From assembly GCF_000376385.1 (NCBI RefSeq), contig NZ_AQWN01000014.1, forward strand, positions 1 through 38,349: a DNA stretch of 38,349 nt, given 5' to 3'. This stretch comes from Desulfurispora thermophila DSM 16022 (lineage in GTDB: Bacteria; Bacillota; Desulfotomaculia; Desulfotomaculales; Desulfurisporaceae). Shown one piece after another: positions 1 through 38,349 of the stretch (its first letter is position 1; each line of letters starts with the position of its first letter). Made by a program: the position numbers and the translations under genes. Below the pieces are notes generated by a model that searched no databases, was not told the DNA's origin, and worked only from the letters and a program-made list of their open reading frames with translations.

Positions 1-120
1 AAGCGGGGGTCGGGCTTCGGAGACATCGAAGTCCGGAATCTGATAACTTAAAACCCACACTTTTGACCCAAGAGAAAAACATTCATACCGACGACTGACA
101 ACTGATGACCGACAACCGTT
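1..120 (+). other. Spacer before the 5S rRNA gene
   Basis: There is no gene here. A hairpin is visible (cgggcttcg at 11-19 against cgaagtccg at 27-35, one G-U pair), followed by short imperfect repeats of the type gac-nga-caac up to the 5S gene. This is most likely the 23S-5S spacer with a processing stem, but the 23S end itself is not in the window. Confidence 0.4.
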
Positions 121-237
<117 letters not shown>

Positions 238-248
238 TAATTTTCAAA

Positions 249-278
249 GGCTGTAGCTTAAGTGGCTGCAGCCTTTTG
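249..278 (+). terminator. Rho-independent terminator of the rRNA operon
   Basis: A 9-bp stem (ggctgtagc at 249-257 pairing with gctgcagcc at 265-273, one G-U pair) is followed by tttt. It lies just after the 5S rRNA. The opposite strand also has a short T-rich stretch, so it may work weakly in both directions. Confidence 0.85.
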
Positions 279-289
279 TGTTTACATTA

Positions 290-331
290 GATAGTCCAGG
301 TTATTAAAAACCCTGGACTATCTGGACTATC
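290..331. repeat. Inverted repeat with an extra direct copy
   Basis: Positions 290-300 (gatagtccagg) and 312-322 (cctggactatc) are a perfect 11-bp inverted repeat with an 11-nt loop. The right arm is then repeated as ctggactatc at 322-331. Neither strand has a T-run after the hairpin, so it is not a classical terminator. It lies between the 5S gene and the end of the convergent phosphoesterase gene. Confidence 0.6.
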
Positions 332-407
332 TTGCTAAAGGGGTAATGTTTCTGATCCTAAAGTATATTAATGAAAAGTATACAATGCAAAAGATCAAAG
401 TATAAGG

Positions 408-896
408 TTAACAGTAAACCAACTGCGGTTTAACAGTGTCGTTGATAATTTCCAGTATTCCGTAACTTGGTTTGCTTTTACGGGGCATACTGATGCTACC
501 GGGATTAAAGAATAGAATGTTATCGTATTTTTCTATTGTCTCCAGATGGGTATGTCCGAAAACAACAATGTTGGCTTCTGCTTCCAGGGCACGATAGTAC
601 AGCCTTTCCAGATTGTTTTTTACATGGTAACGGTGGCCGTGCGTAAGTAAAATTTTCTGGCCGGCTGCCAAGATGATTTCTTCAGCTGGTTCGGCTTGAA
701 AGAAGTCACAGTTTCCTACTACAGCGTGGACAGGGATTGCTTTGGATAGTGTGGTTTTAAGCAGAGCTGCCAGTTGCACAGCATCGCTATAGTGATCGCC
801 GGCATGCAGGATCATGCTGGCGTCAGGGCTTTTTAGCAGGATTTTTTGCATACTATCAATTTGCCCGTGCGAGTCGCTAAAAACATAAATCCGCAA
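408..896 (-). CDS. YfcE/MJ0936-family metallophosphoesterase
   Basis: This 162-residue protein is a full-length small calcineurin-like phosphoesterase. The two-metal motifs appear in order: SDSHG near residue 8, HAGDH near 32, GNCD near 62, THGH near 85 and FGHTH near 113, followed by NPGS. Family members hydrolyse phosphodiesters with Mn or similar metals in the cytoplasm; the physiological substrate is usually unknown. The start is TTG (894-896), preceded by ggggagg about 11 nt upstream. It is probably co-transcribed with the membrane protein gene upstream on the same strand. Base composition is AT-richer than in the main plus-strand operon. Confidence 0.9.
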   Translation of the reverse strand: MRIYVFSDSHGQIDSMQKILLKSPDASMILHAGDHYSDAVQLAALLKTTLSKAIPVHAVVGNCDFFQAEPAEEIILAAGQKILLTHGHRYHVKNNLERLYYRALEAEANIVVFGHTHLETIEKYDNILFFNPGSISMPRKSKPSYGILEIINDTVKPQLVYC

Positions 897-938
897 AGCT
901 TATAATGCCTCCCCTTTTATATATGCTGCATGTTAATT

Positions 939-1637
939 TTAGCATTTTTTTAGCTGCTGGAGTAAGAATAAAAGTGACAGAATAACCGGTTGGTGCAGTA
1001 AGTAAACAGTAAGTGAATGCCTACCCAGAAAAGATATTGGATCGTTGTATCTGCCAGCCCCGCTAATGCGATGGGGTTGTGCGTATAGCAGCTTGCCCAG
1101 GGCGAGGCCCAAAAGAAAAATACCAAGCCATGGGAAAAGAGGGTAGTAATCCACGGCAAAAAAGTTTGCGTTGGTCAATCCCAGTGGTGCGAGTATATTG
1201 TTGGGCATGTTAATGCGGGAGAATATAATGCCCAGCATTATGCTCAGGTTAGCTGTCAGCAACAATGCTGGGGTATTCAACCGGTTGAGTTTGAGCAGGT
1301 GTTGCAGGATTATACAACTGCCCAAAAAATGCAAAATACCATAGATAATATTGGATCCTGGTATGGCTATGCCTACAACGCCCCATATAATTACGCCCCA
1401 GAGTATTAACTTGCAGCCTCTTAAGAGATTGCTGGAACTGAATGTGCTGCTAATTCCGGCCAGAAGGATGAATAAAATAGCTGCTGCTTTGCCGGTGTAG
1501 TAGATAACACCTGATTTGTAAGTGATGGGTTGTTGGTAAAATTCAGCCAGGTCAAATGCCAGATGGAATGCTATCATTAAGAGAATCGCTACGCCCCTGG
1601 CAAAGTCGATTTCCCAAATGCGCTGGTTGCTTTTCAT
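939..1637 (-). CDS. DUF1624 / HGSNAT-like multipass membrane protein
   Basis: The 232-residue product is very hydrophobic with about seven membrane segments. It begins with the sequence RIWEIDFARGVAILLMIAFH, typical of the DUF1624 (COG3503, heparan-alpha-glucosaminide N-acetyltransferase-like) family, and ends with a GRHSLTVYLLHQP segment found in this acyltransferase superfamily. An acyl-transfer role at the membrane is inferred only from the family. I place the start at the ATG at 1635-1637, just before the conserved block; the frame is open 30 codons further upstream, but no clear ribosome-binding site is seen for either start. Codon use is AT-rich compared with most of the window. Confidence 0.75.
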   Translation of the reverse strand: MKSNQRIWEIDFARGVAILLMIAFHLAFDLAEFYQQPITYKSGVIYYTGKAAAILFILLAGISSTFSSSNLLRGCKLILWGVIIWGVVGIAIPGSNIIYGILHFLGSCIILQHLLKLNRLNTPALLLTANLSIMLGIIFSRINMPNNILAPLGLTNANFFAVDYYPLFPWLGIFLLGLALGKLLYAQPHRISGAGRYNDPISFLGRHSLTVYLLHQPVILSLLFLLQQLKKC

Positions 1638-1748
1638 AAGTTTGTTTGCAATCAACTCTCGTACGAAATTAAATGTTGATTTATAGTATATATTATAATT
1701 TCTAGATGCTGCTTTTAGGAGAATCAATAAACAAAAAAGTACGGAAAA

Positions 1749-1782
1749 CGCCGCCCGGCATATAATTTTGCCAGGCGGCGCT
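1749..1782 (-). terminator. Terminator of the sdhCAB operon
   Basis: Read on the minus strand, cgccgcctggca pairs with tgccgggcggcg around an AT-rich loop and is followed by ttttccgtactttttt. It lies about 20 bp after the sdhB stop codon. Confidence 0.85.
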
Positions 1783-1803
1783 TTTGATTTTGTGCCGTTT
1801 GGG

Positions 1804-2535
1804 TTAGCGGCCTGCTTTTAGCCCGGCCAGGGCCATTTTACGCCTTACATAAGCTAGCTGCATTTGCAATGGCAACTGCATGGGGCAGTTATCGTCACAG
1901 GCCATCAGTCCCATGCAGCCAAAGGCGCCCTCGTCACAGCCGATAACTTCAAAGTACTGGGCGGGTGTACGCTCATCGCGCGGATCCACCATAAAGCGGG
2001 CTACCCGGTTAATGCCGGCGGCACCCAAAAAATCTTCTCTGATATTGGCCGTGGCGCAGCCGGCAATACAGCACCCGCACTCAATGCAGCGTTCGGCCTC
2101 GTATATTTGCAAAGCTGTTTCATTATCCATGCGCTCTTCTATGGCCTGCGGGTCAAATTGTTTGCCGGTGTGGATCCAGGATTCGGTTTTCAGTGTCATG
2201 TGCCGGAACCAGGTGCCCGTGTCCACGGACAGGTCGCCTATCAGTTTAAATACCGGCAATGGCAGGAGAGTAATCTTATCCGGCAGATCCTTGGTCAGGG
2301 TTTTGCAAGCCAGGCGCGGGCGGCCGTTGATGATCATGGCACAGGAGCCGCAAATGGCCGCCCGGCAAACAAAGTCAAACATCAGGGAGGGATCCTGCTC
2401 TTCCCGGATCTGGTTGAGAGCGACAAAAATAGTCATACCCACCGTTTCAGTGAGTTTGTATTCCTGCATGCGCGGCGGCACGTCAGGGTTGTTGGGATTG
2501 TATCTAAATATGCTGAATGTTAGTTGCCTGCTCAT
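1804..2535 (-). CDS. sdhB: Succinate dehydrogenase/fumarate reductase iron-sulfur subunit
   Basis: This 243-residue subunit passes electrons from the flavoprotein to the membrane haems. The N-terminal plant-type ferredoxin part has C57, C62, C65 and C77 for the [2Fe-2S] cluster. The C-terminal part has the CIECGCCIAGC motif for a [4Fe-4S] cluster and CMGLMACDDNCP, which with the last cysteine of the preceding motif serves the [3Fe-4S] cluster. I chose the ATG at 2533-2535 because ggaggg sits directly upstream; the frame is open eight codons further, but that extension has no such site and overlaps sdhA. It is the third gene of the operon. Whether the enzyme runs as succinate dehydrogenase or fumarate reductase cannot be read from this subunit. 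Confidence 0.95.
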   Translation of the reverse strand: MSRQLTFSIFRYNPNNPDVPPRMQEYKLTETVGMTIFVALNQIREEQDPSLMFDFVCRAAICGSCAMIINGRPRLACKTLTKDLPDKITLLPLPVFKLIGDLSVDTGTWFRHMTLKTESWIHTGKQFDPQAIEERMDNETALQIYEAERCIECGCCIAGCATANIREDFLGAAGINRVARFMVDPRDERTPAQYFEVIGCDEGAFGCMGLMACDDNCPMQLPLQMQLAYVRRKMALAGLKAGR

Positions 2536-2555
2536 GATACCCTCCTTTTGGTGGA

Positions 2556-4370
2556 TCACTTCTTCACCTGGGTGGACTCACCATAGCCGCGATCGCCGGG
2601 CGGTAGTTCGGTAATTTTTACCGGCTCGTAATCCAGTTCAGGTAGATCGCTACCCGGTTTCCAATAGGCCAAAGTGCGCTTGAGCCAGTTGGTATCGTCC
2701 CGGGCCGGGTAATCCTCCCGGTAATGGCTACCCCGGCTTTCTGTGCGCTTGAGTGCACCGTAGGCAATGCACAGGGCCAGTTTGAGCATGCCCGGCATGC
2801 GCAGGGCGGAAGCCAGTTCGGGGTTGGCCCATTTTCCGTCGGATTTAAGCCCGATTTTCAAGGAACGGTGGTAAAGTTCCTGCAGTTTGGCCACCGCTTT
2901 CTCCAGATCCGGTCCGTTGCGGAAAATACCTACGTAATCCATTAAGGTTTGTTCCATTTCTTTGCGGATCTTATAAACATTCTCCCGGCCGTTTTTGCCC
3001 TGGATCAGATTGTTGATCCGTTCTTGCTGTTGCCGGGCGAAGTCCTGCACCAGGCTGTAGTTGTAATTCAGTGTTGCTCCCAGAGTGTACTGAGCAATCT
3101 TTTTGCCTACAACCATACCGCTGACAATGGTTTCGGCCAGCGAGTTGCCGCCTAGGCGGTTGAATCCGTGCAGGTCCCAGCAGGCAGCTTCACCTACAGC
3201 AAATAACCCTTTTAGGCCGTAGGCAGCACCATCAATGTTGGTTCTCACGCCTCCCATGCTGTAGTGCTGGGTGGGACGGACAGGAATCAGATCTTTTACC
3301 GGGTCTATGCCGTTGAAGTTGCGGCAGATGTTGGCAATCTCCCGCAGGTTGGTGTTGATGTGCTTGGCTCCCAGGTGGCGAATATCCAGCCACAGGTGGG
3401 GACCATAAGGGCTGTCCACACCGTACCCCTTGCGGATGTGTAGCATCATGCGGCGGGCCACCACGTCCCGGGAAGCCAGTTCTTTTTTCACCGGTTCGTA
3501 ATCCGGCATAAAACGGTGTAAATTTTTATCCAGCAGGTAACCGCCATCGCCCCGCGCCCCTTCTGTAATCAATATCCAGACCGGCACCATGCCCGTGGGG
3601 TGGAACTGCACAGCTTCCATATTACCCAGCGGCACGATGCCGGTTTCCAGAGCAATGAACATGCCGCTGCCTTCATTGATTACGGCGTTGGTGGAAGCGC
3701 CGTACAGGCGGCCGTAGCCTCCGGTGGCTATTACCGTGGATTTGGCCAGGTAAATGCGCAATTCGCCCGTCCTCAAACAGCGGGCTACCACTCCCAGACA
3801 GGTCGTGCCGTCGTGGATCAGGGCAATGGCTTCGGTGCGGTCGTGCACGGTGATGCCCAGTTTGACCACAATGCTGTCCATGGCGTATTGCAGTGTGTGT
3901 CCCGTGCCGTCAGAAGTATAACAGGTCCGCCATTTGGCTGTACCGCCGAAGTCGCGGGCGGTAATCAAGCCTTCCTTGTCTTTGGTGTCTTCTATCTCCC
4001 TGCCGTCGGGCAGTTTTTTCTTGCCGGCCACCACCCGGTTCCACGGTACACCCCAGTAAGCCATTTGCCTTACAGCAATGGGGGCGTTTTCCACAAACAG
4101 GCGGGCTACGTCCTGATCACAGCCCCAGTCGGAGCCCTTGACCGTATCTACGAAATGCACGTCCGGGCTGTCGCCCTTGCCCATGGCACAGTTGCCCAGG
4201 GCTGCCTGCATACCACCTTGGGCGGCCGTGCTGTGGGAGCGGCGGGGTGGGATCAGGCTCAGAATGATGCAATCCAGTCCGTGGGTAGCCGCTTCAATGG
4301 CCGCCCTTTCGCCGGCCAGACCGGCGCCCACAACCAGTACGTCTGTGGTGATAATCTGATAGTTGCTCAT
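2556..4370 (-). CDS. sdhA: Succinate dehydrogenase/fumarate reductase flavoprotein subunit
   Basis: This is a full-length (604 aa) catalytic subunit that interconverts succinate and fumarate. It shows the FAD dinucleotide-binding motif VVGAGLAGERAA near residue 12, the HSTAAQGG motif near 46 (the histidine carries covalent FAD in this family), the active-site segment TEGARGDGG near 270 and QHYSMGGVRTN near 367. The start ATG (4368-4370) overlaps the sdhC stop by 4 bp and has ggaggtg upstream. The order C-A-B is that of Wolinella frdCAB and Bacillus sdhCAB. Confidence 0.97.
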   Translation of the reverse strand: MSNYQIITTDVLVVGAGLAGERAAIEAATHGLDCIILSLIPPRRSHSTAAQGGMQAALGNCAMGKGDSPDVHFVDTVKGSDWGCDQDVARLFVENAPIAVRQMAYWGVPWNRVVAGKKKLPDGREIEDTKDKEGLITARDFGGTAKWRTCYTSDGTGHTLQYAMDSIVVKLGITVHDRTEAIALIHDGTTCLGVVARCLRTGELRIYLAKSTVIATGGYGRLYGASTNAVINEGSGMFIALETGIVPLGNMEAVQFHPTGMVPVWILITEGARGDGGYLLDKNLHRFMPDYEPVKKELASRDVVARRMMLHIRKGYGVDSPYGPHLWLDIRHLGAKHINTNLREIANICRNFNGIDPVKDLIPVRPTQHYSMGGVRTNIDGAAYGLKGLFAVGEAACWDLHGFNRLGGNSLAETIVSGMVVGKKIAQYTLGATLNYNYSLVQDFARQQQERINNLIQGKNGRENVYKIRKEMEQTLMDYVGIFRNGPDLEKAVAKLQELYHRSLKIGLKSDGKWANPELASALRMPGMLKLALCIAYGALKRTESRGSHYREDYPARDDTNWLKRTLAYWKPGSDLPELDYEPVKITELPPGDRGYGESTQVKK

Positions 4371-5002
4371 AGGGCACCTCCCAGCGAATTAAATACCCAC
4401 AGGGCCGCCAGGCCCAGCGCCAGGATAATGGCAGTGATCATTTTGGTTACATAGCCCAGGGGCTTGCGCGGGAACCAGCCCCATTTGACAAACTGGCGGT
4501 AAATGCCAAAACCGGCATGATATTCACCTAAAAACAGCAAAATCAGATAAAACCACCAGAATGCTTTCATTCTCTCGGCACTTACATCGGCCTGGATGGG
4601 CCAGTTGGTCAGGATGGTAAAGACGTGCATGGCGGCCAGTGCTAAAATGGCCACGCCTGTTATGACCTGGAAAACCCAGACCCAGGTGTCGGTTCCTTTA
4701 ATCATTTTGGCATGCCGCCAGATGATCTTTTGTTCCTGGTAGCGGGTAGGGATGCGCCGTCCGGCAGTAAGAATATGCATGATGGCAATGACAATAACAA
4801 TAGGGATACCGATGTAAGAGAGGTAGTAGTCGTCCAGTCCCTTGGCCAGGGCGTTGTAGACGTCTTCCCCCAGCAAAATGGTGGCCACAAAGATCATGTG
4901 TGTCCAGAGAAAGCCTACCAGGCAGAGGCCGCTGAAAAGCTCGACCAGGTCGTAGTAGAGCTCTGCCCGGGGGTTTCTGGTAAGAAGTTTTTGTACGAGC
5001 AT
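4367..5002 (-). CDS. sdhC: Dihaem cytochrome b subunit of succinate dehydrogenase/fumarate reductase
   Basis: The 211-residue protein has five predicted membrane helices and anchors the enzyme to the membrane, exchanging electrons with menaquinone. Four histidines in the expected helices (H35 in WTHM, H76 in MHIL, H126 in MHVF, H162 in EYHAGFG) are the likely ligands of two b haems. E160 lies two residues before H162, the place of Glu-C180 in Wolinella succinogenes fumarate reductase, the key residue of its proton 'E-pathway'. That hints at reversible or fumarate-reducing operation (inference). The start ATG has aaaggaga upstream. It is first in the operon and is preceded by a 130-nt leader from a sigma-54 promoter. 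Confidence 0.93.
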   Translation of the reverse strand: MLVQKLLTRNPRAELYYDLVELFSGLCLVGFLWTHMIFVATILLGEDVYNALAKGLDDYYLSYIGIPIVIVIAIMHILTAGRRIPTRYQEQKIIWRHAKMIKGTDTWVWVFQVITGVAILALAAMHVFTILTNWPIQADVSAERMKAFWWFYLILLFLGEYHAGFGIYRQFVKWGWFPRKPLGYVTKMITAIILALGLAALWVFNSLGGAL

Positions 5003-5144
5003 GGCAATCTCCTTTCATTTTGGATTTTGCGGTGCAGCAGGTGCATTGTGTCCAGCGCACCGCTGCCAGTACTACAGCGGGATGATTGCGCTGATGTAAC
5101 GCGGACAACTCCTGCCGTAGCACCTGGGGCATTAATTGATACAC

Positions 5145-5160
5145 AGCAATAAGTGTGCCA
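5145..5160 (-). promoter_or_regulatory. Sigma-54 (RpoN) promoter of sdhCAB
   Basis: On the minus strand the sequence TGGCACACTTATTGCT matches the -24/-12 consensus TGGCAC-N5-TTGCW exactly, with the required 10 nt between GG and GC. Transcription should start near 5134, giving a leader of about 130 nt before sdhC. No sigma-70-type promoter of comparable quality was seen upstream of sdhC. Sigma-54 promoters need an AAA+ enhancer-binding activator, which is not encoded in this window. Confidence 0.75.
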
Positions 5161-5270
5161 GTGGTTTGGTAGCTAATTGACAGGTGATTTTCTAATAGCT
5201 ATAAAGACTGAATTGTGGCAATATTAATCCAGTGGTTTCTAAATTTTATAAATATGAGGTAAAAATAAAC

Positions 5271-5312
5271 TTTGCACCCGGATAAAACAAGGACTGGAAC
5301 AAACGGTGCAAA
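5271..5312 (-). repeat. 8-bp inverted repeat: terminator or activator site
   Basis: tttgcacc and ggtgcaaa flank 26 nt. Read on the minus strand, the hairpin is followed by tttattttt, so it could terminate the zinc-ribbon gene at 5371-5751. It also lies 137-178 bp upstream of the predicted sdhC start point, the usual distance for a sigma-54 activator site. The sequence does not decide between the two. Confidence 0.45.
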
Positions 5313-5370
5313 GCGTTAACATTATTCTAGAAATTAGAAAAAACAAAAGGTGTTGCCAGGGATAGGGTAA

Positions 5371-5751
5371 CTATTCGCCTTTATTCATCAATGTTAAAAA
5401 GATGTTGTTGCCCTCTTTGTAGCCCCGTACCAGATTGCAATGGCGCAGTACGGCAAATTGTTTTTCCAGCTCAGCCGGTGCAAGATTAAAATACTCGTAT
5501 AATTGCTGTTTGGTCACACTGCCCTTTTCTTTGATATAATTATAAATATCCTGTTGCAGGGCTGTAAGACCCTGGGTGCCGGTTTGGCGCAGCATCTGCC
5601 GGGTGGCCAGCGCGCTGGAAACAGCTGTCGGGTCGCAGGGACGCGGCGGTTGCACGGCACTGACATAGCAGTCTTCACAGAGGGTTTTGCCGTAGTAGTC
5701 AAAGTGATCTTCTCCGGCCGGGATTTCTGCCTGACAATGTTGACACTGCAC
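5371..5751 (-). CDS. Small zinc-ribbon plus winged-helix protein, function unknown
   Basis: The 126-residue product has an N-terminal treble-clef/LIM-like zinc site (CQHC at residues 3-6 and CEDC near 25-28), a linker rich in P, A and S, and a C-terminal part (about 60-120) that looks like a winged helix (LQQDIYNYIKEKGSVTKQQL, then a wing ending GNNIFLTL). A DNA-binding or transcription-linked role is an inference from this architecture. The start is GTG (5749-5751) with a perfect aggaggt 8 nt upstream. It stands alone on the minus strand, upstream of sdhCAB. Confidence 0.7.
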   Translation of the reverse strand: MQCQHCQAEIPAGEDHFDYYGKTLCEDCYVSAVQPPRPCDPTAVSSALATRQMLRQTGTQGLTALQQDIYNYIKEKGSVTKQQLYEYFNLAPAELEKQFAVLRHCNLVRGYKEGNNIFLTLMNKGE

Positions 5752-5832
5752 GTATTTCGACCTCCTCGTGGTATATTTTTTAACATTATAACATAACTGC
5801 AGGCCGGTGCTCTAAATATGTAATGTGTATTT

Positions 5833-5861
5833 TTGCTGACAAAGAGCAGTTGTCCTACAAT
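5833..5861 (+). promoter_or_regulatory. Probable sigma-A promoter for the MBL-priA operon
   Basis: ttgctg (5833-5838) and tacaat (5856-5861) are separated by 17 bp, about 60 bp before the first gene of the long plus-strand run. The -10 box is good and the -35 box is weak. Confidence 0.4.
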
Positions 5862-5920
5862 GGGAACGGGCAAGGTTAGTAATGAAGTAAGGTTAAAAAT
5901 TGTATAAGGAAGGTGTTATT

Positions 5921-6883
5921 ATGCAACAAGTTCAACTTACGCCGGTGGAACAGGTGCGGATGGTTGTCATTGTGGACAATTATTATGACGGGTTGCTGCC
6001 GGGGAGCCAGTTTGTGCAGCGGTACGGTTTTGTGCAGGGAGATGGGCCTGTTGTAAGCCTTCCCCAGCCCCTGAAAGCCGAGCATGGCTTTGCTTGTTAT
6101 GTAGAGATTTCGGGTAGCGCAACCGGCCGGCAGGCCTTGCTATATGACTTCGGCCTCACTCAGGCGGTATACTGGCATAATTTGCAGGCCCTGGACCTGG
6201 ATCCGTTCGATATCGGTGCCCTGGTGCTCAGTCACGGTCACTTTGATCACTTTGGTGGCCTCTATCGCCAGGTGGAATTTTTGAGTGCGGCGGGGCAAAA
6301 GGGTTTGCCATTATATGTGGGGTGTGATACTTTTAAAAGGCGGTACATTAACCTGCCCGGCCGGTTGGTGGACCTGGGGCAACTGGAAAAGGAACGCCTG
6401 CTAAGCGGCGGGGTGGAGCTGTTAGAGCTGGCGCAAAGCCGGGAAATTTTGCCCGGCATTGGCGTGATTGCTGCCGTGCCGCGCGTGACCGACTTTGAAA
6501 CCGGTTCTCCCCTGCTGGGGGTGGAAAGTGAGAGCGGAGTAGAGCAGGACAATTTCCCGGGTGAATTGTCTTTGGCCTTCCATGTTCAGGGCAAGGGTCT
6601 GGTAATCATCAGCGCCTGTGCCCATGCCGGAATTGCCAATATCATTTTGCACGCGCAAGAGGTGTTTGGTTTAAAAGATGTCTACGCGGTGTTGGGTGGA
6701 TGGCACCTTTCGGGTGCTCCCGAGACCAGAATTAAGCAGACGGCTGACTTTCTGGCCGGGCTCAACCCCCATCTGGTGGTGCCCATGCACTGCAGTGGCT
6801 TTGCGGCGCTTTCCCTTTTCGCCCGGCAGTTTGGAGAGGCAATGGCATTGTATTCTGTAGGTACGGAGTACAAGATTTACTAA
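5921..6883 (+). CDS. Metallo-beta-lactamase-fold hydrolase (COG1237 type)
   Basis: The 320-residue protein has the metal motif LSHGHFDHFGG near residue 105, a CAHAGI motif near 231, GGWHLSGA near 262 and VPMHC near 289, the pattern of the COG1237 group often annotated as dihydropterin ribofuranosylaminobenzene phosphate synthase-like hydrolases. The substrate cannot be told from the sequence. The start is the ATG at 5921 with aaggaaggtg upstream; an in-frame start at 5900 lacks such a site. Its stop overlaps the priA start by one base (TAATG), so the two are translationally coupled. Confidence 0.85.
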   Translation: MQQVQLTPVEQVRMVVIVDNYYDGLLPGSQFVQRYGFVQGDGPVVSLPQPLKAEHGFACYVEISGSATGRQALLYDFGLTQAVYWHNLQALDLDPFDIGALVLSHGHFDHFGGLYRQVEFLSAAGQKGLPLYVGCDTFKRRYINLPGRLVDLGQLEKERLLSGGVELLELAQSREILPGIGVIAAVPRVTDFETGSPLLGVESESGVEQDNFPGELSLAFHVQGKGLVIISACAHAGIANIILHAQEVFGLKDVYAVLGGWHLSGAPETRIKQTADFLAGLNPHLVVPMHCSGFAALSLFARQFGEAMALYSVGTEYKIY

Positions 6884-9099
6884 TGGAAAATATGTTTGCT
6901 GAAGTGCTGGTGGATGTGAAGAGCCTGTCCGGTTCTCTGCACTATTTTGTTCCGGCCGGGTTGGCCGGCAAAGTGCAGGCGGGCTGCCGGGTGTTGGTGC
7001 CTTTGCAAAGCCGGCGTGTGGTGGGGTACGTTGTGTCTCTGTCTGAACAGGCGCCCGAATCCGGGGTTAATTACAAGGAGATCGCTACCTTGCTGGACGA
7101 AGAGCCGGTTTTCAACTCGCACCAGTGGGAGCTGGCCTGCTGGCTGGCACAGCGTTATCTGTGCTCAAAAGTCACGGCCCTGCAAACTGTGATTGGTCCG
7201 GCGCTGCACAGCAGACCGGGACGGGTGAAAAAAATCTATCCTGTGCTCAGTCCGCAGGGAGAACCGGATTTCAGCAGACAGCCCGGCCAGCAAAAGGTCT
7301 GGCAGGTGATTTGTCAGCATCCGGGCATGACCCGCAAGGAGCTGGTGGCCGCTGCCGGCGTGTCCGACTCTTTAATAAATACCATGCTGGCGCGGGGGAT
7401 ATTATGTACCAGGATTGAGGAAAGGACACCACGGTGTTCCTATCCTGTCCCGCGGCAGGAAAAGCAAGAGCTTAAGCTGAGCAGTTGGCAGCAGATGGCC
7501 CTGCTGGAGATAGAAAGCCATCTCAAGCAGGCCAGGCCGGGTGTGTTTTTACTGCACGGTGTAACGGGAAGTGGAAAAACCGAGGTCTATTTGCGGGCTA
7601 TTGAGACGGTGCTGGGGGAGGGGCGGCAGGCAATTGTCCTGGTGCCGGAAATTGCCCTTACGCCGCAAATGGTGTCCCGCTTTCAGGCCCGTTTTGGGGA
7701 TAAGGTGGCGGTGCTGCACAGCGGTCTGTCGGATGCCAAGCGCTATGATGAATGGCAGCGCATTCGTTGTGGGGCGGCGCCGGTGGTTCTGGGTGTGCGC
7801 TCGGCTATCTTTGCTCCCCTGAGCAATATTGGGATTATTGTGCTGGACGAGGAACACGAGAACTCATACAAGCAGGAGGAATCCCCCCGTTACCACGCCC
7901 GTGACGTAGCCTTGCAAATTGCCGCCCGGCACAATGCGCTGGTGGTTCTGGGCAGCGCCACACCGTCGCTGGAGTCGTACAGCCGGGCCCTGCCCGGCGG
8001 GCCGTACAAAAAGCTGGTTTTACCGCAGCGGGTGACTCCGCACAGCCTGCCGCCGGTTTTTTTAATTGATATGCGCCGGGAGCTGAAAAGCGGTGCCGGC
8101 GGCATTTTCAGCCGCCGCCTGCTGGAAGCCATTGGTGAACGGCTGGAAATGCAGGAGCAGGTCATTTTATTTTTAAACCGGCGCGGTTACGCCACATTTG
8201 TGGTTTGCCGGGAATGCGGGCTGGTGATCAAGTGCCCTTATTGCGATATATCGCTCACCTATCACAACAGCGGCATCATGCGCTGTCATTATTGTAACTT
8301 TGCCACATCCGCGCCTCTAAACTGTCCGGATTGCCAGAGCAACCAGATTGGTTATTTCGGTACGGGCACACAAAAAGTGGAGGAAGAACTCCGCGTTTAT
8401 TTCCCCGGGGCCGGCGTCTTACGCCTGGATGCCGATAGCACCGGCCGGCGGGGGGCGCATCAGGAAATTTTTCAGGCTTTTAAAGAGCACCGTGCCGATA
8501 TCTTAATAGGGACCCAGATGGTGACCAAGGGATTGGATTTGCCCGGTGTTACTCTGGTGGGTGTGGTGAATGCCGATATCACCCTGCATATGCCTGATTT
8601 CCGGGCGGCCGAAAGGACATTTCAATTGATCACCCAGGTGGCCGGTCGGGCCGGACGGGGTCAACAAAAGGGTGAAGTATTGGTCCAGACTTTTACCCCC
8701 GATCATTATTCCCTGGTTTTTGCCGCCCGGCATGATTACGAAGGTTTTTTCAAGCACGAATATGCCCAGCGCCGTTTGCTTTCCTACCCGCCTTTTGTTC
8801 GCCTGGGTCGCATAGTGCTGGCGGGAACCGAACAGGAAGAGGTGGAGGCGGGAGCGGCGTATTGGGCCGGACGGCTCAACGAGTTGATTGCGATAAAAAA
8901 TCTGCCCGCGGTACTGCTGGGGCCGGCACCGGCTCCCCTGGCCAGGGTAAGGAACCGTTACCGGTACCACCTGGTGGTGAAAGCCCGGGGAGCAAAAGTG
9001 TTGAGGCAGTTGCTGGCCTTTGTACGAGATACCGACCCCGGCCCGCAGTTGCGGCGGCTGTTGATATCTGTCGACCTTGATCCACAGAATCTAATGTAA
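6883..9099 (+). CDS. priA: Primosomal protein N' (replication restart helicase PriA)
   Basis: This is a full-length (738 aa) DEAH-type 3'-5' helicase that reloads the replisome at stalled forks. An N-terminal DNA-binding domain is followed by Walker A (GVTGSGKTE near residue 225), the Walker B DEEH box near 320, and a two-zinc insertion near 443-485 (CRECG, CPYC, CHYC, CPDC). The C-terminal helicase half carries [10 protein letters not shown] and QVAGRAGR. It opens the group priA-def-fmt, an order common in Firmicutes. Confidence 0.97.
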
Positions 9100-9119
9100 G
9101 ATCTAGGAAGGGGACCTGT

Positions 9120-9572
9120 ATGGCTGTATTTAACGTGGTTACGGAAGGCGAAGGGGTGTTGCGGGAGAAAGCGGTTCCGGTGCGCAAAATTACCCCCAGT
9201 ATTCACAAATTGCTGGACAATATGCGCGACACTATGTATGCCTACAAGGGAGTGGGGCTGGCTGCACCCCAGATCGGGGTGTCCAAAAGAGTAATCGTGG
9301 TGGATGTGGGTGAGGGGTTGCTGGAACTGGTAAATCCGGAGATTATCGAAAGTCAGGGCGAGGAAAGGGGTACGGAAGGGTGCCTCAGTGTGCCCGGTGT
9401 GGTGGGTGATGTGATTCGGGCGGCGCGGGTGACCGTTACCGGCTGGAACAGACACGGTGAGACTGTTACCGTGCGGGCCGATGGTTTTTTTGCCCGGGCA
9501 CTGCAGCACGAGATTGATCACCTGGATGGAGTGTTGTTCATTGATAAAGCGCTCAATGTGCGCCGGGCCTGA
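9120..9572 (+). CDS. def: Peptide deformylase
   Basis: This 150-residue metalloenzyme removes the formyl group from nascent N-formylmethionine. All three family motifs are present: [10 protein letters not shown] near residue 42, EGCLSVPG near 88 (the cysteine is a metal ligand) and QHEIDHLDG near 130 (two histidine ligands plus the catalytic glutamate). The start ATG has aggaagggg upstream. It lies next to fmt, whose product adds the formyl group that Def removes. Confidence 0.97.
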
Positions 9573-9651
9573 TACGTAAAAACCAGCAAAAATATGGATA
9601 AGATATACTTTAAAACGGCATCTTTAATAACAGAACTGGAAGTGGATCTGT

Positions 9652-10605
9652 ATGCGCATTGTTTTTATGGGCACGCCGGATTTTGCCTGCCCTTCCCTGG
9701 CGGCGCTGGTGCGGGCCGGTCACCAGGTGGTATTGGCGGTGACCCAGCCCGACCGGCCGCGCGGGCGGGGTAGAAAGCTTTCCCCCCCGCCGCTGAAGGT
9801 GCTGGCTGAAGAACTGGGCGTTCCGGTCTGTCAGCCGGAAAAAATTCAGGGACAGGATTTTGCCGGTTACCTGGCCGGGTATGAGCCCGATGTGATTGTC
9901 GTGGTTGCTTACGGTCGGATCCTGCCGGCTTCCATACTGCACCTGCCGCCGCGCGGTTGCATCAATGTGCACGCCTCACTGCTGCCGGCCTACCGGGGAG
10001 CGGCGCCCATTCACAGAGCGATTATGAATGGGGAAAGCCGCACGGGTGTGACCACCATGTTGATGAATGAGGGAATGGATACGGGGGATATCCTGCTGCA
10101 GGAGGAAGAGCCGATTGGGGACGAGGACAATGTGGCCGCTTTGCACGACCGCCTGGCCCACAAGGGGGCGCGATTGCTGGTCAGGACGCTGGATGAACTG
10201 ATGGCGGGCACCTTGCAGGGGATACCGCAAGATAACAGCCAGGCCACTTATGCGCCGCCTTTGCGCAGGGATGACGAGCTAATTGATTGGCAGCGACCGG
10301 TGCGCGATATATACAACCGGGTGCGGGGTTTGGACCCGTGGCCGGGTGCCTGCACCACCTGGGCGGGCCGCGTGCTCAAAATCTGGCGGGTTTCCCTGCC
10401 TGGCGCGCCGCTGGCACCGGACAGCCGGCGGGTGAAACCGGGGACAGTGCTGGCGGAATTGGACAGTGGGCTTTTGGTGCAGGGCGGTGACGGGGCACTG
10501 TTGATCAGTGAGCTGCAATTGCAGGGGGGCAAACGCCTGAAATGGTCGGAATTCAGCCGGGGGCGCAGCATACCTGCGGGTACGGTTCTGGGGCTGCCGG
10601 AATAA
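9652..10605 (+). CDS. fmt: Methionyl-tRNA formyltransferase
   Basis: The 317-residue enzyme formylates initiator Met-tRNA with 10-formyl-tetrahydrofolate. The N-terminal hydrolase fold has the sequence NVHASLLPAYRGAAPIHRAI near residue 108, which includes the catalytic asparagine and histidine, and then NEGMDTGDIL near 142. The C-terminal OB-like domain begins near residue 205. Length is normal. The ribosome-binding site (ggaagtgga) is weak. Confidence 0.97.
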   Translation: MRIVFMGTPDFACPSLAALVRAGHQVVLAVTQPDRPRGRGRKLSPPPLKVLAEELGVPVCQPEKIQGQDFAGYLAGYEPDVIVVVAYGRILPASILHLPPRGCINVHASLLPAYRGAAPIHRAIMNGESRTGVTTMLMNEGMDTGDILLQEEEPIGDEDNVAALHDRLAHKGARLLVRTLDELMAGTLQGIPQDNSQATYAPPLRRDDELIDWQRPVRDIYNRVRGLDPWPGACTTWAGRVLKIWRVSLPGAPLAPDSRRVKPGTVLAELDSGLLVQGGDGALLISELQLQGGKRLKWSEFSRGRSIPAGTVLGLPE

Positions 10606-10629
10606 GGCAAGCGGGAGGCATCTTTATTT

Positions 10630-11424
10630 ATGCAGGCAGTAACGGGCGAATCAATTGGCCGGCACACCCGGAAAAGGTTGTTTCTGGTGCTGTTGGCGGT
10701 CAGTCTTTTCTTAACCGGCTTGCTGGCCGTGGGTCTCTGGGTGGTTATTTTTCACAGTGGTCAATCCCTGCTGTATAAAAGTACCGTGGTGATCCTGGTC
10801 ATTGGCGTATTAATTACTGTAGGTGTGGCGGCCAGTGGCCTTTTGGGGATATTTCTCACTTTGCTGCGCTGCCGGCGGGTCACCATTTTACAGGGACCCA
10901 TGCGTGTGGCCTTGAATTTATTTTTTCCCCTTGTCTGCGCTGTGGGAAAAATGTTGCACATTGACAAAGACCTGATCCGCAGTTCTTTTATCGAGGTTAA
11001 TAACCAGCTGGTCCGGGCCATGCATATGCGGTTGCACCCACAGGAGCTGTTGTTGCTGGCTCCCCATTGCCTGCAGCTGGCGGAATGCCCGCACAAGATC
11101 ACAGCGGACATTGAAAACTGCCGGCGTTGCGGGCGTTGCCCGGTAAACAGCCTGCTCCAGCTCAGGGATGCTTACGGAATAAGAGTGGGCATAGCTACGG
11201 GTGGCACACTGGCCCGGGCGCTGGTGAAAAAGTACCGGCCGCGGGCCATTGTGGCTATTGCCTGTGAACGGGATTTGACCAGCGGCATTCAGGATGCCAA
11301 CCCCATCCCGGTGCTGGGGGTTACCAACCTGCGCCCCAACGGACCGTGTTATAATACTATGATTAACGTGGAAAGGGTAAAACAGGCGCTGGATCATTTT
11401 ATAATCGGCGCTGACAGGATGTGA
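10630..11424 (+). CDS. DUF116 membrane protein with conserved cysteines
   Basis: The 264-residue product has two or three N-terminal membrane helices (about residues 15-75) and a soluble DUF116 domain. The domain carries cysteines in PHC, ECP, CRRCGRCPV (near 160-170), IACERD and NGPCYN, consistent with a metal or Fe-S site. No biochemical role is established that I know of. It sits between fmt and rsmB in a tightly packed operon, with gggaggc upstream of the ATG, so a link to RNA or translation chemistry is possible but unproven. Confidence 0.85.
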   Translation: MQAVTGESIGRHTRKRLFLVLLAVSLFLTGLLAVGLWVVIFHSGQSLLYKSTVVILVIGVLITVGVAASGLLGIFLTLLRCRRVTILQGPMRVALNLFFPLVCAVGKMLHIDKDLIRSSFIEVNNQLVRAMHMRLHPQELLLLAPHCLQLAECPHKITADIENCRRCGRCPVNSLLQLRDAYGIRVGIATGGTLARALVKKYRPRAIVAIACERDLTSGIQDANPIPVLGVTNLRPNGPCYNTMINVERVKQALDHFIIGADRM

Positions 11425-11431
11425 TGAAGGC

Positions 11432-12805
11432 TTGACCAAACCCTTGGCCCGGCGGATTTCCGCCCGGGATGCCGCACTGCGCGTACTGTTGGATGTGGAA
11501 AAAGAACAGGCTTACGCCGGCATTTCCTTGCACAGAGTTCTGTCGGCAGGCGGTATGAACAAAAAGGAACGTGCGCTGGCCACACAGCTGGTTTATGGCG
11601 TGTTGCGCACCCGCTATACCCTGGACTGGATGCTGGAGCAATTTGTTTCCCGCCCTTTGGGTGAGCTGGATGTGGTGGTACGCAACGGTTTGCGCCTGGC
11701 GGTTTATCAATTGTGTTATCTTACCCGCATTCCCGCCCCGGCAGCGGTCAATGAGGCGGTGGAGCAGGCGCGCCGTTTCCGGCAGTACGGGGCGGTGAAG
11801 TTTGTCAATGCTGTGCTGCGGCGCTTTTTACGGGAAAAGGAGCGCATAGTTTGGCCGGCGGAAGATAAAGACCCGGTTCAGTACCTGGCGGTTAAGTACT
11901 CCCACCCTTCCTGGCTGGTAAGTTACTGGCTGGGAGAATTCGGCCGGCCGGCAACAGAAGAAATCCTCAAAGCCAACAACCTGCCGGCACCGCTGACCTG
12001 TCGGGTGAACACGCTGCGCACCGGCCGGGAACAGGTGCTGGAGTGGTTTGCCGGGCAGGGGCTTAAAGCGCGGGAGGGGCTATTGGCGCCGGAAGCCGTG
12101 CGGCTGGATGATGTGGACAGTATTGAGGGTCTACCCCCCTTTCAGGCCGGCTGGTTGACTGTGCAGGACGAGAGCTCCATGCTGGCGGCCCACGCTCTGG
12201 CGCCCCGGCCGGGAGAAAGGGTGCTGGATGTAGCGGCGGCTCCGGGCGGCAAAGCTACCCATTTGGCCCAGCTGATGTTAAACAAAGGTGAAGTTGTGGC
12301 CTGTGACATTCACCCGCACAAACTGGGATTGATTGAGGAAAACTGCCACCGGCTGGGCACGTCCATTGTGCGGACGGTGCATATGGACGCTACTGCCCTG
12401 CCGGTAGAGTGGCGGGGTAAATTTCAGCGGGTGCTGGTGGACGCGCCCTGCTCGGGGCTGGGAGTGTTGGGACGGCGTCCGGATGCCCGCTGGCGCAAAC
12501 AGCCGGGGCAAATTCAGGAGCTGGCGGCGCTGCAGTCCCGCATTCTGTCTTCTGCCGCCCAGTGCGTGCAGCCGGGAGGGGTGCTGGTCTACAGCACCTG
12601 CACCTTGAGCCGGGAGGAAAACCAGGCCCAGGTGACAGGCTTTTTGGTCCGCAATCCCGCTTTTCACCGGATTGACCTGTCAACAGAGCTGCACTTCCTG
12701 CCGCGGTATGTGTTTACTGCGGTGGGGGAAATTGTGCTTTTGCCCCACTTATTTCAGACCGATGGCTTTTTTATTGCGGCACTGCGCAGAAATGAGGTCG
12801 ACTAG
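11432..12805 (+). CDS. rsmB: 16S rRNA (cytosine-967-C5)-methyltransferase
   Basis: This 457-residue protein has an N-terminal NusB-like RNA-binding domain (about 10-140) and a C-terminal SAM-dependent methyltransferase of the NOL1/NOP2/Sun family. The SAM-binding motif LDVAAAPGGK is near residue 265, the first catalytic cysteine region DAPCSGLGVLGRRPD near 335, and the nucleophile motif STCTLSREEN near 388. The start is TTG (11432), 8 bp after the DUF116 stop. It methylates C967 of 16S rRNA in the assembling small subunit. Confidence 0.96.
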   Translation: MTKPLARRISARDAALRVLLDVEKEQAYAGISLHRVLSAGGMNKKERALATQLVYGVLRTRYTLDWMLEQFVSRPLGELDVVVRNGLRLAVYQLCYLTRIPAPAAVNEAVEQARRFRQYGAVKFVNAVLRRFLREKERIVWPAEDKDPVQYLAVKYSHPSWLVSYWLGEFGRPATEEILKANNLPAPLTCRVNTLRTGREQVLEWFAGQGLKAREGLLAPEAVRLDDVDSIEGLPPFQAGWLTVQDESSMLAAHALAPRPGERVLDVAAAPGGKATHLAQLMLNKGEVVACDIHPHKLGLIEENCHRLGTSIVRTVHMDATALPVEWRGKFQRVLVDAPCSGLGVLGRRPDARWRKQPGQIQELAALQSRILSSAAQCVQPGGVLVYSTCTLSREENQAQVTGFLVRNPAFHRIDLSTELHFLPRYVFTAVGEIVLLPHLFQTDGFFIAALRRNEVD

Positions 12806-12808
12806 ACG

Positions 12809-13843
12809 TTGCACAGCGGCAAAATGATGCTGTTGGATTTTCAGCCGGAACAACTGGTGGATTTAATGCAGAGCATGGGCCAGCCGGTTTACCGGGCCAG
12901 ACAGCTGGCCACATGGCTTTTTCAAAAAATGGCCGCCAGTTTTGAGGAAATGCTGGACCTGCCATTGTCCCTGCGGCGCTCTTTGCAGGAAGTGGCCGCG
13001 GTGGGGCAGCCGGTGGTGGTCTGCCGGCAGGTTTCAGCCGGCAATGAGGCGGAAAAATATTTGCTGCAGTACCCCGACGGGCAGCGGGTGGAGTGTGTGC
13101 TGATGACCTACCGCCACGGCCGCTCGCTTTGTGTTTCCACCCAGGCCGGTTGCCGGATGGGCTGCCGGTTGTGCGCTTCCACCATTGGCGGGTTGGCCAG
13201 AAATCTGACGGCCGGAGAAATCTTCGGACAACTGGCGGCCGTGAGCAGGAAAAAGAAAGAACGGATCACCCATCTGGTACTGATGGGCAGCGGAGAGCCC
13301 CTGGACAACCTGGCCCAGGTGGAGAGGTTTTTGCTCCTGGTGACATCGGCGCAGGGTCCGCAGATCAGCTGGCGCCGGATCACGGTCTCCACCTGTGGGC
13401 TGGTACCGGGGATTTTGGCCCTGGCTAGGCGGGGCTGGCCGCTGACCCTGGCTGTTTCGCTGCACGCGCCTGATGACCAATTGCGCAATCAATTGATGCC
13501 TGTGAATAAAAAATACCCTTTGTCAGAGCTCATGCAGGCCTGCCAGGAGTATGTGCGCTGCACCGGCCGGCGCATTACTTTTGAATACACCCTGCTGGCC
13601 GGTGTGAATGATACCCCCGCCCATGCGGCGGCTCTGGTACGCTTGCTGAAAGGGCTGCTCTGTCATGTTAATTTGATTCCCTACAATGAGGTGCCGGAAA
13701 GGCCCTTTAGGCGCAGCCGGAGAATGGAAGAATTTCGCCATTGCTTGCTTCAGGGCGGTGTGAAGGCCACGGTGAGGCGCTCGCTGGGTGGAGATATTGA
13801 TGCTGCCTGCGGACAATTGCGCCGCCGCAGCCCTCAGGTGTGA
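12809..13843 (+). CDS. rlmN: Dual-specificity 23S rRNA/tRNA adenine C2-methyltransferase
   Basis: This 344-residue radical-SAM enzyme methylates A2503 of 23S rRNA and A37 of some tRNAs. The cluster motif CRMGCRLC is near residue 112, with the upstream catalytic cysteine in LCVSTQAG; the second catalytic cysteine lies in DIDAACGQL at the C terminus. The usual MGMGEP motif reads MGSGEP here. The start is TTG (12809) with gaggt upstream, 3 bp after rsmB; an ATG at 12824 has no ribosome-binding site. Confidence 0.95.
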   Translation: MHSGKMMLLDFQPEQLVDLMQSMGQPVYRARQLATWLFQKMAASFEEMLDLPLSLRRSLQEVAAVGQPVVVCRQVSAGNEAEKYLLQYPDGQRVECVLMTYRHGRSLCVSTQAGCRMGCRLCASTIGGLARNLTAGEIFGQLAAVSRKKKERITHLVLMGSGEPLDNLAQVERFLLLVTSAQGPQISWRRITVSTCGLVPGILALARRGWPLTLAVSLHAPDDQLRNQLMPVNKKYPLSELMQACQEYVRCTGRRITFEYTLLAGVNDTPAHAAALVRLLKGLLCHVNLIPYNEVPERPFRRSRRMEEFRHCLLQGGVKATVRRSLGGDIDAACGQLRRRSPQV

Positions 13844-13853
13844 GGTGAGGGAG

Positions 13854-14618
13854 ATGGGTTTTTGGACCGGTTTGGAGAGCAGCCTGGAGAAGTACATAGA
13901 AGGTTTTTTCCGCCAGCGCTTTAGAGGTCGGGTGCAGCCGATGGAAATCGCCCGCTGTTTGACCAGGGAAATGCGCAACAATAAACGGATTAGCGTATCC
14001 AGTGTATATGCGCCCAACTTGTACAAAGTATATCTGCCGGCTGAGGACTGGCAGGCCATTAGCGGTATTGCTTTCGCTCTGGAAAAGGAGTTGGCCGCCT
14101 ACCTGGAAGAAAAGGCCGGGGAAAAAGGTTTTGCCATGGTGGCACCGGTCAAGGTGGTTTTGGCGCAGGAAGATTTACCGGCCGGGCAGGTCAGGGTGGA
14201 AACAGCCTTCAGTCAGGAGGAGTCTGTGCCTCAGGCAGCCGGGGAACCGGATTGGGACGACACAAAGGATTACCGGTTTACCGATACGGCGCCGCTGGCG
14301 ACTGTGCAGCGGCCGGAATTTTTGCTGGCCGTTATCTCGGGCGACGCAGCCGGTGAAACTTTGCCCCTTTATCCGCCGCGAGTGGTTTTGGGGCGGCGGG
14401 CAGGTTGTGATATTGTTTTGAAAGATCCAGGAGTTTCCAGGCGTCACGCTGTCCTGGAGTGGCGGGGTGACCGGTGGGTATTGCTGGACGCCGGCAGTAC
14501 CAATGGTACACTGGTAAATGGCAAGCCGGCTGTGGAAGTGGCTTTGCGTCCGGGTGATATAATTAATGTGGGTCACACCGCGCTAGAGTTGCGCCGGTCG
14601 GAGGATAGGGGTAGATAG
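13854..14618 (+). CDS. FhaA-like protein: DUF3662 domain plus FHA domain
   Basis: The 254-residue product starts with a DUF3662 domain (about 1-115: FWTGLESSLEKYIEGFF onward) and ends with a phosphothreonine-binding FHA domain (about 175-250: LGRRAGCDIVLKDPGVSRRH, then GSTNGTLVNG). In actinobacteria FhaA uses this build to bind phosphorylated partners of the PASTA kinase in wall synthesis. Here it heads the phosphatase, FtsW/RodA, PBP and kinase genes in the same order. The ATG at 13854 follows gaggtgaggg; an in-frame ATG at 13788 lies inside rlmN and is unlikely. Confidence 0.9.
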   Translation: MGFWTGLESSLEKYIEGFFRQRFRGRVQPMEIARCLTREMRNNKRISVSSVYAPNLYKVYLPAEDWQAISGIAFALEKELAAYLEEKAGEKGFAMVAPVKVVLAQEDLPAGQVRVETAFSQEESVPQAAGEPDWDDTKDYRFTDTAPLATVQRPEFLLAVISGDAAGETLPLYPPRVVLGRRAGCDIVLKDPGVSRRHAVLEWRGDRWVLLDAGSTNGTLVNGKPAVEVALRPGDIINVGHTALELRRSEDRGR

Positions 14619-14619
14619 G

Positions 14620-14730
14620 ATGTTGCTGGGCTTGCTGATTAATTTGCTGCGGCTTACGCTGGTGGGCTTGCTGTATTTTTTTATTTTCAGGCTGGTTGTT
14701 GCCATGTGGCAGCAGTCAGGGGAAAAATGA
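14620..14730 (+). CDS. 36-residue single-pass membrane peptide in the fhaB position
   Basis: Starting at the ATG at 14620 the frame encodes 36 residues: a membrane helix rich in leucine and valine (residues 2-29, with R11 and R24) and a short polar tail ending QSGEK. It begins 1 bp after the fhaA-like stop and ends 9 bp before the phosphatase start. In the actinobacterial cluster this slot holds fhaB, whose product starts with just such a helix and continues into an FHA domain. I infer a shortened FhaB remnant or a deliberate mini-anchor. The ribosome-binding site is weak (ggagg is 15 nt away), so expression probably relies on coupling. Confidence 0.6.
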   Translation: MLLGLLINLLRLTLVGLLYFFIFRLVVAMWQQSGEK

Positions 14731-14739
14731 GGTGGATTT

Positions 14740-15465
14740 ATGATCTGCACCTGGGGACAGGCAACACATACAGGTTTGGTGCGCGGACACAATGAGGATG
14801 CCCTGCTGGTGGACCCGGAATTGTACCTGTTTGCCGTAGCCGACGGCATGGGTGGCCACCAGGCCGGTGAGGTGGCCAGCCGGCTGGCTGTTGATGTGCT
14901 CTCCGCGGTGATGAAAGAGAAAAAAAATGTCTTGTTGCCCGAGAGACTGTTGCTGGCAGCAGAAATGGCCAACCGGGAGATTTACGCTCTGGGGCGGACC
15001 AACCCGCATTTGTCCGGAATGGGAACCACCTTGACCGCCGCCTGCCTGTATTATCCCCGGCTTTATTACGTGCATATTGGTGACAGCCGGCTCTATTTGT
15101 GGCGCCGGGGAGCGCTGCAGCAGCTCAGCCGGGATCACACGCTGGTGCAGGAGATGGTGGAGCAGGCGCTTCTTACTCCGCAGCAGGCCGAGAATCACCC
15201 GCGGCGCAATGTGCTATTGCGGGCTCTGGGTGCCGGCGCGGTGGTGCAATTGGATTGCGGTGTGCAGGACGTGGGGCGGGGGGATCGTTTGCTGATCTGC
15301 TCGGACGGACTGTCCGGCGAGCTGGGGCAGCAGAGTCTGAGTGATGTGCTGGCCAGCGTTACCGATCCCCAGCGGGCGGCCGACTGTCTGCTGGAGCGTG
15401 CTCTGGCCGCGGGTGGCAGCGACAACATTTCATTGATTGTGGTGGATGTTTATGGCCATAGTTAA
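14740..15465 (+). CDS. prpC: PP2C-type serine/threonine phosphatase (PrpC/Stp/PstP)
   Basis: This 241-residue metal-dependent phosphatase is the partner of the PASTA kinase encoded downstream. Motifs run in order: RGHNEDA near 16, DGMGGHQAGE near 36 (metal ligands), GMGTTLTAA near 90, HIGDSRLY near 112, SDGLSGEL near 189 and GGSDNISLIVVD near 226. The length is that of the catalytic domain alone. ggtgg precedes the ATG, and its 3' end overlaps the start of the next gene by 14 bp. Confidence 0.95.
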   Translation: MICTWGQATHTGLVRGHNEDALLVDPELYLFAVADGMGGHQAGEVASRLAVDVLSAVMKEKKNVLLPERLLLAAEMANREIYALGRTNPHLSGMGTTLTAACLYYPRLYYVHIGDSRLYLWRRGALQQLSRDHTLVQEMVEQALLTPQQAENHPRRNVLLRALGAGAVVQLDCGVQDVGRGDRLLICSDGLSGELGQQSLSDVLASVTDPQRAADCLLERALAAGGSDNISLIVVDVYGHS

Positions 15466-16744
15466 AAACCGGCGCTGGCAGGAGCAGGTGCTGCTTATGT
15501 GGGCGGGGCTGTTTTTGCTGACGGGAGGGCTGATCCTGTTTTTATTGCACAGGTCGGACGGTCCGCAAATTTTTCTTGGTGGAGCGCTGGCCTGGGTGGG
15601 ATTTCTGGCCCTCAGCGTTATATTCAGCCTGACGGGTATGCGCTTTAACCAGTGTCTGCTGCCGGTTACGGCCATGCTCTGTTTTTGCAGCCTGGTGTTC
15701 TTATACCGCCTGCAACCCGCCTATGCTTTCCGGCAACTGGTATGGCTGTTTGCGGGCCTGGCGGCTCTGCTGGTGACGGTGGCCATGCGTCGCTACTACC
15801 GCCAGATGGCCGATTATATGTATGTAATTGCTTTGCTGGGTACAGTATTTTTATTGTTGCCCATTTTTTTCGGTATTGAACAGGGGGGTAATAAAAGCTG
15901 GCTGGATTTTAGGTATTTCCAGGTGCAACCTTCCGAGTTCGTGAAAATATTGCTGGTTGTGTTTCTGGCTGCTTTTCTGTCGGAAAACCGTCTGGCGGAG
16001 GCGCGCGGCAGGGAGCGCTGGATTACCCGGGTGGGGATGGCCGACCTGCGGGACCTGGCCCCCCTGCTGGCCATGTGGGCTGTGTCCTTGTTGCTGTTGA
16101 TCTTTCAAAAAGATCTGGGCACAGCGCTGATTTATTATGTGACCTTTCTTTCCATGGTTTATGTGGCCACGTCGCGTATTTTATATGTTTTGAGCGGGAT
16201 TTTGCTGTTTCTGGCGGGAGGAGTAGTCAGCTATTATTTGTTTGGTCATGTGCAACAGCGGGTGGAGATCTGGCTTTTGGATCTGGACGGTCTGGCAAAT
16301 ATAAGCGATGCTCTCTATCAAAAGGCTTATCAGGTGCTGCAGGGGCTGTATGCCATGGCGGCCGGCGGAGTAACCGGTGTGGGCCTGGGTGCCGGTCAGC
16401 CGGGTTATATTCCCTTTGTTCATACTGATTTCATTTTTGCTGCTATAGTTGAAGAAATGGGCCTGGCCGGCGGGCTGGGCATATTAACCCTTTATTTATG
16501 TTATATTTATACCGGTTTGACCATTGCTTTAAAAGCCCGCGACAGTTATTCCTCCCTGCTGGCGGCCGGTCTTACCGCTTTAATGGGTTGGCAGTGCCTG
16601 ATTATTATCGGGGGAGTGAGCAAAGTGTTGCCGCTTACAGGTGTCACCCTGCCTTTTATGAGCTACGGGGGTAGCTCACTGGTGGCCAATTTTATTATCA
16701 CCGGCCTGCTGTTGAACATATCCCACGAGGCTGTTGAAGGATGA
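15452..16744 (+). CDS. SEDS-family peptidoglycan glycosyltransferase (FtsW/RodA/SpoVE type)
   Basis: The 430-residue protein has about ten membrane helices and the SEDS signatures QKDLGTALI near residue 213 (the aspartate is needed for activity in the family) and SYGGSSLVANFIITGL near the C terminus. It polymerises glycan strands from lipid II and works with a class B PBP, here the next gene, with a 4-bp overlap (ATGA). The ATG at 15452 is preceded by ggtggatg. It cannot be assigned to elongation (RodA) or division (FtsW) from sequence alone; gene order resembles actinobacterial rodA-pbpA. Confidence 0.93.
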   Translation: MAIVKNRRWQEQVLLMWAGLFLLTGGLILFLLHRSDGPQIFLGGALAWVGFLALSVIFSLTGMRFNQCLLPVTAMLCFCSLVFLYRLQPAYAFRQLVWLFAGLAALLVTVAMRRYYRQMADYMYVIALLGTVFLLLPIFFGIEQGGNKSWLDFRYFQVQPSEFVKILLVVFLAAFLSENRLAEARGRERWITRVGMADLRDLAPLLAMWAVSLLLLIFQKDLGTALIYYVTFLSMVYVATSRILYVLSGILLFLAGGVVSYYLFGHVQQRVEIWLLDLDGLANISDALYQKAYQVLQGLYAMAAGGVTGVGLGAGQPGYIPFVHTDFIFAAIVEEMGLAGGLGILTLYLCYIYTGLTIALKARDSYSSLLAAGLTALMGWQCLIIIGGVSKVLPLTGVTLPFMSYGGSSLVANFIITGLLLNISHEAVEG

Positions 16745-18174
16745 AAAAGAATATCGCTGTCCTGGGCAAGTTTTTGTTGCTGCTCTTTAGCGGCTTGATG
16801 CTTTACCTGGGGTATATCAGTTTGTACAGAGGCCCGCAGTTGCAGGTGGACAGGCATAATCCCCGCCTGGTTACCGCTGAAAAGCAAGTTTGGCGGGGTA
16901 CTATATTTGATCGCCACGGCCGGGTGATGGCTGAGGACCGGGCAGCGGGCGGGATAAAAATACGGGTTTATCCGGCGGGTGAGGTCACGGCACACCCCCT
17001 GGGCTACGTCAGCTCCCGCTATGGACGGGCCGGATTGGAGGCGGCCTGGGACAGGTATTTATTGGCTTTAGACGACCAGGGCCGGTGGTATAATAAAATA
17101 GCCGCTTTCCTGGGTCACCCGCAGCGGGGTTATAATGTGTATTCAACCATCGACCTGGAGTTGCAGCAAAAAGCCCGGCGACTATTGGGGAACAGAAAGG
17201 GTGCTGTGGTGGCCATTGACCCCCGCAGCGGGAGAATACTGGCCATGGTTTCCAACCCCTCCTTTAATCCGGGTCATCTGGAAAGGTATTTTGCGGCCAG
17301 TGTAAGTGGCGCAAACCAGGCTCAGCTGGTGAACAGAGCTTTATTCGGTCTATACCCGCCGGGATCAACGTTCAAAATTGTTACAGCGGCCGCTGCATTG
17401 CAAAAGAAGCCGCAGCTTTCGGGGGAAGAGTTTATCTGCCGGGGCAGTTTTAATGCGGGAGGATATCTGCTGAAAGAGCAAAAAAGCCACGGTCATCTGG
17501 ATTTTGCCGGAGCGATGGCGGTTTCCTGTAATGTGGTCTTTGCTCAGCTGGGTATGCAAGCCGGTTATGAAGACTTGAGGCGCATGGCTGTGGCTCTGGG
17601 GTGGCAGGAATATGATTATAAAACGCCTCTGCAGGAAAAGATTGTGCAATTTCCCGACCTGAGCTATTTGCCGGGTGTTTTACCGGGTGAAGTGGACGAT
17701 GCAGAACTGGCGGCCAGCGCCATCGGACAGGGCCGCGTGCTGGCCAGCCCGCTGCAGATGGCTATGCTGGCCGGGGTTGTGGCCGCCCGGGGCAGGCTTT
17801 ATCAGCCGCATTTTTTGGCTGCCGTGACCGACCAGAAAGGGAAAATTATTGTACATGAAGAAATAAAAGAGCTGGGCAGGCCATTTCCTGAAGAGGTTGC
17901 CGTCCGGATTGCGCAGGCCATGCAACAGGTGGTTCAGACAGGTACCGGAAAAAAGGCGCGGGTGGCCGGTGTGGAAATAGCCGGTAAAACCGGGACGGCG
18001 GAAAATGGACAGGGCCCGCCCCATGCCTGGTTTGTTGGTTTTGCGCCGGCACGCAGGCCGCAAATAGCCCTGGCCGTGCTGGTGGAAAACGGTGGCGGGG
18101 GAGGAGAGGTAGCAGCACCTGTAGCAGCACAATTATTCGCCAGTTTTCTGGCCAATGGGGGTGAAGGCAATTGA
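16741..18174 (+). CDS. pbpA: Class B penicillin-binding protein (PbpA-like transpeptidase)
   Basis: The 477-residue enzyme has one N-terminal membrane helix (about 8-27), a short PBP dimerisation region (IFDRHGRVMAED near 58) and a transpeptidase domain with active-site STFK near residue 210, SCN near 260 and KTGTAENG near 417. It crosslinks peptidoglycan outside the membrane. At 477 residues it is short for a class B PBP and has no PASTA domain, as in mycobacterial PbpA. It is coupled to the preceding SEDS gene and to the kinase gene after it. Confidence 0.93.
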   Translation: MKKNIAVLGKFLLLLFSGLMLYLGYISLYRGPQLQVDRHNPRLVTAEKQVWRGTIFDRHGRVMAEDRAAGGIKIRVYPAGEVTAHPLGYVSSRYGRAGLEAAWDRYLLALDDQGRWYNKIAAFLGHPQRGYNVYSTIDLELQQKARRLLGNRKGAVVAIDPRSGRILAMVSNPSFNPGHLERYFAASVSGANQAQLVNRALFGLYPPGSTFKIVTAAAALQKKPQLSGEEFICRGSFNAGGYLLKEQKSHGHLDFAGAMAVSCNVVFAQLGMQAGYEDLRRMAVALGWQEYDYKTPLQEKIVQFPDLSYLPGVLPGEVDDAELAASAIGQGRVLASPLQMAMLAGVVAARGRLYQPHFLAAVTDQKGKIIVHEEIKELGRPFPEEVAVRIAQAMQQVVQTGTGKKARVAGVEIAGKTGTAENGQGPPHAWFVGFAPARRPQIALAVLVENGGGGGEVAAPVAAQLFASFLANGGEGN

Positions 18175-20003
18175 TCGGGCTGCTACTTGGCAATAGATAT
18201 GAGATTCTGGAGCAACTGGGCGGGGGCGGCATGGCTGTTGTGTACAAGGGGAAAGACACTCTGCTGGACCGTCTGGTAACAATTAAGGTTTTGCGTCCGG
18301 CCTATGCCACGGACGAACAGTTTTTGGCCCGTTTCCGGCGGGAAGCCCAGGCTGTAGCCAGATTATCCCACCCCAATATAGTATCAATATACGATGTGGG
18401 TTGTGACGGCGATTATCATTATCTGGTGATGGAATATGTGGATGGTGAAGACCTGAAAAGCATCTTGCGCCGTCAGGGCCGGATGGCACCGCCGGGTGCT
18501 GCGAAAATCGTGGCCGATGTAGCGCAGGCTTTGCAGCATGCGCATGAAAATAATATTGTCCACCGCGATATCAAACCACACAATATTTTGATTACCCGTC
18601 AGGGCAGGGCCAAGTTGACCGATTTCGGTATAGCACGGGAAACCGACAGCGGCGTTACGGTTACTCACACTGAGTCCATTCTGGGCTCTGTGCACTACCT
18701 TTCTCCCGAACAGGCGGAAGGCAGGCTGGCCGGCCCGGCATCTGATATATATTCGCTGGGAGTAGTGCTTTATGAGTTATTAACCGGGAAAGTACCCTTT
18801 ACGGGCGAATCCCCCATTGCTGTGGCCATTAAGCATATCAACACCCCGCCACCACCCCTGGAAGTGCCGGGAGAACAGGTGTCCGGCATTTTGCAAAGGA
18901 TTGTGGGCAAATGTTTGCAAAAAGATCCGGCCATGCGTTATCAAAATGCCGGTGAATTACTGGCGGATCTGAACAGTTTCCTGGCTTCTCCGTCCGCTTT
19001 GGAACAGGAGCTGGCTTTAGAGGAGGCGACCGTGGTTTTGCCCCGCGTTACGCAAACCGGACGGCGGCGCGTCAGGCGCCGCAATCTGTGGCTGGCTGTG
19101 TTCTTGACCACATTGCTGCTGGGGGTTGGTTTGTGGTGGGGCTACCAGCGCCTTTTCCTGGTCCCTGAAGTGATCATGCCCCGGGTGGTGGGCCTAAACC
19201 TGGCCCAGGCCAGGGCCCAACTTGCCGGTAAAGGGCTCAGGACTGAGGTGCGGGAACAGTTCAGCAATACTGTGGAGCAGGGATATGTTATGGAACAGGA
19301 TGTGGAGCCGGGGACGCCGGTGAAAAAGAACCGGGTGGTGTTGCTCACGGTCAGCCGGGGACCGGAAAACATCAAAGTGCCCGATCTCTACCGCCAGAAC
19401 TTGCAGGAAGCCAGGATCTCGCTGGCGGAAGCGGGTCTGGAACTGGGTGAAACGCGTTACGCTTACGATAACCTGGTGGAAGAGGGCAGAATTATTGGGC
19501 AGGAGCCACGGGCGGGTACTACAGCTGTCAAAGGAGACAAGGTTGTTGTTTATTTGTCCAAAGGTCCGGAAAGAGCTGCGGTAACTCTGCCCGACCTGCG
19601 CGGCATGTTTCTGGAGCAGGCCAAAAGTACGCTGGCCGCGGCAGGTTTGAATGTGGCCGAGGTGAGGCAGGAGGAAAGCAGCGATTACCTGTCAGGTCAG
19701 GTGGTCAGTCATGATCCGCCGGCTGGCAGCAAATTATCCGCCGGGGACAGTGTGCGCTTGGTAGTCAGTCTGGGTCCCGGGCCTGCTCCCCAGGAGGCCT
19801 TGATTACCGTCAACCACATTCCCAATGACGGACAACTGCACGAGGTGCGCATTGTGGTTGATGACCTGCGGGGTACCACCAATGCTTATGTGGATACCGT
19901 ATCCGGGGGGCAAAAGCTGGAAAAAGCCGTAAAGTACTGGGGGAAGGCCACCATTAAGGTTTATGTAGATGGTAAACAAGTAGCGCAGCAACCTTTACCG
20001 TAG
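18171..20003 (+). CDS. pknB: PASTA-domain serine/threonine protein kinase (PknB/PrkC/Stk)
   Basis: This 610-residue kinase has an N-terminal Hanks-type domain (glycine loop GGGGMAVVYKG near 17, lysine in TIKVLRP near 40, HRDIKPHN near 134, DFGIAR near 153). A membrane helix follows near residues 305-325, then three extracellular PASTA repeats (about 330-395, 398-463, 466-535), which bind muropeptides or lipid II in this family. A further C-terminal Ig-like segment (about 540-610) follows. The start is TTG overlapping the pbpA stop, with ggtgaagg upstream. PrkC of Bacillus also triggers spore germination. Confidence 0.96.
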   Translation: MIGLLLGNRYEILEQLGGGGMAVVYKGKDTLLDRLVTIKVLRPAYATDEQFLARFRREAQAVARLSHPNIVSIYDVGCDGDYHYLVMEYVDGEDLKSILRRQGRMAPPGAAKIVADVAQALQHAHENNIVHRDIKPHNILITRQGRAKLTDFGIARETDSGVTVTHTESILGSVHYLSPEQAEGRLAGPASDIYSLGVVLYELLTGKVPFTGESPIAVAIKHINTPPPPLEVPGEQVSGILQRIVGKCLQKDPAMRYQNAGELLADLNSFLASPSALEQELALEEATVVLPRVTQTGRRRVRRRNLWLAVFLTTLLLGVGLWWGYQRLFLVPEVIMPRVVGLNLAQARAQLAGKGLRTEVREQFSNTVEQGYVMEQDVEPGTPVKKNRVVLLTVSRGPENIKVPDLYRQNLQEARISLAEAGLELGETRYAYDNLVEEGRIIGQEPRAGTTAVKGDKVVVYLSKGPERAAVTLPDLRGMFLEQAKSTLAAAGLNVAEVRQEESSDYLSGQVVSHDPPAGSKLSAGDSVRLVVSLGPGPAPQEALITVNHIPNDGQLHEVRIVVDDLRGTTNAYVDTVSGGQKLEKAVKYWGKATIKVYVDGKQVAQQPLP

Positions 20004-20053
20004 AGTTTGGGAGACTTCTTAAAAGAGGTTTCTGTCAGTAGGAGGTTGGTATT

Positions 20054-20926
20054 CTGGTACAGGGAACTGTGCTCAAAGCGACAGCTGGGTTTTATTATGT
20101 GCATGACGGCGAGAAAGTATGGGAATGTTCACTGCGGGGCAAGTTTCGCCTTACCAAAACAACTGTGCTGGTTGGGGACAGGGTTGTCCTGCAGCCCCGC
20201 CCCGAAGGTACCGGGCTGATCGTTGATGTTTTGCCGCGCAATAACAGCCTCATCCGCCCCCCGGTAGCCAATGTGGACCTGGCGGTGATTGTCATGGCCT
20301 GTCGCAACCCGGATCCTTCGCTGCTCTTGCTGGACCGGATATTGATCCAGGTAGCAGTGGCCGGGGTAGAGCCGTTAATTTGCTTTAACAAATCCGATCT
20401 GATGGAGCCAGGTGGTTTTGCACCGGCCCGCATCTATCGGGAGGCTGGTTACCGGGTTTTTTTTACCAGCGCGATAAAAATGCATGGTATCGAAGAATTG
20501 GCAGCGGCTCTCAGCGGACATATTGCTGTGCTGGCCGGCCCATCCGGGGCCGGTAAAAGCTCGCTTCTTAACTCTCTGGCCCCTGGACTCAAGCTTAAGG
20601 TGGGGGAAGTGAGCAGCAGGTTGCAGCGGGGCCGGCATACCACCCGGCATGTGGAGTTGCTCGGCTTGCCTGCCGGGGGCTGGGTGGCTGATACCCCAGG
20701 TTTCTCGGCCCTAATGCTGCCTGCGCTCAAAAAAAGTGAACTGGCGTCGTTTTTTCCTGAACTGAATCGTCACAGTGAGTACTGTCGTTTTCGCGGTTGC
20801 CTGCATGTGCAGGAACCGGACTGTTCCGTCAGACAGGCAGTACAGGCTGGAGAAGTATCCGAATTAAGGTACAGGCATTATTTGCAATTTTTGCAGGAGA
20901 TTACTGAACAGGAGAGAAAATATTGA
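20054..20926 (+). CDS. rsgA: Ribosome small-subunit-dependent GTPase A, likely CTG start
   Basis: This GTPase assists late 30S maturation. An N-terminal OB fold is followed by a circularly permuted GTPase (NKSDL comes before GPSGAGKSS, then DTPGF) and a C-terminal zinc site (CRFRGC, then H and C). The nearest ATG/GTG/TTG in frame is the GTG at 20069, but it lies 23 nt from the only Shine-Dalgarno (aggagg, 20040-20045) and would cut off the conserved GTV start of the OB fold. A CTG at 20054 sits 8 nt from that site and gives [19 protein letters not shown] at 20051 is an alternative. pknB lies 50 bp upstream and rpe overlaps the end. Confidence 0.9.
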
Positions 20927-21582
20927 TGCATGCCATAGCACCATCTATTCTGTCGGCCAATTTTGCCGCCCTGGCTCAGGACGTCGGGCTGGTGGAAAAA
21001 GCGGGTGCAGAATACCTGCATATTGATGTGATGGATGGGCATTTTGTGCCCAATATCACTATTGGTCCGGCGGTTGTGGCCGCTTTGCGCCCGCACAGCA
21101 AAATGATTTTTGACGTGCATTTAATGATTGAGAATCCGGAAAAATATATTCAGGATTTTGCCCGGGCCGGGGCGGACCTGATAACGGTACATGCCGAGGC
21201 GACAGTACACCTGCATTCACTCTTGCAAAAAATCAAGGCGGCGGGCTGCCGGGCCGGAGTGGCTCTCAACCCCGCTACTCCACTGGATGTATTGGACTAC
21301 GTTCTGGAGTTGACCGATCTGGTGCTGGTGATGACTGTAAACCCGGGTTTTGGGGGGCAAGAATTTATACCTGCCGTGGTACCCAAGATCAGCCGCTTGA
21401 GAGAAAAGTTGCTGGCCGTGCGAAGTCATGCCCTGATTCAGGTGGATGGAGGTATAAATGTTCAAACTGCGGCCATAGTCGCCCGGGCCGGGGCGGACGT
21501 TCTGGTGGCCGGTTCGGCAATTTTCGGGGCGGTCGATCCGGCGGCGGCCATAGCCGAAATCCGGCAGGCGGCGCGGGGATGA
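20926..21582 (+). CDS. rpe: Ribulose-phosphate 3-epimerase
   Basis: This 218-residue TIM-barrel enzyme interconverts ribulose 5-phosphate and xylulose 5-phosphate in the pentose phosphate pathway. Family motifs include APSILSANF at the N terminus, [12 protein letters not shown] near 33, FDVHLMI near 63, VNPGFGGQ near 140 and QVDGGIN near 173. The ATG at 20926 follows aggagag by 9 nt; a TTG one codon earlier is also possible. It overlaps the rsgA stop, an arrangement common in Firmicutes. Confidence 0.97.
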
Positions 21583-21619
21583 AAGCCGGTAAAATATGAG
21601 CAGGCAGGGGGTGATTTGG

Positions 21620-21745
21620 TTGGCGGTGTATAAATGCGCCCAGTGCGGGGAAGTGGTGGAAAGCCGTTGCAAGCCCGGCAAGTGCAAATCCTGCGGTGCA
21701 CCCAAAGAGGATTTGCAAAAACAGGAGCAACCCAAGAAAAAATAG
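21620..21745 (+). CDS. 41-residue RCKP-type rubredoxin-like zinc/iron protein
   Basis: A short frame encodes MAVYKCAQCGEVVES, then RCKPGKCKSCGAPKE and a lysine- and glutamine-rich tail. Four cysteines in two knuckles (C6, C9, C22, C25), plus C17 in the RCKP sequence, match the RCKP-type rubredoxin-like mini-domain. It should bind iron or zinc; the role is not known to me. I chose the TTG at 21620 because aggggg lies 8 nt upstream; an in-frame ATG at 21596 has no such site. It is the last gene before the cheW leader. Confidence 0.75.
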   Translation: MAVYKCAQCGEVVESRCKPGKCKSCGAPKEDLQKQEQPKKK

Positions 21746-21812
21746 TTGTTAGTTTTATTTATTTACAATATTATTCTCTTTAGAGGCAGGTTAATTTTAG
21801 GGAGGTGGGACC

Positions 21813-22229
21813 ATGGGCGGGTTGGAAGAACAACTGGTTATTTTTCAGTTGAATGACCAGCAATATGCTTTGCCAATTCAAGAAACCCAGGAAATTATCC
21901 GCATGACGGCCATTACGCAGGTACCCAACACCAGGCACTATGTAGAGGGAATTATTAATTTGCGCGGCAGTATAGTACCCGTGATCAACCTGAATAAGCG
22001 GTTGTCATTGCCGGTGAAAGAGTATGATGAGAATACCCGGATTATCGTGGTGGAGCATGCCGGTCAGAAGGTGGGCATGATTGTGGACAATGTGCTGGAA
22101 GTTGGTCGCTATACCCGCGATGAACTGGAGCCTCCGGCCGTGGCGGGCGATGGGGTGGAGTTTTTGCGCGGTGTGGTCAAAAAGCAGGACCGGTTGTGGC
22201 TCTTGCTGAATCTGGCCAATGTTCTTTAA
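21813..22229 (+). CDS. cheW: CheW chemotaxis coupling protein
   Basis: This 138-residue protein is a single CheW/SH3-like domain: FQLNDQQYALPI near residue 10, a PNTRHYVEGIINLRG segment near 38 and the PVINL region after it, which in the family binds CheA and receptors. It couples chemoreceptors to the CheA kinase at the inner membrane. No other chemotaxis gene is nearby, so it is probably an orphan or serves a signalling array encoded elsewhere. Strong ribosome-binding site gggaggtggg. Confidence 0.93.
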   Translation: MGGLEEQLVIFQLNDQQYALPIQETQEIIRMTAITQVPNTRHYVEGIINLRGSIVPVINLNKRLSLPVKEYDENTRIIVVEHAGQKVGMIVDNVLEVGRYTRDELEPPAVAGDGVEFLRGVVKKQDRLWLLLNLANVL

Positions 22230-22236
22230 ATTTTAT

Positions 22237-22267
22237 GGTCGGTATGGACCGGCCTTTTATTTTTAGT
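22237..22267 (+). terminator. Rho-independent terminator after cheW
   Basis: A 7-bp stem (ggtcggt at 22237-22243 with accggcc at 22248-22254) has a 4-nt loop and is followed by ttttattttt. Confidence 0.85.
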
Positions 22268-22348
22268 TGTTGGGAGTTTGCCTGATAGCTGTTTATACTG
22301 TAAGATATTGAAAAACGTTAGTATATTAGGGAAGGAGGAGTTTTAAAA

Positions 22349-22984
22349 ATGTTTGTGCGCAACTGTATGACTCCCAACCCGATTACCATCAAGCCCGATA
22401 CTCCCATTTTCGAAGCGCTCAACATAATGAAGAAAAATAATATCCGCCAGCTGCCTGTGGTGGACAAGGCGGGCAAGCTGTTAGGCATTGTAACTGAAAG
22501 GGAGATTTTGACCGTTTCTCCTTCACCGGCTTCCACCTTGAGCATTTACGAGATGAATTACCTGCTATCCAAGATGCAGGTCAAGGATATTATGAACCGC
22601 CAGCTGGTGACAGTGTCTCCCGAATTGAACATTGAAGATGCGGCTTTGATTATGCGGGACAAAAAAATAGGCAGCTTGCTGGTGATACAGGAAGATGCTC
22701 TGGTGGGGATTATTACCCAGACCGATATTTTTGATGCCATGCTGAAAGCTTTTGGGATTCGCAAGGCGGGCACGCGCATTGTCATTGAAACCGAAGACCG
22801 GGTGGGCGCTCTGGCCGAGCTGTTGCAAATAGTAAAAGAGCACCGGATTAATGTAATTGGTGTGGCCAGCCTGGAGAAGTCCGACCGGATTGTGCAAATC
22901 ATGCTGCGGCTGAGTACTGCGGATGCCAGTGAATTGGTGAACGACATCAAACAAAAAGGTTTTCAAGTAATCGCGGTTAGCTAA
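22349..22984 (+). CDS. CBS-pair plus ACT domain protein (AcuB-like)
   Basis: The 211-residue product has two CBS motifs (about 1-55, starting VRNCMTPNPITIKPD, and about 75-130, starting KDIMNRQLVTVSPE), which usually bind adenosyl nucleotides. A C-terminal ACT-like domain (about 140-210, RIVIETEDRVGALAELLQIV) usually senses an amino acid or other small ligand. Its target is unknown. aaggaggag lies upstream of the ATG. The next gene encodes a regulator that may read a cyclic dinucleotide, so the pair could form a small sensing unit (inference). Confidence 0.85.
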   Translation: MFVRNCMTPNPITIKPDTPIFEALNIMKKNNIRQLPVVDKAGKLLGIVTEREILTVSPSPASTLSIYEMNYLLSKMQVKDIMNRQLVTVSPELNIEDAALIMRDKKIGSLLVIQEDALVGIITQTDIFDAMLKAFGIRKAGTRIVIETEDRVGALAELLQIVKEHRINVIGVASLEKSDRIVQIMLRLSTADASELVNDIKQKGFQVIAVS

Positions 22985-23019
22985 ATCTCAAGCTGATATA
23001 TAAGGGAGTTCGACCTGTT

Positions 23020-23661
23020 ATGCTGGATGAACACGGTAACCACTTGATGGCCCGCTATGTCAGTATAGCTATGGACATTGCTACCAGGATCATGCGCGGT
23101 GAGTACCGGGAGGGACAGAAAATTTTCGGCCGTTCCACTCTGGCCGGTAAGTACAATGTCTCGCCGGAAACCATCCGCCGGGCCCTCACTCTGCTGCAGG
23201 ATACAGGAATTGTCCATGTTTCGCCCGGGGTGGGGGTGGTGGTGCGTTCCCAGAAGGCGGCCGAGGCTTTTTTGGCCGAGTGTGGTCAAAAGGAAGTACT
23301 GCGGGGCATGCAGGAGAAACTGCACGCCTTGCTCAGGCAACGCGATGCGCTGAATGAGGAAATTGACCGGCTCATGCATGAGTTGTTGGATTACACCATG
23401 AAAATGGTGGGGAGGCTGCGCCGGCTGGATGAAATCAGAGTCCTGCCTTTTTCGCCCCTGGTGGGTAAATCCCTGGCCGAAGTGGATTTCCGCAGTAAAA
23501 CCGGTGCTACGGTGCTGGCCATTTTTCGGCAGGGGGAGGAAATTTATTCTCCCCGGGCTGATACGGTGATTCAGGCGGGTGATGTGTTGCTGGTGGTTGG
23601 TCACCCGGAAAACAAAGAACAGCTTTTTAGCCTGGTGGAACCCCGCCAGCCCGAGTCATGA
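23020..23661 (+). CDS. GntR winged-helix/RCK_C regulator (BusR-like)
   Basis: The 213-residue protein has an N-terminal GntR-type winged helix (about 10-75: FGRSTLAGKYNVSPETIRRA), a coiled-coil linker (about 85-145) and a C-terminal TrkA-C/RCK_C domain (about 148-210: VGKSLAEVDFRSKTGATVLA). This is the architecture of BusR, which represses osmolyte uptake when it binds cyclic di-AMP through RCK_C. Cyclic di-AMP binding and control of K+ or osmolyte transport here are inferences; no transporter lies adjacent. agggag precedes the ATG. Confidence 0.85.
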   Translation: MLDEHGNHLMARYVSIAMDIATRIMRGEYREGQKIFGRSTLAGKYNVSPETIRRALTLLQDTGIVHVSPGVGVVVRSQKAAEAFLAECGQKEVLRGMQEKLHALLRQRDALNEEIDRLMHELLDYTMKMVGRLRRLDEIRVLPFSPLVGKSLAEVDFRSKTGATVLAIFRQGEEIYSPRADTVIQAGDVLLVVGHPENKEQLFSLVEPRQPES

Positions 23662-23768
23662 GTGCCGGTTATTTTTATGATATATCAATCAGGGGTAATG
23701 TATATTTCCCTCGCCTGCGGGTTAAATATAACAATAAATCCCACTTTATTCTAGCAGGAGGGATGGGC

Positions 23769-23888
23769 TTGGGATTTAAAGACTTTGAAAACAAAGTAAA
23801 GAGTGTCCAGGAAAGCCGGGATGAAAAGCACCGTCAGGCGGTCCGGCAGAGCATTGCTGCACCGTCGCCGGAGAAAGAGGAAGAGTAA
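23769..23888 (+). CDS. 39-residue highly charged small protein, unknown
   Basis: The frame gives MGFKDFENKVKSVQESRDEK followed by a basic, then alanine- and proline-containing tail ending in EKEEE. It is helix-prone and has no cysteines or membrane segment. The TTG at 23769 is 7 nt from a strong aggagg, whereas the ATG at 23763 is too close to it; a longer frame from 23658 lacks any ribosome-binding site. A good terminator follows, which supports a real transcript end. I do not recognise the family. Confidence 0.55.
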   Translation: MGFKDFENKVKSVQESRDEKHRQAVRQSIAAPSPEKEEE

Positions 23889-23899
23889 CCGGAAAATAA

Positions 23900-23933
23900 T
23901 AGACCCTGCGCTTTGAAGCGGGGCTATTTTTTT
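23900..23933 (+). terminator. Rho-independent terminator
   Basis: The segment tagaccctgcgctttgaagc continues into ggggcta and folds into an imperfect hairpin followed by ttttttt. It ends the transcript of the BusR-like gene and the small charged protein. Confidence 0.75.
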
Positions 23934-23938
23934 GCTGC

Positions 23939-23967
23939 TTGCTAAATAATGGCGGTTATGCTATGAT
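23939..23967 (+). promoter_or_regulatory. Probable sigma-A promoter of mtrB-pfkA-pyk
   Basis: ttgcta (23939-23944) and tatgat (23962-23967) are 17 bp apart, directly after the preceding terminator and about 27 bp before the mtrB start. Confidence 0.55.
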
Positions 23968-23993
23968 ACCGCTGGAAAAAGGAGTTTGAGGTG

Positions 23994-24254
23994 ATGGGCA
24001 TGGGCGAAAGAAACAGGCCCGGGAGTGAATATCTACCCGAAATAGCCGGGGATTATGTGGCGGTCAAGGCGCTGGAGAATGGGGTAACTATTATTGGCTT
24101 GACCAGAGGAAAGGATACCAGGTTCCACCACACAGAAAAGCTGGACAGGGGCGAGGTAATGATTGCCCAGTTTACAGAGCATACCAGCGCCATTAAAATC
24201 CGTGGTCGGGCGGAGATATATACTAAACATGGCAAAATAAGAACGGATGAATAA
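23994..24254 (+). CDS. mtrB: Tryptophan RNA-binding attenuation protein (TRAP)
   Basis: The 86-residue product aligns almost without gaps to Bacillus subtilis Mtr[17 protein letters not shown], then [12 protein letters not shown] and [19 protein letters not shown] forms an 11-subunit ring that, with bound tryptophan, wraps RNA carrying (G/U)AG repeats. The RNA-contacting residues known from Bacillus (K37, K56, R58) are kept, as are the tryptophan-pocket threonines and the HTS sequence. ATG 23994, GTG 23991 or ATG 24000 could be the start; aaggag fits 23994 best. No mtrA, trp genes or anti-TRAP gene are adjacent; it heads a transcript with a small protein and pfkA. Confidence 0.93.
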
Positions 24255-24277
24255 ATGCTCGGGGGGAGGGAGGAGGC

Positions 24278-25452
<1,175 letters not shown>

Positions 25453-25465
25453 AGGAGTGATATGC

Positions 25466-27217
25466 TTGCGACGCACCAAGATTGTTTGTACAATAGGGCC
25501 GGCCAGTGAACGCGTTCCTACGTTGATCCGCATGATCAGGGCCGGCATGAATGTAGCCCGGTTAAATTTTTCCCATGGTACGCATGAAGACCATGCCCGG
25601 CGGATCGCGGCGGTCCGCGAAGCGGCGGCCAAAACCGGACAAAACGTAGCGTTGCTCCTGGATACAAAAGGCCCGGAAATCCGCCTGGGCTATTTGGAAC
25701 AGGAAAAAGTACTGCTGGAAGCGGGTAAAAAAGTTATTTTGACCACGGAGGATGTCAAGGGCACGGTGGAAATCCTGCCCGTTACATATAAAGGGTTGCC
25801 GCGCGATGTGGTGGAAGGAGATACTATTTTAATAGCTGACGGTCTGATTGAACTGCGTGTCACCGGTAAAAACCGCAAGCAGGTGGAATGCGAGGTGATC
25901 AGCGGGGGTGAAATTACCTCGCAAAAAGGAGTGAATTTGCCGGGTGTTAATGTCAACCTGCCCGCTTTGACCGAGAGGGATGTGGATGATATCCTCTTTG
26001 GTATCAAGCAGGGAATGGATATTATTGCTGCTTCCTTTATTCGCAAAGCCAATGACGTACTGGCCATCCGGCAAATTGTGGAAGAGTCGGGAGCCGATTT
26101 AGATATTATTGCCAAGATTGAGAGCCGGGAAGGCGTGGCCAATGTGGACGAAATCATCAAAGTAGCGGATGGCATCATGGTGGCGCGTGGCGATCTGGGG
26201 GTGGAAATCCCGGTGGAAGAAGTACCCCTGGTGCAGAAGAAGATTATTGAGAAGTGCAACCGGGCCGGCAAGCCGGTAATCACAGCCACCCAGATGCTGG
26301 AGTCCATGATCCAGCATCCCCGTCCCACCAGGGCGGAAGCCAGCGATGTGGCCAATGCCATTTTTGACGGAACCGATGCCATCATGCTCTCCGGTGAAAC
26401 GGCGGCCGGCAAATATCCGGTGGAAGCTGTGCAAACCATGGCCCGCATTGCAGAAAGAGCGGAATCTTCCCTGCAGTATGACGAGATCCTGCGCCGTAAA
26501 GCTGTGGCACTGGCCCGCACTGTGACCGACTCCATCAGCCATGCTACTTGCACCATTGCTGCCGATCTGGATGCGGCGGCCATCATCACCTCTACAGAAA
26601 CCGGTTATACCGCGAAAATGGTCAGTAAATACCGTCCCAAGGCGCCAATTATTGCCGTCACGCCGGATCAGTCGGTGTTGCGCAAACTGGCGTTGATCTG
26701 GGGTGTCCAGCCGTTGCTCATGCCCCGGGTGCAGGATACCGACAGCATGATCACAGCTGCTATTCAGGCTTCGCTGGATAGCGGTTATATCAGCCCCGGC
26801 GACCTGGTGGTAATTACCGCCGGGGTGCCGGTGGGGGTGCATGGTACTACCAACCTGATCAAGGTGCACACGGCCGGCGACATTCTGGCCCGGGGTACGG
26901 GAATTGGTCAAAAGGCTGTTACCGGTGTGGCCAGGGTTTGCCATAATATCAAAGAAGCACAGGAGAAGCTCCAGCCGGGTGATATATTAATCACAGAAGC
27001 TACCGACCGGGAGTATATCGGTATATTGGACAGAGCGGCCGCTCTGATCACCGAGGTAGGTGGTTTGACTTCTCATGCAGCCATAGTGGGACTGGAATTC
27101 GGTATTCCCACGGTGGTGGGAGTGGAGTGCGCTACAGCTTTGATTAAAGACGGGGAAGTTATTACTGTGGATGGCCAGCGGGGACTGGTCTACCGGGGTC
27201 AGGCCAGAGTGTTGTAG
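25466..27217 (+). CDS. pyk: Pyruvate kinase with C-terminal PEP-utiliser domain
   Basis: The 583-residue protein begins RRTKIVCTIGPAS, has the active-site region AKIESREGVANVDEI near 217 and MVARGDLGVEIP near 238, and MLSGETAAGKYP near 309. The allosteric C domain is followed by an extra C-terminal PEP-utilising mobile domain (about 500-583, GGLTSHAAIVG), as in Bacillus and Geobacillus enzymes. It makes pyruvate and ATP from phosphoenolpyruvate. I chose the TTG at 25466 (8 nt from gaaggag) over the GTG at 25457, which overlaps that site. Confidence 0.97.
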   Translation: MRRTKIVCTIGPASERVPTLIRMIRAGMNVARLNFSHGTHEDHARRIAAVREAAAKTGQNVALLLDTKGPEIRLGYLEQEKVLLEAGKKVILTTEDVKGTVEILPVTYKGLPRDVVEGDTILIADGLIELRVTGKNRKQVECEVISGGEITSQKGVNLPGVNVNLPALTERDVDDILFGIKQGMDIIAASFIRKANDVLAIRQIVEESGADLDIIAKIESREGVANVDEIIKVADGIMVARGDLGVEIPVEEVPLVQKKIIEKCNRAGKPVITATQMLESMIQHPRPTRAEASDVANAIFDGTDAIMLSGETAAGKYPVEAVQTMARIAERAESSLQYDEILRRKAVALARTVTDSISHATCTIAADLDAAAIITSTETGYTAKMVSKYRPKAPIIAVTPDQSVLRKLALIWGVQPLLMPRVQDTDSMITAAIQASLDSGYISPGDLVVITAGVPVGVHGTTNLIKVHTAGDILARGTGIGQKAVTGVARVCHNIKEAQEKLQPGDILITEATDREYIGILDRAAALITEVGGLTSHAAIVGLEFGIPTVVGVECATALIKDGEVITVDGQRGLVYRGQARVL

Positions 27218-27231
27218 GATCCTCATGTAAC

Positions 27232-27277
27232 AAATCACCTCTGCGTGGTTAACCTAAGCGCAGAGGTGATTTTATTG
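27232..27277 (+). terminator. 14-bp hairpin: pyk terminator that also holds the dedA ribosome-binding site
   Basis: aaatcacctctgcg (27232-27245) and cgcagaggtgattt (27259-27272) form a perfect 14-bp stem with a 13-nt loop containing ggttaacc, followed by ttttattg. The 3' arm includes agaggtgat, the only Shine-Dalgarno-like site for the next gene. Confidence 0.75.
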
Positions 27278-27883
27278 CTGGCGCAGGTGATTGATTGCCT
27301 GATTGAATTTGGTTGGTTGGCCCTGTTTCTGGGGGCCGTTATCGAAGCCCTGGGGCTGCCCTTTCCAGGTAGTGTAATGCTGGTATTTGCCGGTGTGTTG
27401 ATTAGCCGGGAACGTTTGGGTTTGGTTGCTGCTGTACTGGCAGCCGTGGTTGGTTATAATGTGGGCGGTGGGATCGCTTATTTTTTGGGCCGTTTTTTGG
27501 GGCACCCCTTAGGGGTTAGTGTTATGAAATGGTTAAAAATTGAACCGGAACAGCTGGAGCAGGGATTTAAGTATATGCAACGTTCGGCCGGTTACTATAT
27601 TTTGCTGGGCCATTTTTTGCCCATGTTCAGCAATCTGACGCCTTATCTGGCTGGAGTGAGCAGGGTACGAGCCGGCGTATTTTTTTTATATAATAGCGCA
27701 TTTGCTATAATCTGGGCGTTTATCTACATGGGGGCCGGCTTTTATTTCAGTAGCTACTGGGAAAGAGCGGCGCAATTTTTGCAAAGGCATATTTATAAGG
27801 TTGCAGTACTGGGGCTCGTATTGTATATAATGGTTGTATATTTGTTCAAGAAAAAGAAGGTTTTTTTAAAAAATAGCAAATAA
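27275..27883 (+). CDS. DedA-family membrane protein
   Basis: The product (about 202 residues) has four to five hydrophobic stretches and the DedA/SNARE-associated-like pattern: EALGLPFPGSVMLVFAGVL near residue 22, GYNVGGGIAYFLGRFLG near 52 and GHFLPMFSNLTPYLAGVSR near 108. DedA proteins flip or transport undecaprenyl phosphate or phospholipids, or keep membrane potential. The TTG at 27275, 6 nt after gaggtg, is my preferred start; an upstream GTG at 27245 lies inside the hairpin stem and has no ribosome-binding site. Confidence 0.85.
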   Translation: MLAQVIDCLIEFGWLALFLGAVIEALGLPFPGSVMLVFAGVLISRERLGLVAAVLAAVVGYNVGGGIAYFLGRFLGHPLGVSVMKWLKIEPEQLEQGFKYMQRSAGYYILLGHFLPMFSNLTPYLAGVSRVRAGVFFLYNSAFAIIWAFIYMGAGFYFSSYWERAAQFLQRHIYKVAVLGLVLYIMVVYLFKKKKVFLKNSK

Positions 27884-27909
27884 AACTTTGTTTTGGTGAG
27901 GTGGGAAAG

Positions 27910-28476
27910 ATGGTACATTTTATGGTAGGACAAACCCGGGTTGTTTTGTTGCAGGGGGACATCACCGAGCAGGACACGCAGGCCATTGTTAATGCGGCCA
28001 ACAGCCGCCTGGCCGGTGGTGGTGGTGTGGACGGAGCCATTCACCGGGCCGGCGGGCCCGCGATCATGGCCCAGTGCGACGAGATAAGAGCCCGCCAGGG
28101 CGGGTGCCCGACCGGGCAGGCAGTGCTGACCACTGGCGGGCGTTTGAAGGCACAATATGTAATTCACACCGTAGGTCCTATTTGGCGAGGTGGGGACCAT
28201 AACGAAGACCAGCTGTTGGCCAGCGCATATCAAAGCAGCTTGCGCCTGGCACTCCAGCACGGGATTAAATCAGTGGCTTTTCCTTCCATCAGCACCGGGG
28301 CATATGGTTTTCCCCTGGAGCGGGCGGCTGCGGTAGCTGTCCGGGCTGTGGAGGGCTTTCTCCTGGAGCAACCCTTGCAAGAGGTACGCTGGGTTTTGTT
28401 CAGCCAGCGTGATTTCCAGGCCTATTTACGGGCCTGGCAAGAGCGGGGATATCAGCAGGGAAAAAATGTCGAATAA
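27910..28476 (+). CDS. Macrodomain protein (ADP-ribose/O-acetyl-ADP-ribose hydrolase type)
   Basis: The 188-residue protein is a single macrodomain: LLQGDITEQD near 14, NAANSRLAGGGGVDGAIH near 30, TGQAVLTTGG near 72, VIHTVGPIW near 90 and PSISTGAYGFP near 135. Members of this MacroD/YmdB-like class remove ADP-ribose from proteins or deacetylate O-acetyl-ADP-ribose. The ATG at 27910 has gaggtg 6 nt upstream; a GTG at 27901 is less well placed. No ADP-ribosyltransferase is nearby. Confidence 0.92.
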   Translation: MVHFMVGQTRVVLLQGDITEQDTQAIVNAANSRLAGGGGVDGAIHRAGGPAIMAQCDEIRARQGGCPTGQAVLTTGGRLKAQYVIHTVGPIWRGGDHNEDQLLASAYQSSLRLALQHGIKSVAFPSISTGAYGFPLERAAAVAVRAVEGFLLEQPLQEVRWVLFSQRDFQAYLRAWQERGYQQGKNVE

Positions 28477-28532
28477 AGTCAATTTTGGTGCAGCATTTTT
28501 ATATGTAGCAGTCCCGTTTCAGTAGAGATAGA

Positions 28533-28541
28533 TGGTATAAT
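28533..28541 (+). promoter_or_regulatory. Extended -10 promoter for the HD-GYP gene
   Basis: tggtataat is a perfect extended -10 element (TGnTATAAT) about 55 bp before the gene. No good -35 box is seen at 17-18 bp, as is common for extended -10 promoters. Confidence 0.45.
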
Positions 28542-28595
28542 GGTATTCGGTATTGTAATCATTCCTATACAGATTATTGTTTTGAGGTGAAAGGC

Positions 28596-29723
28596 TTGCG
28601 CCGCGTACCTGTAACAGCCCTGCATGCGGGAATGAAGATAGCTCGCCCTGTGTACAGCGCTGGTGGACAGATGCTGCTCAGTGCCGGCCTGGAGTTGACC
28701 GAGCGGTATATTGAGCGTCTGGGAAAGCTGGGCATCAACTTTGTTTATGTGGAAGACGGGCTGTTGCCAGACCTGGAAGTGGACGATGTAATCAGTGATG
28801 AGACAAGAAGCCGGGCGCGTTCCCTGATGCGGGAACTGTTACAGTCCAGTACGGGTAAAAGGGTTGACATAAAAAGGTGTCTGCTTCTGAGCAAAGAAAT
28901 TCAGTCCGTAGTGGAGAATATTGTTGATGAATTGCTCGGCAATAAAAATTTGATCTTTGACATGATGGATATTCGTACGCACGACGATTACACTTTTGCG
29001 CACAGTGTAAATGTCGGTGTTCTGGCCGTGATGGCGGGACTGGCCATGAAAATGCCCCGGGAGCGGCTTTTGCAGCTGGGCAAGGGGGCCATGTTGCATG
29101 ATATTGGTAAAATCGACTTGCCGCTCAGTATTTTAAACAAGCCAGGTAAATTGACGGAGGATGAGTTTGATCAGATAAAAAAGCACTGCCAGGTCGGTAT
29201 GCAAATTCTCAAGCACAGCGGATATGTAAATATTGTGGAGGCGGCGGTGGCGCTGCAACACCACGAGCGGTACGACGGTAGCGGTTATCCGGGTGGCCTG
29301 AGAGGTGAACAAATTCACTTGTTTTCGCGTATTACTTCAATTGCCGATGTCTATGATGCCATCACGTCCAACCGGGTTTACCGGCCGGCCTTCCCGCCCC
29401 ACGAGGCTTATGAGCTTCTGGCGGCCGGGGGCGGTAGTATGTTTGACTATGAGATTGTCCGGATTTTTATAGAAATAATAGCTCCTTATCCTTTGGGAAC
29501 CATTGTGGAACTGAGCAATGGAGAGATAGCTGCCGTGGTGGAAAACATTCCCGGTTTCAACCTCTACCCCCGCGTGCGGGTGCTATTTGATCCTTACGGG
29601 CAAGAGGTGGGCGAGATGAAAGAATATTTCCTGGCCAGGCAGCGGGATATTGTAATCCACAAGGTAATCGATGACGTTTTTAAGTATGTAAAAGAGAGGT
29701 CAGCACAAAAAAAGTCAGGTTGA
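28596..29723 (+). CDS. HD-GYP domain protein, probable cyclic-di-GMP phosphodiesterase
   Basis: The 375-residue protein has an N-terminal domain typical of these proteins (VPVTALHAGMKIARPVY onward, about 1-95), then an HD-GYP domain: HSVNVGVLAVMAG near 140, HDIGKIDLPLSILNKPGKLT near 168 and HHERYDGSGYPGGL near 226, then IADVYDAITSNRVYR. The HD and GYP motifs are intact, so it should hydrolyse cyclic di-GMP. TTG 28596, 6 nt after gaggtg, is preferred over GTG 28587, which is part of that site. It converges with the UPF0280 gene. Confidence 0.93.
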   Translation: MRRVPVTALHAGMKIARPVYSAGGQMLLSAGLELTERYIERLGKLGINFVYVEDGLLPDLEVDDVISDETRSRARSLMRELLQSSTGKRVDIKRCLLLSKEIQSVVENIVDELLGNKNLIFDMMDIRTHDDYTFAHSVNVGVLAVMAGLAMKMPRERLLQLGKGAMLHDIGKIDLPLSILNKPGKLTEDEFDQIKKHCQVGMQILKHSGYVNIVEAAVALQHHERYDGSGYPGGLRGEQIHLFSRITSIADVYDAITSNRVYRPAFPPHEAYELLAAGGGSMFDYEIVRIFIEIIAPYPLGTIVELSNGEIAAVVENIPGFNLYPRVRVLFDPYGQEVGEMKEYFLARQRDIVIHKVIDDVFKYVKERSAQKKSG

Positions 29724-29734
29724 TATCGATATCA
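29721..29734. repeat. 14-bp perfect palindrome between two convergent stop codons
   Basis: tgatatcgatatca reads the same on both strands. Its first three bases are the stop of the HD-GYP gene and its last three, on the other strand, are the stop of the UPF0280 gene. caggttg copies flank it as a direct repeat. No T-run follows on either strand. Confidence 0.7.
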
Positions 29735-30478
29735 GGTTGGCAACGGACAAAGCCTTACCAACCCCTTGACTGCCAGTTGGTGGCCCAGAATAATCAGGGC
29801 ACCGGTGATACCGGGGATGCTCAAGGCAAAGTCCAGCGCTTTCTCTAAATCTTGCGCAGATTTGACCAGGTTGCCGGTGGCTGTGGCTACGGCATCGGCC
29901 AGCGGCGGGTCGGGAGAAATAACCACCACGGCGTCGGCTGAGCCAAAACTTAAAGAGTGACCTACAGAACCGGATGAGGTGCAAATGCCCAGGGGGCCGT
30001 CCTGCGGTTTCACTTCCAGGGCAATGCGGTTGCTTAGAGGAGAATTACCAGCGAATACGGCGATGCGCCGGGTGCGCCTGGTGCGGATAAAAATGTCGCC
30101 GCCATTTTCCACAATGAGGTCGCGGCTGTATTTGCCCAGGAAAAGGCCAATCTGCCAGGCGATGGTGCCGGCTACGGCGGCCATGGGTCCAACACCTGCT
30201 TTGGTGGCGGCGGTAGCCATACGGTGAGCGATGGGTGGTGCCCAGGCCGGAGGCTGGTAAGGATGCAAAGTGCGGGCGAAAAACGGGTCCTGTTTGATAT
30301 ATTCTTCCAGAGGGGAACGGCAGGCTATAACAGCCTGCCGTGTTTTTTCCGGTAGCCAGTGTTGAAAAGATTCTTTGCGTACTCCTATGTCCAGGTCGGT
30401 TTCCTGTACCTGAATGGTGAAATGTACTAAATCGGAGGATTGGTGCAGTTGCCGGTAGGTACGGTGATAGTAAGTCAT
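29732..30478 (-). CDS. UPF0280 (COG2122, ApbE-like) protein of homocysteine synthesis
   Basis: The 248-residue protein is a UPF0280 member, distantly ApbE-like, with AGVGPMAAVAGTIAWQIG near 95, VENGGDIFI near 122 and SSGSVGHSLSFGSADAV near 170. In Methanosarcina, COG2122 was genetically linked with COG1900 and a NIL-ferredoxin to sulfide-dependent homocysteine formation. Here all three are in one operon. The start ATG lies 1 bp after the ferredoxin stop codon. It may have a role in maturing the system by flavin transfer (inference from the ApbE-like fold). Confidence 0.88.
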   Translation of the reverse strand: MTYYHRTYRQLHQSSDLVHFTIQVQETDLDIGVRKESFQHWLPEKTRQAVIACRSPLEEYIKQDPFFARTLHPYQPPAWAPPIAHRMATAATKAGVGPMAAVAGTIAWQIGLFLGKYSRDLIVENGGDIFIRTRRTRRIAVFAGNSPLSNRIALEVKPQDGPLGICTSSGSVGHSLSFGSADAVVVISPDPPLADAVATATGNLVKSAQDLEKALDFALSIPGITGALIILGHQLAVKGLVRLCPLPT

Positions 30479-30479
30479 C

Positions 30480-30881
30480 TTACAATCGTACCTCCATTGC
30501 CTTCACCGGGCAGGCCCGCACGCACAGCTGGCAAACTACGCAGTCGTCGCTGTTGAAGCAAACTACCATTTCCGGGCGCTGGATGTGCAGGGCACCGGTG
30601 GGGCAGATGGCTGTGCAAGCACCGCAGGAGGTACATTTTTCTTCATTGCGCACTATTTCCTGGGTCAGGTCCTGTACAATAACGCCGCAGCTGCGCAGGT
30701 ATTCCAGTCCCCGGTCGTATTGTTCCCCGGTCAGCTCCAACACCATGGTACCCTCTTTTTGCGGGTTGACGTTTGCTTTAACAATATTTACCAACAGGTC
30801 ATAGTCTTTGACCAGGCGGTAGATTACAGGTTTATCTGAAATATCGGGGCCAAAGCGCAGGACTATTTTTCTGGGTGACAT
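30480..30881 (-). CDS. NIL domain plus 2[4Fe-4S] ferredoxin protein
   Basis: The 133-residue protein has an N-terminal NIL domain (about 1-75), a ligand-binding fold also found in methionine transporters, and two ferredoxin motifs (CTSCGACTAICPTGAL near 83 and CVVCQLCVRACPVKAM near 113). It probably delivers electrons or sulfur for homocysteine synthesis with the two neighbouring genes. aaaggagag lies upstream of the ATG. Confidence 0.92.
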   Translation of the reverse strand: MSPRKIVLRFGPDISDKPVIYRLVKDYDLLVNIVKANVNPQKEGTMVLELTGEQYDRGLEYLRSCGVIVQDLTQEIVRNEEKCTSCGACTAICPTGALHIQRPEMVVCFNSDDCVVCQLCVRACPVKAMEVRL

Positions 30882-30934
30882 CGGTCGCTCTCCTTTCTCT
30901 TGTTCGATATGCTCCGGGCGTCCGACTTTTATCC

Positions 30935-32137
30935 CTATTCCTTAGAATGGAGCGGTTTGCCGCACAGACCCGCTTCCGGTCCGGGTAATAGTTTTACCGG
31001 TTCTGTGAGCAGAAACTGGCCGCTGGCAATCCAATCTTTCAGGATAGCGGCAATCTTTTTGGCCCGCGGGTAACTGGATAGCGGGGCGGTTGGCACTTCC
31101 TTGCCCTGTACATTTATTTTTCCCGACTTGAGCTCGGCGTAACTGACATAACCCAGGTTGCCGGGCTGCCGGTTGGGATAAGCTTCACTGTAGTCCACAA
31201 TGGGGGCGTATAGATCCCTGTCTGTGGCTGCGGCATAGAGAGTGATTTCCTCGTTTAATAGAGGAATGGGTACACCAATGCCTACGGATAGGGTGGCCCC
31301 ATAACCCAGATAACTGGTTCCCACCAGCCATTCCGGACTCATTTGTTTTAAGTCGCCGATTACAGCCAGGGTACCGCCGGCCGGACCGCAATCGTTGCCG
31401 GCACTGTCCTTTTGGATGGCAGGGAAATGCTGGGTGCCGTGCCAGGCTACATAACCAATCCCACCGCCCAGGAAAATGCGGGTGCCAATGCCAATGGTTT
31501 TAAAATGAGGGTCTTTGAGCAACGGGCTGAGCTGTCCCGATGTAGAATAGTGCGCGTTGCCCAGGTTTGGTTTGAGCATGCCCATATATGTGTATATGGT
31601 CTTGTTGCCCAGGTTGACTGCGCAGTTGTAGTTCTGGTAAGCATTGCGCGGGTTGAAAAGGATGGCCTCGTTGATGTCGCTTAATGTGATGGTGGTTTCC
31701 AGCTGCCGGCGGGGGTAGCAGTCGGTGCCGTAGCTGATTGCTCTCAGTTTTACCGGTTTACCTGCTACCAGGTCCTGAATGACATGACCGCCACCATAAC
31801 GGAACTCACCGGGATAGTTGCTGTTTAAGGGGTCGTCTTCCGGCAGTTCGGTAGCGCCGATATAGGCATCCACAGCGGCAATGCCGGCATAGGCGGGGAC
31901 GCCGTTCAGCCAAACTTTTTGCATTTTCATCCGCGGCTGGGAATGGCCAAAATTCAGGAAAGCGCCCGAAGAGCACATGGGGGCGAAGGTACCAGTAGTG
32001 ACCACGTCTACTTCCCGGGTGGCGCGGCTAATGCCTTTTTCCTCAACAATTTGAATCAATTCTTCCGCTGTGACCACCACAGCTTTGCCGGCCTTGATCT
32101 TGGCATTAATTTCGGCATATGTTTTCTCCAGGCTCAT
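30935..32137 (-). CDS. Homocysteine biosynthesis protein (DUF39/COG1900)
   Basis: The 400-residue protein belongs to the DUF39/HcyBio family, with CSSGAFLNFGHSQPRMKM near 54 (the cysteine is a candidate catalytic residue) and GGGIGYVAWHGTQHFPAI near 224. The family member MA1821 of Methanosarcina acetivorans is required for making homocysteine from aspartate semialdehyde and sulfide without O-acetyl- or O-succinylhomoserine. It is the first gene behind a SAM-I riboswitch, which fits a methionine-pathway role. gggaggg precedes the ATG. Confidence 0.93.
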   Translation of the reverse strand: MSLEKTYAEINAKIKAGKAVVVTAEELIQIVEEKGISRATREVDVVTTGTFAPMCSSGAFLNFGHSQPRMKMQKVWLNGVPAYAGIAAVDAYIGATELPEDDPLNSNYPGEFRYGGGHVIQDLVAGKPVKLRAISYGTDCYPRRQLETTITLSDINEAILFNPRNAYQNYNCAVNLGNKTIYTYMGMLKPNLGNAHYSTSGQLSPLLKDPHFKTIGIGTRIFLGGGIGYVAWHGTQHFPAIQKDSAGNDCGPAGGTLAVIGDLKQMSPEWLVGTSYLGYGATLSVGIGVPIPLLNEEITLYAAATDRDLYAPIVDYSEAYPNRQPGNLGYVSYAELKSGKINVQGKEVPTAPLSSYPRAKKIAAILKDWIASGQFLLTEPVKLLPGPEAGLCGKPLHSKE

Positions 32138-32183
32138 GTCAAAATCCCTCCCAAATCCCGTGCTCTTCCCGATTTCTCAGTAG

Positions 32184-32218
32184 AGAATAAAAAAACCTCT
32201 TTCTGATGAAAAGAGGTT
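32184..32218 (-). terminator. Riboswitch-controlled intrinsic terminator
   Basis: On the minus strand a 9-bp stem (aacctcttt with aaagaggtt, 7-nt loop) is followed by a run of T. Its 5' arm (cctctt) can instead pair with aagagg at the 3' end of the SAM-I P1 helix, the expected antiterminator. Confidence 0.9.
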
Positions 32219-32234
32219 GGCAAAAATGCTTTTC

Positions 32235-32370
32235 CTCTTATCTCTCAGAAGAATAAGTGAAATATTCTCCTGCAGGAATTAGCACCATGCTCGCACTGCC
32301 TGCCTGGTGGCTCGCGCCAGCTGGTTGCCGGGCTTCATCGGGCCAGTCCCTCCGCCGCTCCGGATAAGAG
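32235..32370 (-). ncRNA. SAM-I (S-box) riboswitch
   Basis: Read on the minus strand: P1 is closed by ctcttatc (32370-32363) and gataagag (32242-32235), a perfect 8-bp helix. Between them lie the S-box signatures ggagggactggcccgatgaa, cccggcaacc, gtgctaattcc and tgagagataagag. Binding of S-adenosylmethionine stabilises P1, frees the terminator at 32184-32218 and stops transcription of the homocysteine operon. Confidence 0.95.
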
Positions 32371-32400
32371 CACTTCGTCAATATTAAATTACTGCACTCT

Positions 32401-32429
32401 AGTTTAACAACTGTTGCCCGGTTTGTCAA
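32401..32429 (-). promoter_or_regulatory. Sigma-A promoter of the SAM-I riboswitch and homocysteine operon
   Basis: On the minus strand, a consensus ttgaca (32429-32424) is 17 bp from taaact (32406-32401). The start point near 32394 is about 25 nt before the P1 helix. It overlaps the last few bases of sigK. Confidence 0.7.
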
Positions 32430-33136
32430 TGCAATATATTTGCCCTATTTAAATGTTCTGTCAGGCGTTGCAAAGCGCGCTTTTCGATGCGGGAAACATA
32501 TGAGCGGGAAATGCCCATTTTTTGGGCAATTTCTCTCTGGGTGAAGCACACACCGTTGGTTAACCCAAAGCGCAGGGCCAGCACCTGCTGCTCTTGAAAA
32601 GGCAACTCTGCCAGTTTGTTACGGATGATTTCCCGGGTAACATTGGTATTGATCTGTTCAGGAACGCTGTCGGCCGGTGTGCCCAGAATATCAATCAGGC
32701 ATAATTCATGACCTTCTTTGTCCTGCCCGATAGGATCGTATAGTGAACATTCATGACGCTTTTTCTTTCTGCTGCGGAAGTACATGAGTATCTCATTTTC
32801 AATGCAGCGAGAAGCATATGTGGCCAGACGGGTGGTTTTGTCCGGTCGGTAGGTGTTGATGGCCTTGATGAGACCTATGGTGCCGATCGAAATCAAGTCA
32901 TCAAAGTCTTCACTGCGGTCATCAAATTTTTTAATAATGTGGGCGACGAGGCGCAGGTTGTGTTCAATTAGAACCTGCCTGGCCTGTTGGTTTCCCTGTA
33001 GTGCCTGTTCCAGATAGTCTTGCTCTTCTTTTTCATTCAGTGGTCTGGGAAAACTGTTTTGAGCAATGTGGGAGACAAGCATTACCAGGCCGTGTACCAG
33101 GGACAGTAAAGCCAGTGCCCACACCCCAGCCAGCAT
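32426..33136 (-). CDS. sigK: Sporulation sigma factor SigK, uninterrupted pro-form
   Basis: The 236-residue protein is the late mother-cell sigma factor. The N-terminal pro-sequence (about 1-25, hydrophobic, LLSLVHGLVMLVSHIAQN before FPRPL) is the part cut by SpoIVFB in Bacillus. Region 2 is IEHNLRLVAHIIKKF to CIENEILMYFRSRKK, with a sigma-K/E-like DPIGQDKEG sequence after it; region 4 ends SRSYVSRIEKRALQRL. The gene is whole; no skin element splits it. aggggggaa precedes the ATG. Confidence 0.95.
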   Translation of the reverse strand: MLAGVWALALLSLVHGLVMLVSHIAQNSFPRPLNEKEEQDYLEQALQGNQQARQVLIEHNLRLVAHIIKKFDDRSEDFDDLISIGTIGLIKAINTYRPDKTTRLATYASRCIENEILMYFRSRKKKRHECSLYDPIGQDKEGHELCLIDILGTPADSVPEQINTNVTREIIRNKLAELPFQEQQVLALRFGLTNGVCFTQREIAQKMGISRSYVSRIEKRALQRLTEHLNRANILH

Positions 33137-33172
33137 AGATTTCCCCCCTTATCTTGCCTGAAAAGGTTTTAC

Positions 33173-33180
33173 ATTATATG
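33173..33180 (-). promoter_or_regulatory. Possible sporulation-type -10 element of sigK
   Basis: On the minus strand catataat lies about 36 bp before the sigK start. It resembles sigma-E/sigma-K -10 boxes (CATA with A/T-rich end) and contains a perfect TATAAT; no good -35 box for any of the three sigma factors was found. Confidence 0.3.
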
Positions 33181-33221
33181 AGCAGGAGGGTGCAGTTTGT
33201 GCCTGTACAACTCACAAAAAT

Positions 33222-33247
33222 AAAAAAACACCGCCCGGTGGCGATGT
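33222..33247 (-). terminator. Terminator of the tRNA operon
   Basis: On the minus strand acatcgcc pairs with ggcggtgt (8 bp with one G-U, 4-nt loop), followed by ttttttt. It lies 14 bp after tRNA-Gln and would also isolate sigK from the tRNA promoter. Confidence 0.9.
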
Positions 33248-33260
33248 TTTGGGTAAATTG

Positions 33261-33335
33261 TGGCTGGGGCGGCTGGATTCGAACCAACGCATGGCGGGTC
33301 CAAAGCCCGCTGCCTTACCGCTTGGCTACGCCCCA
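33261..33335 (-). tRNA. trnQ: tRNA-Gln (anticodon TTG)
   Basis: Cloverleaf on the minus strand with acceptor tggggcg/cgcccca, anticodon loop ctttgga (TTG), T-arm ggttcgaatcc and encoded CCA. It is the last of four tRNAs. Confidence 0.95.
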
Positions 33336-33341
33336 ACTTGC

Positions 33342-33427
33342 TGGTGGAGGGGGCAGGATTCGAACCTGCGAAGGCGTCCGCCGGCAGATTTACAGTCTGC
33401 TCCCTTTGACCACTCGGGAACCCCTCC
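33342..33427 (-). tRNA. trnY: tRNA-Tyr (anticodon GTA)
   Basis: This 86-nt minus-strand gene has the long variable arm of bacterial class II tRNA, acceptor ggagggg/ccccctcc, anticodon loop in cagactgtaaatctg (GTA) and encoded CCA. Confidence 0.95.
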
Positions 33428-33433
33428 GGAAAA

Positions 33434-33509
33434 TGGTGACCCCTACGGGATTCGAACCCGTGTTACCGCCGTGAAAGGGCGGTGTCTTAGACCACTTGAC
33501 CAAGGGGCC
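33434..33509 (-). tRNA. trnE: tRNA-Glu (anticodon TTC)
   Basis: Minus-strand cloverleaf with acceptor ggcccct/aggggtc, anticodon stem-loop cgccctttcacggcg (TTC), T-arm gggttcgaatccc and encoded CCA. Confidence 0.95.
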
Positions 33510-33523
33510 ATATTGCATTGTGG

Positions 33524-33601
33524 TGGTCGGGATGGAGGGATTTGAACCCCCGGCCTCCTGCTCCCAAGGCAGGCGCGCTAGCCAAACTGCGCCACATCCC
33601 G
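33524..33601 (-). tRNA. trnP: tRNA-Pro (anticodon TGG)
   Basis: Minus-strand cloverleaf with acceptor cgggatg/catcccg, anticodon stem-loop cctgccttgggagcagg (TGG) and encoded CCA. The CCA is immediately followed by a second CCA in the genome (33521-33523). It is first in the Pro-Glu-Tyr-Gln operon. Confidence 0.95.
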
Positions 33602-33621
33602 GCTGTTAACATGCAAATGTA

Positions 33622-33650
33622 ATTATATCTAAAGCTGCTTTTTCCGTCAA
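33622..33650 (-). promoter_or_regulatory. Strong sigma-A promoter of the tRNA operon
   Basis: On the minus strand ttgacg (33650-33645) is exactly 17 bp from a perfect tataat (33627-33622), about 20 bp before tRNA-Pro. Confidence 0.85.
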
Positions 33651-33733
33651 GGGGTGCCAAAGTAAAAACAGGCATAAAAGCTCCAGTTACCTCATTATAG
33701 TATTAAAGGGAAAAATATGGAGGTGATCCGGTA

Positions 33734-34891
33734 ATGAACGGAAATTTATTTTGTGGATGGCGAAGGTTATGGGTGCTGGTTTTTTTCATCATGGTCTTGG
33801 GACTATGGGAGGCCTCTGTTTGCAGCGCCGAACCGGAAAAAACTGTGGACGAAGGGAATAAAGTCACCGCTATAACCAAACAGATTATCTGGATTGCCAT
33901 TGATGGTTTGGACATGAGACTTTACAACAGTGCTGCCGCACCTAATATGAAGGGTCTGGCTATGTCCGGCACCCAGGCTGAGTACATGATTGGCTACGAA
34001 CCGGACCGCACTGCTGAGCAGTTATTTTCGCTTGTCAGCGGTGTGTTGCCCCCCCGGCACGGTTTCGGCAGTTCCAACAGACAGGCTGCTGTGCCTACTG
34101 TGCTCAATTTGTTGGAAAAACGTAAAAACTCTACTGTGGTTTTTGATGCTTCTGGTGAATTGCGCGGTGGTATTTCCGGTATAAGCGGTTATTTCCCCGG
34201 TCCCTATCAGTCCAATAGTGAAATGGTTGATGAAATAATAAAATATTTTGATGCCAAGCATCCCTTTATGAGTGTTATTGTATTGCGCGGGCCTCAAGCC
34301 GGTGATAGCATGGGGCAAAAATTAAAATGCATCACCGAGGTTGACAATCAGATAGGTAGAATATTAAATTATTTGCACCAACAAGGGATCTATGAGGAGA
34401 CCATGTTGATAATTAGTGGTATCACGGGCCGCAGTCCCCTGATATTGAAAGGAAAAGAATTTAAAGCCGGTTACGTATCCCCGCCGGTGACCAATATCGA
34501 CCTGGTGCCCACCATAGCCTATCTGCAGGGCTTGAACGGGCAATTTGACGGGCTGATTCTGTGGCATGTACTAAGCCCCTCACCACAAAGGCAGGAGACT
34601 TACACATTGAGCGAGCGGGTAAAAGACCTGAGCCGGGCTTATGTCAGGTTGCTGGAAGATGTCGGTCGTCTGGAAAAACAAAAGCTGCTAATTAAAGAGG
34701 AGCAGGTTGCGCTGCAGGCGGAGAAGGAATCCATTAAGAAAATGATAACCCGGCGTGAACAGGAGATAAAAAGATACCGGTTTTACCTTGCGGTCGGCAA
34801 ACTGATATTCCTGGTGGTTTTGCTTGTTTTCTTGCTGTTGCTGTGGTGGCAACATAAAAGGTTGCGCCGGAAATATCTGTTTTGGGATTAG
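33734..34891 (+). CDS. Membrane-anchored alkaline-phosphatase-superfamily-like protein, probably inactive
   Basis: The 385-residue protein has a signal peptide (about 1-31), an extracellular domain (about 48-270) with the fold signatures of nucleotide pyrophosphatase/phosphodiesterase-type enzymes (WIAIDGLDMR, LVSGVLPPRHGFG, NIDLVPTIAYLQGL), a charged coiled coil (about 285-345) and a C-terminal membrane helix (about 348-370) with a basic cytoplasmic tail. The metal motif normally reading SDHG is ISGITGRSP here, and the usual D-x-x-GH segment is RGPQAGDSMG, so several metal ligands are gone. A binding or scaffold role at the cell surface is likelier than catalysis (inference). It starts with ATG behind ggaggtg and stands alone. 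Confidence 0.65.
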   Translation: MNGNLFCGWRRLWVLVFFIMVLGLWEASVCSAEPEKTVDEGNKVTAITKQIIWIAIDGLDMRLYNSAAAPNMKGLAMSGTQAEYMIGYEPDRTAEQLFSLVSGVLPPRHGFGSSNRQAAVPTVLNLLEKRKNSTVVFDASGELRGGISGISGYFPGPYQSNSEMVDEIIKYFDAKHPFMSVIVLRGPQAGDSMGQKLKCITEVDNQIGRILNYLHQQGIYEETMLIISGITGRSPLILKGKEFKAGYVSPPVTNIDLVPTIAYLQGLNGQFDGLILWHVLSPSPQRQETYTLSERVKDLSRAYVRLLEDVGRLEKQKLLIKEEQVALQAEKESIKKMITRREQEIKRYRFYLAVGKLIFLVVLLVFLLLLWWQHKRLRRKYLFWD

Positions 34892-35016
34892 GAGTAAAAT
34901 TGAGAATATTCGCAATGTCTAAATTTTCTTTGGTTCAGAATTTTTTATTTTTTTGGGGGCAGGAATTTTATTGTGGCTGTCGAAAATACTTATTCAAAAT
35001 TTTATAAATAGTTTTA

Positions 35017-35045
35017 TTGACAGTACCATGTTGTTTTCCATAAAT
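35017..35045 (+). promoter_or_regulatory. Candidate sigma-A promoter of the CODH/ACS operon
   Basis: A consensus ttgaca (35017-35022) is followed 17 bp later by ataaat (35040-35045); with 16 bp spacing the -10 would be cataaa. The start point would be near 35052. Confidence 0.5.
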
Positions 35046-35073
35046 AATTTTATTAACATCGGGAACAACATGG
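35026..35073. repeat. 10-bp inverted repeat flanking the cooC -10 region
   Basis: ccatgttgtt (35026-35035) and aacaacatgg (35064-35073) are perfect inverted copies 28 bp apart, one arm between the -35 and -10 boxes and one just after the start point. This is a typical place for a repressor or an RNA leader hairpin. Confidence 0.6.
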
Positions 35074-35191
35074 GCGGGCAGGAAAAGCAGGCTTTGTGTA
35101 GAATGTAACAAGCATAAATTGAATTATTTCAAAATAAAAGAGAGAATATTGCGATGTAGCAAAAAATTTCGCTTAATTCGGGGTGATATCT

Positions 35192-35962
35192 TTGAAACTG
35201 GCCATATCGGGCAAAGGTGGGGTGGGAAAGACCACTATTGCCGCCGCGTTGATTAAATCTTTTGCCGAAACGTCCCGGGTTGTTTACGCTATTGATGCCG
35301 ACCCCGATGCCTGTCTGGCAGCGGCGATTGGTATTCCGGAAAATGAGGCGTGGAGTATCAAGCCGGTTGTGGAAATGCGAGATAAAATTAAGCAAGTTAG
35401 CGGGGGCGGAGCATTTTATACATTAAACCCGACAATAGACGAGGAGATAATTAAAGACTATTCTTATCCATTGGGCAATATCAGGTTTTTACGCATGGGA
35501 GATGTAAAGAAAGGCGGCTCGGAGTGTTACTGTCGGGAAAATACATTCCTGAGCGCGCTTATTTATGCCCTGTTGCTGGATCGGAATGATGTGGTGGTCA
35601 TGGACATGGGGGCGGGTATCGAACATCTTTCGCGTGGCACGGCGCGGGGGGTGGATATGATGCTGGTGGTGGTGGAACCCAGCCGCAACAGCATCAACAC
35701 GGCCCGTAATGTGATTAATATGGCTCGTGACCTGGGAATTAAAAAGGTCAAGGTTATTGGGAATAAAATTCGTCATGTATCTGAAAGGGAGTTTATTGAA
35801 AACAGCTTTCCGCCGGGTGATGTGCTCGGTTTTGTGGAATTCAGCGATGTGATTTGGGAAAACTCTATCAAGCCCGTACCGGTGACAGCAGAGGAAAGAC
35901 TATTGAGCGGTATGCGGGAGGTTAGAGAAAAGATTTTGGGGGAGGCAGGTGGTGCCGTTTAG
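35192..35962 (+). CDS. cooC: CooC-type nickel-insertion ATPase for CO dehydrogenase
   Basis: This 256-residue MinD/ParA-like ATPase matures the Ni-Fe C-cluster of CODH. The deviant P-loop SGKGGVGKTT is at residue 6, the switch/metal motif CYC (in SECYCREN) near 110, DMGAGIEHLSRG near 136, and NKI near 191. In characterised CooC proteins the CxC cysteines bind nickel or zinc at the dimer interface. TTG 35192, 6 nt after ggggtg, is preferred over GTG 35183 inside that site. It sits directly upstream of the CODH gene. Confidence 0.93.
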   Translation: MKLAISGKGGVGKTTIAAALIKSFAETSRVVYAIDADPDACLAAAIGIPENEAWSIKPVVEMRDKIKQVSGGGAFYTLNPTIDEEIIKDYSYPLGNIRFLRMGDVKKGGSECYCRENTFLSALIYALLLDRNDVVVMDMGAGIEHLSRGTARGVDMMLVVVEPSRNSINTARNVINMARDLGIKKVKVIGNKIRHVSEREFIENSFPPGDVLGFVEFSDVIWENSIKPVPVTAEERLLSGMREVREKILGEAGGAV

Positions 35963-36012
35963 TATTGGAGGGAGGGAGAGTTGGCTTTTGAATGACCGGT
36001 TTGCCCGGCCGG

Positions 36013-36039
36013 TTATTTAACCTGTTGCTTGTTAAATAA
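36013..36039. repeat. 9-bp inverted repeat upstream of the CODH gene
   Basis: ttatttaac (36013-36021) and gttaaataa (36031-36039) are perfect inverted copies with a 9-nt loop, 26 bp before the CODH start. A GC-rich hairpin (accgg/ccggt, 35995-36013) lies right before it. Possible operator, attenuator or mRNA-processing site. Confidence 0.5.
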
Positions 36040-36064
36040 TTGAACAATTGAGGAGGTTAAAGCA

Positions 36065-38080
36065 ATGCCAAGGTTTAGCGACCCCAGCCATACCTGCCGG
36101 CCATCCGATGCGCCGCGGGTTGTCGACCCCAAGTCTGTCAAGCGCACTATAGACCCAGGCATTTTAGAAATGATTGATATAGCCAAAGAGCGGGGTATGA
36201 TTACCGCCTTTGACCGGGCTGTGGCCCAGCAGCCCCAGTGTCAGTTCGGTTATAAAGGGATTTGCTGCCGCTTTTGTATGATGGGTCCCTGCCGGATCAA
36301 GGCTGATGAAGGTCCTGGCAGCAAAGGTATCTGTGGTGCATCGCACTGGACCATTGCCGCTCGCAGCACCGGGTTGATGCTGCTTACCGGGGCGGCCTCC
36401 CACAGCGAGCACGCCAGTCATATGGCGCACACTCTGCTGGAGGCATCCGAGGGGCACGCACCCGATTATATCGTGAAAGACAGGCAGAAGCTGTACAAAG
36501 TGGCCCAACGTATCGGTATCCCCACCGAAGGCCGGGCCGACATGGAAATTGCCCATGATGTGGCCAAAGCTGCTCTGGAGGATTACAGCCGTCTGAAAGG
36601 CTTTGGTGAGTCCACCTGGGTGAAAACCACGGTTACCCCTGGCCGGATAGAAAAATTCCGTACCCATGATATTATGCCGCATGGTGTTTACAACGTTATT
36701 TCCGAACTGGTTACTCAGGCCCATGTGGGTATGGACAACGATCCGGTGAATATTATCTTCGCCGCACTGCGGGTAGCTCTGGCTGACTATGTGGGCATGC
36801 ACGTGGGTACCGACCTGTCCGATATATTGTTTGGCACTCCCAGACCGGTGGCCAGTGAGGCCAACCTGGGCGTGATCGATCCCGAGTGCGTGAACCTGGT
36901 GCTGCATGGACACAACCCCATTTTGTCCGAGATTATTGTCCAGGCGGCTAAAGAGCTGGAGGGCGAGGCCAAAGCGGCCGGCGCCAAGGGTATCAAGCTG
37001 ATGGGTATTTGCTGCACTGGTAACGAGGTGCTGATGCGGCACGGTGTGCCCATTGTGACCTCTTTTGCCTCGCAGGAGTATGCCATTGCCACCGGGGCCA
37101 TTGATGCCATGGTGGTGGACGTGCAGTGCATTATGCCGGCCATCCGCAATGCGGCTGAGTGCTTCCACACCAGGATTATCACCACTTCACCCATAGCCAA
37201 GATTCCTGGAGCCTACCATATTGATTATCAGACCACCCGGGCGTTGGAAAACGCCAAGACGGCGGTGCGCTTGGCCATTGATGCTTTCAAGCTGCGCGAT
37301 CCAAACAAAGTGCATATTCCCAAGGTGGTCAACAAGGTTATTGCCGGCTGGAGCCTGGAGGCGCTCTATGAGCTGTTCGCTTCGGTCAACCCCGAAAAAC
37401 CGGTGCGGGTGCTGGTAGATGCCATTTTGAATGGCGAAATCAAAGGCGTGGCTATGATGGCTGGTTGCAACAACCTGAAGCGGCCGCAGGATGACAGCCA
37501 TATTACCATTATCAAAGAACTGCTGAAGAATGACGTCTTTGTCATTGGTACCGGTTGTGCTATGCAGGCTTGCGCTAAACTGGGCTTGCTCGCTCCTGAA
37601 GCCGTGGAGTATGCGGGCGAAGGGCTGAAGAAATTCCTGGCCAGACTGAGCGAAAAATCCAACCTGAGCACACCTCTGCCGGCGGTCTTCCATATGGGTT
37701 CCTGTGTGGACAACACCCGTTGCTCCGACCTGCTGATGGATATGGCCAATGAAATGGGCGTGGATACACCCAAAGTGCCCTGGGTGGCCTCGGCTCCCGA
37801 AGCTATGTCCGGCAAGGCGGTTTCCATCGGTTGCTGGTGCGTGGCTATGGGGATGCCTGTCCATGTTGGTTCCATGCCGCCTCTGGAAGGTAGCGACCTG
37901 ATTTATTCCATTGTTACCCAGATCGCTAGCGATGTGTATGGTGGGTACTTCATCTTTGAAATGGATCCCGTGATTGCGGCCAAGAAGATGCTCAGCGCTC
38001 TGGAGTATCGCACCTGGAAACTGGGTATCCACCGCAAGATGGCCGAGGAATTCGAAACCAGCCTTTGCCAGAACTACTAA
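36065..38080 (+). CDS. acsA: Anaerobic Ni-Fe carbon monoxide dehydrogenase catalytic subunit
   Basis: The 671-residue enzyme interconverts CO and CO2. D- and B-cluster cysteines are in the canonical pattern (C59, C67, C68, C71, C76, C90). C-cluster ligands appear in order: ICCTGNE near 316, VQCIMPA near 354, AGCNNLK near 467, GTGCAMQAC near 497 and MGSCVDNTRC near 550. With acsB directly downstream it should be the CODH half of the CODH/ACS complex (also called cooS). The start has gaggaggtt upstream. The length is slightly above the usual 640. Confidence 0.96.
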   Translation: MPRFSDPSHTCRPSDAPRVVDPKSVKRTIDPGILEMIDIAKERGMITAFDRAVAQQPQCQFGYKGICCRFCMMGPCRIKADEGPGSKGICGASHWTIAARSTGLMLLTGAASHSEHASHMAHTLLEASEGHAPDYIVKDRQKLYKVAQRIGIPTEGRADMEIAHDVAKAALEDYSRLKGFGESTWVKTTVTPGRIEKFRTHDIMPHGVYNVISELVTQAHVGMDNDPVNIIFAALRVALADYVGMHVGTDLSDILFGTPRPVASEANLGVIDPECVNLVLHGHNPILSEIIVQAAKELEGEAKAAGAKGIKLMGICCTGNEVLMRHGVPIVTSFASQEYAIATGAIDAMVVDVQCIMPAIRNAAECFHTRIITTSPIAKIPGAYHIDYQTTRALENAKTAVRLAIDAFKLRDPNKVHIPKVVNKVIAGWSLEALYELFASVNPEKPVRVLVDAILNGEIKGVAMMAGCNNLKRPQDDSHITIIKELLKNDVFVIGTGCAMQACAKLGLLAPEAVEYAGEGLKKFLARLSEKSNLSTPLPAVFHMGSCVDNTRCSDLLMDMANEMGVDTPKVPWVASAPEAMSGKAVSIGCWCVAMGMPVHVGSMPPLEGSDLIYSIVTQIASDVYGGYFIFEMDPVIAAKKMLSALEYRTWKLGIHRKMAEEFETSLCQNY

Positions 38081-38107
38081 TGCACGGGGTTGAAAGGAGG
38101 AGAAACC

Positions 38108-38349
38108 ATGTCTGAGCAGATCAATTTCGACCAAATATTTGAGGGCGTCATAGAACCGGGCAAAGAGCCCAAAGCGCTTTTCAAATCGGTGTATAATGGT
38201 ACTATTACCGCACTCAGCTACGCGGAAATCCTGCTCAACCAGGCCATCCGCGAATACGGGGCCGACCACCCGGTGGGCTATCCCGATACCGCCTATTACC
38301 TGCCCGTCATCCGCTGCTTGAGCGGCGAAGAAGTGAAAACCCTGGGCGA
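38108..38349 (+). CDS. acsB: Acetyl-CoA synthase subunit (CODH/ACS beta/alpha), 5' end only
   Basis: The first 80 codons lie in the window; the frame is open to the last base. The sequence FKSVYNGTITALSYAEILLN and then GYPDTAYYLPVIR match the N-terminal CODH-contacting domain of AcsB. The full protein (about 730 residues) carries the A-cluster that joins CO, a methyl group and CoA into acetyl-CoA. The ATG at 38108 has aaaggagg upstream, 27 bp after acsA. Confidence 0.92.
   Translation, partial: MSEQINFDQIFEGVIEPGKEPKALFKSVYNGTITALSYAEILLNQAIREYGADHPVGYPDTAYYLPVIRCLSGEEVKTLG

Follow-up and report, generated by a model that had tools for sequence, protein, structure and literature searches.

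The minus strand of the window, by which we mean the whole 38,349-nt stretch of DNA that was analysed, carries a three-gene sdhCAB operon, a predicted promoter and leader, and a further gene 5' of sdhC:

1804..2559, minus strand: sdhB/frdB, iron-sulfur subunit (NF010071, 409 bits against a cut-off of 264)
2556..4370, minus strand: sdhA/frdA, flavoprotein (NF006383, 1053 bits against a cut-off of 663)
4367..5002, minus strand: sdhC/frdC, dihaem cytochrome b subunit (matches to PF01127 and NCBIfam FrdC)
5003..5134, minus strand: predicted 5' leader of sdhCAB (strong RNA fold of -53.2 kcal/mol, much more stable than shuffles at z = -3.8)
about 5134, minus strand: predicted transcription start, about 12 nt past the GC of the promoter element
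5160..5145, minus strand: -24/-12 sigma-54 promoter element TGGCACACTTATTGCT, an exact match to TGGCAC-N5-TTGCW
5371..5751, minus strand (same strand as sdhC): gene with weak similarity to ArsR/SmtB-type HTH proteins

The first-pass annotation had named the three genes sdhCAB/frdCAB, and this assignment is correct as judged by the CAB order, the family matches and the invariant histidines of SdhC. FrdA and FrdB exceed the NCBIfam cut-offs for the Wolinella-type fumarate reductase subunits, and the match of SdhC to FrdC falls under the FrdC cut-off. In an alignment of relatives, His35, His76, His126 and His162 of SdhC are invariant, and these residues presumably correspond to the haem ligands. 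By its sequence, SdhCAB is thus predicted to be a dihaem succinate dehydrogenase/fumarate reductase of the Wolinella type (FrdCAB).

The same annotation had described an exact TGGCAC-N5-TTGCW element on the strand of sdhC, 143 bp before the gene and preceded by AT-rich DNA, and each of these points was borne out. The distance between GG and GC in TGGCACACTTATTGCT is 10 nt, 143 bp separate its last base from the ATG of sdhC (position 5002), and positions 5161-5370 are 66% AT. The exact consensus occurs once in the window, as TGGCACACTTATTGCT. Sites with up to two mismatches number 32 against 29.8 expected, which is chance level, and therefore only the exact match can count as evidence on its own. 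Across the genome (2.82 Mb) there are 10 exact matches, and the reversed-pattern control gave 0. Four of the other exact sites precede genes that, judged by eye, encode a 2-oxoacid oxidoreductase, an iron alcohol dehydrogenase, a thiolase and EtfB; the alcohol dehydrogenase gene also adjoins an activator gene. A single rpoN gene is present (476 aa; PF04552, E = 2e-61; C-terminal RpoN box), as are about 20 sigma-54 activators (21 proteins with a strong activation domain, the weakest match at E 2e-33). Only strong matches were counted because the family also matches in genomes without sigma-54; four further AAA+ matches are weak and probably unrelated to sigma-54 activators.

The element was expected to be kept in close relatives, and it lies 5' of sdhC in Desulfofundulus, Desulfotruncus, Desulfallas, Desulfoscipio, Pelotomaculum and several Peptococcaceae MAGs. 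We compared 47 sdhC regions, comprising the window and 46 named loci of the same order (mostly Peptococcaceae/Desulfotomaculales-type genomes), and allowed up to two mismatches with GG and GC fixed. A -24/-12 element was found on the coding strand in 24 of the 47 regions and on the reverse strand in 2, where 1.0 was expected from the permuted consensus and 1.6 from dinucleotide shuffles. The start codon lies at a variable distance (64 to 371 bp) and the N5 letters differ between regions, which indicates that the element is more than conserved flanking DNA.

In the AT-rich DNA upstream of TGGCACACTTATTGCT, a 17-bp palindrome, TTTMTAA-N3-TTAKAAA, occurs three times. It is located 30-180 bp upstream of the -24/-12 element and is kept at other sdhC promoters, and we predict the three copies to be activator sites (UAS):

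5189..5205: palindrome 1, TTTCTAATAGCTATAAA, centred at about -63, one mismatch
5236..5252: palindrome 2, TTTCTAAATTTTATAAA, centred at about -110, perfect match
5324..5340: palindrome 3, ATTCTAGAAATTAGAAA, centred at about -198, two mismatches

Three sites with up to two mismatches arose in 0 of 3000 shuffles of the 210-bp region; for palindrome 1, shuffles of the region give 0.003, and the genome has just one perfect site besides TTTCTAAATTTTATAAA. Among the 24 sdhC regions with a -24/-12 element, the palindrome is present in 12 at up to one mismatch and in 18 at up to two (0.14 and 1.2 expected from shuffling), compared with 0 and 1 of the 23 regions without the element, although these counts are partly circular, since the motif was first spotted on these sequences. 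An independent check came from gapped dyad counts run separately on the 24 sdhC regions and on 25 intergenic regions between an activator gene and fumarase (described below), and in both cases the same words ranked high (TTAT-N7-AGAA, TCTA-N6-ATAA and TATA-N6-AGAA). Dyad counting was used in place of a palindrome-constrained EM motif search, which settled on GC-rich sequence in the fumarase regions. Pelotomaculaceae sdhC regions mostly hold half-sites and seldom the full 17-bp palindrome. A perfect inverted repeat, CTTTGCACC-N26-GGTGCAAAG, also lies between the predicted activator sites at 5270-5313; it was considered as an activator site and dropped, as it is the TTTMTAA palindrome that recurs at relatives and at fumA.

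These data bear on whether the 16-bp match arose by chance, with sdhCAB transcribed instead from a sigma-A promoter or by read-through of the upstream gene. That gene lies on the same strand and we found no terminator between it and sdhC, so that read-through into sdhCAB is conceivable, and loose matches to the consensus are common. However, positions 5003-5370 contain no good sigma-70-type site on the sdhC strand, and the element is strongly conserved across species and linked to upstream palindromes. Chance was consequently rejected as the origin of TGGCACACTTATTGCT, on its enrichment in the genome and its conservation across species, and we regard this account of sdhCAB transcription as highly improbable. 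We consider it very probable that TGGCACACTTATTGCT is a genuine sigma-54 promoter and has predicted activator-binding sites of its own. Whether it would be the sole promoter is a separate matter, as TGGCACACTTATTGCT could be a real but secondary, conditional promoter that acts beside basal read-through. The same-strand upstream gene favours such an arrangement and a second start is compatible with all that was computed, but no sigma-A-like promoter was detected near sdhC. We consider this arrangement rather doubtful, and it would be compatible with the explanation that we prefer; the strict dependence of sdhCAB on a sigma-54 activator, as first proposed, may accordingly be relaxed or hold as stated. 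The product of the upstream gene matches the ArsR/SmtB-type HTH at E 8e-6, which is below the cut-off, and has a Cys-rich N-terminus.

The leader was searched against Rfam, which returned no family for it or for four Pelotomaculum leaders. Ten sdhC leaders of the Pelotomaculum type have in common a AAGGAGGGGATG block and, shortly past the -12 element, a hairpin AGCTATCTT..GATAGCT that is sometimes followed by T-rich DNA. The consensus fold of these leaders displays little covariation, and the block and hairpin are possibly an attenuator or leader RNA.

If TGGCACACTTATTGCT is a sigma-54 promoter, one of the enhancer-binding activators would serve it, and the palindrome points to a candidate. 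The genome contains 11 palindromes with up to one mismatch. Two of them belong to the sdhC region, and another, on contig C11, separates an activator gene (EBP) from fumA and is the only one of the 11 to adjoin an activator gene. The remaining sites are mostly without a close -24/-12 element; two have 2-mismatch sites nearby. The features on C11 are as follows:

C11:64819-66513: gene for a PAS-type sigma-54 activator (EBP), head of the methylmalonyl-CoA (mmc) cluster
C11:66616-66632: palindrome between the EBP gene and fumA; the second -24/-12 element follows after 91 bp
between the EBP gene and fumAB: second -24/-12 element, TGGCATGATATTTGCG

The genes after the activator encode the alpha and beta subunits of fumarase, succinyl-CoA synthetase, the large and B12 subunits of methylmalonyl-CoA mutase, an epimerase, a carboxyltransferase and a biotin carrier; the cluster is without sdh. 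According to Pfam, the activator contains a PAS domain, an AAA+ domain (PF00158, E = 6e-76) and a Fis-type HTH (HTH_8, E = 8e-6), and GAFTGA occupies residues 332-337. With an AAA+ domain bearing GAFTGA and an HTH, it is predicted to be a bacterial enhancer-binding protein. Residues 1-117 match no family at Pfam cut-offs. A confident model of this N-terminal part (pLDDT 87.5) shows alternating strands and helices, as in a Rossmann-type fold; the full-length model is poor (pLDDT 53.7). The N-terminus resembles the NAD domains of dehydrogenases (profile E 9e-6, with GFO_IDH_MocA in 8 of 20 members). However, the dinucleotide-type glycine motif varies among orthologs and the shorter orthologs align only from about residue 120, which makes NAD(H) sensing by the N-terminus only a lead. 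Five short orthologs are without the predicted N-terminal Rossmann domain and keep the fumarase promoter, most of them with palindromes; sdhC had no match in three genomes with short orthologs.

Of 60 genomes in the order, 25 (its own included) encode an ortholog of the C11 activator. The orthologs, at 63-73% identity, are clearly separate from its paralogs, which reach at most 51%. A fumarase motif follows the activator gene in 24 of the 25; the other has the promoter but lacks a FumA motif over the stretch that was examined. In 23 of the 25 a -24/-12 element lies between activator and fumarase, usually about 200 bp past the activator stop codon. The sdhC promoter tracks the activator: the -24/-12 element precedes sdhC in 19 of the 22 genomes that have both activator and sdhC, versus 0 of the 13 that have sdhC without the activator (Fisher p = 4e-7, a value uncorrected for kinship; the species are related and the counts thus not independent). 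Among the three exceptions, two have the order EBP-[-24/-12]-fumAB-sdhCAB, and the third encodes the activator and has only weak -24/-12 matches at sdhC.

The co-occurrence also bears on whether a real sigma-54 promoter at sdhC is driven by another of the approximately 20 activators, e.g., one responsive to C4-dicarboxylates. Paralogous activators are many and are up to 51% identical across relatives, which leaves room for such a regulator, but the palindrome adjoins only one activator gene in the genome and it is orthologs of the mmc-cluster activator that track the sdhC promoter (19/22 vs. 0/13). We therefore judge control by a different activator to be improbable. The first-pass annotation had foreseen an enhancer-binding activator and had suggested one sensing a C4-dicarboxylate as an example; the former expectation is supported and the latter is refined, as the shared palindrome and the co-occurrence point, as the best candidate, to the PAS activator heading the mmc cluster, which is not of the DctD type.

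Taken together, we estimate a probability of roughly 0.85 that the sdhCAB sigma-54 promoter is functional and is driven from the palindromes by the mmc-cluster activator, which would co-regulate the mmc cluster. All sigma-54 promoters are opened through the AAA+ domain of an activator. In the model that we infer, from the transcription start and the protein-DNA contacts to the identity of the activator and its signal, RpoN-polymerase would occupy 5145-5160 and the mmc-cluster activator would bind the palindromes at 5189-5205, 5236-5252 and 5324-5340. On receiving its signal, the activator would open the sdhC promoter via its AAA+ domain and would act likewise on the -24/-12 element before the fumAB-sucCD-mutase-epimerase-carboxyltransferase genes. 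Two unlinked units, sdhCAB and the mmc cluster, would thereby be induced together, and the outcome would be a complete methylmalonyl-CoA route between propionyl-CoA and malate in which SdhCAB provides the succinate/fumarate step. The signal may be NAD(H) or a CoA-ester/redox state perceived through the Rossmann and PAS domains. More tentatively, an activator that combines PAS with a Rossmann domain sensing NAD(H) or a CoA ester could tie the unlinked sdhCAB to the mmc cluster throughout the order, as the metabolic switch by which syntrophic propionate degraders, and sulfate reducers related to them, turn succinate oxidation, the energetically limiting step, on or off; we offer this extension as a possibility that is well short of probable. 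The proposal names a single regulator, a single palindrome and two promoters, all open to direct test.

One of the genomes with the activator, which very probably is that of Pelotomaculum thermopropionicum by our assumption, has the arrangement found here, i.e., an activator ortholog followed by fumarase, and a -24/-12 element before fumA as well as before sdhC. In P. thermopropionicum, SDH1 (PTH_1016-1018) is reported to be highly expressed during syntrophic propionate oxidation, and of all the steps by which these anaerobes oxidise propionate, succinate oxidation is described as the least favourable (PMC10308238). In syntrophic propionate degraders the pathway is reported to be clustered save for a few steps, including propionate activation and succinate oxidation, and shared sigma-54 control of sdh and the mmc cluster is unmentioned in the two reports that describe this (PMC10579422, PMC11201294). 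A shared sigma-54 activator, if true, would explain how the separate sdh operon stays in step with the clustered pathway, and in this group of anaerobes a single dedicated regulator would turn on the two halves of the pathway.

Sigma-54 regulons of Clostridiales likewise consist of enhancer-binding activators and -24/-12 promoters on catabolic operons, and the main text of that study names no target for succinate, fumarate, sdh or frd (PMC6615313). In the regulon of Geobacter sulfurreducens, RpoN controls fumarate/succinate metabolism via dcuB and apparently increases the expression of fumarase; the study reports no sdh/frd operon with a -24/-12 promoter, and the terms "frd" and "sdh" are absent from the main text (PMC2725144). 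The main text of the Desulfovibrio sigma-54 regulon paper names no sdh or frd promoter. The sigma-54 mechanism is thus a known one, and the target, the regulon and the likely activator appear to be undescribed in the literature searched; the fumarase promoter or its regulator may have been described earlier. The Bacillus subtilis sdhCAB operon has, as here, a dihaem SdhC and the same order with SdhAB, and it is sigma-A dependent and without enhancer-type control. If our reading is true, sigma-54 control would extend to a respiratory enzyme of the complex II type.
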